From Gemmatimonadota bacterium (GTDB taxonomy: Bacteria > Gemmatimonadota > Gemmatimonadetes > Gemmatimonadales > Gemmatimonadaceae): DNA of 53,794 bases. Every line of letters starts with the position of its first letter. Position 1 is the first letter of the stretch. Where the stretch lies: positions 1 through 53,794 of the forward strand of contig JAJPIS010000085.1 of assembly GCA_021324635.1 (NCBI GenBank), read 5' to 3'. Of the stretch, positions 1-53,794 are shown piece by piece. Position numbers and translations under genes: made by a program. Under the pieces are notes generated by a model that had not been told where the DNA came from, did no database searches, and saw nothing but the letters and a program-made list of their open reading frames with translations.

Positions 1-40
1 AAGCATGAGGAAGCATGAGGAAGCATGAGCAACGTATGAC
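1..40. repeat. 10-bp direct tandem repeat (3 copies plus a degenerate fourth)
   Basis: The window opens with three consecutive copies of the decamer AAGCATGAGG, the third ending in C. A fourth block (AACGTATGAC) looks like a decayed copy. The array probably continues upstream of the window. No coding role is apparent. Confidence 0.75.
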
Positions 41-238
41 GGTACCCAGGGCGACACCACCTTGCGCAACCGCGCTGGACCCGCGATCTTCTGACAGACC
101 CACGATTGAGGCGGCGCGTCCTGTACGCCAGCCGCCGCACGCGCGTGACGTTCCGCGCCCCCGCATCACGGGAGCCCGAGCAGCAACTGTAGTAGCAGTA
201 GCGCGGACTGCGCACGATCACATAGTACACCCCCATAG
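41..238. other. Non-coding leader region upstream of rho
   Basis: No convincing gene lies in these about 200 bases. They should hold the promoter and leader of rho, but I cannot pick out reliable -35/-10 boxes or a strong Shine-Dalgarno sequence. Rho leaders are autoregulated in some bacteria; nothing here shows that directly. Confidence 0.4.
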
Positions 239-1972
239 ATGAACGAACGCCGACGTCCCCACCGTCGCGGCCGTGGCTCTCGCCCGTTTGGGCCGCCGTC
301 TGCCGATCCTCTGACAGACGCGGCCGGCGAGCCGAACCCGTACCGCGACGCCCCACCGAACGAGAGCGACGCCGTGATCGACACGGCTCCGCCCGCGGCA
401 CCCGCCGCCGCTCCCCCCCCTTTCCCCGCTGCTCCGTCCGCGGCGGCCCCTCCCCCTCCCCCTCCCCCTCCCCCACCCCCTCCCACCTCGGCCTCGCCCG
501 GTCAGGGATCGGATGGTGTGCGCAGCCGGCCGGGCGTCGGTGATGGGGTGGAGAACGGCGCCGGTGAGCCCTTCGGGGCGCCGACCGCGACCGAGGGGCC
601 GGGCGTGCAGCGACATGTCGGACCGGGGGGGAACGCGTCGGGGAGCGCGTCCGGCAACACGTATGGCAGCGCATATGGCGGACAGGGCGGCGCCGGTGGA
701 GCCGGGGGGGCCGGCGGAGGGCAGCAGGGCGGACACAGCAACGGCCGGCGGCAGCATGGCCATGGCCGGAACAGCCGCCGGCATCGCGGGCGTGGTGCGC
801 ACCGCGACCATCAGCCGCAGCAGCAGCATCATGGACCACCGGTCCCGATCGTCGCCGACGGAGAGACCACGGGCTGGTTCGACGCCTCGCGGGACGGCGG
901 GTACGTGCGGCGCGCGGGGGCGAGCTACCTCGCCGACGCGGGCGACGCCTACGTGCCGACCCACGTCGTGCGGCAGCATGCCCTCCGCCGGGGCGACGCG
1001 GTCACCGCGACCGTCGGGCGGGATCAGCGCGGCCGCGTCACCGTGGTCGACGTGCTGACCATCAACGATGCCGATCCCGCGCTCTCGGCCCGCCGCCCGG
1101 ACTTCAGCTCCCTCACCGCCTCGTACCCCGATCGCAAGCTGACGCTGGAGACCGGACGGCCCGCCAAGGGCGGGCCGGAGCTGACGCGGCGCGCGATCGA
1201 TCTGATCGCACCGATCGGCTATGGACAGCGCGCGCTGATCGTGGCGCCGGCGCGCGCCGGCAAGACCATGCTCCTCCAGGCGATCACCGAGGGGGTCGCG
1301 CTGAACCATCCCAACGCCGTGCTTCTCGTGCTCCTCGTGGACGAGCGCCCCGAAGAGGTGAGCGAGATGATCACCTGGGGGTATGGCGAAGTCGTCGCGT
1401 CGAGCTTCGACCAGCCCGCGGAGCGACACACCGACGTCGCCGAGATGGTGCTGGAACGGGCGCGCCGGCTGGTGGAGACGGGCAAGGACGTGGTCATCGT
1501 GCTCGATTCGATCACCCGGCTCGCCCGGGCGCACAACACCGTCGAGCGGGGGACGGGTCGCACCCTGTCGGGCGGACTCGACGCCACCGCCATGGCCAAG
1601 CCCAAGGCCTTCTTCGGCTCGGCGCGGTCGGTCGCCGCGAACGCGGGCGGCGGGTCGTTGACGATCATCGCGACCGCGCTCGTCGAGACGGGGTCGCGCA
1701 TGGACGACGTGATCTTCGAGGAGTTCAAGGGCACCGGGAACTGCGAGATCAAGCTCGACCGGAGCCTCGCCGAGAAGCGCGTGTACCCGGCCATCGACAT
1801 CGCCGCGAGCGGGACCCGGCGCGAGGACAAGCTGTTCCGCCCCGATCAGCTCGACAGCGTCTTCACCCTGCGGCGAGGCTTGCAGCAGATGCCGCCCCAG
1901 TCCGCGATGGAGTGGTTGATCAAGCGGATCGCGGCGACGACCAGTAACGACGCCCTGTTGGCTGGGCTCTAG
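239..1972 (+). CDS. rho: Transcription termination factor Rho with a long low-complexity N-terminus
   Basis: Rho is the hexameric RNA-dependent ATPase that ends transcription at Rho-dependent sites. The 577-residue product has a C-terminal Rho core from about residue 205. It shows the RNA-binding S1-like/CSD region (about 205-285), a Walker A APARAGKT (about 338-345), Walker B VVIVLDSITRLARA (about 420), and the ETGSRMDD and EEFKGTGN segments typical of Rho. The first about 200 residues are unusual. They hold a 12-proline run, Gly/Ala/Ser-rich stretches, then an Arg/His/Gln-rich segment, and I do not see the usual helical Rho_N (SAP-like) domain. The ATG start is followed directly by Arg-rich sequence. 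The gene stands alone, 79 bp ahead of the Omp85 gene. The identification of Rho is secure; the role of the N-terminus is unknown. Confidence 0.97.
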   Translation: MNERRRPHRRGRGSRPFGPPSADPLTDAAGEPNPYRDAPPNESDAVIDTAPPAAPAAAPPPFPAAPSAAAPPPPPPPPPPPPTSASPGQGSDGVRSRPGVGDGVENGAGEPFGAPTATEGPGVQRHVGPGGNASGSASGNTYGSAYGGQGGAGGAGGAGGGQQGGHSNGRRQHGHGRNSRRHRGRGAHRDHQPQQQHHGPPVPIVADGETTGWFDASRDGGYVRRAGASYLADAGDAYVPTHVVRQHALRRGDAVTATVGRDQRGRVTVVDVLTINDADPALSARRPDFSSLTASYPDRKLTLETGRPAKGGPELTRRAIDLIAPIGYGQRALIVAPARAGKTMLLQAITEGVALNHPNAVLLVLLVDERPEEVSEMITWGYGEVVASSFDQPAERHTDVAEMVLERARRLVETGKDVVIVLDSITRLARAHNTVERGTGRTLSGGLDATAMAKPKAFFGSARSVAANAGGGSLTIIATALVETGSRMDDVIFEEFKGTGNCEIKLDRSLAEKRVYPAIDIAASGTRREDKLFRPDQLDSVFTLRRGLQQMPPQSAMEWLIKRIAATTSNDALLAGL

Positions 1973-2051
1973 GGGCAGCGCCGGCCCGCAGGCGCGGTCG
2001 CCCCGGCGGTCTCGGCGACCCGGCCCGGCCCTTGCCGTGGTCGCCACGGCC

Positions 2052-4385
2052 ATGTGTCGCGCGCGTGCCGGGGTCAGCCTGCTCGTCGTGGCCGGCGCCC
2101 TCGGGGCGAGCGCTCGGCCGGCGAGTCCGCAGAGCGGGGGCACCGCGCTGCTCGGCGCGCACGATACGCTCACCGGGCGACGACTGCGGCCGGAGATCAC
2201 CGCGCTCGTGATCCAGGGCGCCCACGCGGTGCCGAAACACGAGATCGAGAACGGGATCGTGACGGCCGCGTCGCACTGCCGGGGCGTGCTCCTGACCCCT
2301 TTCTGCCTCGTGTCCCGCGCCCCGTACCTCTACCAGCGCGTCTATCTGGACCGGGACGAGCTCAAGCGCGATGTGCTGCGCATCCGGGTGTTGTACTGGC
2401 GGCACGGGTATCGCCTGACATCGGTCGATACCGCGGTCACCCCCCCGGGCGCGGCAGCCGTGCGCGTGACCTTGCGCATCCATGAGGGCCCACCCACGCT
2501 GGCGACGTCCGTCACCGTCACGCCCGACACTCTGTTCAATCCTCGCGTGCAGCGGCGGATCGTGCTCGTGCACCGCGGCCGGCCGCTCGACCTGTACAAG
2601 CTCGACACGACGGCCCGCTCGCTCCGCGATCACCTGCGGAGCCAGGGCTTCGGCGACGCGACGGTGGACACGACCGTGCAGGTCGTCGGGCAGCCGCCTC
2701 CCGATTCCGCCAATCGGGCCGCTGCCGCCGCGGGCCGGCTCGCGGCCGGGACGGCGACCGTGGGCGTACGCATGAACCCGCGGCGCCGCACGACCGTCGA
2801 CACCGTCCTCGTGACCGGGAACGTGCATGTGAGCGCGCAGACCATCCGTCACGCGATCCCGCTCCGACCGCACAGTCTTTTCCTCCCCAGCGATGTCTCG
2901 CGGAGTCAGCGTGCCCTGATCGCCACCAACCTGTTCCGGAACGCCACCGTCACCGTGGACACCACCGCCGGGAAGCCGGACAGCGCCAAAGCCATCACCG
3001 TGAACGTCACCGAGGCGCCCGCGCGGGAGGCGAGCGCCGGGGTCGGGTTCACGACCGCGGACTTCTTCTCGGTCTCCTCCCGCTTCGCCGACTACAACTG
3101 GGTCGGCGGCGGGCGCCGGTTGGTTCTTTCCGGTGCCCTGGGCAACCTGTTCGCGCACGGGCTCTACAGCGCCTTCAACAACGGCTACAAGGAGATCCCG
3201 CCGGACATCAGCCCCGCACCGTACCTCTCCCCCACCTGGGCCGTGAGCGCGGACGTGCAGCAGCCGTGGTTCGGCGGGGCGGAGAACTCGCTGGGGTTCG
3301 GGGTGTTCGCCCACCGGCGGGTCGCGCCCGGCGTGTACGTCGACAACGCCTACGGTGCGACACCGAGCTTCACGCACGACGTCGCGTCACGGGCCTCTAT
3401 CAGCGTGAGCTACCGCTTCGAGCAGACGCACGTGCAGGCCGGGGACGTGTACTTCTGCGTCGACTACGGCGTGTGCGACGCCGCGACGCGGGCCGCGTTG
3501 CAGACACATGCGCGGCTCTCGCCGCTCATCCTGACGGCGCAGGTCGACCGCTCGAACGACCCGCTCAACCCGACCGCCGGGTTCGTCGCCCGCGCCGAAG
3601 TACAGCACGGCTCGCAGATCACGGCGTCGAATTTCCACTACAACCGGGCCTACATCAACGCGTCCGCCTACCGGCCGTGGGGCCGCTCGGTGATCGCCCT
3701 GAACGCGCGGGCGGGTGTCGTGGGCGCGATCGGGGGCACCGGGGCCGCGATCGGTGACACCTCGGGCAACGTCCTGCACCCGACCGTCCGCTTCTACGCC
3801 GGCGGCTCGCAGTCGGTCCGCGGATTCGGCGAAAATCAGCTCGGGCCGCGGGTCCTCACCATCCCCCCGAACGTGTTGCGCGGCACGCCGGCGCTCGGAC
3901 CGGCGCACGGGTGCTCGGTCACGACCCCGATCCAGCAGTGCCCGGTGAACGTGCCCTACCTTCGCGATGCCGACTTCGCCGCGCAGCCACTCGGCGGCCG
4001 CACGCTCCTCGAGGGGAGCGTCGAGCTCCGCTATCCCATCTACAAGCAGCTCGGCGGGGCCGTGTTCGTCGATGCGGGGATCGTCGGCCAGGGGAATCTC
4101 GCCAATGCCACGAGTGGGACGAGCGCCGTCACGCCGGGCTTCGGCTTTCGATACTACTCGATCGTCGGGCCGATCCGGATCGACCTGGGCCTGAACCCGC
4201 TGACGACCTATCACCTCGTAGTGCTCACCGAGACGCCGGACCGTCGTATCGTGGTGGTCACGGGACCGCCGGGAACGGGCACGTCGGCCGCCGAGCGTGT
4301 CTACGCACCGGCGCGATCCGAGAGCGGATGGCAGGCCGTGCTCAATCGGCTGAGCCTCCATCTCTCGATCGGGCAGGCGTTCTAG
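2052..4385 (+). CDS. Omp85-family outer-membrane assembly protein (TamA/BamA type)
   Basis: This is a beta-barrel assembly or translocation protein of the outer membrane. From the ATG at 2052 the product (777 residues) begins with a good signal peptide, MCRARAGVSLLVVAGALGAS. A GTG at 2037 would add five residues. POTRA-like repeats fill about residues 40-330 and a 16-strand-type barrel the rest, with the Omp85 signature SQSVRGFGENQLGP near residue 590. The chain ends in a C-terminal hydrophobic/aromatic residue (SIGQAF). Three pairs of closely spaced cysteines (HC...FC, FC...VC, GC...QC) suggest disulfides in the envelope. The stop codon is directly followed by the tamB start codon, so the two are almost certainly co-translated, which favours a TamA-like role. 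BamA itself cannot be excluded because Gemmatimonadota-type genomes carry several paralogues. Confidence 0.9.
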   Translation: MCRARAGVSLLVVAGALGASARPASPQSGGTALLGAHDTLTGRRLRPEITALVIQGAHAVPKHEIENGIVTAASHCRGVLLTPFCLVSRAPYLYQRVYLDRDELKRDVLRIRVLYWRHGYRLTSVDTAVTPPGAAAVRVTLRIHEGPPTLATSVTVTPDTLFNPRVQRRIVLVHRGRPLDLYKLDTTARSLRDHLRSQGFGDATVDTTVQVVGQPPPDSANRAAAAAGRLAAGTATVGVRMNPRRRTTVDTVLVTGNVHVSAQTIRHAIPLRPHSLFLPSDVSRSQRALIATNLFRNATVTVDTTAGKPDSAKAITVNVTEAPAREASAGVGFTTADFFSVSSRFADYNWVGGGRRLVLSGALGNLFAHGLYSAFNNGYKEIPPDISPAPYLSPTWAVSADVQQPWFGGAENSLGFGVFAHRRVAPGVYVDNAYGATPSFTHDVASRASISVSYRFEQTHVQAGDVYFCVDYGVCDAATRAALQTHARLSPLILTAQVDRSNDPLNPTAGFVARAEVQHGSQITASNFHYNRAYINASAYRPWGRSVIALNARAGVVGAIGGTGAAIGDTSGNVLHPTVRFYAGGSQSVRGFGENQLGPRVLTIPPNVLRGTPALGPAHGCSVTTPIQQCPVNVPYLRDADFAAQPLGGRTLLEGSVELRYPIYKQLGGAVFVDAGIVGQGNLANATSGTSAVTPGFGFRYYSIVGPIRIDLGLNPLTTYHLVVLTETPDRRIVVVTGPPGTGTSAAERVYAPARSESGWQAVLNRLSLHLSIGQAF

Positions 4386-7300
4386 ATGGCGGCGGCCGGA
4401 CGGATCGCCCGTCGCGTCGCCGCCGCCGTGCTGGGGATCATCGCGGCCATCGTGCTGGTGGTCATCGTCGCCGTCCTCGTCGTCACAGTCACCGAGCCGG
4501 GGCACGCGTTGATCCGGACGCTGGCGCTCCGCGCCGTCCGCGGGGCGGGGGCGATCCACGGCATCGTCCGGATCGGTGACATCGACGGCGACCTGCTCGA
4601 TCACCTCGCGATCCGCGGGCTCACGATCACCGACAGCAGCGGCGCGCCGTTCCTGAGTGTCCGCCAGGCGAGCCTCCACTACTCGATCCTCGACCTGGCG
4701 CGGAAGCGGCTGGACTTCGACCACGTGGTGCTCGACCACCCGGTCGTCGTGCTCGTCGAGTCGCCGGACAGCGTCTGGAACTACAAGCGGATCTTCGTGT
4801 CGTCGAGCCAGCCGACGGACACGACCGCGCGCGGCTTCGGGAGCTGGATCGCGCTCACCGACGTGCGGGTCATCGACGGCGACGTGACCGTGCGCACGCC
4901 CTGGCGGCCGGACAGCAGCCTCCGCGGACCGGCCCGCGACAGCGCCATCCGTGCGGCCCTGAGTCCCGATTCGCGCTTGGCGGTGAGCATCACTCCGGAG
5001 GGCGGCTACCAGAAGACGGTGGCCGTGCACGCGCTCTCGGCCGCCATGCCACGGCTCCGACTCGCCGACCCGGCGGACCACACCAAGCTCGTGGACGTGG
5101 CGTCGCTGTCCGCGGCCCTCGCGGTCTTCCGACCGCCGGAGGCGACCGTCCGCGACGTGACCGGCACGTTCTATCTCGGCACGGACTCGCTCTGGTGGCC
5201 GCGGATGACCGTCGACCTGCCCGCCTCCCGCGTGTCCGGGCGCGGGCGGTACTCGCTGGGGAGCGGGGACATGGCGCTCGCCCTCCGCGCCGATTCGCTG
5301 GCGCTCGCCGACCTGCGGTTCGTCGACCCGACGCTCCCGTCCGATGGGGGCATCCGGGCCGACGTCGGCGTCACCTGGCGGCGTGGAGGCAAGGAGCAGG
5401 AGTACACGGTCGATCGGCTGGCGCTCCACACGGGCGGCGCAACGGCAACCGGTGAGATCGGCGTGACGCGGAGCGACACGCTCGCCTTCCACGACACGGA
5501 CCTGCGCGTCTCGGGGCTCGACACGCGACTCATCCACCAGCTCCAGCCGACGATGCACCTGCCGCGCGAGGGGACGATCGCGGGGCACGCCAGAGTCGCA
5601 GGTGGTCTGCACGCGCTCACGCTCGATGCCGATGTCACCTTCGACGACCGGAGCGCCGGCCGCAGCCGCGTCACGGCGACCGGGGAAGTCGGCCTCGGGA
5701 ACGGGTTCGAGGGGCGGCATCTCACGGTGACGCTCGCCCCGCTCCAGGTCGCGCTGGCGCGGGCGGCGTTGCCGTCGCTCCCCCTGGGCGGCACGATCAC
5801 CGGACGGGCCACGGTCGATGGATCGACGCGCGACTCGATGCGCGCCCAGGCCGACCTCGTCCATCAGGAGGATTCGGCGGTCACGCACCTCGTGGCCGCG
5901 GGCGATGTCGCTTTTGCCCCGGCGCCGCCCGCTCCCGCGGCACCGACCGACCGGCCGGTGCGGGTCCGCGTCGTGGCGGCCGGCGCCGGCGACGCCGACT
6001 CGACCGCCAGCGGCACCGGTGCGGCCGGCGCGAGCCGCTTCCGCCCCGAGCGCGTGAACATCTCGGCCGCCCTGGAGCCGGCAGATCTGGGCGTGCTGGG
6101 CCGCTTCATGCCCGCTGCCAAGCTGCACGGCCGCGCCAGCGGTACGATCCAGGTCGCCGGGCCGATGCGTGATCTCGCGATCCACTCGCGGTTCATCGTC
6201 GTCGGCGCCCCCGACTCGAGCGGCCTCGCCATCGATGGGCATGCCGATCTCGCGTCGAGCGTCCCGGGATACGATCTCCGGGCGGCCGCCCGGCGGTTCG
6301 ACCTTCGCTCGGTGTCGGCGGCCGGGCCGCCGGCGACGGTGACCGCCACCGTGACCGCGCGGGGCCACGGTATCACCCCCGCGACGATGGATGCGACGCT
6401 GGCGGCCGACATCGGCGCGTCGGCGATCGACAGCGTGTCGGTCGATACCGTCCGCCTCCGCGCCACGGCGCGCGGCGGCGAGCTGACCGTCGACACGGCG
6501 CATCTGCGGGCGCTCGCGACCACCGCCGACATCGCCGGCAACCTGGGGCTCGTCGCGGGACGCACCGGCACGCTCACCTATCGCATCGCCATCGACTCGC
6601 TCCACGCCTTCCGGCGATTCCTGCCGCCGGACACCTCGCGGATCACGCCCCGTCCACAGGAGGTCGCGGCCGCGATCGCCCGCGCGCGGGCCGACTCGGC
6701 CCGCCGGGCGGACTCGGGTGACGTCCTGCGCGCCCTGAGCGATCAGCCGCCCCCCACCCTCCAGGTCGACACGCCGCGCGCGCTCCGGCGTGACAGCCTG
6801 GCCGGCCACGCCCTGGCGACCGGCACGATCCGCGGTGACCTGCACGCCTTCGACCTCTCGGGGCAGCTCCTCGCCGACTCGATCGTGGCGATGGGCAGCA
6901 TCGCGCGGCGGGGGCGCATCCTGTACCACTGGTCGGGCGGGCCGAGCCCCGCGAGCCCGATCGCCGCCACGGTGGAGTTGGATACGGCGACAGTCTCGGG
7001 ATTCGACTTCGACAGTCTCGACGCGCGCGTCACGTATCGGAGACCCGACGGCACACTCCGGATCGTGGTGGTCGAGGATCCGCTGCGGGCGTACGCCATC
7101 AACGCCCTCTACCGGTTCTCGCCCACGGAGAAGCGCCTCAGCTACGACACGCTCACCTTCCGGTTCGACACGACCGTCTGGCGGGCGCCGCACCCGGGCG
7201 CCGTCGACTGGAGCCCCGCCGGACTGACCGTCAACCGGGTGGAGCTCGTGAACGGCCGCCGCGGTCGGATCTTCGTCGACGGGCGGCTGGCGACGCGGCG

Positions 7301-9131
7301 CGATTCGGCCGCGCACCTCACCGCCCAGGTGCGCGAGCTCGACCTCGCCACCATCGCGTCGATCGCCGAGTCGGACCTCCCGATCACCGGGCGGCTCTCC
7401 CTCGACGCCGACCTGCGGGGCAGCACCGAGGACCCGCAGCTCCACGGCGCGATGACCGTCGCGAGCGCGCTCGTCCGCGACACGCCGCTCCCCAACGTCT
7501 TCGTCTCGTACGCCTACGACACGGCGACGCTGGTCACCCATCTCGAGCTGGCACCCAAGGGCGCGCCGGCGGCACCGTTCGCCGTCGGGGACGCGACCGT
7601 TCCGATCAACCTGAGCGCCGGCGCGACCGGTGCCCGACTCCTCGACCGACCGCTCCGGGGTCTCGTCCGCATCGACAGCCTGCCGCTCGACGCCGTGCCC
7701 CAGTTCGTCTCGTCCGTCCGGGACGTCGCCGGCCGCGTCCACGGGCGGATCACGCTGGCCGGGACGACGGCGCATCCGGCCCCGCACGGCACGCTCGCGA
7801 TCGACGACGGGAGCGCGACCCTCGTCGAGACCGGAACGGCGCTCCGGGATCTGGTCGGCCGGATGCACCTGACGCGCGACTCGGTCGTGATCGACTCACT
7901 CGTGGCCCGTACGCCGTCGACCGGGGGGCGGCTCCGGGTCGCCGGATCGCTCGACCGCAGCGACCCGGCCGTCCCGGTCATCAATGCCACCGTGCGGGCC
8001 AACGACGCGCGCGTGCTCAGCACCAAGGCGCGCGGCCGCGTCGATGTCGATGCGGACCTCACCGTGGCCGGGCCGCTGACGGTGCCCTACATCTACGGTG
8101 GCACGACCGTGCGAAGCGCGGTGTTGTATCTCGCCCCGGCGAGCGGCAAGGACATCGTCGATCTCAGCCAGCCGATCGTCTACCACGTCGCCGACACCAC
8201 GAACGCGGCCGTGCGGCGCGTGATCTCGGCGCCCACGAGCATGCTCTCACGCATGATCATGGACGTCGACTTCACGATCCTTCAGGACAGCTGGGTGCGC
8301 AACGAGAGCGGCAACGTCGAGGCGCACACGGACGGGCCGCTCACGGTGCACATCGATCGCGCGCAGCACGCGGTCGTCGTCAACGGCGCGATCAGCACCG
8401 ACCTGGGGGAGTACTCCTTCCTGGGTAAGCGCTTCAGCATCAGCAAGGGGACGGCGACCTTCGCCGGTACGCCCAACCTCAACCCGTCGATCCAGGCGAG
8501 CGGCGAGTACGATGTCCCGGTCCCCGGCCGCGAGGCGATCGCGATCCAGATCCAGATCACGGGGACGATCGATTCGCTGCGGCTGGCGCTGTCGAGCAAC
8601 GCCGAGCCGCCGATCCCACAGAGCGACCTGCTGAGCTACCTCGCCTTCAGCCGCCCGTCGTCGGGGCTCACGCAGTCGACGCAATCGTCCAGCCTCACCA
8701 CGGCGACCAGCGGCGGCGGCGTGATCGGCACGGCGAGCACGTTCGTGGCGAACCAGCTGGCTGGAGAGGCGGTGAGCGTGCTGACGAGTCAGCTCAAGGG
8801 CAACCTGGCGCGCGCGCTCGACGCCGACGTGCTCGATATCACGACGACCAACAACTACGTCGACATCAGCCAGCAACGGAACGGCGCGGCCGCGTTCATC
8901 CAGAACACGGCGCTCGAGTTCGGGAAGTATTTCACGCCCCAGACGTTCGTGTCGCTCCAGGCGAGCGCCGCCCCCGGCGGCCGCGTGATCCACCGGGTCG
9001 GCCGAGAGCTCAGCCTCCAACTGAGCGGTCAGCCTCTCTACCTCCTCGGTCAGCCGACCCTGGCGACGAACACGAGCACTCCGCTCACCGGCGTGTTCGG
9101 CCTCACCCTGGTACGAAGCTGGCGATTCTGA
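4386..9131 (+). CDS. tamB: TamB-type translocation and assembly module protein (DUF490)
   Basis: TamB-like AsmA-family proteins bridge the inner and outer membranes as long beta-taco structures and work with Omp85 proteins in protein export or lipid transport. The 1581-residue product begins with a basic segment and one membrane helix (residues about 10-36, AVLGIIAAIVLVVIVAVLVV). It continues as a long repetitive beta-rich periplasmic region with many short T/D/R-rich strands. The C-terminal about 300 residues carry the DUF490 pattern, including a DLGEYSFLGKRFSISKG-like segment (about 1340) and the PPIPQSDLLSYLAFSRPS segment (about 1410). It ends in GVFGLTLVRSWRF, a C-terminal beta-strand ending in Phe. 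It starts at the base after the Omp85 stop. The length is slightly above E. coli TamB (about 1260). The call is strong; the exact cargo is unknown. Confidence 0.93.
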   Translation: MAAAGRIARRVAAAVLGIIAAIVLVVIVAVLVVTVTEPGHALIRTLALRAVRGAGAIHGIVRIGDIDGDLLDHLAIRGLTITDSSGAPFLSVRQASLHYSILDLARKRLDFDHVVLDHPVVVLVESPDSVWNYKRIFVSSSQPTDTTARGFGSWIALTDVRVIDGDVTVRTPWRPDSSLRGPARDSAIRAALSPDSRLAVSITPEGGYQKTVAVHALSAAMPRLRLADPADHTKLVDVASLSAALAVFRPPEATVRDVTGTFYLGTDSLWWPRMTVDLPASRVSGRGRYSLGSGDMALALRADSLALADLRFVDPTLPSDGGIRADVGVTWRRGGKEQEYTVDRLALHTGGATATGEIGVTRSDTLAFHDTDLRVSGLDTRLIHQLQPTMHLPREGTIAGHARVAGGLHALTLDADVTFDDRSAGRSRVTATGEVGLGNGFEGRHLTVTLAPLQVALARAALPSLPLGGTITGRATVDGSTRDSMRAQADLVHQEDSAVTHLVAAGDVAFAPAPPAPAAPTDRPVRVRVVAAGAGDADSTASGTGAAGASRFRPERVNISAALEPADLGVLGRFMPAAKLHGRASGTIQVAGPMRDLAIHSRFIVVGAPDSSGLAIDGHADLASSVPGYDLRAAARRFDLRSVSAAGPPATVTATVTARGHGITPATMDATLAADIGASAIDSVSVDTVRLRATARGGELTVDTAHLRALATTADIAGNLGLVAGRTGTLTYRIAIDSLHAFRRFLPPDTSRITPRPQEVAAAIARARADSARRADSGDVLRALSDQPPPTLQVDTPRALRRDSLAGHALATGTIRGDLHAFDLSGQLLADSIVAMGSIARRGRILYHWSGGPSPASPIAATVELDTATVSGFDFDSLDARVTYRRPDGTLRIVVVEDPLRAYAINALYRFSPTEKRLSYDTLTFRFDTTVWRAPHPGAVDWSPAGLTVNRVELVNGRRGRIFVDGRLATRRDSAAHLTAQVRELDLATIASIAESDLPITGRLSLDADLRGSTEDPQLHGAMTVASALVRDTPLPNVFVSYAYDTATLVTHLELAPKGAPAAPFAVGDATVPINLSAGATGARLLDRPLRGLVRIDSLPLDAVPQFVSSVRDVAGRVHGRITLAGTTAHPAPHGTLAIDDGSATLVETGTALRDLVGRMHLTRDSVVIDSLVARTPSTGGRLRVAGSLDRSDPAVPVINATVRANDARVLSTKARGRVDVDADLTVAGPLTVPYIYGGTTVRSAVLYLAPASGKDIVDLSQPIVYHVADTTNAAVRRVISAPTSMLSRMIMDVDFTILQDSWVRNESGNVEAHTDGPLTVHIDRAQHAVVVNGAISTDLGEYSFLGKRFSISKGTATFAGTPNLNPSIQASGEYDVPVPGREAIAIQIQITGTIDSLRLALSSNAEPPIPQSDLLSYLAFSRPSSGLTQSTQSSSLTTATSGGGVIGTASTFVANQLAGEAVSVLTSQLKGNLARALDADVLDITTTNNYVDISQQRNGAAAFIQNTALEFGKYFTPQTFVSLQASAAPGGRVIHRVGRELSLQLSGQPLYLLGQPTLATNTSTPLTGVFGLTLVRSWRF

Positions 9132-9242
9132 CCGCCGCACCCCGGGGCGTGCCGCGGGGACATGCCGCCCGCGACTCGCATCCCGCACCAATGCCGGGGC
9201 GGCCGCGTCCCGCGGCCACCAAAGGAACGGGGTTTGTTGGAT

Positions 9243-9281
9243 GGTGCAGGGGCAATTCGCGTCGCGAATTGCCCCTGCACC
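9243..9281. repeat. Long perfect hairpin, variant arm sequence (19-bp arms, 1-nt loop)
   Basis: The left arm at 9243-9261 (GGTGCAGGGGCAATTCGCG) and the right arm at 9263-9281 are exact reverse complements around a single T. Compared with the other three copies the arms differ at several bases (TGCA for GTCA, AATTCGCG for AATCGC), yet every change is matched on the other arm. Confidence 0.9.
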
Positions 9282-9453
9282 GGGAACGGCAACGACGGGC
9301 GGGATACCGATGCCGTCGCCGGCGCGCGGCAACGTGGCGTACCGTAGGGGCGGCATTCATGCCGCCCGCGACTCGCATCCCGCACGGATGCCTGGCCCGG
9401 CATTTCGCGCGCGCCGCGTCCCGCGGACGCCAACGGAACGGGGTTTGTTGGAT

Positions 9454-9492
9454 GGTGTCAGGGGCAATCGCGAAGCGATTGCCCCTGACACC
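9454..9492. repeat. Long perfect hairpin (18-bp arms, loop GAA)
   Basis: The left arm at 9454-9471 (GGTGTCAGGGGCAATCGC) and the right arm at 9475-9492 pair perfectly around GAA. The arms are identical to those of the copies at 16148 and 29885. Confidence 0.92.
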
Positions 9493-9702
9493 GGGAACGG
9501 CAACAACGGACGCGGGATGGCGGCACCGTGGCGGCGTGCGGACGGTGCGCGATTGCCCTTGCCACCGGGGACGGCACCGACGGCGCGGGGTGGGGTCGGC
9601 GCCCTGATCATGCGCGGCCGTGTGGGTGCCCCACCCACCAACGACGGGGGGGGCATCGTGATGCCCCGTTGGCGGTGGCCGGGGGAGACGCGGGCGCGGG
9701 GA

Positions 9703-11259
9703 TCACCGGCGATCGGTACCCCACCGGCGGCCGGTCCATCGCTCGACGCCGCCCAACAGACCGTCGACCGCGAGGGCGAGCAGCGCCGCGGGGATCGCGC
9801 CCGACAGGATCATCCGCGTGTCGGCGAGCGCGAGCCCCGTGACGATCGGATCGCCGAGGCCGCCCGCGCCGATGAACGCCGCCAGTGTCGCCGTACCAAC
9901 GTCGAGCACGGCCGCCGTGCGGATCCCCGCCATGATGACGGGCGCGGCGAGCGGTAGCCGGACGTACAACAGGACCTGGCGAGGGGTCATCCCGAGGGCC
10001 TGCGCCGCGTCCACCGTCGACGGATCGCTGTTGCGAACGCCGGTGTAGGCGTTACGCAGGATCGGATACAACGAGTACAGAAAGAGGGCGACGAGCGCCG
10101 GGACGACGCCGATGCCGAGCAGTGGGATCATGAACGCGAGCAGAGCGATCCCGGGCACAGTCTCGAGCATGCCGGCGACCCGAATCACGCCTTCGGCGCC
10201 GCGCGGGACGGTCGTCAGCACGACGCCGAGCGGCAGCGCGATCAGGACGGCGGCCCCGAGGGACAGGGCGACGAGGAGCAGATGGCGCGAGGTGTCGGCC
10301 AGGATCGCGGGCCGGCGCGCGCCGAGGTACGCGACGAACGACGTGGGCGGCGGCGCGGCGGGACCCGCATGCGCGTCGTCGAGCGGCGCCGCCGCGGCCG
10401 TCAGCCCGAGCGACGCGAGTGCGTCGTGCGCGATCGACGCGACCGGTGCCCCGTCGACCTCCAGCCGCCGGTTGAGGCGGCGCATCGTCCCGACGTCGAT
10501 CCGGCCGCTCAACTCGGTGAGCACGAGGACGGCCTCGGGGTCCTCCCGCTGCAACGATGGTCCGACGACGGCGGCCGCCTGATACGGCGGATAGAAGCTC
10601 CGGTCGTCGCGGAGCACGACCAGGTCATAGCGGGCGATGAGTCCGTCGGTGGAGTATCCGTCGATCACGTCCACGGCGCCGGCGGCGAGCGCCTGATACT
10701 TGACCGCCGGGAGCAGGGCGCGCACCGCCCGGAACCGGATGCCATAGGTCCGCGCCAGTCCGGGGAGTCCATCAGGGCGGCCAATGAAATCGGCCGTCAG
10801 CCCCGCCCGCAGCGATGGCGCGACGCGCGAGAGATCGCTCAGCGTCGCGAGGTGGAGCGAATCGGCCGTCGGCCGGCGCACGGCGATCGCGTACGTGTTC
10901 TGGAAGCCGAGCGGCGGTAGCCAGCGCACGCCGTCACGGGCCATCGACGCCGAGGCGACCCGCGCGAAAACCGCCGCCGGGTCCCGTTCCGGCGGCAGGC
11001 CGAGGATCGCGACGAGCCCGGTGCCGGTGTACTCCGGGTAGACGTCGACCGCCCCGGCGCGGAGCGCGCCGTAGGCGACCTCGGTCGCACCGAGGCCGAG
11101 CCGGCGCTCCACGACGCGCCCCCGAGCCTCGAGCAACTGCGCCATCATCTCGGCGAGGATGTACGACTCGCCGAACGGCTTGGACGCGACGATGATCGGC
11201 CGCGGCGGCGCGCCGAGCGCCGTCATCGTCACCATCATGGCCGTCCAGATTGTCCTCAT
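9703..11259 (-). CDS. Fused substrate-binding protein/permease of an OpuC/ProWX-type ABC importer, candidate EgtU-like ergothioneine transporter
   Basis: This 518-residue protein joins a type II binding domain (about 20-285; ASKPFGESYILAEM, YPEYTGTG, GFQNTYAIAVRR and SFYPPYQ motifs of the betaine/choline-binding OpuAC/ProX family) to a permease domain (about 310-518). The permease domain has about five membrane helices and the EAA loop DAAQALGMTPRQVLLYVRLPLA. The ATG at 11259 overlaps the upstream ATPase stop as ATGA. The first 16 residues are hydrophobic and could export or anchor the binding domain. The gene is the last of the egtB-egtD-egtA-ATPase operon. EgtU, the known ergothioneine importer of pneumococcus and Helicobacter, is a permease-binding domain fusion of the same family, but with the permease first. 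Substrate (ergothioneine, hercynine or an ordinary betaine) is inference from context. Confidence 0.88.
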   Translation of the reverse strand: MRTIWTAMMVTMTALGAPPRPIIVASKPFGESYILAEMMAQLLEARGRVVERRLGLGATEVAYGALRAGAVDVYPEYTGTGLVAILGLPPERDPAAVFARVASASMARDGVRWLPPLGFQNTYAIAVRRPTADSLHLATLSDLSRVAPSLRAGLTADFIGRPDGLPGLARTYGIRFRAVRALLPAVKYQALAAGAVDVIDGYSTDGLIARYDLVVLRDDRSFYPPYQAAAVVGPSLQREDPEAVLVLTELSGRIDVGTMRRLNRRLEVDGAPVASIAHDALASLGLTAAAAPLDDAHAGPAAPPPTSFVAYLGARRPAILADTSRHLLLVALSLGAAVLIALPLGVVLTTVPRGAEGVIRVAGMLETVPGIALLAFMIPLLGIGVVPALVALFLYSLYPILRNAYTGVRNSDPSTVDAAQALGMTPRQVLLYVRLPLAAPVIMAGIRTAAVLDVGTATLAAFIGAGGLGDPIVTGLALADTRMILSGAIPAALLALAVDGLLGGVERWTGRRWGTDRR

Positions 11260-12014
11260 CGTGACCACCCCCGGGCGAGCAGGGCGGCGACGTAGGGTGT
11301 CGCGGGTGCATCGCGGAGCATCGCGGGCGGTCCGACCTGCTCCAGCCGTCCGCGGCGCAGCACGGCCATCCGATCGCCGAGCGCCCCGGCTTCGCGGACG
11401 TCGTGCGTGACGAGCACGGTCGTCACGGCGACCGAGCTGCGGAGACCCACGAAGGTGTCCTGGAGCTCGGCCCGCGTGATCGCGTCGAGCGCTCCGAACG
11501 GCTCGTCGAGCAGCAGCACGGCGGGCGCGCCGGCCAGCGCGCGGGCGAGCGCGACCCGCTGGCGCTGACCACCGGAGAGGCCGCGGGGCCATCGGTCGCC
11601 GAACTGCGTCGGGTCCAGTCCCACGAGTCGGAGCGCCTCGTCGGCACGGGCCTCGGCGTCGGGTTCGCGCAGGAGCCAGGGGACGAGCGCCACGTTCCGG
11701 CGGACGCGCCAGTGCGGGAGCAGTCCGCCATCCTGAAGCACGTACCCGACGCGCCGCCGAAGCGCGACCGGATCGAGGCTCCGGAGCGGTTGGTCATCGA
11801 TGAGCACGGTCCCGGCGTCCGGCTCGACCATCCGGTTGAAGGACCGCAGGAGCGTGGTCTTCCCGGACCCGCTCTCGCCGATCAGCGCGAGGCACTCGCC
11901 GGCGGCGACATCGATCGTCACCCGGTCGAGGGCGACGACCGCGCCGTACCGCTTCGAGACCTCGACGGCGCGCAGCGCCGCACCGCCGTCAATCCGAGGC
12001 CGCGGCGTGGACAC
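11256..12014 (-). CDS. ABC transporter ATP-binding protein (OpuCA/ProV type, EgtV candidate)
   Basis: This is the ATPase partner of the fused binding protein/permease. From the GTG at 12014 it has 252 residues: Walker A GESGSGKT, Q-loop VLQDGGLLPHW, signature LSGGQRQRVALARAL, Walker B VLLLDEPFGALD and the H-loop VTHDVREA. It ends soon after the ATPase fold, so the C-terminal CBS domains common in ProV/OpuCA and EgtV are absent. The chosen GTG overlaps the end of egtA by 26 bp; an ATG at 12089 would overlap by about 100 bp and is less likely. No clear Shine-Dalgarno sequence precedes it, suggesting coupling to egtA. The stop overlaps the next start (ATGA). Function as an ATPase is certain; substrate is not. 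Confidence 0.92.
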   Translation of the reverse strand: MSTPRPRIDGGAALRAVEVSKRYGAVVALDRVTIDVAAGECLALIGESGSGKTTLLRSFNRMVEPDAGTVLIDDQPLRSLDPVALRRRVGYVLQDGGLLPHWRVRRNVALVPWLLREPDAEARADEALRLVGLDPTQFGDRWPRGLSGGQRQRVALARALAGAPAVLLLDEPFGALDAITRAELQDTFVGLRSSVAVTTVLVTHDVREAGALGDRMAVLRRGRLEQVGPPAMLRDAPATPYVAALLARGWSR

Positions 12015-13353
12015 CGGGGATGTCGGGCCGGCTCGTCCCGGCACGGCCCGCCGGCACGTCGTCGGCGAGCGAGCGCCCCCGGCGCACATACTGCGCGCCG
12101 AACGCGTGGGCCACCTCGAGCTCGGACGGGGCGACGATCGTCGCCCCGAGTCGCCCCGCTCCCCTGAGCGCGAGATCGTAGAGATCCGTCGCGAGTCGGC
12201 GGATCCGCTGATCGCGGAGCCCGTCGCGGGCCGCCGGAACGAGCAGGTCGGAGGATGTGTGGCTCGAGTGCCGATCGAGCCGGAGCAACGCCGCGGCCTC
12301 CGCCGCCGCCCGGTCGTCGTAGGCGAGCCCGGCGATCACGACGATCGGGGCGGCGTACCATTCCGGCGGGACGGCGTCGATGGACCGCAGCTCGAAGGTC
12401 GGTACGCCGGCGATGCGACGCGGTCGCACGTCGGGAAAGAGCGTGGTCAGGTGCGGCCCCCAGTCGTCGTGCGTGGCGTGCCCGCTCGCCAACAGCTCCC
12501 CGAACGGCGCCGGCTCGCCCCCGGGTCCCCGGCGGAGGATCGCGCGAGCGGCGAGCGCGAATGCCGTGTACGGGGTCGCGGGACCGTCCGCCGTCGCGCC
12601 GGGCAGGCCGGTGCGCGTGCGATCGAGGCGCCGCCAGGTGGCGGCGCGTGTGCTCTGCCACCCGGTGCGGGCGCCGGCCTCACGCGGCGAGTTGGCGAAG
12701 ATCGCGGTCAGGTAGGGCGCGAGCGCACTCGCGAGGCGCCACCGCCGGGCCGGATCGGCTCCGGCGTCGATCGTCACCTGGAGGGCAGCGGTCTGGCGCA
12801 TCATCCGCGCGCCGGCCGACCCGATGGTCGCGAGATAGGCGTCCATCGACACGTAGCGCGGGCCGTGGAGCTGGAGCGGCACATCGTCGACCGGGTTCTC
12901 CGGATCGATGCCGGCGGCGACGAGGCCGATCCCTGCCCGCTGGCACGCGTGGGCGAGCACGGCAGCCGTCGCGCGGAGCCGCGCGACGAGGCTCGTGACC
13001 GACGCCGACGCAGGTGCGCTGTACTCGATCTGACCGCCAGGCTCATAGCTGATCGCGCCACCGTCCGGCATCGCGAAGACCGGCGCGCCATACGGTGAGG
13101 GCCGCTCGGACCAGCCCTGCGCCCGCGCCACGGCGCGGAGGACCGGGAGCGTCGCGGGCGCGCCGTCCGGTTCGGGGATGGGCGGCGGCACGATCGGACA
13201 TCGGCGGCGCGTGATGGCGTCCACCGGGATGAACTCGATCTCGGCTCCGATCCGCGGGGCGGTGTCGAGGCCCGCCGGTGCGAACAGCTCGGTCCGCAGC
13301 TCGTCGGTCAGCCGGGCCGCGTCGATCGACCCCGCCGCCTGCCCGGCTCGCAC
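11989..13353 (-). CDS. egtA: Glutamate-cysteine ligase, ergothioneine pathway (EgtA)
   Basis: EgtA makes gamma-glutamylcysteine, the sulfur donor used by EgtB. The 454-residue product belongs to the GCS2 glutamate-cysteine ligase family. It shows GAEIEFIPVD near the N-terminus (metal/glutamate site), SYEPGGQIEYSAP (about residue 105), and the substrate-binding TAALQVTIDAG (about 190) followed by ANSP and FELRSID. The start is the GTG at 13353, four bases after the egtD stop; an upstream ATG at 13395 would overlap egtD. The order egtB-egtD-egtA and the tight spacing make the ergothioneine assignment much better than a glutathione one. No egtC or egtE gene is present nearby. Confidence 0.93.
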   Translation of the reverse strand: MRAGQAAGSIDAARLTDELRTELFAPAGLDTAPRIGAEIEFIPVDAITRRRCPIVPPPIPEPDGAPATLPVLRAVARAQGWSERPSPYGAPVFAMPDGGAISYEPGGQIEYSAPASASVTSLVARLRATAAVLAHACQRAGIGLVAAGIDPENPVDDVPLQLHGPRYVSMDAYLATIGSAGARMMRQTAALQVTIDAGADPARRWRLASALAPYLTAIFANSPREAGARTGWQSTRAATWRRLDRTRTGLPGATADGPATPYTAFALAARAILRRGPGGEPAPFGELLASGHATHDDWGPHLTTLFPDVRPRRIAGVPTFELRSIDAVPPEWYAAPIVVIAGLAYDDRAAAEAAALLRLDRHSSHTSSDLLVPAARDGLRDQRIRRLATDLYDLALRGAGRLGATIVAPSELEVAHAFGAQYVRRGRSLADDVPAGRAGTSRPDIPGVHAAASD

Positions 13354-13357
13354 GGAG

Positions 13358-14398
13358 TCACCGCACCGGCGCCGCGAGCACGAGCGCGTACCCACCCGTG
13401 TCGTCGGTCTGCCAGGTCACGATGTCGAGACCGGCCCGCGCGAGAATGCAGCCCAGCCGCACCGGCGTGTACTTGTTGCTGACCTCCGTCCGGATCGACT
13501 CGCCGGCGGGGATCCACGTGGTCCCGAGTCCCGGGATGGTGACCGCCTGATCGCTCGTGGCCACGAGGTGCATCTCGATCCGCCCCTCGGCCGGATCGAA
13601 GGTCGCCCGGTGCGCGAACGCACGCGGATCGAAGTCGGCCCCGAGCTCCCGGTTGAGCACCCGCAGCATGTTCCGATTGAAGGCGGCGGTGACGCCGCGG
13701 CGATCGTTGTATGCGGCCTCGAGCACATCGACGTCCTTGAGGAGATCGGCGCCGAGCAACAGCCGGTCGTCGGCGCTCATCCGGGCCGCGAGGCGCCCGA
13801 GCAGGTGCACCGCCTCGCGGTCGTCGAGGTTGCCGATCGTGCTGCCGATGAACGCGTACAGCACGGGCTCCGGCAGTCCGCGGGGCACCCGGACACCCGT
13901 GCTGAAATCGGCGGCCAGCGGCAGCACGCGCAGGTCCGCGTACTCCCGTCGCAGACGTGCGGCCGTCTCATCGAGGAAGGCGGCGCTCACATCGACCGGG
14001 ACGTATGCGACCCCGTCGGGGCGAGCCCGGCGCATGGCGTCGAGGATGGTGCGGGTCTTGTCGGCGCTCCCTGCCCCGAGCTCGACGAGCGTGCCCGGCG
14101 CCGGATGGAGCGCGCGCATCCACGCCGGCATGGTGGCCGCGAGGAGGGTCCGCTCGGCGCGCGTCAGGTAGTACTCCGGGAGCCGCGTGATCTCGTCGAA
14201 CAGCTCCGAGCCGCGCCGGTCGTAGAAGTACTTGGGTGGCAGCCACCGCTGCCCGCCCCGCTCGCGCTCGAAGAGTCCCGCGCGAACGTCGGCGAGCATT
14301 GCGGGTGAGCCCAAGCGTGGCGCGGCGCCGGCCGCGGGCGCGCCGGTGGTCGTCCCCGGCCGGCGCTCCGGCCGACCCTCCGGTCGGATCTCAGACAT
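13358..14398 (-). CDS. egtD: L-histidine N-alpha-methyltransferase (EgtD)
   Basis: EgtD transfers three methyl groups from S-adenosylmethionine to histidine, giving hercynine, the first intermediate of ergothioneine. The 346-residue product matches the family length. It contains LPPKYFYDRRGSELFDEITRLPEYYLTRAE (about 50-82), the SAM-binding segment LVELGAGSADKTRTILDA (about 105), IGSTIGNLDD (about 195) and the C-terminal IRTEVSNKYTP segment, all typical of EgtD/DUF2260 proteins. The ATG at 14398 overlaps the egtB stop by 8 bp. It sits between egtB and egtA, so the pathway assignment is firm. Confidence 0.97.
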   Translation of the reverse strand: MSEIRPEGRPERRPGTTTGAPAAGAAPRLGSPAMLADVRAGLFERERGGQRWLPPKYFYDRRGSELFDEITRLPEYYLTRAERTLLAATMPAWMRALHPAPGTLVELGAGSADKTRTILDAMRRARPDGVAYVPVDVSAAFLDETAARLRREYADLRVLPLAADFSTGVRVPRGLPEPVLYAFIGSTIGNLDDREAVHLLGRLAARMSADDRLLLGADLLKDVDVLEAAYNDRRGVTAAFNRNMLRVLNRELGADFDPRAFAHRATFDPAEGRIEMHLVATSDQAVTIPGLGTTWIPAGESIRTEVSNKYTPVRLGCILARAGLDIVTWQTDDTGGYALVLAAPVR

Positions 14399-15764
14399 CG
14401 CGCGCGCACCGGAAGCCGCTGAAGATCTGGCGGCGGGACGGGTAGTCCCAGTTCCGGAAGGTGCTCCGGGCGGCGATCGCCCGCGTCGCCCACGATCCGC
14501 CCCGGAGCACTTTGTACTCCGTCCCGAAGAACACCTCGGAGTACTCGCGATACGGGAAGCTGACGAACCCGGGGTACGGGCCGAAGTCGCTCGCCGTCCA
14601 CTCCCATACGTCGCCGATCATGCCGTAGCAGCCGATCGGGGAGACGTTGTCGCCGTAGCACCCGACCGGCGCGGTCCCGAAGGTCACCTGGTCGAGGTTG
14701 GCGAGGGCTGGCGTGGGCGGCGCGTCGCCCCACGGGAACGCCCGCCGGCCGCCGGCCGCCGCCGGATCCCAGCTCGCGGCGGCTTCCCACTCGATCTCGC
14801 TCGGGAGCCGTTTGCCGGCCCAGCGCGCATACGCCTCGGCCTCGAAGAACGACACGTGGACGACCGGATGCGTCGCATCGATCGGCCCGGTGCGATCCAT
14901 GGTGCGTGTCCACCATTCCCCATCGAAGCGGAACCAGTACTTCGGTGCGCTGGCCGCGGCCTCGGCGCGCCAGGCGCGTCCGGCTGGCGACCACCACTCG
15001 GGGGTGCGATACCCGCCATCCCGGATGAACTCGAGATACTCGGCGTTGGTGACCGGGGCGGCATCGATCAGGAACGGCGGGAGTTCCAGCTCGTGGACCG
15101 GCCGCTCGTTGTCGTAGGCCGCGCGGCGATCGTCCGTGCCGACCCGCACCGTGCCACCGGGGAACGAGACCATGCGTCCCACGAAGGCCGACGGCGGCTG
15201 ACCCGCCTCGGCCGGGAAGGGCGCCCGCGCCAGGGGCCGATACGGATCGCCGCGCTTGAGCTGGAGGGTCTGGAGCATCGTCTCACCGTGCTGCGCCTCG
15301 TGCTGCGCCACCATGCGGTAGACGTAGCCGTCGCGTGCGATCGGCGCCGCGCCGGGCCCGATGTCGGTCCGGGCGAGGCGGTCGAGCGCCCGCTCCCGGA
15401 TCTCGGCGAGCACGGCGAGCGCCTCGGTCCGGCCGGGCAGCGGCAGCGCCCCACGCTCGCGCCGAGGGTGCTCGAACGGGTTGAAGAGGCCGGGCATCTC
15501 GCCGAACGCGAGGTCGTCGTGGGGTCGCTCCAACTGCCGGACGAGCCACAGCTCCTCGAAGGCGGCGATGTGGCCGAGGTCCCAGACGATCGGGCTCATC
15601 AGCGGATCGTGCTGCCTCCGGACATCGCCGTCCGTGAGCGGCGCCACGAGGGTCTCGGTGCGCGCACGCACGTCGGCGAGGAGATCCGCGATCGGGGGAT
15701 TGGGTCCGGCTCCGAGGGGGCTCGTGCCTGCCGCCCCGGCAGCGCGTGCGGCGATCGTCGACAC
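14391..15764 (-). CDS. egtB: Hercynylcysteine sulfoxide synthase, non-haem iron (EgtB)
   Basis: EgtB joins hercynine to gamma-glutamylcysteine (or cysteine) with oxygen and iron. From the GTG at 15764 the product has 457 residues. It has an N-terminal DinB-like domain with the iron ligands in WDLGHIAAFEELW and the HxxxH of VAQHEAQHGETML, then an FGE-sulfatase domain ending in RNWDYPSRRQIFSGFRCA. The HPRRERG segment and the RNWD...RRQ tail resemble gamma-glutamylcysteine-using (type I) enzymes, consistent with egtA in the operon; this is recalled family knowledge, not an alignment. The GTG start is chosen because GGAGG lies five bases upstream; an ATG at 15848 would add 28 residues of poor conservation. 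First gene of the operon. Confidence 0.95.
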   Translation of the reverse strand: MSTIAARAAGAAGTSPLGAGPNPPIADLLADVRARTETLVAPLTDGDVRRQHDPLMSPIVWDLGHIAAFEELWLVRQLERPHDDLAFGEMPGLFNPFEHPRRERGALPLPGRTEALAVLAEIRERALDRLARTDIGPGAAPIARDGYVYRMVAQHEAQHGETMLQTLQLKRGDPYRPLARAPFPAEAGQPPSAFVGRMVSFPGGTVRVGTDDRRAAYDNERPVHELELPPFLIDAAPVTNAEYLEFIRDGGYRTPEWWSPAGRAWRAEAAASAPKYWFRFDGEWWTRTMDRTGPIDATHPVVHVSFFEAEAYARWAGKRLPSEIEWEAAASWDPAAAGGRRAFPWGDAPPTPALANLDQVTFGTAPVGCYGDNVSPIGCYGMIGDVWEWTASDFGPYPGFVSFPYREYSEVFFGTEYKVLRGGSWATRAIAARSTFRNWDYPSRRQIFSGFRCARDV

Positions 15765-15769
15765 TACCA

Positions 15770-15774
15770 CCTCC
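15770..15774 (-). promoter_or_regulatory. Shine-Dalgarno sequence that sets the egtB start
   Basis: On the minus strand GGAGG is followed by TGGTA and then GTG (15764-15762), a five-base spacing. This supports the GTG over the ATG at 15848. Confidence 0.6.
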
Positions 15775-15848
15775 GGGAAGCGCAGGGGCCGCACAAACGT
15801 GCGCGCCCGGTCGACCAATCTCGAACGAGCGAAAGCTAACAGCGACAT

Positions 15849-16034
15849 CGACCCCAACAGTCCAGCGCCGCCAACCGGCCCGCGCCAGGGGCAGTGTCGG
15901 CCGGCCTCCCCCGGGTGGCATGTTCCGAGCCAGCCCCGGCCGGCCCCGGCCGGCCCCGCCCCCGGCCCCGCGTTTCCCGCCACCCGGGGGACGATGCCGG
16001 GGCCGCCGTGCGCGCACGGCGACGTGCACGCCCC
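15849..16034. other. GC-rich spacer upstream of egtB, no gene
   Basis: This is the upstream region of the egt operon. It contains a stretch of repeated GGCCCCGGCC words (about 15940-15975) but no gene and no promoter I can defend. The egt promoter is expected between here and 15775. Confidence 0.4.
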
Positions 16035-16700
16035 GTCGGGGCGGCATTCATGCCGCGCGCGACTCACATCGCGCGCCGATGCCTGGCCCGGCATTTCGCG
16101 CGGCCCACCCGCGTCCCGCGGCGACCAAAGGAAGGGGTTTATTGGACGGTGTCAGGGGCAATCGCTTCGCGATTGCCCCTGACACCGGGAACGGCAACAA
16201 CGGACGCGGGATGCGGCACCGTGGCGGCGTGCGGACGGTGCGGGATTGCCCTGGCACCGGGGACGGCACCGACGGCGCGGGGTGGGGTCGGCGCCCTGAT
16301 CACGGGCGGCCGTGTGGGTGCCCAACCACCAACGACGGGGGGGGGCATCGTGATGCCCCGTAGGGGCGGCATTCATGCCGCCCGCGCCTCGCATCCCGCA
16401 CGGATGCCTGGTCCGGCATTCATGCCGCCCGCGACCGGCATCCCGCACCGATGGCGGCCGGCCGGCGATGCCGCCCCGGGTGCGGCATTCCGCGCCCGCG
16501 CCGGGCGCCGTGCATGCCGAACGGCAACGGCGACGGCGTGAAATGACGGGCCAGACATCGGTGCGAAATGGGAGCAGCGGGCGGCATGAATGCCGCCCCT
16601 ACGGTGGCCGCGGGATGCGGGCCGTGGGACGTGCCGAACGGCGAACGGCGGGCGGCATGAATGCCGCCCCTACGCCGGGGCGGCCTGCGGCCGCCCCTAC
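16035..16700 (+). repeat. Repeat island 2: modular REP-like repeats, both orientations
   Basis: From 16035 to about 16367 the sequence is a direct copy of 9344-9674, interrupted by small indels and substitutions. A further GTAGGGGCGGCAT module follows (16360-16460). Two inverted copies then appear, at 16579-16602 and 16648-16673 (GCGGGCGGCATGAATGCCGCCCCTAC), and a related GGGGCGGCCTGCGGCCGCCCC hairpin ends at 16700. No gene is present; short reading frames through it merely translate the repeats. Confidence 0.85.
16148..16186. repeat. Long perfect hairpin (18-bp arms, loop TTC)
   Basis: The arms are identical to those at 9454 and 29885, but the loop is TTC, the reverse complement of GAA. This copy therefore looks as if only the hairpin had been inverted within otherwise same-oriented flanks. 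Confidence 0.92.
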
Positions 16701-17098
16701 GGCGTTTCGGGGTCGGGAAAGACCGAGAGCGACGACTCGGCGAGCACGTCCTGGAGCTCGAGGACCGCGTGCTGGTCCGCGGGCACGTGGACGACGTCCG
16801 ACTGGTAGTCGGACGTTCCGCCGACCGGGTGGGCGATCAACTGGACCTCGTCGTCCGTCACCATGACGGGCGGGATGCGGAGCGTGACCGTCGCTTGCGA
16901 GGGGACGAAGCCGAGTCGCATGCGCTGCGTGAGGTGGACGGCGTAGACGTCCGCGTCGGACCACCCGTAGTTCGTGACCACGACCGGCACGTCCCGGGTC
17001 GGACGGGCGGCCTCGTCGGGAGACCGGCGGCCGGTGCATGCCCCGGTAACGGCGACCACAGCCATCGCGGCGAGGGCACGGGAACAGAGGAGACGCAT
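16697..17098 (-). CDS. Small lipoprotein of unknown function
   Basis: The 133-residue product starts with a lipoprotein signal (MRLLCSRALAAMAVVAVTGAC, lipobox VTGA-C). A predicted beta-rich domain follows, with VVVTNYGWSDADVYAVHLTQRMRLGFV and HVPADQHAVLELQD segments. I do not recognise the family. The start at 17098 is preceded on the minus strand by GACCTCGCG-type sequence without a strong Shine-Dalgarno; an ATG at 17149 would put the signal peptide too far in. The stop codon TAG (16699-16697) is formed by the edge of repeat island 2. It lies downstream of the M20 peptidase gene with a 159-bp gap. Confidence 0.7.
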   Translation of the reverse strand: MRLLCSRALAAMAVVAVTGACTGRRSPDEAARPTRDVPVVVTNYGWSDADVYAVHLTQRMRLGFVPSQATVTLRIPPVMVTDDEVQLIAHPVGGTSDYQSDVVHVPADQHAVLELQDVLAESSLSVFPDPETP

Positions 17099-17257
17099 CG
17101 CGAGGTCCGGAGAGGGAAGGCCACTCGGACAGATCCACGGGGGCAACAACCGAACCGACCCGGCGCCGGACCCCAGGGGACCACCGCGTCCGCCGCCGTC
17201 CTCTGGGCCGGCCGACCCCCGGACGATCGGGTCCGCGCGCCCAGATCACAACTCAGA

Positions 17258-18636
17258 TCACAAGAGGTCCCACAACGTGGCGACCGCCCGCATGCCGAGC
17301 TCGAAGTTGTCGACGCTCAACCACTCGTCGGGCGCGTGGGCGTTCTCGCCCGGCAGGCCGAAGCCCATCAACAGGACCGGCGCCTCGAGCGTGCGCGCGA
17401 AGTCGTGGACGACGGGGATCGACCCGCCTTCGCCGACGACCACCGGCTCCCGCCGGAAGGCGGCCGCGAGCGCGCGGGCCGCCGCATCGTAGAGCGGCCC
17501 GTGCAGCTCCGCCCGCCACGGGTGGCCGCCGTGCAGGTGCGTGACGCGCACGCGCACCCCCCCCCCTGCGGCACGACGCGCTCGACGTGCGCCTGCATGA
17601 GCCGTTCGATCGCCGCCGGCTCCTGGTCGGGCACGAGACGACAGCTCACCTTGGCCATGGCATGCGCCGGCAGCACCGTCTTGGCGCCCTCACCGGTGTA
17701 TCCGCTCAGCAACCCGTTGACCTCGCACGTGGGCCGCGTCCAGACTCGCTCGACGGTGGTGTATCCGACTTCGCCCGCGAGCGCGCTCGCCCCCGTCTCG
17801 GCCAGAAATGCCGCCTCGTCGAACGGCAGCGCACGCAGCCGCGCCCGGAGCCCGGGCTCGACGTCGCGCACGGCATCATAGAAGCCAGCGACCGCGACTT
17901 TGCCGGACTCGTCATGGAAGCTCGCGATGATGCGCGCGAGCGCCGTCGCCGGATTGGCGACCGCACCGCCATAGATGCCCGAGTGGAGATCGCTCGCCGG
18001 CCCGTCGACGTCGAGCTGAAAGTAGGTGAGCCCTCGCAGTGACGAGACGATCGAGGGCTGCCCGGGCCCGAACATGGCCGAATCGGAGATGACCACGGCG
18101 TCACAGCGCAGGCGGTCCCGATGCGCCCGCACGAAATCGCCCAGGTGGTCGCTCCCCACCTCCTCTTCGCCCTCGGCCAGGAGCACGAGGTTGATCGGGA
18201 GTCGTCCGCGCACGCGGAGATGCGCCTCGAGCGCCTTGACGTGGAGGTAGAGCTGACCCTTGTCGTCGACCGACCCGCGGGCGTAGATCCGGCCGTCCCG
18301 CACCGCCGGCTCGAACGGCGGCGACGTCCAGAGGTCCAACGGCTCGACCGGCTGCACGTCGTAGTGGCCGTAGACGAGCACCGTCGGACGCTCGGCGCCG
18401 GCGCCCCGCCACTCCGCGAGCACGATCGGATGGCCGGGCGTGGGGATGATCTCCGATCGGAGCCCCGCGGCCGTGCACGAGTCGGCTAGCCAGTGCGCCG
18501 CGCGCGCCGTATCGGCGTTGTGCTCGGAGCGCGCGCTCACGCTCGGGATGCGAAGAAAATCGAAGAGCTCACGCTCGATACGGCCGCGGTTCGCGGTGAA
18601 GAACGCATCGAGGTCGCGGGGCACGGTCGAGTTCAT
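17258..18636 (-). pseudogene. M20-family dipeptidase, frameshifted in a G10 tract
   Basis: Zinc aminoacylase/dipeptidase of family M20 (ArgE/DapE/CPG2 group). The main frame starts at the ATG at 18636 (MNSTVPRDLDAFF) and carries VLVYGHYDVQPVEPLDLW (zinc ligand), RGSVDDKGQ, LLAEGEEEVGS, and the dimerisation lid with DLHSGIYGG. At 17557-17566 the coding strand has ten Gs. After them the reading frame is wrong, and the expected C-terminus (GEGGSIPVVHDFART...GFGLPGENAHAPDEWLSVDNFELG) continues in another frame to 17258. One extra G, or two fewer, would restore a normal enzyme of about 458 residues. Everything else is intact, so a base-count error or slippage is more likely than decay. Start overlaps the upstream gene stop (ATGA). 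Confidence 0.85.
17557..17566 (-). other. Homopolymer tract (10 G on the coding strand) at the M20 frameshift
   Basis: Ten consecutive C on the given strand mark the exact point where the dipeptidase frame breaks. Confidence 0.8.
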
Positions 18637-20219
18637 GGGCGTGCGGAGCCGAAGGGCGCGGGCCGCGAAAGGTCGAGCGGCGTGATCAGATCGAGAAAAT
18701 GCCAGACTCGCCGGCGCGCCACAACGCGATGCGCGCCCCAGCGGAGCTCGACGAGGTCGCCGCGAACGACGGTCGCGAAGTGTGGCGCAAGGGCGGCGAC
18801 GGGCGGCGGCCGGCCCGGTGTCTCGTCGAGCACGAGCGTGAGCGCGTCCCCCCGGCGCGCCACCGACCCAAGGCCCGGCCAGAGGTCGAACTCGCTTCGC
18901 CGGCTGGCGAGCCCCAGGGAGAAGACGTCGGGGTGCCCGGGGAGATGGAAGGCCAGCTCGGACGCGTCCTGGTATCGATCGGCCGCGATCCAGTCGTGCG
19001 CCGCGGGTGGGTCCGCCGTCCGGCGGCCTCGCTCGACGACGGCCGCGAGGTCCGACCATCCGTACGCCTGCGCGACCGGATCACGCCGCGGCATCAGCGG
19101 GAGCCAGGGGTGCACCGCGTGAGCGTACACCGCGGCGACGATCAGGGCGCCGAGGACCGCCCCGGCCGCCGTCCACCGATCCCGCATCGGCGCCGGGGCG
19201 GCCGCCGCCAGAACCACCAGGGCGGGCAGCACCGCGAGCGCCGGCCAGTTCGGCTCGACCGGACGCCGGAGCGCGCTGAGCACGAAGAAGAGCCAGACGA
19301 GTCCGGCGGTGACGGCGAGCGCGAAGCGCCGAGGCTCGACCGGACGGCGAAGCGCCACGACGATCTCGGCCACCATCAGCGGGAAGAGCACGGGCGTGGC
19401 CAGCCCGAGCTGCCCGCCGATGAGCGCCAGCTCGCGCGCGAGCGCCGAGCCGGCCGGCGCACCGAGCCCGTGGCGGAGCTGGAAGGCGAACGACGCCCAC
19501 CCGTGTGCGGCGTTCCAGGCCACCACCGGAGCGAACAGCAGAAGAGCGATCGCGCAGGCGACGTACGGACTTGGAGCGCGGAGCTGACCCCGGAGCCGTG
19601 GCGAGACCACACACGCGAGGGCGATGCCCGCCGGCAGCAGGACGATGGTGTACTTGGAGAGAAGACCGGCGCCGGTCGCGAGCCCGGCCACGACCCACCA
19701 GGCGAGCCCCGCCGACGGTCGGGCCGGACCGGCGGACCGCCCGGCCGCGTCGGTCGGTGGCGCGGCGATCGCATGGTCGATCGCCCAGAGTGCGATGCCC
19801 GCCGAGGCGAGGAGCGGGACATCGGGTGTCGCGAGCACGAGACCGACGCCGGCGAGTGGCAGGACCGCGATGAGAACCGCGGCGCGGACGGCGGCGCGTC
19901 CGCCGCCCAGTCGGCACGCGAGCAGCACGGCGGCGAGCGAGCCGGCACAGCCGACCAGCACCGGCACGACCCGCACGCCGAAGGGCGTATCGCCGGCGAC
20001 CGCGGTGCCGGCCCGGATCAGCCAGGCGATCGCCGGTGGGTGGTCGAAGTACCCGGCGGCAAGGTGGCGCGACCACTCCCAGTAGTACGCCTCATCGGGT
20101 ACCAGCGGGACGACCGCGGCGACCAGAAGCCGCACGGCGGCCGCGCCGGCGACCACGGCGATCGCGAGACGCGTCCCCTCCACTCGCCGCCCGATCGCCG
20201 ACGTCGCTCGCGCGGCCAC
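18633..20219 (-). CDS. ArnT/PMT-like membrane glycosyltransferase (GT39/GT83 group)
   Basis: An integral-membrane enzyme that would transfer a sugar from a polyprenyl-phosphate donor. From the GTG at 20219 it has 528 residues, about ten to twelve hydrophobic helices and a soluble C-terminal periplasmic part. The first periplasmic loop holds the catalytic-type acidic motif LVPDEAYYWEWSRHLAAGYFDHPP (split here over residues about 30-55), typical of ArnT-like proteins. The GTG lies eight bases after the stop of the PHP-hydrolase gene; a longer frame starting at 20399 would overlap that gene and is rejected. The stop overlaps the M20 peptidase start. The acceptor (lipid A, protein or another lipid) cannot be told from sequence. 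Confidence 0.85.
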   Translation of the reverse strand: MAARATSAIGRRVEGTRLAIAVVAGAAAVRLLVAAVVPLVPDEAYYWEWSRHLAAGYFDHPPAIAWLIRAGTAVAGDTPFGVRVVPVLVGCAGSLAAVLLACRLGGGRAAVRAAVLIAVLPLAGVGLVLATPDVPLLASAGIALWAIDHAIAAPPTDAAGRSAGPARPSAGLAWWVVAGLATGAGLLSKYTIVLLPAGIALACVVSPRLRGQLRAPSPYVACAIALLLFAPVVAWNAAHGWASFAFQLRHGLGAPAGSALARELALIGGQLGLATPVLFPLMVAEIVVALRRPVEPRRFALAVTAGLVWLFFVLSALRRPVEPNWPALAVLPALVVLAAAAPAPMRDRWTAAGAVLGALIVAAVYAHAVHPWLPLMPRRDPVAQAYGWSDLAAVVERGRRTADPPAAHDWIAADRYQDASELAFHLPGHPDVFSLGLASRRSEFDLWPGLGSVARRGDALTLVLDETPGRPPPVAALAPHFATVVRGDLVELRWGAHRVVARRRVWHFLDLITPLDLSRPAPFGSARP

Positions 20220-20227
20220 GCCCGCCC

Positions 20228-21643
20228 TTACACCTGCGCCGGGAGCCGCGCGCCGCCGCGCCGCACGGACCGCCGGCCGGGGAACGGCGGCGGGCCCCCG
20301 CGCCGCTCCCGGTACACCGCCACCGCGCCCGCCACGACCCAGATCCAGACGAGCCACGCGAGACGCTCGGGCATCGATCGGGTCGCCGTGAGCTGCCACG
20401 CGAAGTGTCCGCCAAAGGCGAGCGCCTGGCCACCGGCGGACGCCCAGGCCGCCGCGCCGTGCTGATCCGCGCCGCGGGCCCAGACCGGTCGCGTGCGCTC
20501 GATGACACGCGTGGCGTGACGGCCGCCCGCCCTGATCGCCGTCTCGATCCTGACCTCCAGCTCGGTCGGCGAGAGGTCACGCCACCCGGGGATGCGCATG
20601 ATAGTCCACGCCGCGGCCGTGCGGCCCCAGCCATGCAGGTCCGAGCCGGACACGGCGGCGGCGCCGAGGCTGTCGGCGATGCGGAGGATGCGATCGCGCT
20701 CGTCATCCTCGGCCGAGAACCCGCGTGGCGCCGCGTCCGCGATCTCGATCGCGTCGACCGGGACGACACCGGTCATGCCAGGGCGTGGCACGCGGTCCAG
20801 CGGGCCGGGAATGGTCTGAAGAACGATCGGGGGCGCGCGCCCTCCGCGCTCGGCGGACTCGAGGGCCGCCGCCACGAGGTGACGGCCGTCGAACAAGGCG
20901 TTGTCGCGGGCGGTCACGCCGAGCACGTTGACGTGCTCACCGCCCTCGAGGACCTCGATGCCGCTCAGGAGGGACGTGCCGTCCCCGGCGCGCCGTGGGT
21001 TTCGGGACGCGGCCGACTCGGCGCCGGCGAACGTGTCGTGATCGGTGACGTACGCGACGTCGAACCCGGCCGCGCGATGCCACGATCGGTTGCGCTCGGC
21101 CGAGAAGCCCGGACGCCCATCGTGTGAGGCACTCGTGTGACTGTGAAAGTCGATCGCGAGCCGCGTCGAGTCGCCGGGCGCCAGCTCGAGCGCGGCCATC
21201 GGCCGTGGCACGAGCACCATCACGGCGTACACGGCGACCACGAGTGCGAGCGCCGTGCCGGCGGCGGCCAGCTCCCGCCGCAGGCGATGCATGCGCGTCG
21301 CGACGGTGACGATGTCGTCGCGCCGGAGGCGCCCCCGCCGGGCCCGCTGCACGCGCCAGGCGGCGTAGGCGAGAGCGAGCAGCGCCAGCACGGCCACATG
21401 CTCGCGGACCGAGAGCAGTGACAGCGCGTCGAGCGTATTATTCACCGGGGCCAGCGCCAGGAAGGCCGGCGGGGTACGGAGCGTCGCGTCGAGGACTGCC
21501 CGGCCCGTCTCGGCGTCGCGCAGCGGCGCGACCGGGAACATCGCCCCTGCGGCGAGGATCGCGGTGAGCGCGGCGGCCGGGGCGAGGGGCCCGCCGCGCG
21601 ATTGGAAGCGCGCGCCGGCTGGCATGGCGGTGTAAAGTACCAT
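20228..21643 (-). CDS. CehA/McbA-family PHP-domain metallohydrolase with membrane anchors
   Basis: The 471-residue product has three or four N-terminal hydrophobic segments (about 25-160), a PHP phosphoesterase domain (about 165-400) and a C-terminal helix (about 435-455). Metal-binding motifs visible are [12 protein letters not shown], the TDHDTF motif and SGSDLHGWG. CehA-like enzymes hydrolyse esters or phosphoesters; the substrate here is unknown. The ATG at 21643 is used, but ATG 21625 (MPAGARF) is equally possible. It heads the minus-strand run PHP hydrolase - ArnT-like transferase - M20 dipeptidase, which suggests a shared envelope-modification task. Confidence 0.83.
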
Positions 21644-21687
21644 GGCGGCGCCGTGCCGGCCCGCCGGCCGATGATGGAGAAGAGGAG
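21644..21687. promoter_or_regulatory. Short divergent intergenic region with a strong Shine-Dalgarno for the + gene
   Basis: The 44 bases between two divergent genes must supply both promoters. The + side ends in GGAGAAGAGGAG directly before ATG 21688, a purine-rich ribosome-binding site. No -10/-35 pair is convincing. Confidence 0.45.
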
Positions 21688-23802
21688 ATGCCGAACCGGC
21701 TCGCTGCGGAAACGAGTCCGTATCTACGACAGCACGCCGACAATCCGGTGGATTGGTACCCGTGGGGCGCCGAGGCGCTCGAGCGGGCGCGCCGCGAGGA
21801 CAAGCCGATCCTCCTCAGCGTCGGCTACGCCGCCTGTCACTGGTGCCACGTGATGGCGCACGAGTCGTTCGAGGACCCGGCGACGGCCGGGGTCATGAAC
21901 GAGCACTTCGTGAACATCAAGGTCGACCGGGAGGAACGGCCGGACGTCGACAGCATCTACATGCAGGCCGTGCAGTCGATGACGGGTCACGGCGGCTGGC
22001 CGATGACGATGTTTCTCACCCCGACGGGGGAGCCGTTCTACGCCGGCACATACTTCCCGCCGGAGGACCGGCACGGGATGCCGGCGTTCGCGCGGGTGCT
22101 GCGGTCCGTCGCCGATGCCTATCACACCAAGCGCGACCGCGTCGTGCAGACCGCGACCGCGATGCGCGACATCTACGCGGCGTCGGCGGCCCGGCTCGAG
22201 CCGTCGGGGACACTCGATGCGGGGACGCTCGAGCGCGCGGCGCGCGCGCTGGCGGCCCGCTACGACGCGCAGCACGGCGGATTCGAGGGAGCCCCCAAGT
22301 TCCCGCCGACGATGAGTCTCGAGTTCCTGCTCGCGTACGCCGAGCGTACGGGTGACGAGCGGGCGCGCGAGATGGTCGAGCAGACCTTCGAGCAGATGGC
22401 GCGTGGCGGCATCTACGATCAGATCGGCGGTGGCTTCCATCGCTACGCGGTCGACGACCGATGGCTCGTGCCGCACTTCGAGAAGATGCTGTACGACAAC
22501 GCCCTGCTCGTCCGACTCGGGGCCCATCTCTGGCAAGCGACGAAGAGCGCCGAGGTGCGTCGCGTGACGGAGGCGACGCTCGACTGGGTCCGCGAGGAGA
22601 TGACCGACGCGGACGGCGGCTGCTATGCGTCCCTCGACGCCGACAGCGAGGGCGAGGAGGGTCGGTTCTATCTGTGGACCGAGGGTGAGCTCGATGCCGC
22701 GCTCGGCCCCGACTCGGCGCTCTTCAAGGCGCAGTACGGCGTGACCCCCGACGGCAATTTCGAGGGACGCAACATCCTGCACGTGCCGGAGCCCGCAGGT
22801 GTCGTCGCTCGCCGCGCGGGGATGGCCGACGGGATGGCGGCGGCGAAGCTCGCGCGGGCGCGCCAGCTCCTCGCGGTGCAGCGGGCGATGCGCGTGCGCC
22901 CGGCCCGGGACGAGAAGAAGCTGGCGGCCTGGAACGGGCTCATGCTCCGTGGCATGGCCGAGGCGGCGCGCGCCTTCGCCCGCCCGGTCGACCGCGACGC
23001 GGCGCTGGCGACGGCCGACTTCCTGCGGCGGGTGCTCGTCCGCCCGGGCGGGCGCGTCATGCGCAGCCACACCGACGGGGTGACGAAGATCCCGGGGTTT
23101 CTCGATGACCACGCGGCCGTTGCGCTCGGCTTCCTCGCCACCTACGCCCTGACGTTCGATCGGCGGTGGCTCGACGCCGCGGTCGAGATCGCGTCCGCGA
23201 TCGACGAGTGGTTCTGGGACGATGCGGCACAGGCGTACTTCGATACGCCGCGCGATGCCGACCCGCTCATCACGAGGCCGCGCGACATCACCGACAACGC
23301 CGTGCCGTCCGGGACGTCGCTCGCGGTCGAGCTGGAGCTACGACTCGGCGAGCTGCTCGGGGATCCTCGGCGGACGGCCCGGGGAACGCGGGTACTGGAG
23401 GCGATGGCCGAGCCGATGGCGCGGTATCCGAGCGCCTTCGGCCACATGCTCGGCTCGGCCGACCTGGCGGTGTACGGGGCAACGGCGGTGGCTCTGGTGG
23501 GCGATCCGGCGAGCGATGCGTTCCGGGCGCTGGCGTCGACCGTTGGCGGCCGCTTCGTCCCGGCGCTCGTCCTCGCCGGCGGCGCACCGGCCGACGGGCG
23601 CGGCATCGCCCTGCTCGAGGGGAAGGGGCCGGTGAACGGCGCGCCGGCGACGGCGTATGTGTGCCGCCACTTCGTGTGCGCGGCGCCCCAGACCGACGCG
23701 GACGGGCTGGCCGCGCAGCTCGACGGTCTCAGCGCCCGTGGCGCGCCCGAGGCGCGCGCGGAACACGGATCCGAGCTCTCGATGGATCACGGTCGTGGCT
23801 GA
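21688..23802 (+). CDS. Thioredoxin-fold DUF255 protein (YyaL/SSP411-like)
   Basis: The 704-residue protein has an N-terminal thioredoxin-like DUF255 domain with the signature [19 protein letters not shown] and the active-site-like motif [10 protein letters not shown] (Cys-His-Trp-Cys, about residue 48). [14 protein letters not shown] and [11 protein letters not shown] follow. The rest is an alpha/alpha six-hairpin barrel of the glycosidase type ([54 protein letters not shown]). These proteins are widespread, with no firmly established reaction. Start ATG 21688 has a strong ribosome-binding site. The stop overlaps the next gene start by 8 bp. Confidence 0.93.
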
Positions 23803-25621
23803 CCCGGGCCCGGGGGCCCGGGCAGCCGCCGCGCCGTCCTTCGTGCGCGGGCTGTTCGGCGGCGCGATCCACGACGCACTGTTCTTTCCCTATCCGGACC
23901 CGCTCGACCGACGCGACCCGGAGGAGGCGCGGGTGGTGGCCCGGCTCATCCGCGAGCTCCGTCGGCTCGCGGGCGACGTCATCGACTCGGAGGCGATCGA
24001 CGACGCCGAGACGATCCCCGAGCCGGTGATCCGCGCGCTCGCCGAGATCGGCCTTCTCGGGCTCACGATCCCCAAGGAGTACGGCGGACTCGGCCTCTCG
24101 GTCTCGGCCTACGCCCGCGTCTTCAGCGCGCTCTCGGTCACCGACGCCTCGGTGGCAGTGCTCGTCGGCGTCCACTGTGGACTCGGATCCAAGGCGATCA
24201 CGCTCTTCGGCTCACCCGAGCAGAAGGCGCGGTATCTGCCGGCGCTCGCGCGCGGGGAGACCCTGGCGGCCTACGCGCTCACCGAGCCCGAGACCGGGTC
24301 GGACGCGCAGAACATCCGAACACGCGCCGAGCGCTCGCCGGACGGCGCCCATTGGCTCCTCACCGGCCGCAAGATCTGGATCGGCAATGGACACCGTGCG
24401 GGCGTGATCGCGACCTTCGCCCAGACCGCGGTCGATCGGCGGGGTGACATGGTCCTCCGGCCCACGGCGTTCATCGTGCGGCCGGACATGCCTGGGTTCC
24501 GCGTCGTCGGGACGGTGCGCAAGCTCGGCGTCCGCGGCTCGACCCAGGCCGAGCTGGCGTACGAGAGACTGACCGTGCCGGCCGACCACGTGCTCGGCCA
24601 GGTGGGAAAGGGATTCAGCGTGGCCGTCAACGTGCTGAACGCCGGGCGTCTGAGTCTCGCCGCGGGGTGCGCCGGCGGCTGTCGGATGCTGGTGAGCGAG
24701 ATGGCGCAGTACGCATCGACCCGGGTGCAGTTCGGCCATCCGCTGGCGGATTTCGAGATCACCCAGCGGAAGGTGGCGGAGACGGCCGCCGACGCGTACG
24801 CGGCGGACGCCATGGTCGGTGCGCTCTCGGCCCAGGCCGACCGCCGGGACAGCGATGTCGCGCTCGAGGCGGCGTGCGCGAAGGTATTCGCGAGCGAGGC
24901 GATCTGGCGGGCCGCCGATGAGATGGTCCAGGTGGCCGGCGGCCGCGGCTTCGTCCGGCCATATCCATACGAGCGGCACCTCCGGGACACCCGCATCAAC
25001 CGGATCTTCGAGGGCGCGAACGAGATTCTGCGGCTGTTCATCGCGCTCAACGGAATCCAGGGGCCTGCCGAGCGTTTGCGCGAAGTCGCCGCCGCGATCC
25101 GGCGCCCGCTCCGAAACCTGGGGCTCGTGAGCGGCTACATGACCTCCCGCGTGAGCAGTCTGCTCGGTGCGACCCAGCGCATCGACCGGCCGCTGCACCC
25201 CGCCCTCGAGGAGCATCGCCGCTACTTCGAGAAGCACGTGGCCGATCTCGCGGCCGCGGCGCAGCGGGCGATCGTGAAGTATCGCGGCGCGATCACGGAG
25301 CGGCAGCTCGTGCTCGAGCGCCTGGCCAACATGGCGGTCGAGCTGTATGCGACGGCGGCCGTGCTGGCGCGCACGCAACGGGTGCTCGAGGAGCGCGGCC
25401 CGGACGGCGCGTCGCGCGAGCTCGCGCTCTGCGACCTCTTCTGCGTGAACGCCGGGCGGCGGATCCGCGCGCAGCGGCTGGCGCTCGCGGGCGGCGAGGA
25501 CGCCGTCGACGACCGCCGCCGGGCGGTGGCGGCGAGCGTGCGCGCGGCGGGCGGGTATTTCGTCGACGATCCCGTGCTCCCGGACCCCGAGCCCGAGGCG
25601 CCCGTCTTCGCCCCGGGCTAG
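23795..25621 (+). CDS. Acyl-CoA dehydrogenase family protein with C-terminal extension
   Basis: FAD-dependent dehydrogenase expected to act on acyl-CoA in fatty-acid oxidation. From the GTG at 23795 it has 608 residues. It shows [15 protein letters not shown] (about 90), [13 protein letters not shown] (about 155), [17 protein letters not shown], the helical domain with [39 protein letters not shown] (about 375-415, containing the Glu of the catalytic EGANE segment), and an extra about 190-residue C-terminal helical domain like that of VLCAD/ACAD9-type enzymes. The GTG overlaps the DUF255 stop, so the two are likely co-translated. Its stop shares CTAG with the convergent zinc-ribbon gene. An ETF partner is not in the window. 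Confidence 0.92.
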
Positions 25622-25845
25622 AGGTCCGCGCAGGACTTGAGGATCGTGTGGCAGTTCCGGCAGATCACTTTGCACCGCAGGTCGGCCAGATCGGTCGAGC
25701 CGCAGATGTCGCAGGACTCGACCCGCGCCTCCGGGCCGGGAGCGGGGGGGGCGGGGAGGGCGGGGGGGGCGGCGCCGGCGGCGGCCCGGCGGGGCGAGGG
25801 CTCGCCGGTGCCAGTGCCCGCGCCCGGCGCCGGTCGGTCAGTCAA
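25618..25845 (-). CDS. Zinc-ribbon miniprotein downstream of nadC
   Basis: A 75-residue product is predicted from the TTG at 25845, which overlaps the nadC stop. An Ala/Pro/Gly-rich linker of about 40 residues is followed by a compact zinc ribbon, ESCDICGSTDLADLRCKVICRNCHTILKSC, with CxxC and CRNC knuckles plus extra cysteines. No ATG or GTG exists in frame, so the start is inferred. I do not recognise a named family; such ribbons bind nucleic acid or protein. It would be co-transcribed with nadC. The Cys spacing argues against chance. Confidence 0.65.
   Translation of the reverse strand: MTDRPAPGAGTGTGEPSPRRAAAGAAPPALPAPPAPGPEARVESCDICGSTDLADLRCKVICRNCHTILKSCADL
25738..25769 (+). other. G-quadruplex-like G-rich tract
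   Basis: The given strand has runs of 3, 8, 4, 3 and 8 G separated by 1-3 bases, a canonical G-quadruplex pattern. It lies inside the linker of the zinc-ribbon gene (where it is the template strand) and about 120 bp beyond the acyl-CoA dehydrogenase stop. Confidence 0.6.
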
Positions 25846-26863
25846 AGTCGAGCGCCAGGTCGAGCGCCGGCGGGGAATGGGTGAGCGAGCCGGCGGAGAT
25901 CCAATCGACCCCGGTCTCGGCGATCGCCCGCACATTCTCCAGTCGTACGCGCCCCGACGCTTCCACGATCGCGCGCTTGGCGACGAGCCGGACACACTCG
26001 GCGAGCTGCGCCGCCGTCATGTTGTCGAGCAGGACGATGTCGGCCTGGGCGGCGATCGCGGCCTCGACCTGCGCGATCGATTCGCATTCGACCTCGATCC
26101 GTGCACCGGCGGGCGCGACCTTGCGGGCGCGTGCGATCGCGAGGCCGACATCGCCGTCGACGGCGGCCAGATGGTTGTCCTTGATGAGCACCGCGCTCGC
26201 CAGGTCCATCCGATGGTTCTGGCCGCCGCCGCAGCGGACGGCGTATTTCTCGAGCGCGCGCCACCCGGGCAGCGTCTTCCGGGTATCGAGGATCTTGGCT
26301 CCGGTCCCGCGGATCGCGGCCACGAACTGGGCCGTGAGGGTGGCGATCCCCGACAGGTGTTGCATGAAGTTGAGCGCGACCCGCTCGGCCGACAACATGC
26401 CGCGCGCATGGCCACGGATGAACACCACCGGGTCGCCCGCGGCCACCGTCTGCCCGTCGCTCACGCTGACCCGCATCACCGCCTTGGGATCCATCTGGCG
26501 GAACGCCTCGAGCGCGATCCCGACACCGCAGACCGTCCCGGCCCGGCGGGCGACGATGGCACCCCGCGCCCGCCGCGCGCTGACGACCGTGGCGATCGTC
26601 GTGACGTCGTTGAACGCACCGTCCTCCTCGAGCGCCATCCGCACGAGTCCCGACAGCTCCTCGGGCGACAGCGGGAACCGGAGGGCGCCACCGGGTCGGT
26701 CGAGCGCCGGGATCGAGAGCGGTGTCGGCCGATGCCAGGCCTCGGGCGGACGTGCCCAGAGGCCCCCACCATCCTCGGCCGGCTGGATCGGCGCGCGTGA
26801 CGGCGCGAACCCGTCGGGTCGGCGCGGCTTCTCGGGGGGATTCGGGGGAGGAGGTTGAGTCAT
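25838..26863 (-). CDS. nadC: Nicotinate-nucleotide pyrophosphorylase (carboxylating)
   Basis: NadC (quinolinate phosphoribosyltransferase) makes nicotinate mononucleotide from quinolinate and PRPP. The 341-residue product is longer than usual (about 280-300) because of a Pro-rich N-terminal extension of about 60 residues. The catalytic core starts near LSGLVRMALEEDGAFNDVTT. It contains RGHARGMLSAERVALNFMQHLSGIAT, DTRKTLPGWRALEKYAVRCGGGQNHR, LIKDNHLAA, EVECES and VLLDNMT, all NadC hallmarks. It may really start later, but no better in-frame ATG is obvious before the core. It completes the de novo NAD branch with nadB and nadA upstream. Confidence 0.96.
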   Translation of the reverse strand: MTQPPPPNPPEKPRRPDGFAPSRAPIQPAEDGGGLWARPPEAWHRPTPLSIPALDRPGGALRFPLSPEELSGLVRMALEEDGAFNDVTTIATVVSARRARGAIVARRAGTVCGVGIALEAFRQMDPKAVMRVSVSDGQTVAAGDPVVFIRGHARGMLSAERVALNFMQHLSGIATLTAQFVAAIRGTGAKILDTRKTLPGWRALEKYAVRCGGGQNHRMDLASAVLIKDNHLAAVDGDVGLAIARARKVAPAGARIEVECESIAQVEAAIAAQADIVLLDNMTAAQLAECVRLVAKRAIVEASGRVRLENVRAIAETGVDWISAGSLTHSPPALDLALDFD

Positions 26864-26920
26864 GACTGCTCGACGGCACCGGCGCCGGGTGAGGGGTCAG
26901 CGTGAATGACGCGGGTCACC

Positions 26921-27040
26921 GCGCGTGAACGCGCGTGAACGCGGGTGAAGGCGCGTGAAGGCGCGTGAAGGCGCGTGAAGGCGAGTGAACGCGAGTGAAC
27001 GCGAGTGAACGCGAGTGAACGCGAGTGAACGCGGGTGAAC
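26921..27040. repeat. Twelve-copy decamer tandem array between nadA and nadC
   Basis: Twelve back-to-back 10-bp units follow GCGNGTGAAS: GCGCGTGAAC, GCGCGTGAAC, GCGGGTGAAG, three GCGCGTGAAG, five GCGAGTGAAC, then GCGGGTGAAC. No unit has an insertion or deletion. Neighbouring identical units point to recent expansion. The array fills most of the 223-bp nadA-nadC spacer; no gene is present. Confidence 0.92.
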
Positions 27041-27086
27041 GGGGGCACCGCGAGGCAAACGGCGTCGAACGTGGGGCGGGCGCCGG

Positions 27087-28118
27087 TCACTCGCCAGGGT
27101 CGGCGATCGTCCCGGCCGGCGACAGCGTCCGATGGCCGGCCGCGGCGCGCGATCCGGCCGCGGGGGCGCCGCCGATGGCCACCATCTGTTCCAGGGCGCG
27201 TCTGGCCCGGCGGGCGACGGCGGGGGGCACGGTGATGCGGTGCTGGAGGCGCTCGAGCGATGCCACCACCGCCGGGAGCGTCGTCACCTTCATGTATGCG
27301 CACACGGCGCGCTCGTTGGCGGGATAGAACCGCTTCGTGGGATGCTCGCGCCGCAAGCGGTGGAGGATCCCGACCTCGGTGGCGACGATGAACTCGTCGG
27401 CGCGCGACACCGCAGGCCGGCGGATCATCCCCTCGGTCGAGAGGATCTGCACGCCGGCCGGATCGACGGCGCCCGCGGAGACGGCATCGACCACGCTCGT
27501 CGCGCACCCGCATTCCGGGTGGATCAGAAACTCCGCGCCCGGATGCTCGGCGCGCCGGCGGGCGATGTCGTCGGCGTCGATCCCCGCGTGCACGTGGCAC
27601 TCACCCATCCAGACGTGCATGTTCTGCCGCCCGGTGACGCGCCGCACGTGGGCGCCGAGGAAGACGTCCGGCAGGAACAGGATCTCGCGCTCGGGGGGAA
27701 TGGCGTTCACGACGTCGACCGCGTTCCCCGACGTGCAACAGTAGTCGCTCTCCGCCTTGACCTCGGCGCTCGTGTTGACGTACGACACGACGGCCGCCCC
27801 CGGATGCTCGGCCTTCCAGGCCCGGAGCTGCGGCCCATCGATCGTCGCCGCCAGTGAGCACCCGGCGGCGAGATCGGGCAGGAGCACCGTCTTGTCCGGC
27901 GACAGGATCGCCGCCGTCTCGGCCATGAAGTGCACGCCGCAGAAGACGATCACGTCGGCCGGCGTCTTCGCCGCCTCCCGCGACAGCCCGAGCGAGTCGC
28001 CGACGAAATCGGCGACGTCCTGGACCTCCGCTCGCTCGTAATTATGCGCCAGCACGACCGCGTTGCGCTCGCGCGCGAGGGCCCTGATCCGCGCCTGAAG
28101 GTCGGCGATCGCGGTCAT
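27087..28118 (-). CDS. nadA: Quinolinate synthase A
   Basis: NadA is the 4Fe-4S enzyme that condenses iminoaspartate with dihydroxyacetone phosphate to quinolinate. The 343-residue product shows VLAHNYERAEVQDVADFVGDSL near the N-terminus, VFCGVHFMAETA (cluster Cys), VVSYVNTSAEVKAESDYCCTSGNA, FLPDVFLG, WMGECHVHAG, FLIHPECGCATSV (cluster Cys) and CAYMKVTTL (third cluster Cys). The ATG at 28118 lies 49 bp after the nadB stop. A short variable tail after residue 300 is Ala/Gly-rich. Works directly after NadB and before NadC. Confidence 0.97.
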   Translation of the reverse strand: MTAIADLQARIRALARERNAVVLAHNYERAEVQDVADFVGDSLGLSREAAKTPADVIVFCGVHFMAETAAILSPDKTVLLPDLAAGCSLAATIDGPQLRAWKAEHPGAAVVSYVNTSAEVKAESDYCCTSGNAVDVVNAIPPEREILFLPDVFLGAHVRRVTGRQNMHVWMGECHVHAGIDADDIARRRAEHPGAEFLIHPECGCATSVVDAVSAGAVDPAGVQILSTEGMIRRPAVSRADEFIVATEVGILHRLRREHPTKRFYPANERAVCAYMKVTTLPAVVASLERLQHRITVPPAVARRARRALEQMVAIGGAPAAGSRAAAGHRTLSPAGTIADPGE

Positions 28119-28167
28119 GCCCGCCCGTCCGCCCCCGTTCCGGGCGCTCCGGCGCCGTCAGCGGGCC

Positions 28168-29682
28168 TCACCATTCGATGTGCCGCCGCTGCCATTTCCG
28201 CTTGGCTTTGGGAAAATCCACCCGGTAGTGTCCCCCGCGCGACTCCTTCCGCAGCAGTGCCGCTTCGGCGATCAGGAGCGCCGTGTCGACCATGTTCCGT
28301 TCCTCCGTCGCACCTTCCGGGAGCCGCTGCGCGATGTCGCCCAACTGGTCGACGCAGCCCCGCAGCCCTTTGGCGGTGCGCACGATCCCGGCCGAGTCCC
28401 ACATGATCCGCCGGATGGCATCGGCGGCGACCTGGGCCGCGCCCCGGTCCGTGAGCGGCGGCACACGCCAGGTCCCGGCCGTCGGGATGTCCGGCGGCAG
28501 GGGCGGTGCGCTCGCCAGATCGCGGGCCACGCGCTCCGCGAACACCAGCCCTTCCAGCAGCGAATTCGAGGCCAGGCGATTGGCGCCGTGGACCCCCGTT
28601 CGCGAGACCTCGCCGCAGGCGTAGAGGCGGGCGAGGCTCGACCGGCCGGTGAGGTCGGTGACCACGCCGCCCATCATGTAGTGCGCGGCCGGGGTGACCG
28701 GAATGAGCATCGAGCGCGGGTCGATCCCGCGCGCCATGCAGAGGGCGAAGATCCCGGGGAAGCGCTGCTCGAAGGCATCGCCGAGCCGCCGCGCGTCGAG
28801 CCACACGCGGCCGGTCCGCTGCTGCTCCCGAAAGATCTCGCGGGCGACGACGTCCCGCGGCGCGAGCTCGGCCAGCCGATGGCGCTCGGGCATGAACCGG
28901 ACACCGTCGGCGTCGAGCAGCACCGCGCCCTCGCCACGGACCGCCTCGGAGATGAGCGCGAGCGGGTTCTCCGGCGTGTCCAGCGCCGTCGGGTGGAACT
29001 GCACGAACTCCATGTCCGCCAGCCGGGCGCCGGCGCGGTGCGCGACCGCGTACCCGTCGCCGGTCGCGACCTGCGGGTTGGTGGTGTACCGGTACACCTG
29101 CCCGCAGCCGCCGGTCGCCAGCACGGTGGCATCGGCGAGGATCTCGACCGGCCGGCCGGCGACGCTCGCCCGCACGCCGAAGCACTCGCCCCCGTCGACG
29201 ATGAGGTCGAGCACGCGGGTCCGCTCCATGACGTCGACGCCCGGACTCTCGCGCACCCGGTCGACGAGCGTTCGCGCGACCTCGGCGCCCGTCTGGTCGC
29301 CGTGGGCGTGCACGATGCGCTTGCGGGAATGGGCGGCTTCCCGGCCCAGCTTGAACTTCCCGTTGGGCGCGAGGTCGAAGTCGGCGCCGGCCGCCGACAG
29401 CTCCCGGACGCGTGCCGGGCCCTCCTCGACGAGCACCTGGACGGCCGCGGCATCGCAGAGCGCAGCCCCCGCGGCCAGCGTGTCACGGCGGTGGAGCTCC
29501 GGCGAGTCGCCGGCGCCAAGGGCCGCGGCGATCCCCCCCTGCGCATACGCGGTGGCGGAGTCGAAGAGCGAGCGCTTGGTGACGACGATCACGCCCCCGT
29601 GCTCCGATGCCCGCCACGACGTCTGGAGCCCTGCCACGCCGCTGCCGACGACGAGGAATCGAGTTCGGATCTGATCGGGCAT
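28168..29682 (-). CDS. nadB: L-aspartate oxidase
   Basis: NadB oxidises L-aspartate to iminoaspartate using FAD. The 504-residue product begins MPDQIRTRFLVVGSGVAGLQTSW (Rossmann FAD motif). It contains SATAYAQGGIAAAL, HSRKRIVHAHGDQTGAE, VLATGGCGQVYRYTTNP, MEFVQFHPTAL, PAAHYMMGGVVTD and YACGEVSRTGVHGANRLASNSLLEGLVF, the standard NadB/fumarate-reductase-like signatures. The ATG at 29682 is chosen because upstream codons run into repeat island 3. First gene of the nadB-nadA-nadC cluster. Confidence 0.97.
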   Translation of the reverse strand: MPDQIRTRFLVVGSGVAGLQTSWRASEHGGVIVVTKRSLFDSATAYAQGGIAAALGAGDSPELHRRDTLAAGAALCDAAAVQVLVEEGPARVRELSAAGADFDLAPNGKFKLGREAAHSRKRIVHAHGDQTGAEVARTLVDRVRESPGVDVMERTRVLDLIVDGGECFGVRASVAGRPVEILADATVLATGGCGQVYRYTTNPQVATGDGYAVAHRAGARLADMEFVQFHPTALDTPENPLALISEAVRGEGAVLLDADGVRFMPERHRLAELAPRDVVAREIFREQQRTGRVWLDARRLGDAFEQRFPGIFALCMARGIDPRSMLIPVTPAAHYMMGGVVTDLTGRSSLARLYACGEVSRTGVHGANRLASNSLLEGLVFAERVARDLASAPPLPPDIPTAGTWRVPPLTDRGAAQVAADAIRRIMWDSAGIVRTAKGLRGCVDQLGDIAQRLPEGATEERNMVDTALLIAEAALLRKESRGGHYRVDFPKAKRKWQRRHIEW

Positions 29683-29884
29683 CGCCACACGGTGAGACGT
29701 TGCGTGCAATATAAGGCGGCAGCCGAGTCCGTCGGCGCGCGGCCGGTCACATCGGCCCCCCCGCGGTCGTGCCCGTAGGGGCGGCATTCATGCCGCCCGC
29801 GACTCGCATCCCGCACGGATGCCTGGCCCGGCATGTCGCGCCGCCCGCGTCCCGCGGCCACCAGAGGAACGGGGTTTGTTGGAT

Positions 29885-29923
29885 GGTGTCAGGGGCAATC
29901 GCGAAGCGATTGCCCCTGACACC
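29885..29923. repeat. Long perfect hairpin (18-bp arms, loop GAA)
   Basis: Identical to the hairpin at 9454-9492, arms and loop. The left flank (GGAACGGGGTTTGTTGGAT) and right flank (GGGAACGGCAACAACGG) are also the same. Confidence 0.92.
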
Positions 29924-29967
29924 GGGAACGGCAACAACGGGGGTGGACCACGGTGCCGCCGTGCATC

Positions 29968-30035
29968 GGGCGGCATGAACGGTCGGGCGGCATGCACGGT
30001 CGCGCGGCATGAACGGTCGCGCGGCATGCACGACC
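29968..30035. repeat. 17-bp tandem repeat, four copies
   Basis: Four adjacent 17-mers of the form GSGCGGCATGMACGGTC alternate between GAACGG and GCACGG versions. They are built from the GGCGGCATGAA arm of the island hairpin. Confidence 0.8.
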
Positions 30036-30267
30036 GGTCCGCATCGCGCGGGATGCCCGGCCGGTGTCCCCGTTGGGGCGGCATTCATGCCGCCCGCGAT
30101 TCGCATCCCGCACGGATGCCCGGCCCGGCATGTCGCCCGCGTCCCCGGCCATCGTTGGGGCGGCATTCATGCCGCCCGCCGTGCGCATCCCGCCCCGATG
30201 CCGGGACGGCCGCGTGGGATGACGATGCCGTCGTCGGCCCACGGCAACGGGGGCGTATCGTAGGGGC

Positions 30268-30451
30268 GGCATTCATGCCGCCCGCGACCCGCATCCCGCA
30301 CGGATGCCGGGCCGGCATTCATGCCGCCCGCGACCCGCATCCCGCACGGATGCCGGGCCGGCATTCATGCCGCCCGCGATTCGCATCCCGCACGGATGCC
30401 GGGCCGGCATTCATGCCGCCCGCGATTCGCATCCCGCACCAATGGCGGGGC
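30268..30451 (+). repeat. 46-bp tandem array, four copies
   Basis: Four head-to-tail 46-bp units start at 30268, 30314, 30360 and 30406. Each joins GGCATTCATGCC, GCCCGCGA and GCATCCCGCACGGATGC. Units 1 and 2 are identical; 3 and 4 carry ATTCGC for ACCCGC. There are no unique spacers. Confidence 0.9.
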
Positions 30452-30470
30452 GGCCGCGTCCCGCGCGCCC

Positions 30471-30746
30471 CGCCCCCGCATGCGTCGCTCTGGGAACACC
30501 CGACGCGGTGGGATGGTCCGCGAGCGGCGGTATCCAATCGGCCCCTGCCGGTGTCCTATGCTGTGGGTCGCGCCCGGTCGCGCGGCGCCGGGCGGCGGTC
30601 CTGGGACGGCCAGTCCCGGGGCCGCCGTCGCCCCGCGCCCGGCACCGGCCGGGTGCCGTCGGCGAGGATGTCGTCCACTAGATTCACTACGCCGGGCCCG
30701 GCGCAGCGCCACCCGGCTCAACTGCGCCGTTCAGGCCGGGTGTGTT
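30471..30746. other. Upstream region of the MFS gene, no gene seen
   Basis: About 276 bases between the repeat island and the MFS coding region. Reading frames continue through it, but codon choice and composition do not look coding. It should hold the promoter of the + operon; I cannot identify it. Confidence 0.35.
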
Positions 30747-32063
30747 CTGACCAAGTCCGCCAGAGTCGACTCGAAGCTGATCGTCCTCATCATCACGGCC
30801 TTCGTGGACATGATGGGGACGCTGATCGTCGTCCCGCTGCTCCCGTTCTACGCGACCCGCATGGGTGCGAACGGGTTCGTGTACACGATGCTCGTGTCGG
30901 CGTTCTCGCTGGCGATGCTGATCTCGGCCCCGCTCTGGGGACGCTTCTCGGACCGCTACGGCCGCCGGCCGACGTTGCTCGTCGCACTCGGGGCGTCGGC
31001 GATCTCGTACGTGATCTTCGCGTTCGCCAATTCGCTCTCGGCGCTCTTCCTGTCGCGCATCGTGCAGGGGGCCGGGGGCGGGACCGTCGGTGTGCTCCAG
31101 GCCTACATCGCCGACTCCACCGAGCCCAAGGACCGGGCGCGGGCGCTGGGATGGCTGTCGGCCGCCACCAACGCCGGTGTGATGGTCGGCCCGCTGCTCG
31201 GCTCGGGGGCGCTCGTGCTCGGCCGGCGCGGGATCGCGATCGGCGCGTACAACCTCGTGCTCGGCCAGAAGGCGCCGGGACTGCTCGCGGCGCTGATCTG
31301 CCTCGCCAACATGTACTTCGCGTGGCAATTCTTGCGGGAGTCGCGCACCGTCACGCGGGCCGCGCGGGCCCGGATCGAGCCGCGGGGACGGTCCGCCGAA
31401 GTGATCGCCAGCGTGGTCCTGCATCCGCACCGGCCGGCCTCGCGGCTGATCCTGATCTACGCCATCGGCCTCGGCGCGTTCATGGCCGTGACCTCGATCC
31501 TGGCGCTGTTCCTCGCCAAGCGGTTCGGCGTGACCGCAGCGACGATCGGATACTTCTTCGCCTACGTCGGGGCGATGAACGTGGTCGCCCGGGCCCTGCT
31601 CCTGGGGCCGGCCGTCGACCGGTTCGGCGAGCCGCGGCTCTCGCGCGTGGGCACGGTCCTGCTCGCGCTCGGCCTCATCCTCATCCCGCTCTCGCCGTCG
31701 ATCCCCCTCCTGGCGCTGTCGCTCGCGCTGCTGCCGCTGGGCACGGCGTTCACCTTCCCCTGCGTGACGGCGATGCTCTCGCGGGTGATCTCGTCCGACG
31801 AGCGCGGCCTCTACATGGGGACGCAGCAGACCTTTGGCGGGGTGACCCGGGTACTGTTCCCGCTCGGAGCCGGCCTGCTCTGGGACCACGCCGCGATCGG
31901 CGTCCCCTTCTGGACGGGGGCGCTGCTGGTCGCCGCTACACTGTTCCTGGGGCTCAACGCCGAGAGCTACCTCAAGCCGGCTCCGGCCCCCCCTGCCCCG
32001 GCCATTCCAGCCCCGGAGATCGCCTCCGCGACGCCGGCGACGGTCGAGGCGGTGACCGAGTGA
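30747..32063 (+). CDS. Major facilitator superfamily transporter
   Basis: A 12-helix MFS carrier, probably an exporter. The conserved part begins TKSARVDSKLIVLIITAFVDMMGTLIVVPLLPFY. It has the MFS loop 2-3 motif WGRFSDRYGRRP, IVQGAGGGTVGVLQAYIAD in helix 4-5, and a second half with GPAVDRFGEPRLSR. It ends in an Ala/Pro-rich tail. The start is uncertain: the only in-frame start-like codon at the expected place is CTG 30747 (Leu-Thr-Lys-Ser), giving 438 residues; the next upstream ATG is near 30558, in sequence that looks non-coding. It is followed at 40 bp by the serine hydrolase gene. Substrate unknown. Confidence 0.85.
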   Translation: MTKSARVDSKLIVLIITAFVDMMGTLIVVPLLPFYATRMGANGFVYTMLVSAFSLAMLISAPLWGRFSDRYGRRPTLLVALGASAISYVIFAFANSLSALFLSRIVQGAGGGTVGVLQAYIADSTEPKDRARALGWLSAATNAGVMVGPLLGSGALVLGRRGIAIGAYNLVLGQKAPGLLAALICLANMYFAWQFLRESRTVTRAARARIEPRGRSAEVIASVVLHPHRPASRLILIYAIGLGAFMAVTSILALFLAKRFGVTAATIGYFFAYVGAMNVVARALLLGPAVDRFGEPRLSRVGTVLLALGLILIPLSPSIPLLALSLALLPLGTAFTFPCVTAMLSRVISSDERGLYMGTQQTFGGVTRVLFPLGAGLLWDHAAIGVPFWTGALLVAATLFLGLNAESYLKPAPAPPAPAIPAPEIASATPATVEAVTE

Positions 32064-32103
32064 GCTGGCGAGGGGCCAGCATGACGAGATCGAGTAGCCG
32101 TAC

Positions 32104-33588
32104 GTGCCCGTGCGGATGACCCGCTGGTCCGCACCCCTGCTGCTCGTCGCCGCGGGCGCGTGCGCGCATGTGCGAACGGCACCCACGCCCTCGCCGGCGA
32201 CCCGGGCGCGGATGGAGCAGGTGCTCGAGGGCCTTCGGCCCCCGGTCGCGGTCGCCGGCGAGCCGGCCGTGCGGTGGTCGCTGGCCGAGCGGATGCGGGC
32301 TCACCACGTGCCCGGAGTGAGCATCGCCGTGATCGACAGCGGACGTCTCGTCTGGGCCCGCGGGTTCGGTGTGAAGGAGGCGGGCGGCACCGACTCGGTG
32401 ACACCCGAGACGATGTTCCAGGCCGGCTCGATCAGTAAGCCGACGTTTGCCATCGGGGTCATGCGGCTGGTGCAGGACGGGACGCTCGACCTCGATCAGG
32501 ACGTGAACGCGCGGCTCACGTCGTGGAAGGTGCCGGAGAACGCCTTCACGGCGCAGGCGAACGTCACGCTGCGGCGCATCCTGAGCCACAGCGCCGGACT
32601 CACGGTCCACGGATTCCCCGGGTACGCAGCGGGCGCGCCGATTCCGACCGTGCCGCAGATCCTCGACGGGACGCCGCCGGCCAATACCGCGCCGGTGCGG
32701 GTCGACACCGTGCCCGGCGCCATCTCCCGGTACTCCGGCGGTGGCCTGACGATCGCGATGCTGCTCGTGACGGACGTCACACACGAGCCGCTCCCCCGCT
32801 TCATGCAGCAGATGGTCCTGGGACCGGCCGGGATGACGCACAGCACATATCGGCAGCCGTTGCCCGCGTCGCTCGCCGCGCAGGCGGCGAGCGCTCACAC
32901 GAGCACGGGCGAGGTCATCCCCGGCAAGTATCATACGTACCCGGAGATGAGCGCCGCGGGTCTCTGGACGACGCCGTCGGACCTCGCGAAGCTGGCGATC
33001 GAGCTCCAGCGCACGGCCGCCGGACGGTCGCATCGTCTGATCCGCCCGGCCACACTGCGGGAGATGCTCACCGTCCAGAAGGCGCCGTTCGGGATCGGGT
33101 ACGTGCTGAACGGAAGCGGCCCCGATTTCGAGTTCTCCCACGGCGGCAGCAATGAAGGGTTCAATGCCGACTTCACGGTCTTCCCGGCGCGAGGCCAGGG
33201 CGCCGTCATCATGACCAACGGGGACGACGGCGGCGCCCTCATCGGCGAGATCCTGCCCAGCATCGCCGAAGCGTTCGGGTGGGCGCACCACAGGGCGCAG
33301 GTGAAGGCGGTGCATCCGACCGACCCGGCCGTGCTCGCGGACATCGCCGGCCGCTACCGATTGAGTCTCGGCGGCCCCGAGCCGATCGTGGATACGGTGA
33401 CGGTGTCGGATGGAAAGCTCTTCATGGCCGCGGGGGGCGCGATCGACCGCGTGGAGCTCCTGGCCGAGAGCGACTCGACCTTCTTCACCCGGGATGTCGG
33501 CTACCCCGTCGTGTTCGGCCGCGACTCGACCGGCCACGTCGCCCGGGTGACGCTGTTCGGCGACGCGGTCGGAACGAAGATCAGATAG
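32104..33588 (+). CDS. Serine hydrolase lipoprotein of the beta-lactamase class C family
   Basis: A penicillin-binding-protein/class C beta-lactamase fold hydrolase. It begins with a lipoprotein signal (LLLVAAGAC, Cys at about 20 from GTG 32104; ATG 32116 is an equally good start). The catalytic motif SISK is at residues 109-112, the second motif is a Tyr-Ser-Gly (SRYSGGGLTIA) in place of Tyr-x-Asn, and the third is HGGSNEG. A C-terminal beta domain (about 400-494) follows. These proteins are usually esterases or D-amino peptidases rather than true lactamases. It lies 14 bp before the polymerase gene on the same strand. Confidence 0.9.
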   Translation: MPVRMTRWSAPLLLVAAGACAHVRTAPTPSPATRARMEQVLEGLRPPVAVAGEPAVRWSLAERMRAHHVPGVSIAVIDSGRLVWARGFGVKEAGGTDSVTPETMFQAGSISKPTFAIGVMRLVQDGTLDLDQDVNARLTSWKVPENAFTAQANVTLRRILSHSAGLTVHGFPGYAAGAPIPTVPQILDGTPPANTAPVRVDTVPGAISRYSGGGLTIAMLLVTDVTHEPLPRFMQQMVLGPAGMTHSTYRQPLPASLAAQAASAHTSTGEVIPGKYHTYPEMSAAGLWTTPSDLAKLAIELQRTAAGRSHRLIRPATLREMLTVQKAPFGIGYVLNGSGPDFEFSHGGSNEGFNADFTVFPARGQGAVIMTNGDDGGALIGEILPSIAEAFGWAHHRAQVKAVHPTDPAVLADIAGRYRLSLGGPEPIVDTVTVSDGKLFMAAGGAIDRVELLAESDSTFFTRDVGYPVVFGRDSTGHVARVTLFGDAVGTKIR

Positions 33589-33601
33589 AGTCGCGACCAC
33601 G

Positions 33602-36067
33602 ATGCGGGCCACGGTCGACGACGTCGAGCGCGATGTCGGGGACGAGTGGCTGTGGGGATGGGACCTCACGCCGGGCATCGTGTCGGTGCACGCCGACCTG
33701 ACCGGCCGGGCGTCGATCTGGCGGCGGATCGCGGCGACCGACACGCTGGTCCGTGAGGAGGCGCGGTTCCGCCCGTGGATCCTGCTCGCGCGCCTCGACG
33801 ATCTCCGGCATCTGGGGCGCCGGCTGGCCGGCGCCGACCATGCGAGTGTCACGCCCGGCGCGGGCGTCCGATACCGCGAGTTGGAGGGGCCTGGCGCGCT
33901 GCGCTACCTGGTGAGCGCCGACGACGGTCGAGCGCTCGCCGCCGCGGTGCGGCGCGGCGCGGCGGCGCGCCTGGGCCGGCGCGTCCGACACCTGGCGGAG
34001 CTGGAGGAGCTCGAGCCCGGCACACTGCTGGCGCTCCCCCCCGACGAGCAGTACCTCGTGGCGACCGGGCGCACCTCGTTCCGGGGTCTCGCGTTCGATC
34101 AGTTGCACCGGCTCCAGTTCGACCTCGAGACGACGGGGTTCGACGCGCGCCGGGACCGCATCTTCATGATCGCCGTCCGGTATCACACGGGCGCGGCGGA
34201 GGTGTTGGAGGCCGAGGATGACGGCGACGCGGCGGAATCGGCGCTGATCCGCCGGCTGGTCGACCGGATCCAGGCCGCCGATCCCGACGTGATCGAGAAC
34301 CACAATCTCCATGGGTTCGATCTGCCGTTCCTCGACCGACGGGCCCGCATCCTCGGCGTTCCGCTGACGCTCGGCCGACTCGGCACTGCCGGGCTCCTCA
34401 CCCGTGGCGCACGGCGCGGCGTCCCGGCGAGCGCGGACCCCACGGGAGACACCGCCGGTGCGGACGATGCGGCATCGCCCCGGCGCCGGCTCCGGTTCGT
34501 GGCGCCGGGTCGGGAGCTGATCGATACGCTGGACGCCGTCTGGCGCTACGACTTCGCGACCCGTGAGCTGCCGGGTCACGGGCTCAAGGCCGTGGCGCGG
34601 CATCTCGGGATCGCCCGCGCCGACCGCGAGTACATCCCCGGGAGCGAGATCTACCGGACCTACCGCACCGATCCGGAGCGCGTCCGCCGATACGCGACGC
34701 ACGACGTCGAGGAAGTCGCCGCGCTCTCGCGCATGCTGGGCGGCGCCGCGTACGCCCTCGCGCAGATGGTGCCGCGCCGATACGAGCGCCTCTCGGACGC
34801 CGGGCCGGCGACCGGCATCATCGACCCGTTGCTCGTGCGGGCGTATCTCCGGGCCGGCGCCGCGCTCCCCGCGCACGAGCCAAGCGACGGCACGCCGCAC
34901 AGCGGGGCCGCGCTCCACCTCTTCGCCGCCGGCGTCGCCCACCGGGTCGTCAAGGCCGATGTCGCGAGCCTCTATCCGTCGCTCATGCGCGCCTACCGCA
35001 TCGGCCCATCACGCGACCGACTGGGCGTCCTCCTCACCCTCGTCGACCGCCTCGTCGACCGCCGGCTCGCGGCCAAAGCCCGCGCGCGCGCCGCGCCGCC
35101 GGGGTCGGCGGAGCGGCACACCGACGAGGCGACGTCGGCGGCGTTCAAGATCGTCGTGAACTCGGCCTACGGGTATCTCGCCGCTGGCGGGCTGACCCGG
35201 TTCGCGGATGTGCATGCGGCGAACGAGGTGACGCGGCGCGGCCGCGAGGTGCTCGCCCTCCTCTGCCGCGAGGTCGCGGCCCGCGGCGGCACCCTGATCG
35301 AGGCCGACACCGACGGCGTGTACTTCGCGGCTCCGCCGGAGTGGCGGGAGGCCGATGAGCGTCGCGTGGTGGCCGAAGTGGGCGCGCTGCTGCCACCGCT
35401 CATCCAGCTCGAGCTCGACGGCCGATACGCGGCCATGCTCTCGCACGAGCCCAAGAACTACGCCCTCCTCGGCTACGATGGCCGGCTGCTCCTCAAGGGC
35501 GTGGCGTTCCGGTCGAGCCGGACGGAGCCATTCGGCGAGACCTTTCTCCGTCAGGCGATCCGGCAGCTGCTGAGCGGCGACGTCACGGGCGTGCGTGACC
35601 GCTATCTGGCGACCATCGGTGCGCTCCGCACGCGCGCACTGCCGACCTACGACGTGTCGTCACGGGTCCGGCTCACCAAGTCGCCCGCCGACTATCGGGC
35701 GAGCCGTTCCACGCGGAAGGAGCTGCCATACGAGGCGATGCTCGCGGCCGGGCGCGTGAGCTGGGAGGTGGGCGACCGCATCCGCGTCTATCGGCGGCAG
35801 AACGGGGAAGCGGGTATCGCCGCCGGCCAGCCCGGGGAGGACGAATCCGCGCCGGCCGATGTGCGCGACTACGATGTCGAGTACTACGTCGGCCTGCTGC
35901 GCACGACCTACGCCGAGCGACTCGCCCGCGCGTTCGAGCCCGGTGATTTCGCGACCGTGTTCGCCGACCCGGACCAGCTCTCGCTCTTCACCCGCTCCAC
36001 CGCGTCGATTCGCCCCATCCTGACGATCCTCGAGCGGCCCGACGGCGACGCGCCCCAGGACCGCTAG
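33602..36067 (+). CDS. Family B DNA polymerase with 3'-5' exonuclease motifs
   Basis: The 821-residue product carries a DnaQ-like exonuclease: Exo I FDLETTGFD (173-181), Exo II NHNLHGFDLPF (233-243) and Exo III YATHDVEEV (364-372). The polymerase motifs are A DVASLYPSLM (453-462), B KIVVNSAYGYL (516-526) and C DTDGVYF (569-575, with Gly where the classical motif has Ser). All catalytic acids are present, so it should polymerise and proofread. It is not E. coli Pol II-like in detail. The first about 165 residues do not match an N-terminal domain I recognise. It follows the serine hydrolase by 14 bp. Its stop shares CTAG with ndh. The cellular role is unknown; repair or translesion use is inference. 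Confidence 0.93.
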   Translation: MRATVDDVERDVGDEWLWGWDLTPGIVSVHADLTGRASIWRRIAATDTLVREEARFRPWILLARLDDLRHLGRRLAGADHASVTPGAGVRYRELEGPGALRYLVSADDGRALAAAVRRGAAARLGRRVRHLAELEELEPGTLLALPPDEQYLVATGRTSFRGLAFDQLHRLQFDLETTGFDARRDRIFMIAVRYHTGAAEVLEAEDDGDAAESALIRRLVDRIQAADPDVIENHNLHGFDLPFLDRRARILGVPLTLGRLGTAGLLTRGARRGVPASADPTGDTAGADDAASPRRRLRFVAPGRELIDTLDAVWRYDFATRELPGHGLKAVARHLGIARADREYIPGSEIYRTYRTDPERVRRYATHDVEEVAALSRMLGGAAYALAQMVPRRYERLSDAGPATGIIDPLLVRAYLRAGAALPAHEPSDGTPHSGAALHLFAAGVAHRVVKADVASLYPSLMRAYRIGPSRDRLGVLLTLVDRLVDRRLAAKARARAAPPGSAERHTDEATSAAFKIVVNSAYGYLAAGGLTRFADVHAANEVTRRGREVLALLCREVAARGGTLIEADTDGVYFAAPPEWREADERRVVAEVGALLPPLIQLELDGRYAAMLSHEPKNYALLGYDGRLLLKGVAFRSSRTEPFGETFLRQAIRQLLSGDVTGVRDRYLATIGALRTRALPTYDVSSRVRLTKSPADYRASRSTRKELPYEAMLAAGRVSWEVGDRIRVYRRQNGEAGIAAGQPGEDESAPADVRDYDVEYYVGLLRTTYAERLARAFEPGDFATVFADPDQLSLFTRSTASIRPILTILERPDGDAPQDR

Positions 36068-37443
36068 CCCTTCCCAAGTGCCGGGGCGGTGGCGGGCGCC
36101 GGCTCGGGGGACGCACGCCCGGGCGGCGGCAGCGACGCGACGTCGGCCGGATAGCGGCCGCCCACCTCGGGCGTGCCCTCCCACCTGCGGGCGTAGTTCG
36201 TGATGAGCCGCATACCGCGCTGGTAGGTGAAGTAGGCGTACGCCCACTGGACCAGCACCGTCACGCGGTTCCGGAAGCCGACCAGATACAGGATGTGCAC
36301 GAACAGCCAGAGCACCCACGCCAGGTAGCCGGTCACCCGAACGAAGCCGAAGTCGGCGATCGCGCGGTGCCGGCCGATCGTCGCCAGGTCGCCCTTGTTG
36401 AAGTACCGGAACGGGGTCCGCGCACGCCCCTCGATGCTGGCGATGATGTTACCGGCGGCGCGCAACCCTTCCTGGTTGGCCGCCGGAGCCACGCCTGGCA
36501 CGAGCTCACCGTTCCCGCGCGGCACGGCCGCGGCATCACCGACCACGAACACGTCGGGATGGCCGGGCACCGACAGGTCCGGGCTCACCTCGACCCGACC
36601 CGCGCGGTCGAGCGGCACGCCCTCGAGCCTGCGGGTCAGCGACGAGGCGGTGTTCCCCGCCGCCCACAGCACGGTCCGGGCCGGGATCCGCTCATCGCCC
36701 ACGTACACTGCGTCCGGCTCGACCCGCGTCACCCGGGCGTTGGTGCGCACGTCGACGCCGAGCTTCGCCAGGTCGCGGAGCGCCCGATCGGCGAGTGATG
36801 GTGGAAACGCCGGCAGGATGCGATCCGTCCCCTCGAGCAGGATCACACGTGTCCGCCGCGTGTCGATGCGCCGGTAGTCCCGCCGCAAGCTGCGCGACAC
36901 GTCGGGGATCATCCCGGCCAGCTCGACGCCGGTCGGTCCGCCGCCGACGACGACGAAGGTCTGGTAGGCCCGGCGCTCGGCGTCGTCCGGGGCACGCTCG
37001 GCGGCCTCGAAGGCGAGCAGGAACCGATTCCGGATGTCGAGCGCGTCCTCGATGCTCTTGAGCCCGGGTGCCACCCGCTCCCACTCGGGATGCGAGAAGT
37101 ACGAGTGGTGCGAGCCAGTGGCGATGATCAGGTAGTCATACGGCACCTCGGCCCGGCCGCCATCGAGCACGACCGCGCGACGCCGCATGTCGACTCCGGT
37201 CGCCTCGCCGAGTAGCACCTCGACATTGCGCTGACGCCGAAGCGCCCAGCGGATCGGCACGATGATGTCCGTCGGCGCCAGCGTCGCGGTCGCGACCTGA
37301 TACAGCAGCGGTTGGAAGAGATGGTGGTTCGTCCGATCGACCAGCGTGATGTCGACCGGTGCGCGCCGCAACCGTCGAGCCGCGGAATAGCCGCCGAACC
37401 CTCCGCCGATGATGACCACGCGAGCGCGAGCCATGCGCGGCAC
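36064..37443 (-). CDS. ndh: Type II NADH:quinone oxidoreductase (NDH-2)
   Basis: A membrane-associated flavoprotein that passes electrons from NADH to quinone without pumping protons. The 459-residue product has an FAD Rossmann motif VVIIGGGFGGYSAARRL, HHLFQPLLYQVATATL, an NAD Rossmann motif FVVVGGGPTGVELAG, VFVVGDAAAVP, and a C-terminal amphipathic/hydrophobic region (YLAWVLWLFVHILYLVGFRNRV) that should hold it to the membrane. GTG 37443 directly follows the PIG-L stop; ATG 37434 (MARARV) is an alternative start. An Ala/Pro-rich tail of about 30 residues ends the protein. Confidence 0.93.
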   Translation of the reverse strand: MPRMARARVVIIGGGFGGYSAARRLRRAPVDITLVDRTNHHLFQPLLYQVATATLAPTDIIVPIRWALRRQRNVEVLLGEATGVDMRRRAVVLDGGRAEVPYDYLIIATGSHHSYFSHPEWERVAPGLKSIEDALDIRNRFLLAFEAAERAPDDAERRAYQTFVVVGGGPTGVELAGMIPDVSRSLRRDYRRIDTRRTRVILLEGTDRILPAFPPSLADRALRDLAKLGVDVRTNARVTRVEPDAVYVGDERIPARTVLWAAGNTASSLTRRLEGVPLDRAGRVEVSPDLSVPGHPDVFVVGDAAAVPRGNGELVPGVAPAANQEGLRAAGNIIASIEGRARTPFRYFNKGDLATIGRHRAIADFGFVRVTGYLAWVLWLFVHILYLVGFRNRVTVLVQWAYAYFTYQRGMRLITNYARRWEGTPEVGGRYPADVASLPPPGRASPEPAPATAPALGKG

Positions 37444-40203
37444 TCACATCACTCCCGGCCGGCGGCCGGCAGCGAGCAGGTTCACGAACAGGCGCGCGGC
37501 GCCCGGGAGCCCGGCCGGCAACTGGCGGAAGAACGACAGGGTCGTGTAGATGTAGGTGCCCTTGCCGAGCGGCGCGATCAGCACCGCGGCATCGTTCGGC
37601 GGCTCGCCCGGATCGTTCATCGACATGATCGCGTGGTAGCGGGGGTCGAACGTGTGCGGCATGTAGAGCGAGCGCTCCTGCACCCACCCGGCGAAATCAC
37701 CCGGGCCGATCGCGTTCGGCTGATGCAGCACCGGCGCCGCCGGATCGAGGATCCGGACCGGCGCGTTCTCGTCGGTCACGCGGTCGGCCGGCCGGGTCAG
37801 CGTGATCGGGAACGGCGTGAACTGCGGCATCTCGAACTGCCCGTACTGCACCACGAGCGTGCCACCGTTGCGCGCGAAGTCGAGGAGGTGGCCGTTGTTC
37901 GCACCCAGATCGGGACTGGCCTCGTACGCTCGCGGCCCGACCACGATGGTCGTGAATCGCGACAGGTCGGCCGAGGCCAGCGTCGATGGGTCGAGCACCG
38001 TGAGATGGAGCCCGAGCTGCTCGAGCATCGGCTCGACGTTGTCGCCGACGCCGGGGATGTAGCCGACCGTCAGCCCCGGAGGGACCTGCACGTCGGCCAC
38101 GCTGAGCCGGAGCTCGGCCGGGCGATACAGCTTCTGCGGCCGGATATGCTCGTACTCGATCGGGACGTAGCCCAGGCGGTAGACGCGGCCGTTGCTGGTG
38201 GCGCTCGCCGCCATCGTCGCCTCGCCGGGCGGCAGCTCGCCGGCGACGCGAAACTCGACCGGCCGGCTGGCATAGGGGCCCAGCGTCACTCGCCGGCTGG
38301 TCGAATCCGCCGTCAGCCCGGCCGGAAGCTGGAGCGCGACCATCACCTCTCGCGCCGAATCGGCCGCCGAGCGCAGCAGGATCCGAACCGTTCGATCGAT
38401 GTGCTGCCGCGCCGGGACGTACTCGACCGTGCGATCGAGCGTGAGCGCGATCGCCGGCGCGAAGGCCAGCGGACGGTCGACCTCCCCGCGGCTCGGATCG
38501 GCGATGCGGTCGACCGCCGGGATCTGCGGCACGAACGCCGGCGCGTCCGCCGGCTCCGCCGGCCGGAGCCCGACGTCCGCCATCGCGGCCAGCGGCCGCT
38601 CGTCCTCCGCGACTCGCGACACCGGCTGGGTGAAGAGGTCTCCCCGCCGGGGCGTGCGCAGCCACCAGGGCTGCGTCACGGCCGTGTCCTGCACGCCGAT
38701 CGTGTCCCGCCACATGCTGTCGGGTGCGATCACCACCCGCCTCACCCCGCGCTCGAGAGAGGCGTGGCCCGCGCCCCCGCCCACGTCGGTCGCGGTATGC
38801 CAGTCGAGCGAGTCGACCCGCAACCCGACCTGCGCCCGGTTGTCGACCGACATCGCGACCGGGACGCGCGCGGCGTCCACCGCCGCGACGTCGTGCACGA
38901 CCGTGGCGTGCATCTCGAGGCCCGCCGCCAGCACTTCCGCGCGCGCGACTCGCGCCCGCGCGATCTGGAGCGTCCGGGCCACGTCGGGGTCGAGCACCGG
39001 GGCCTCGCGCGGTGCGCTGCCCAGTCCGTGCGGGGCCCCTGGCCCATCCGTCAGCTCGGCCATCTCGGTCGGGACGGCGAGCCGGGTCGCGATCGCGCCC
39101 TCGAGGCGGGCGACGTCGCCCAGTGCGGCGAGCGACCGAGCCGTCTGCGCGGCGCGGACCTGCGCCTGCACCCGCCGAATGGCCCCGGGAAGGGAATCGA
39201 GCGCCGCCCGGGCCGCGGGATCGCGGATGGCGGGCGCGAGTCTGGCCCACGAGGTATCGATGCCGTCCATCATCGACCGTTCGCGGCCGGCGGGCGTGGC
39301 CGCGTCGACGCGAGTGGCCTCGCGATACACGTAGCCGGTCACCGGGCCGGCCGGCCCGACGAGCTGGCCGAAGCCCTGCGAGCGGTGCTGGCTCCGGCTC
39401 GCGGCGGCGATCTCGGCGTAGCGCACGCCGAGCAGTGGGTCGTACGCACCCACATCGATCGCGAGGGCGCTGTCACCGCCACCGAAGTACGAGCGGTCGC
39501 GATAGAACTTGGCCGCCCGCCAGGCGGGCCCGAAGGTGGCCGTCGGGAAGCGGGTCGTATCCCCCGAGACGTCGTACGCCTCGCGCGCCAGAATGCCCGA
39601 TACCTGGTGGTGTCCGTGCCCGTCGCGTGGCGTCCCGGAGAAGACCGCGATGATGATGTGCGGGCGGAACGCCCGGACGACCGTCACCACATCGCCGAGT
39701 ACCGAGTCGTGCGGCCAGTGACTGAACGTCTCGGCGGCGCTCTTGGAGAACCCGAAATCGAATGCCCGCGTGAAATACTGGTGCGCGCCGTCGATGCGTC
39801 GGGCGGCGAGCAGCTCCTCGGTCCGGATGACGCCGAGCGCCTCGCCGAGCTCGTTGCCGATCAGGTTCTGGCCACCGTCGCCGCGCGTGAGTGACAGGTA
39901 CGCCGTCTCGACGTGCTGACCGCGTGTCAGCCAGGTCAACAGCCGAGTGTCCTCGTCGTCGGGATGGGCGCCGATCATGAGAATGCGGGTCGTCGTCCCG
40001 AGCCCCGCGACCTGCTCGGTGAGAGCGGCCGCACCGGTGGCATAGGCCGGCGCGATCGGAATCGCCGGCGGCCGCGTGCCGGTCTGCGCGGTCGCCGTCC
40101 CCGGCGCCGCGGAGCACCCGCCCAGCACCACCGCGAGCGCGACCACCCATGCCGATCCCAGGTGCCGACGCCGGCTCGGCGACACCGCGCCCGGGGTCGA
40201 CAT
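37444..40203 (-). CDS. PIG-L/LmbE deacetylase lipoprotein with C-terminal GATase-like domain
   Basis: The 919-residue protein begins with a lipoprotein signal (VVALAVVLGGC). A PIG-L/LmbE zinc deacetylase domain follows (about 70-300), with the hallmark MIGAHPDDED, SLTRGDGGQN, IRTEE and GHGHHQVSG motifs. The middle is beta-rich (about 450-640) and resembles NEW3/NPCBM-associated domains. The last about 200 residues (FTTIVVGPRAYEASPD, GGTLVVQYG, GKGTYIYTTLSFFRQLPAG) resemble a ThuA/GATase1-type fold. Probably removes N-acetyl groups from an envelope glycan or sugar. The ATG overlaps the sucA stop by one base (TGATG). Confidence 0.87.
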   Translation of the reverse strand: MSTPGAVSPSRRRHLGSAWVVALAVVLGGCSAAPGTATAQTGTRPPAIPIAPAYATGAAALTEQVAGLGTTTRILMIGAHPDDEDTRLLTWLTRGQHVETAYLSLTRGDGGQNLIGNELGEALGVIRTEELLAARRIDGAHQYFTRAFDFGFSKSAAETFSHWPHDSVLGDVVTVVRAFRPHIIIAVFSGTPRDGHGHHQVSGILAREAYDVSGDTTRFPTATFGPAWRAAKFYRDRSYFGGGDSALAIDVGAYDPLLGVRYAEIAAASRSQHRSQGFGQLVGPAGPVTGYVYREATRVDAATPAGRERSMMDGIDTSWARLAPAIRDPAARAALDSLPGAIRRVQAQVRAAQTARSLAALGDVARLEGAIATRLAVPTEMAELTDGPGAPHGLGSAPREAPVLDPDVARTLQIARARVARAEVLAAGLEMHATVVHDVAAVDAARVPVAMSVDNRAQVGLRVDSLDWHTATDVGGGAGHASLERGVRRVVIAPDSMWRDTIGVQDTAVTQPWWLRTPRRGDLFTQPVSRVAEDERPLAAMADVGLRPAEPADAPAFVPQIPAVDRIADPSRGEVDRPLAFAPAIALTLDRTVEYVPARQHIDRTVRILLRSAADSAREVMVALQLPAGLTADSTSRRVTLGPYASRPVEFRVAGELPPGEATMAASATSNGRVYRLGYVPIEYEHIRPQKLYRPAELRLSVADVQVPPGLTVGYIPGVGDNVEPMLEQLGLHLTVLDPSTLASADLSRFTTIVVGPRAYEASPDLGANNGHLLDFARNGGTLVVQYGQFEMPQFTPFPITLTRPADRVTDENAPVRILDPAAPVLHQPNAIGPGDFAGWVQERSLYMPHTFDPRYHAIMSMNDPGEPPNDAAVLIAPLGKGTYIYTTLSFFRQLPAGLPGAARLFVNLLAAGRRPGVM

Positions 40204-43061
40204 CAGGCCCGCTCGGCGGACGCTGGCGCGGACGCCGGCGTGGCAGGGCGCGCGCTGTCGGACGCCGGCCCACGCGCATCACCCGACCCCGGCGGCGCCG
40301 CGGCGACCGAGTGGTCGAGCGCCTCGTCGACCAGACGCATCTGCTCCCGCTGGTGCGACGCGAGATAGCCCTCGGCGGGGCTGGCCCGCTCGGGTCGGCC
40401 GACGTACGTGATCGGCACGGCCGTTCCGACCGCGGCCCTGATCCGCGGCGCGACATACGTCCAGGCGCCCATGTTCTTCGGCTCCTCCTGCGCCCACACG
40501 ACGTCCTCGAGCCGCGGATACCGGTCGAGCGCCCAGGTGACGCCGTCGTGCGGCCACGGATAGAGCTGCTCGATCCGGACGATCGCGATGTGCGGTGGCC
40601 GCGGCCGGCTGGTCAGGTCGTAGTAGAGCTTCCCCGTGCAGAGCACGAGACGCGTCACGGCGGCGCGCTGTTCATCGGTCGTGACAGCCGGATCGCTGAT
40701 GACCGTCTGGAAGTGCCCGGCCGTCAGCTCTTCGAGCGTCGACGCGGCCCGCTCCAGGCGGAGGAGGCTCTTGGGCGTCATCAGCACGAGCGGGCGTCGC
40801 GACGGTGTCTTGACGTGCCGCCGCAGAAGATGGAAGTACTGCGCCGCGGCAGTCGGATAGGCGACCACCATGTTGTCTTCGGCGCACAGCTGGAGAAAGC
40901 GCTCCAGCCGCGCGCTCGAGTGCTCCGGCCCGCCGCCCTCGTACCCGTGCGGCAGGAGCAGCACGACGTCGGAGTCCCAGCCCCACTTCGCACGGTCGGC
41001 CGCGATGAACTGATCGATGATCGGCTGCGCGACGTTCACGAAGTCGCCGTACTGCGCCTCCCACAGGACGAGCGCCTCGGGCCGGGCCGAGCTGTAGCCG
41101 TACTCGAAGCCGAGCACGGCCGTCTCGGAGAGCGGACTGTCGTAGACCTCGAAGGTCGCACCGCCGGCGATGTGCTCGAGCGGGGTGTAGCGCTCTCCCG
41201 TGTTGACGTCGTGGAGCACGGCGTGCCGGTGCGAGAACGTGCCGCGCTCCGCGTCCTGTCCGGTGAGTCGCACGGGCGTCCCCTCGGCCAGCACCGACGC
41301 AAAGGCCAGCGACTCGGCATGCCCCCAGTCGATCAGCCCGGCGGCCGTTCCAGCCCCGGTGCCGGCGCCCGCGGCGCTCTCGCCGAGTGCAGTGCGCCGG
41401 CGGCCGAGCGTGCGGGCGAGACGCTGATGGACCGTGAAGCCAGCAGGCCAGGTCAGGAGCTGCTGATTCAGCGCGATCAGGCGGTCGGCCGGGACAGCCG
41501 TGTCCTGCGGGCGGACCGGGAGCTTGACGGCGGGCCGGTACGGGTCGTACGCGGGCTCGCGGGCCGCCTCGGCGCTCCGCGCGTGGATCGCCGTGAGGCG
41601 CTCCATCACGGCCCGTTCCTGGGCAGCCACGTCGTCGGCGGTCACGATGCCTTCGCGCGTCAGGCGCTCCCCCCAGAGGGCGCGGGCCGTCGGGTGGGCG
41701 CGGATCCCCTGGTACATCGTGGGCTGAGTGAAGCTCGGCTCGTCACCCTCGTTGTGGCCATGGCGGCGGTAGCCCACCAGATCGATGACGAAATCCTTGT
41801 GGAAGCGCGTCCGGTAGGCCACGCCGACGCGAACGGCGACGATGCACGCCTCGGGGTTGTCGGCGTTGACGTGGATGATCGGCACGTCGAAGCCTTTGGC
41901 GATGTCGCTCGCGTGGTGCGTGGACCGGGCGTCCGCCGGATCGGTCGTGAAGCCGATCTGGTTGTTCACGATGATGTGGAGCGTGCCGCCCACCTCGTAC
42001 CCGCGCAGGCGGGACAGGTTGAACGTCTCGGCGACCACGCCCTCCCCGGGGAAGGCGGCATCGCCGTGGACGCAGACGGGGATCACCGCCTCTGGACGGA
42101 GCCGCGCGCCCTCACGCTGCCAGGCACGCGCAACGCCCTCGAGCACCGGATTCACGAACTCGAGGTGACTCGGGTTGGGGACGAGCGAGATCGTGACCGG
42201 TACGCCGCCCGCCAGCACCCGTTCCCCCTCGGCGCCCAGGTGGTACTTCACGTCGCCCGTGCCGCTGTTGTCGTGCTTGTCCTCGAACTCGTCGAAGATC
42301 GTGCCGTACGGCTTGCCGAGGATGTGCGCGAGCACGTTGAGCCGGCCGCGGTGTGCCATCCCGATCACCACGCGCCGCGCGCCGGCGTGGGCCGCTTCGG
42401 CAATCGCGGCATCGAGCATCGGCACCAGCGCGTCCGTTCCCTCGATCGAGAAACGCTTGGCGTTGGGGTAGGCGCGCCCGATGAAGCGCTCGAGCCCATC
42501 GACCTCGGTGAGCCGCGTCAGGACCGCCTTCTTCTCGTCCGGCGTCAGGGGCCGCGTGAGCTCCTCGGCCGTCAGTAGCTGCCGGAACCACTTCCGTTCC
42601 TCTTCGGCCGCCAGGTGCGTGACCTCGATGCCGAGGGACGTCGAGTATCGAAAGCGGAGGCGCCGCATGACATCGGCGGCCGTCGCCATGTGCGGGAACC
42701 CGAGCGCGCTCCCGGGCACGAGCGCCAGGTCGGCCTCGGTGATGCCATGAAACTCGGGCGTCAGCTCCGGCGCGCCCAGCGGCGGCGTCCCGAGCGGGTC
42801 GAGTTGGACCGCGAAGTGTCCATACGACCGCGTCGCCTGCATGAGCGCCGCCGCACCGGCCGCCTTCTTCAACAGCGCTGGAACGGCCGCCCCGGGCGCA
42901 ACGGGACCGCCGCCCCCGCCGCCGCCCCCCCCCAGACGTTCGGCGAGCTCGAAGAACTGCCGCCATGACTCGTCGACCGAGAACGGGTCGCGGCGGAACG
43001 CATCGTAGAGCTCGGCGATCAGCGCATCGTTGAACGAGCTCGAAACGGGTCCTGAAGGCAT
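40203..43061 (-). CDS. sucA: 2-oxoglutarate dehydrogenase E1 component
   Basis: Thiamine-diphosphate-dependent E1 of the 2-oxoglutarate dehydrogenase complex of the TCA cycle. The 952-residue product has full family length. Landmarks include FNDALIAELYDAFRRDP near the N-terminus, RFSIEGTDALVPMLD (about 205), GMAHRGRLNVLAH, VHGDAAFPGEGVVAETFNLS, NNQIGFTTDP, YRRHGHNEGDEPSFTQP, WGHAESLAFA, SHRHAVLHD, LGFEYGYSS and WEAQYGDFVNVAQ. A Gly-rich linker (nine Gly, about residue 46) is encoded by a G9 tract in frame. No sucB or lpd gene is in the window. It follows the methyltransferase by 12 bp. Confidence 0.97.
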   Translation of the reverse strand: MPSGPVSSSFNDALIAELYDAFRRDPFSVDESWRQFFELAERLGGGGGGGGGPVAPGAAVPALLKKAAGAAALMQATRSYGHFAVQLDPLGTPPLGAPELTPEFHGITEADLALVPGSALGFPHMATAADVMRRLRFRYSTSLGIEVTHLAAEEERKWFRQLLTAEELTRPLTPDEKKAVLTRLTEVDGLERFIGRAYPNAKRFSIEGTDALVPMLDAAIAEAAHAGARRVVIGMAHRGRLNVLAHILGKPYGTIFDEFEDKHDNSGTGDVKYHLGAEGERVLAGGVPVTISLVPNPSHLEFVNPVLEGVARAWQREGARLRPEAVIPVCVHGDAAFPGEGVVAETFNLSRLRGYEVGGTLHIIVNNQIGFTTDPADARSTHHASDIAKGFDVPIIHVNADNPEACIVAVRVGVAYRTRFHKDFVIDLVGYRRHGHNEGDEPSFTQPTMYQGIRAHPTARALWGERLTREGIVTADDVAAQERAVMERLTAIHARSAEAAREPAYDPYRPAVKLPVRPQDTAVPADRLIALNQQLLTWPAGFTVHQRLARTLGRRRTALGESAAGAGTGAGTAAGLIDWGHAESLAFASVLAEGTPVRLTGQDAERGTFSHRHAVLHDVNTGERYTPLEHIAGGATFEVYDSPLSETAVLGFEYGYSSARPEALVLWEAQYGDFVNVAQPIIDQFIAADRAKWGWDSDVVLLLPHGYEGGGPEHSSARLERFLQLCAEDNMVVAYPTAAAQYFHLLRRHVKTPSRRPLVLMTPKSLLRLERAASTLEELTAGHFQTVISDPAVTTDEQRAAVTRLVLCTGKLYYDLTSRPRPPHIAIVRIEQLYPWPHDGVTWALDRYPRLEDVVWAQEEPKNMGAWTYVAPRIRAAVGTAVPITYVGRPERASPAEGYLASHQREQMRLVDEALDHSVAAAPPGSGDARGPASDSARPATPASAPASAERA

Positions 43062-43073
43062 ATGGCTGGAAAG

Positions 43074-44372
43074 TTAAGGATCGTCCCCGAGCCCCGTTAG
43101 CGGCGGGAGCGCCGGCTCGCGCAGCCGCGCCGCCTCGACGACCGCCGTCGCGAGCTCCACCGGAATCCCTCCGTTGACCGTCCGCAGACGCGAGCGCAGC
43201 GGGAGACCGGTCGCGCGCGCGAGCGCGCGGTCCGCCGTCACGAGGGCGACCGTCCAGCCGATGCAGCGCGCCCGCGCGGTCGTGCCGATCGAGGCGTAGA
43301 GCGCCCGCAACGCCCCCGGGGGGCCGACCCGGACCCCATACGGCGGGTTGGTGACGAGCCACCCGATCCCGGTGGGGGGTACCACGTCGGCGAGCGGCCG
43401 CTGCTCGATCACGAGATCGGCCTCGACGCCGGCACGGGCCGCATTGTCGCGCGCCGCGCCGACGGCGCCCGCGTCGCGGTCGGAGGCATGGATGGCCACG
43501 GGCGAGGCGGTCCGCTCACCGGCCCGGGCGTCGGCGACGGCGTCGGCCCAGGCGGAGGGGTCGAAGCCGGGCCAGCGCATGAAGGCGAATCGGCGGTCGC
43601 GGCCGGGCGCGCGGCGCCGGGCGAGCCATGCCGCCTCGATGGCGATCGTGCCCGACCCGCAGAGCGGATCCAGGAGTGGCGCCTGAGCGCGCCAGCCGCT
43701 GGCGAGCAGGACCGCGGCGGCCAATGACTCGCGCAGCGGCGCCTTGGCCGTCTGCTGCCGGTACCCGCGCCGGTGTAGCAGCGCGCCGGAGCTGTCGACG
43801 CTGATGGTGCATTCGTCGCGGCGAAGGCGCACAACGACGAGCTGCTCGGTCTCACATGGCTCGCGTCGATCGTCGTCTGCATCGCTCGCTGCCGCCCCGG
43901 CCGGGGCCGCGATCCGCCCGCCCGCCCGCTCGACCGCCTCGGCGATGCGCTCGGCGACCGCGTCCGAGTGAAACAGCCGCGATTTGCGGCACGTGACCCG
44001 GATCCGTACCGGCGCCGCAGGATCGACGTACTCGCCCCACGGTAGGCGCCGCGCGCGACGCTCGAGCTCGTAAAAGGAGTCGGCGTGAAAACTGCCGGCG
44101 CGGACCACGATCCGACTGGCGGTCCGCAGCCACAGATTGGCCGTGTAGATGGCGCGCATCGGCGCCTCGATCGTCACGCCCTCGGGTCGGACGGCGACCG
44201 GCTCGATGCCGAGCGTCGCCAATTCCCCGGCGGCCAGCGGCGCGAGCCCCGGGGCCGTGACGACGAGCGCGCTGACCACGTCCGCGGTCGCGCCGCGCCG
44301 AGACGTCTGCGGGTGTCGGTTCACCGGCCGCTCACTGCGCGCCCGGGTGATGCGGCCGCCATCCATCGCCAT
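43074..44372 (-). CDS. THUMP-domain RNA methyltransferase (RlmL/Trm14-like)
   Basis: A class I SAM-dependent N2-guanine-type RNA methyltransferase. The product has an N-terminal ferredoxin-like part (ALVVTAPGLAPLAAGEL), a THUMP domain (about 90-190, with LRTASRIVVRAGSFHADSFYELERRA and RIRVTCRKSRLFHSDAVAERI), then a Rossmann methyltransferase with LLDPLCGSGTIAIEAAW and NPPYGVRVG. RRGYRQQTAKAPLRESLAAAVLLASGW bridges the two. The start is placed at ATG 44372 (432 residues; ATG 44366 and a longer frame from 44432 are possible). Target (rRNA or tRNA) not determined. Head of the run to sucA. Confidence 0.9.
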   Translation of the reverse strand: MAMDGGRITRARSERPVNRHPQTSRRGATADVVSALVVTAPGLAPLAAGELATLGIEPVAVRPEGVTIEAPMRAIYTANLWLRTASRIVVRAGSFHADSFYELERRARRLPWGEYVDPAAPVRIRVTCRKSRLFHSDAVAERIAEAVERAGGRIAAPAGAAASDADDDRREPCETEQLVVVRLRRDECTISVDSSGALLHRRGYRQQTAKAPLRESLAAAVLLASGWRAQAPLLDPLCGSGTIAIEAAWLARRRAPGRDRRFAFMRWPGFDPSAWADAVADARAGERTASPVAIHASDRDAGAVGAARDNAARAGVEADLVIEQRPLADVVPPTGIGWLVTNPPYGVRVGPPGALRALYASIGTTARARCIGWTVALVTADRALARATGLPLRSRLRTVNGGIPVELATAVVEAARLREPALPPLTGLGDDP

Positions 44373-44434
44373 CCATCCGGATGGCGGCGTTGTGGCCCCG
44401 GACCGGCGGCCCAAATCCTGCCATCCGCACACAC
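44373..44434. promoter_or_regulatory. Divergent spacer between the RNA methyltransferase gene and recQ
   Basis: The 62-bp region must hold both promoters. It opens with a 12-bp palindrome, CCATCCGGATGG (44373-44384), which follows directly after two further CATCCAT words in the methyltransferase start region. No clear -10/-35 pair is visible. Confidence 0.35.
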
Positions 44435-45964
44435 ATGTCCCGGTCCCCGGCCACGCGAGACCGTGCCCGCGCGCTGCTCACCGAGCGCTTTGGTCACGTC
44501 GACTTTCATCATGGCCAGTGGGAATCGATGCGCGCGGTGCTCGCGGGGCGCGACGTCGTCGTCGTGATGCCGACCGGCAGCGGCAAATCGATCATCTATC
44601 AGCTCGCCGCGCTGCTGCTCCCGGGACTCACCGTCGTCGTCACGCCGCTGATCGCCCTCATGAAAGATCAGCACGACAAGCTCACCGCGCAGGGCGTCGA
44701 CTCGGTGGCCGTCCACTCGCATCTCACGAGCCCCGAGGCGCGCGAGGCGCAGCGCCAGATCGAATCGGGAGAGGGGGACATCCTCTACGTGACCCCGGAG
44801 CGGTTCAAGGATCGCGACTTCTTCGAGCACCTGCTGAGCCGGCGCGTCAACCTCTTCGTCGTCGACGAGGCACACTGCGTCAGCCAGTGGGGGCACGACT
44901 TCCGGCCCGACTACCTCACCCTGGGATCGGTCGCCACGCGACTGGGCCGGCCCCCCCTGCTCGCGCTCACGGCGACGGCGACGAGCGAGGTCCGGACGGA
45001 CATCGCCCGCCAGCTCGGGATGCGGGACCCGTTCGTGATCGTGACAGGGTTCGCCCGGCCGAACCTGCGCTTCGAGGTGCGCCGGACGGTCAACATCGGC
45101 GTCAAGGACGCGAGCGTCGAGGAGATCCTGCGGACCAACGAAGGATCCGGCGTCGTGTACGTGGCGACCGTCAAGGAGGCCGAGCGCATCTACAACCAGC
45201 TTCAGGAGCGGTATTCCGTCGGGATGTATCACGGGAAGATGGCGGCGATCGATCGGAAGCAGATCCAGGACCGATTCATGGCCGACACGGTCAAGGTCAT
45301 GATCGCGACCAATGCGTTCGGGCTCGGGATCGACAAGCAGGATATCCGGTTTGTCACGCACTATCACTTCCCCGGCTCGCTCGAGGCGTACTACCAGGAG
45401 GCGGGGCGTGCCGGCCGCGATGGCCGGCCGGCGATCTGCACGCTGCTCTACCGGGTCGAGGATCGGCGCATTCAATCGTACTTCCTTGGCGGAAAGTATC
45501 CGGAGGTGGAGGAAGCGGCCCGGGTCGCCCTCGCGCTGGAGCGCCATCCCCCCAACACGCCGGTCCCGGTCGATGACATCGCGGACCAGTCGGGCGTCCC
45601 GCGCCGGAAGGCGCGAATCGTGTTCACGCTCCTCAAGCGACACGGCCTCGTCCGCGAGCATCGCGGCGGGAGTTGGGAGCGCCTGGCGGGCAACCTCACG
45701 CAGGTCGACCTGCGCCACGACCTCATCGACTACGAGGAGCGGCGGGCACGCGACCAGGAGAAGCTGCGCGCCGTCATCAACTTCGCGCAGACGACACAGT
45801 GCCGCACCCGCGTGATCCTCGAGTACTTCGGCGAGCCGGCCGACCCCGATTGGTGGTGCGGCAACTGCGATGCCTGCGACGCGCGTCGCGACTGGGAACT
45901 GCGCTACCGCGCCGACATCGGTGCCCCGTCCCCCGCGCCCCGGCCGGAGCGGGCGACGGTCTAG
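44435..45964 (+). CDS. recQ: ATP-dependent DNA helicase RecQ
   Basis: 3'-5' DNA helicase of recombination and repair. From ATG 44435 it has 509 residues. It contains a Gln-motif-like FGHVDFHHGQWE, Walker A MPTGSGKS (45-52), DEAH box VVDEAHCVSQWGHDFRPDY (142-160), LALTATAT, VYVATVKEAE, IATNAFGLGIDKQDIRFVTHYHFPGSLEAYYQEAGRAGRDG and a RecQ zinc site (QCRTRVILEYFGE...WCGNCDAC, about 460-490). A winged-helix region lies before the zinc site, and there is no HRDC domain. A longer frame from 44381 would start inside the divergent region and is rejected. Confidence 0.96.
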   Translation: MSRSPATRDRARALLTERFGHVDFHHGQWESMRAVLAGRDVVVVMPTGSGKSIIYQLAALLLPGLTVVVTPLIALMKDQHDKLTAQGVDSVAVHSHLTSPEAREAQRQIESGEGDILYVTPERFKDRDFFEHLLSRRVNLFVVDEAHCVSQWGHDFRPDYLTLGSVATRLGRPPLLALTATATSEVRTDIARQLGMRDPFVIVTGFARPNLRFEVRRTVNIGVKDASVEEILRTNEGSGVVYVATVKEAERIYNQLQERYSVGMYHGKMAAIDRKQIQDRFMADTVKVMIATNAFGLGIDKQDIRFVTHYHFPGSLEAYYQEAGRAGRDGRPAICTLLYRVEDRRIQSYFLGGKYPEVEEAARVALALERHPPNTPVPVDDIADQSGVPRRKARIVFTLLKRHGLVREHRGGSWERLAGNLTQVDLRHDLIDYEERRARDQEKLRAVINFAQTTQCRTRVILEYFGEPADPDWWCGNCDACDARRDWELRYRADIGAPSPAPRPERATV

Positions 45965-45970
45965 CGCGCC

Positions 45971-46585
45971 TCACCGGAGCGCTCGCCAGGCCCAGACGAG
46001 ACGCTGCCCCACGGTCACCGCCACCAGCGCCGCCATGATCGAGAACAGCACCGCCAGGTGGGCTGGGAAGAGCAGGAACAACGCGTAGAACACGATCGTC
46101 TCGGCGCCGGCCACGACCCCGTCGGGCATGGTGACCGCCGTCGGCCGGTCCGCCGCCATCCCCGCGCGCGCATCGGCCTGCCGCCGATCGAGGATCGCCG
46201 CCAGGTACATCCACGATGCGGCGTTGACGTAGAAGCTCGCGAGCAGCGCCAGCGCCGCCCGGATCGCCCCGACGCTCGGACGCCCGGCGACGAGCGCGAT
46301 CGGCAGGGCGGCGTACACACCGAAATCGAGCAGGATGTCGAGGTAGCCGCCGAAGTCGGTCTGTCGCCCACGCACGCGCGCCAGCGTCCCGTCGACCCCG
46401 TCGAGCGTCCGGTTGAGGAGCCAGCAGGTGAGCGCGACATGATATCGCCCCGACCAGGCGGCGGCCGCGGCTCCGCCGCCGACGGCGAACGCGATGACCG
46501 ACAGGACGTTGGGGTGCACCGGAACGCGCCGGAGCGCGGGGCCCAGCAGACGGTCCTTGAGTCCGCGCAGCCAGCGATCGAACAC
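45971..46585 (-). CDS. CDP-alcohol phosphatidyltransferase (YnjF-like)
   Basis: An integral-membrane phosphotransferase that joins a CDP-activated lipid or alcohol to an acceptor. The 204-residue product has about six helices and the complete signature D-x2-DG-x2-AR-x8-G-x3-D-x3-D (LDGVDGTLARVRGRQTDFGGYLDILLD, about 61-86), so it should be active. It starts with GTG 46585, 37 bp after the ABC ATPase stop, on the same strand. E. coli YnjF, of nearly the same length, lies beside ynjBCD in the same way, and this gene is likely its counterpart. The acceptor alcohol is unknown. The gene ends six bases from the convergent recQ stop. Confidence 0.9.
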   Translation of the reverse strand: MFDRWLRGLKDRLLGPALRRVPVHPNVLSVIAFAVGGGAAAAAWSGRYHVALTCWLLNRTLDGVDGTLARVRGRQTDFGGYLDILLDFGVYAALPIALVAGRPSVGAIRAALALLASFYVNAASWMYLAAILDRRQADARAGMAADRPTAVTMPDGVVAGAETIVFYALFLLFPAHLAVLFSIMAALVAVTVGQRLVWAWRALR

Positions 46586-46622
46586 GACGTCGATGGTGAG
46601 GGAGTGTGGGCGCCGGGTCGCG

Positions 46623-47741
46623 CTATCGGAGCGGAAACACGGACACGTCCCGCGCGTCGACCGTCACCGGCAGGATATCACCGATCGCCGGCACCGCGCC
46701 GGGCAGCACCTGGAGCTCGACGGATGTCGGCCACGCCGGCGGGTCGGCCGATGTGCCCTGTCCGTCGCGGCGGACGAGCAGCTCGCCGACCGCGGTCGTC
46801 CGCTGCGCGTGGTACCGGAGACCCGTGATGCGGAGCGGCACCCCGCCGGCCGCTGGGCGAACGGCGTCCGCGCGGCACAGCCCGATGGCAGGGCCGCAGG
46901 GGAGGGCCGGCGCCGGTCGCAGCCGCCCGAGTGGCCACTCGAAGGTGCCGTCGGCGAGCACGTGTCCCGGCAGCTCGTTCGCGAACCCGAGGAACCGCGC
47001 GACCGCCAGAGTGGGCGGGTGGCCGAAGAGCGCCGACGGCGGCGTGCCCGCCGTGAGCCGGCGGTCGAGCAGGACCGCCACCCGGTCGGCCAGGAGGCCC
47101 GCATCATCGAGATCGTGCGTCACGAGCACGACCGCCGGACGATCGACGTGTTGGACGTCGAGGATCGCCTCCCGTACCTCCTCCCGGAGCCCGGGATCGA
47201 GCGATGAGAGTGGCTCATCGAGGAGCAGCACCGAGGGCCGGGCCGCCATGGCACGTGCCAGCGCGACCCGATGCCGCTGGCCGCCGCTCAGCGTCTGCGG
47301 GGACCGGGCGCCGAAGCCGGCGAGCCGCACCGCCGCGAGCATCTCCGGGACGCGCCGCTCGATCTCGGCCCGGCCGAGCCCGCGGACGCGCATCGGGAAC
47401 GCCACATTCTCGAACACGGTGAGGTGCGGAAAGAGCGTCGGGACCTGGTGCAAGTACACCGCGTCGCGGCGCTCGGGCGGGAGCGCCGACACGTCGCGGC
47501 CGCCGATCACGACCCGGCCGGCGGTGCAGGGGACGAGCCCGGCGATCGCCCGGAGCAGCGAGGTCTTCCCGGCCCCGGACGCGCCGACGATGGCGAACCG
47601 CTCGCCCGCGGCGACCGAGAGATCGATCTGGGCGAGCCCCGCATGTGATCCGAACGACACCGCGAGACCGCGCACGTCGAGCGCACCGTTGGCGGCCGGC
47701 GCCGGGAGCGGCCGATCGGGAACGCCGCCGGGCGCCGTCAC
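46623..47741 (-). CDS. ABC transporter ATP-binding protein (YnjD-like, PotA/FbpC type)
   Basis: ATPase of a binding-protein-dependent importer. The 372-residue product has Walker A GASGAGKT, Q-loop LHQVPTLFPHLTVFENV, signature LSGGQRHRVALARAMAARP, Walker B VLLLDEPLSSLD and H-loop VTHDLDDA. A C-terminal about 130-residue beta domain (TOBE-like) follows that is absent from the short E. coli YnjD. GTG 47741 overlaps the permease stop as GTGA. It is the last transporter gene of the operon; the phosphatidyltransferase follows. Confidence 0.92.
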   Translation of the reverse strand: MTAPGGVPDRPLPAPAANGALDVRGLAVSFGSHAGLAQIDLSVAAGERFAIVGASGAGKTSLLRAIAGLVPCTAGRVVIGGRDVSALPPERRDAVYLHQVPTLFPHLTVFENVAFPMRVRGLGRAEIERRVPEMLAAVRLAGFGARSPQTLSGGQRHRVALARAMAARPSVLLLDEPLSSLDPGLREEVREAILDVQHVDRPAVVLVTHDLDDAGLLADRVAVLLDRRLTAGTPPSALFGHPPTLAVARFLGFANELPGHVLADGTFEWPLGRLRPAPALPCGPAIGLCRADAVRPAAGGVPLRITGLRYHAQRTTAVGELLVRRDGQGTSADPPAWPTSVELQVLPGAVPAIGDILPVTVDARDVSVFPLR

Positions 47742-48661
47742 GCCGACACTCGAGTCGGCGCCGAAGCCGGGGCCGAAGCCGGCGCCGGGGCCGAAGCCGG
47801 GGCCGGGGCCGAAGCCGGGGCCGATCCGCGCACGAGGCGAGCGCTCGCGACCAGCAGCAGCACGATCGGCAGCAGGATCAGGAGCAGCGCCGCGGCGGCG
47901 GCGAAGCGCGTCTCCCCCGCCTGCACATAGCCCATGACCTCCAGCGGGAGCGTGTGGACCCGTCCGCCGCCGATCACCAGCGTGAGCGGCACCTGGCCCC
48001 AGGAGACGAGAAATCCCAGTCCCACGCCCGCGCCGAGCTGCGGGCGGAGCGTCGGAAGCGTGACCCGCAGCCAGACCTGGCGCGGCGACGCCCCGAGCGA
48101 GCGGGCCTCGTCATCGAGCCGCGTATCGTAGGCCGTGAACACGGCGAAAAAGAAGAAGGACAGCACGCCGACCGCGGGGACGAGGTGCGCGAGCACGACG
48201 CCGACGGGCGTGCCGGCGAGCTGCGCGCGCACGAACGTGAGTTGGAGCCCGGTGGCGACCGCGATCGGCGGCGCGGCTGCCGGGAGCACGGCGGCAGCGA
48301 CGGCGACGTGCCGGGCCGCGCCGTGCAGCCGCGCCAGCGCCCGCCCGATCGGCGCCGCGAGTACGCACCCGACCACGCCGGTCGTCAGACCGAGGACCAC
48401 GCTCGTTCCGACCGCGCGCGCGAGCGGACCGCGCCGGACGACGGCCGACCAGGCGTCGGCGGTCCAGCCGGTCGGCAGCAGCGCCGGATAGAACCAGCTC
48501 TGGCTGGCCGAGAGCATGGCGAGGAGCGCCGGCGGCCCGACGGCGGAGATGACGAGGAGCGTCACCATCGCGAGACGGACGCCGCGCCAGCCGGGCGAGG
48601 CGCCGGTGGCGACCGGGATCGGTGCCGCCGTCGTGCGGCCGGGCACCGGCGCGTGGGTCAC
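47738..48661 (-). CDS. ABC transporter permease, second half (YnjC-like)
   Basis: A 307-residue membrane protein from GTG 48661 (GTGA overlap with the previous permease; a frame starting at 48694 would overlap by 37 bp). It has about six helices and the EAA loop LDDEARSLGASPRQVWLRVTLPTLRPQ. It ends in an Ala/Pro/Ser tail (SAPAPASAPAPASA...) encoded by a hexamer repeat. In E. coli both permease halves are fused in one YnjC; here they are separate genes. Confidence 0.9.
   Translation of the reverse strand: MTHAPVPGRTTAAPIPVATGASPGWRGVRLAMVTLLVISAVGPPALLAMLSASQSWFYPALLPTGWTADAWSAVVRRGPLARAVGTSVVLGLTTGVVGCVLAAPIGRALARLHGAARHVAVAAAVLPAAAPPIAVATGLQLTFVRAQLAGTPVGVVLAHLVPAVGVLSFFFFAVFTAYDTRLDDEARSLGASPRQVWLRVTLPTLRPQLGAGVGLGFLVSWGQVPLTLVIGGGRVHTLPLEVMGYVQAGETRFAAAAALLLILLPIVLLLVASARLVRGSAPASAPAPASAPAPASAPASAPTRVSA
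47757..47828. repeat. Hexamer repeat in the permease C-terminal tail
   Basis: Alternating GGGGCC and GAAGCC hexamers with one GGCGCC. On the coding strand these read as Ala-Pro and Ala-Ser dipeptides, so changes in copy number stay in frame. Confidence 0.8.
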
Positions 48662-49518
48662 GACCGCAGGCGCTCCGCCCGGGCGCGCGTCCACTCGAAG
48701 ACCGCCACCGCCGCCAGGCCGAGAATGAGACCCAGGAGCGTGAGCACGAACCCATCACCGCGGAGCGTGAGGTCGAGCGCCTGATACCGCTCGTAGGTGG
48801 CGACGGCGAAGGGAAGCGGGTCGGTGGGGCCGAGCAGGGCTGCCCCCTCGTACGTCCCGGCGATGAAGATGAACACGAGGACAACCGCCGGAGCGAGGCC
48901 ACGCCAGAGGAGCGGAACCGTGACGCGACGCAGCGTCGCCGCCGGACTCGCGCCCAGCGTGCGGGCCGTCTCCTCGAGCTGCTGGCCGCGCGTGGCGAGC
49001 ACCGAGACGGCGACGAACGTGAGGAAGGGCACCTCCTTCCACGCGAACGTCAGGATGAAGCCGAGGCCCGGGCGGTCGAGCACGAGCGGTGGGAACCCCG
49101 ACGGGTCGTGAATCACACCGGCGGCCGCGGCCAGACGCGCGAGCAGGCCGCTCTGACCGAGGACGAGCACCGCGCCCGCCGCGGCGACGACGTAGGGGAT
49201 CGGGAAGGGCACGAGCGCGGCGATGCGGGCCAGGCGGTCACCGATCCCCGTGCCGCGGAACCCGATCGCGACAGCCACCGCCGCGGCCGTGGCCAGGGCC
49301 GTGGCCAGCGCGGCGGCGTAGATCGTCCACGCGAGCCCGCGCCAGACGGTCGCGTCTCGCATGACCCGGTCGATGTGAACGAGCGAGAGCCCGCGAGCAG
49401 CCGGCCCGGCGAGCCCGATCGCGGCGGCCGCCGAGTAGCCCAGCCCGACGACGACCGGCGCGGCCACCAGTCCGGCGAGCGCGGCGCCCGGAGCGGAGCC
49501 GCTCGCGCGTGCGGTCAC
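48658..49518 (-). CDS. ABC transporter permease, first half (YnjC-like)
   Basis: A 286-residue membrane protein with about six helices and the EAA loop LEETARTLGASPAATLRRVTVPLLWRG. It has the binding-protein-dependent transport inner-membrane fold. GTG 49518 overlaps the binding-protein stop as GTGA and its own stop overlaps the next GTG. Pairs with the second permease to form the channel. Confidence 0.9.
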   Translation of the reverse strand: MTARASGSAPGAALAGLVAAPVVVGLGYSAAAAIGLAGPAARGLSLVHIDRVMRDATVWRGLAWTIYAAALATALATAAAVAVAIGFRGTGIGDRLARIAALVPFPIPYVVAAAGAVLVLGQSGLLARLAAAAGVIHDPSGFPPLVLDRPGLGFILTFAWKEVPFLTFVAVSVLATRGQQLEETARTLGASPAATLRRVTVPLLWRGLAPAVVLVFIFIAGTYEGAALLGPTDPLPFAVATYERYQALDLTLRGDGFVLTLLGLILGLAAVAVFEWTRARAERLRS

Positions 49519-50891
49519 GGTCCGCTCCGGAGCGCGGGGCGGGTGGTGCGCGACTCCGGGTCGCCGCCGGCCGAGGGGTGCTCCGTGGTGCCCGTGCGGA
49601 CGTGCGTCCGCCAGTCGCTCTGGAGAAGCTCCGAGTAGCGCGGCGATGCCTCGGGCTCGGCGTACCGTGCCAACGTGTCACGGGGCACCTGCCGCGCGTC
49701 GGCCGGGAGGCGGGCGAAGCGGCGGGCCCATTCCGGCGGCAGCCGGTCGACGGCGAGCACCGACCCGTCGCCCCACCCGTCCGGTCGGGCCTTCTCGAGC
49801 TGTGCCTCGGGGGACAGGAGGACATTCGCCACGACCATCGCCCCGGCGGCGTTGGGCGCGTTGAACGGGATGGCGACGAAGTGGGCGTTGGCGAGCGCGC
49901 CGTCGCGGAGCACGTACGCGCGCGACGTCGCGGGCAGAGCACCGTCGCGGACCTTGCTCACGACCTCGTTCTCGTTGTACGACATCGCGAAGTCCACTTC
50001 CCGGTTGGCGAACAGGTGCTCGAGCTGCGCCACCCCCTGCGGATAGGCGGCACCATGACGCCAGAGATCGGGGCGGGCACGGGCGAGCCAATCCCACAGG
50101 CGGGCGCTGGCCGCCACGTACCGCGCGCTGTCGAAGGGGCCCGTGAAGCGCGAGGCGCCGCCGCCGAGGTGGATCATGAGGCCGGTGAGGAAGGCGAGAC
50201 CCGTGAACCCCTGGTCGTAGGTGAAACGGCCCGGGTGCGCATGGACCCAGTCCGCGAGGGCTTCGTACGTGCGCGGCGGCTCCGGCGTGCGCGTCGAGTC
50301 GTAGATGAGGGCCAGCTCGACGCGCCCCCATGGCGACTCGTAGCCGGCGGGGTCCTCACCGAAATCGCGCGCCACGATCGGGGAGGCCGTGTCGACGAGG
50401 GCGGCGGCCGGGAGCGATCGCGCCCACGGCCCGGCGAGCAGCCCTTCGCGGCGCAGGTTGTGAAAGGTCTCGCCGTTGATCCAGAGCAGGTCGGCCGTGC
50501 CGACCGTTCGCCCCGCCTCGCGCTCCACCACGAGCGCGTTCAGGATTGCCGGACCCTGCGCGTCGACCGGGTCGAGCGTGATGCCGTAGCGCATCGCGAG
50601 GCGTGGCGCGAGCCACTCGTCCACGTAGTGGTTGATGGCGGGGTCGCCGCGCCAGAGAAGCCACCGCACCGTGCTGCCGCGCGCGCGGGCGACGACGCTG
50701 TCCCACGGCATCCGGGCGAGCGCGGCGGCGCTCGCCAGGCCGGGCGTGACTCCCCGCGTGACTCCCCGCGTGGCATCCCGCGTGGCATCCCGCGTGGCAT
50801 CCCGCGCCGCCGCGCGGTGCCCGCAGGCGGCCGCCGCGAGCATGGTGGCCGCGGTGGCCGCGGTGACCGCGCGCGCCGCGGCGCGGGTCAG
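49515..50891 (-). CDS. ynjB: YnjB-type ABC substrate-binding lipoprotein
   Basis: A 458-residue product is read from the CTG at 50891, which overlaps the TonB-receptor stop as CTGA. The n-region LTRAAARAV and lipobox AAAAC fit a lipoprotein. No ATG, GTG or TTG is available in frame between that point and the signal; the only ATG (in ATMLAAAAC) leaves too short a signal. The binding domain shows LLWRGDPAINHYVDEWLAPRLA, VGTADLLWINGETFHNLRREGLLAGPWARSLP, ESPWGRVELALIYD, PGRFTYDQGFTGLAFLTGLM and DFAMSYNENEV. The LWINGE...LLAGPW...LP segment is characteristic of E. coli YnjB. A DATR/GVTR repeat linker follows the lipid Cys. The ligand is unknown (thiamine-like compounds have been proposed for the wider family). 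Confidence 0.88.
   Translation of the reverse strand: MTRAAARAVTAATAATMLAAAACGHRAAARDATRDATRDATRGVTRGVTPGLASAAALARMPWDSVVARARGSTVRWLLWRGDPAINHYVDEWLAPRLAMRYGITLDPVDAQGPAILNALVVEREAGRTVGTADLLWINGETFHNLRREGLLAGPWARSLPAAALVDTASPIVARDFGEDPAGYESPWGRVELALIYDSTRTPEPPRTYEALADWVHAHPGRFTYDQGFTGLAFLTGLMIHLGGGASRFTGPFDSARYVAASARLWDWLARARPDLWRHGAAYPQGVAQLEHLFANREVDFAMSYNENEVVSKVRDGALPATSRAYVLRDGALANAHFVAIPFNAPNAAGAMVVANVLLSPEAQLEKARPDGWGDGSVLAVDRLPPEWARRFARLPADARQVPRDTLARYAEPEASPRYSELLQSDWRTHVRTGTTEHPSAGGDPESRTTRPALRSGP
50745..50804. repeat. Perfect 12-bp repeat (5 copies) in the lipoprotein linker
   Basis: Two CGTGACTCCCCG units are followed by three CGTGGCATCCCG units, all 12 bp. They encode Asp-Ala-Thr-Arg three times and Gly-Val-Thr-Arg twice, immediately after the lipid-anchored Cys. 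Confidence 0.9.
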
Positions 50892-53641
50892 AAGTGATAG
50901 CGAGCGGAGAATTGGAGTTGCCGTGGCGGCCCCGCGATGAGGTACGTGACCGCGTCCCCCGGCCGGCCGACCTGCGTCCGCGGGTCGACCCCGGCGAGTC
51001 CACTCGGGAACCCGGACTCGTTCACGCGGTTGAGGAGATTGAGGGCGTCGGCGCGGAGATCGATCCCCCGCCGCCCGAAGGGGAGCGTGTAGCCGACGCT
51101 GAGGTTCAGCGTCACCGCGTCGGGCAGGCGCCCGCTGTTGCGTCCCACGCCGAAGTATCGATCGGCGTTCCGCACGAATGCGTCGCCGTAGGCCGGGCCC
51201 GAGCCGTTGAGATCGGCGCCGGCGACCCAGTTGATGGGCGTGCCGGTCTGGTAGTCGAGGATGCCGCCCAGGGTGAGCCGGTCGCTCAGGCGGTAGGTCG
51301 AGCGGAGGTCGACCTTGTGCCGGCGGTCGTTGATCGCGTCCGCCCACTCGCGCGCGAAGTCGTTTCCCTGGGTGGCCGCGAAGTTGATGTCCTCGGTGTT
51401 GTCCTGGATGTGGGACCAGACCCACGTCAGATCGGCCGACCACGCGGCGGTGAGCTGGTGCCGTAGGGTCGTGGACAGCCCGAAGTAGTGCGACGTGCCG
51501 CCGGTATTCGTGGTCGTGTGGGCGCGGAAGCCGCCGGGCTGCGGCGTCACGGGCCGATGCTGATCCCCGAACGAGGTCGGCCGTCCCGCCGAGTCCGCGG
51601 GGCCGAGGATGTACGAGTCGGCGTTGAGATCCCAGAGCCGCGGGAGATCGAACGTGTACGAGACGACCCCGTCCACCGAGATCCCCCACCGCCGGGCCAG
51701 CGCCACCTCGTACCCGAGCGCGCCTTGATAGCTCCGCGGGCTCCGCAGCCCCTCGGCGAAGCGCGCGCGGATCTCGCGCGGCGGCTGGCTCTGGACGGCG
51801 CCGGCGACCGCCGACGGGGCCGGCGCGTTGCCGTACGTGACCGTCGCGTCGCTCCCACCGCCCTGCGAGCCGAAATAGGTGACCGGCGTCGTCCCGCCGG
51901 GGCCGAATTGCAGGGCGTCGGAGTAGATCGTGTATGGCAGCTTGCCGGCATAGATGCCGACCCCGGCGCGGAGGGCGCTCGCCGGCGTCACGGACCAGTT
52001 GGCCGAGAGGCGCGGCTGGACGACGGTGAGGTCTGGCCGGCCCCCGTGTGCCGTGAGGTCATCGTAGTCCCAGCGCAGCCCGTACGTGAGCGCCAGCCGG
52101 CGCACGGGATGCCAGAGGTCCTGCGCGAAGGCGCTGACGATCGACTGCGCAGCCGCGATGCGCTGCGGCCGAGCGTCGATCCCCCAGCTCTGCACGGGAT
52201 ACCCACGCGGGATATCGGCGATGGACAGATAGCGGCCGGAGGGATGGATCCCGCCAGTGTCGTTGACGACGTAGAAGCCGCCCAGGCTCGTCTGGTCGCC
52301 TCGGAGCCGGAACGTGCCGCCGATCAACTCGGCGCCGACCTGCACCGTGTGCCGGCCGGCCCGACGCTGGAGCACGTCACGCAGGTCGACCTGGAGCTCG
52401 TGCTCATCGTACTGGAAGGCGCTCGAGCCGACCTGCGCGATCGGCGTGCCGGTCCCGGTCGCGTTGAACAGCACGACGGTCGGCTCGCTCAGCGAGGCGC
52501 GCGTCGGCGGATAGAACCAGTGGTACGTCGCGACCTGCGCCGACGCGGTGTTGGTGAGGCCGCCGTCGGGCGCGCCGCTCCGGTGCGTCACGCCATAGAT
52601 CCCGCCGATGCGGTGCTGGACGTTGTCCGCCTCGGGGACCACGAAGCCGCCTCCACGCCCCACGAAGTTCTCATCGCTGTAGGCCGCGCGCGCGGTCGTC
52701 ACCTGGGTCGGGCTCCACGCCTGGTCGAGCCGAGCGAAGCCCTTGTACTTCACGCGCTCTGCCGAGCCCAGGCCACCGGCAAAGCCCGGCGTGACGATGG
52801 GCTGGTCCTGCGACTCGTCGGTGTACTCGCCGGCGGCGAAGAGCCGCGTGCGCCCCCGCACGATCGGTCCGCCCGCCGATCCCGCGAGCTGGACGCGCCG
52901 GAAGCCGGCCGCGGTCGTGTTCGGCAGCGTGCTGTTGATGTCGGGCACTCCGATCGCCGGTCGGGCGTCGAAGCCGCCGCCCGGGCGCCCTTCGATGACG
53001 GCATCGCCGTGCCACTCGTCCGTCCCTGCCCGGGTGATGAACGCGACGACGCCGTTGGAGCTACGGCCCATCTCGGCGCCGTACGTGGTCGCACGAACGT
53101 CCACCGCCGCCAGCGCGCCGATCGGTAGGTCGACCCGCGGTCCGCCCAGGACGCCCTCGTTGTCGTCCAGGCCATCGATCACGTACTGCGTGTAGAGCGA
53201 GTTCTGCCCGTCGATGGTGAGCACGGGCGCCGTGTCGTAGAAGCCGGTCGCTTGCGCGACCCCGGGGACGGTGAAGGTGAGGGCCAGCGGGTCGCGCCCG
53301 TCGGTCGGGAGCGCCCTGAGCTCCAGCGAGTCGAGCGCCCCGCCGGTCGCGGCGCCGACGTGCTCCACGAGTGGACGCGCCGAGGCGCGTTCAGCGTGAA
53401 CCTCGACCGGCTGCAGGGTGGCGGGCGCGGCTGCGGACGAGCGCGCGGGCGGCGTGGCCGGCGGGCGCCGGCGACGTCCTGCCGCCGGACGCGCCGGCGG
53501 GGTCGTGTCGGCTGCCGCAGCGGTCGGCCGGGCCGCGGGCACGGGGGCCTGCCCCCGCACCGCCGGCGTGGTGAGCGCGATCGCGACGAGGCCCACCGCG
53601 GCGGGCGCGGCGAGCGAGCACAGGGTCGAGTGGGATGCCAT
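50888..53641 (-). CDS. TonB-dependent outer-membrane receptor
   Basis: A 917-residue receptor from ATG 53641. It has a signal peptide (MASHSTLCSLAAPAAVGLVAIALTTPAVRGQA), then a Pro/Ala/Arg-rich linker. The plug domain is at about 100-220 (RDPLALTFTVPGVAQATGF, SLYTQYVIDGLDDNEGVL, VDVRATTYGAEMGRSSNGVVAFITRAG), and a long beta-barrel ends in RQLQFSARYHF, with a C-terminal aromatic. I did not see a clear TonB box or a carboxypeptidase-like N-domain. GTG 53671 is an alternative start, but it would run through a palindrome. It is the first gene of the transporter operon and should import the ligand of the YnjB-like protein across the outer membrane. Confidence 0.9.
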   Translation of the reverse strand: MASHSTLCSLAAPAAVGLVAIALTTPAVRGQAPVPAARPTAAAADTTPPARPAAGRRRRPPATPPARSSAAAPATLQPVEVHAERASARPLVEHVGAATGGALDSLELRALPTDGRDPLALTFTVPGVAQATGFYDTAPVLTIDGQNSLYTQYVIDGLDDNEGVLGGPRVDLPIGALAAVDVRATTYGAEMGRSSNGVVAFITRAGTDEWHGDAVIEGRPGGGFDARPAIGVPDINSTLPNTTAAGFRRVQLAGSAGGPIVRGRTRLFAAGEYTDESQDQPIVTPGFAGGLGSAERVKYKGFARLDQAWSPTQVTTARAAYSDENFVGRGGGFVVPEADNVQHRIGGIYGVTHRSGAPDGGLTNTASAQVATYHWFYPPTRASLSEPTVVLFNATGTGTPIAQVGSSAFQYDEHELQVDLRDVLQRRAGRHTVQVGAELIGGTFRLRGDQTSLGGFYVVNDTGGIHPSGRYLSIADIPRGYPVQSWGIDARPQRIAAAQSIVSAFAQDLWHPVRRLALTYGLRWDYDDLTAHGGRPDLTVVQPRLSANWSVTPASALRAGVGIYAGKLPYTIYSDALQFGPGGTTPVTYFGSQGGGSDATVTYGNAPAPSAVAGAVQSQPPREIRARFAEGLRSPRSYQGALGYEVALARRWGISVDGVVSYTFDLPRLWDLNADSYILGPADSAGRPTSFGDQHRPVTPQPGGFRAHTTTNTGGTSHYFGLSTTLRHQLTAAWSADLTWVWSHIQDNTEDINFAATQGNDFAREWADAINDRRHKVDLRSTYRLSDRLTLGGILDYQTGTPINWVAGADLNGSGPAYGDAFVRNADRYFGVGRNSGRLPDAVTLNLSVGYTLPFGRRGIDLRADALNLLNRVNESGFPSGLAGVDPRTQVGRPGDAVTYLIAGPPRQLQFSARYHF

Positions 53642-53648
53642 CGCTCCA

Positions 53649-53670
53649 TGAAGATATGCACATATCTTCA
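53649..53670. promoter_or_regulatory. 22-bp AT-rich palindrome upstream of the TonB-receptor gene, candidate operator
   Basis: TGAAGATATG (53649-53658) and CATATCTTCA (53661-53670) are exact reverse complements separated by CA. It ends seven bases before ATG 53641. Such an AT-rich 10-bp dyad is exceptional in this GC-rich sequence. It could be a repressor site or an mRNA hairpin covering the start; no regulator gene is nearby. Confidence 0.6.
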
Positions 53671-53761
53671 CGTCCCGCCGGGCGGCTACGCCGTGGGACC
53701 CCGCGGACGCCGGGGAACGGGGGCCGGGCGATCGGCTCGACCGGTGCGTCGGGGGCTGTCA

Positions 53762-53794
53762 GGGCGGTCGGGGCGGTCGGGGCGGTCGGGGCGG
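53762..53794. repeat. 9-bp tandem repeat at the window edge
   Basis: GGGCGGTCG is repeated three full times plus a partial fourth; the array may continue beyond the window. Confidence 0.8.

Follow-up and report, generated by a model that had tools for sequence, protein, structure and literature searches.

Just ahead of a gene for an outer-membrane receptor, in an otherwise GC-rich Gemmatimonadota genome, lies a short AT-rich dyad, and the question that it raises is what it does there and which protein, if any, recognizes it. We analysed the whole stretch of 53,794 nucleotides, here called the window, together with related genomes. The reading that we favour, with a probability of roughly three in four, is that a dedicated repressor of the ArsR/SmtB type uses the dyad as its operator, acting over the receptor promoter.

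Symmetry, rarity and position of the dyad

The features of the dyad and of the genes behind it are as follows:

53649..53670, no strand: perfect 10-2-10 dyad, TGAAGATATG-CA-CATATCTTCA, proposed ArsR operator
53647..53672, no strand: extended, imperfect 12-2-12 inverted repeat, 11/12 pairs
50888..53641, minus strand: outer-membrane beta-barrel / TonB-dependent-type receptor, first gene behind the dyad (PF25183, E=1.2e-49; PF00593, E=4.9e-06; orthologues in relatives)
49515..50843, minus strand: YnjB-type periplasmic binding protein (NF008633, 407.8 bits, cut-off 203; start codon placed by eye)
48658..49518, minus strand: ABC permease, first of two (PF00528)
47738..48694, minus strand: ABC permease, second of two (PF00528)
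46623..47741, minus strand: ABC ATPase (PF00005, E=1.5e-33)
45971..46585, minus strand: CDP-alcohol phosphatidyltransferase, YnjF-like (PF01066)

The exact position of the dyad was verified in the window sequence; outward of its 10-bp arms, pair 11 is mismatched and pair 12 is paired. With up to three mismatches, no second copy was found in the window (0.00 expected from 100 shuffles) or, with the two central bases left free, elsewhere in the 4.09-Mb assembly; five weaker partial matches in this genome all lie inside ORFs. In 325 kb of the genome, the dyad is the only match of at least 16/22 to its own 22-mer and one of three places matching at 14/22 or better. A 311-kb sample, made up of the window and 20 contig starts, has a GC content of 70.9% and contains the hexamer TATCTT five times on both strands, two of these being the arms of the dyad. 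It also contains 11 dyads with arms of at least 7 bp and at least five A/T per arm, namely that of the window, a GC-richer hairpin repeat in six copies, a parS-like palindrome of 24 bp, a GC-rich one of 33 bp (L044), and two with 7-bp arms. The dyad clearly exceeds what chance would give. The position check and the shuffles thus bear out what an earlier note on this DNA had described, a perfect palindrome with 10-bp arms at 53649-53670, and base composition and the scarcity of TATCTT agree with its remark that so AT-rich a dyad stands out in GC-rich DNA. A general use of TATCTT as the -10 hexamer in this genome was not borne out: two of the five occurrences in the sample are ahead of an in-frame start, one of them that of the window.

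Among the other repeats of this genome, closely similar hairpins with arms of 18-19 bp (GGTGTCAGGGGCAATCGC type), REP-like or terminator-like in appearance, are scattered at window positions 9243-9281, 9454-9492, 16147-16187 and 29885-29923, at L035 2373-2411 and at L039 156-194. The perfect 24-bp palindrome, CCGATGTTCCACGTGGAACATCGG, is situated at 6177-6200 of L037 (G000:C3) and resembles a parS chromosome-partition site.

The receptor ORF as called mechanically opens at GTG 53671 and would thus take in the dyad. The gene more likely starts at an ATG in the same frame, at 53641, with what by eye looks like a signal peptide behind it; the dyad would then be in a 44-bp gap ahead of it, 8-29 nt upstream of this ATG. 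The gene-strand arm contains CATATCTT, which is probably the -10 element of a receptor promoter whose position we likewise infer.

The gene ahead of the dyad and its product

The window, contig C11 of the assembly, ends 124 bp past the dyad, within a short tandem repeat that forms part of a second gene:

53686..53794, minus strand: 3' end of arsR, stop TAG at 53688-53686; the remainder very likely on contig C126, from C126:33850
53762..53794, no strand: tandem repeat with a 9-bp unit, (GGGGCGGTC)n, coding for Pro-Asp-Arg in the tail of arsR; the same unit at the end of C126

Allowing one mismatch, this end repeat occurs in the genome only at the ends of C11 and C126. The arsR frame runs from C126 through the repeat, where it is unaffected by the copy number because the unit is 9 bp long, and stops 15 bp before the dyad. 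On C126 a gene for an MscS channel is divergent from arsR; MscS homologues occur in three cluster loci of genus g4 (L021, L024 and L025, the L024 match being short, with 108 residues and E=4e-5) and are missing from the 16 remaining loci searched. Additionally, the relative G430 carries arsR, the site, the receptor gene and the genes for YnjB, permeases and ATPase on one contig. The shared end repeat, the continuous frame, the MscS homologues at the g4 loci and the single-contig order in G430 make it very likely that C126 joins C11, with arsR directly ahead of the dyad. The order would thus be arsR, its stop codon, 15 bp, the dyad, and the genes for the receptor, YnjB, the two permeases, the ATPase and the CDP-alcohol transferase.

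The arsR product matches PF01022 (E=2.5e-15, 56.5 bits against a cut-off of 22) and NF033788 (84.2 bits against 55), and ArsR/SmtB structures top the Foldseek list for its predicted fold (pLDDT 82, seven sequences). By these profiles and this model, the regulator is a winged-helix protein of the ArsR/SmtB family. An extra C-terminal beta hairpin is predicted with low confidence. Metal-sensing members of the family carry ligand motifs, CxC in alpha-3 and DxHx10Hx2(E/H) in alpha-5; both are absent from all nine orthologues (the G000 and G322 sequences being cut by contig ends), and other metal sites are possible. Among solved structures, SqrR (6o8k, 38%) and BigR (3pqj, 35%) are some of the closest in sequence and fold. 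The cysteine pair of the SqrR type is absent from the nine orthologues, which have 0 to 2 cysteines each, at positions 43-68 only; one of the two SqrR/BigR/SoxR cysteines aligns with Leu31 of the window protein and the other falls in the C-terminal part. The window protein reaches 56 bits with the BigR model, below its cut-off of 155.

Two features of individual orthologues may be added. Long basic or repetitive C-terminal tails are found in several, Lys-rich in G357 and G306, Arg-rich in G429 and with the Pro-Asp-Arg repeats in G000, the genome of the window (arsR 3' ends of L185 and L186; L138 14212-14244). Genes for SoxY and an MBL protein adjoin arsR in G430 and G131, and G430 has a rhodanese gene as well; a sulfur link of this ArsR is only a lead.

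Orthologues of the window ArsR, searched with a profile at E<=1e-20, are rare. Counting the genome of the window itself, matches were found in 6/394 genomes of the class, 7/288 of the order and 7/395 of the phylum, nine genomes in all. The receptor gene follows arsR in six of the nine (G000, G052, G072, G430, G306 and G357). For two others, G322 and G429, the contig runs out at arsR or shortly behind it, and a gene for a CDP-alcohol transferase is divergent from arsR; the last, G131, has the orthologue without a receptor. In G000, G430 and G306 the receptor gene is followed by a YnjB gene, and in G357 one starts where the contig ends; G052 and G072 have no YnjB gene, the CDP-alcohol transferase gene being situated behind the receptor.

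The site in relatives and its possible roles

We searched the 170 bp behind arsR in the relatives for the dyad, comparing each score with 2000 dinucleotide shuffles. The 22-mer was fixed beforehand from the earlier note, whereas the bounds of a 14-bp core were chosen after the alignments had been viewed. The aligned gene-strand site cores and the test results are:

G000 (window): ATATGTGCATATCT
G052: GGATGAACATATCT; 22-mer 16/22, p=0.0005; core p=0.027
G072: GGCGGAACATATCT; 22-mer 16/22, p=0.0005; core p=0.0045
G306: ATATGTACATATTT; 22-mer 15/22, p=0.0015; core p=0.0005
G357: TTATGTCCATATCT; 22-mer 14/22, p=0.011; core p=0.0005
G430: ATATGTAAATATCT; 22-mer 12/22, p=0.45; core p=0.002

A related AT-rich site is therefore present in the gap between arsR and the receptor gene in 5/5 relatives by the core and in 4/5 by the 22-mer, G430 fitting by the core alone; the best placement found by the test itself departs from the aligned core for G072 and, with the 22-mer, for G052. 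A 21-mer variant gave p=0.27 for G430 and, with a shortened segment, p=0.027 for G306. In an alignment of G052 and G072, the site is within a well conserved block of the gap, and so is a GGATGCATCC block. Symmetry is perfect only in G000, and G052 and G072 retain one clear half-site. G000 and G052 read through the site in the same receptor frame, and G072 and G306 in different ones; the conservation of the site is thus not accounted for by protein coding.

The controls were 10 upstream stretches from nine cluster loci without a window-type arsR (L019-L027; L018 and L028, whose contigs end before the cluster start, are omitted), and the site was absent from all of them (p 0.117 to 0.994 with the 22-mer, 0.22 to 0.999 with the core). 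It was also absent behind the G131 arsR, which has no receptor gene (p 0.94 and 0.61, respectively). One of the control loci, L026, has a different ArsR, 46% identical, ca. 3 kb beyond the receptor. A family-wide scan gave matches in 5/98 other genomes and in four for the reversed control, by count a background level, although one of the five (G072) lies behind an arsR orthologue. No palindrome akin to the dyad was found before the family receptors in the fetched relatives, because these lack the window-type arsR; the comparison excludes the best 80 of 300 YnjB loci from a wider contig scan. Of the two kinds of support that the earlier note had asked for, further copies in the genome did not turn up, and conservation upstream of orthologous receptor genes did where the same ArsR gene precedes them.

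These controls bear on a rival account, in which the AT-rich block is nothing but the core promoter of the receptor gene, with TATCTT as the -10 hexamer and a nearly leaderless message, its symmetry being accidental or giving rise to a bidirectional promoter, and no repressor being involved. The resemblance of CATATCTT in the gene-strand arm to a -10 hexamer is in its favour, and so is the presence of TATCTTCC a few bases ahead of the ATG in genus-g4 receptor genes that have no arsR (L024, L025). However, the longer element goes with arsR and is found in 0/9 cluster loci without it, and TATCTT is uncommon ahead of genes in the 311-kb sample, so we consider this account unlikely; besides, the two readings are compatible, as an operator may cover the -10 element.

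Dyads of about 20 bp are used by many regulator families, and binding by the linked ArsR is deduced from context, which leaves room for a regulator encoded elsewhere, e.g., of the TetR, GntR or MarR type. Against it, the site accompanies the window-type arsR across families f1, f2 and f7, and a regulator acting from elsewhere should have further sites besides the single one in this genome, where the weaker matches all fall within ORFs; such a regulator is thus quite improbable. We give still less credence to an RNA hairpin in the arsR-receptor message controlling translation or processing. The window RNA does fold over the dyad just before the start codon (61 nt, -22.2 kcal/mol, z=-1.72), but in G052, G357, G306 and G430 the corresponding RNA shows no unusual stability (z -0.25 to +1.19; G072 left out) while the DNA motif is kept, and the window has no Rfam match at the gathering score that would suggest a riboswitch.

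There is more doubt about which protein binds than about the element as a conserved regulatory site: the 22-mer test is negative in G430, only G000 has the symmetry in perfect form, and no convincing site precedes arsR itself in 8/9 orthologues, the exception being G306 (14/22, p=0.005), so that the usual self-control of ArsR proteins is not seen. Binding of the dyad by ArsR is nevertheless the reading that the sequence context suggests. The earlier note had proposed ligand-responsive repression; its regulatory site is likely, with a dedicated ArsR gene adjacent and a related site in relatives, while the ligand response and the sign come from analogy with the family. Repression, rather than activation, is likely because a dedicated ArsR-family gene adjoins the site.

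The arrangement is most simply read as a repressor lying over the promoter, because the dyad lies so close before the ATG, its arm contains a possible -10 element and 12-2-12 operators are known near or over transcription starts. ArsR/SmtB repressors such as SmtB, ZiaR and AzuR are described with imperfect operators of this kind (PMC8790569), though the repeat is not used by every ArsR (PMC7965956). An ArsR dimer would bind the 12-2-12 repeat over the receptor start region, covering the probable -10 element and excluding RNA polymerase. An effector, most likely the imported compound or its product, would then bind the dimer, and effector-bound ArsR would release the DNA, allowing transcription of the import cluster.

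The import cluster and comparison with known systems

The YnjB-family protein, which scores above the NF008633 cut-off, and the order of the permease and ATPase genes identify the cluster as encoding a YnjBCD-type ABC importer. Clear YnjB matches (E<=7.4e-56) exist in 11/98 other genomes of the family and weak ones in four more; the 11 loci fetched around the clear matches contain several or all of the remaining cluster genes. The YnjB gene is absent from G017 and G044, siblings within the genus, hence there is no close-species comparison.

Some of these loci have a different setting. In genus g24 (L022 6660-7582; L023, L027), genes for an ECF-like sigma factor (sigma-70 regions 2 and 4) and a zf-HC2 anti-sigma-like protein, assigned by Pfam for L022 only and by eye for L023 and L027, precede the receptor-Ynj cluster in place of arsR; the type of control of this cluster seems to change between genera. 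In G091 (L020 5602-7006), msrA and a gene with a VTT/DedA domain run divergently to the cluster, and the intergenic region contains an imperfect AT-rich dyad, CTTAGCATGA-C-TCATGCTTAA, with 8/10 pairs. Genes of the DedA family, ydjX and ydjZ, adjoin ynj in E. coli too.

In E. coli K-12, ynjB, ynjC, ynjD, ynjE (for a sulfurtransferase) and ynjF (for a CDP-alcohol transferase) lie together, and the cluster here shares its kinds of genes with this region. The window YnjB is 38% identical to that of E. coli, its CDP-alcohol transferase is 37% identical to YnjF, and the rhodanese near the G430 cluster is 26% identical to YnjE. Unlike ynjBCDEF, the window cluster is headed by an outer-membrane receptor gene and arsR, and its permease is encoded by two genes. 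In the 10 kb around ynj in E. coli K-12, the annotation shows neither such a regulator nor such a receptor.

Well-known ArsR regulators with defined operators mostly act on detoxification genes. The one described here appears to be linked with an uptake cluster; in E. coli, the counterpart of this cluster carries only the annotation of a putative transporter. The regulator, its single strong operator and a reporter would offer a direct route to screen for the importer substrate. In a search of open-access literature, we found no description of an ArsR paired with a TonB-dependent receptor, with YnjB or with Gemmatimonadota. We suggest, tentatively and with more doubt than confidence, that the nine ArsR proteins form an undescribed subfamily, with a predicted extra C-terminal beta hairpin and without known metal or thiol ligands, that would sense the organic or sulfur-linked cargo of this orphan importer and control its passage through both membranes. 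If so, finding their effector would hint at what ynjBCD transports; in E. coli, too, this system has only a putative annotation.

The sulfane-sulfur sensors SqrR, BigR and SoxR have a conserved cysteine pair in common (PMC10451225). The window ArsR belongs to the same family and is close to them in sequence and fold but, like its orthologues, is without this pair. With SmtB, ZiaR and AzuR it shares the small winged-helix fold and an imperfect 12-2-12 repeat near a predicted promoter. It differs from them, as do its orthologues, in having neither the CxC nor the alpha-5 metal motif and, in eight of the nine, no convincing site for self-control, and its predicted target is an uptake cluster instead of efflux or metallothionein genes. 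The kind of switch is thus known, and this member, with an uptake cluster as its target, appears to be undescribed.
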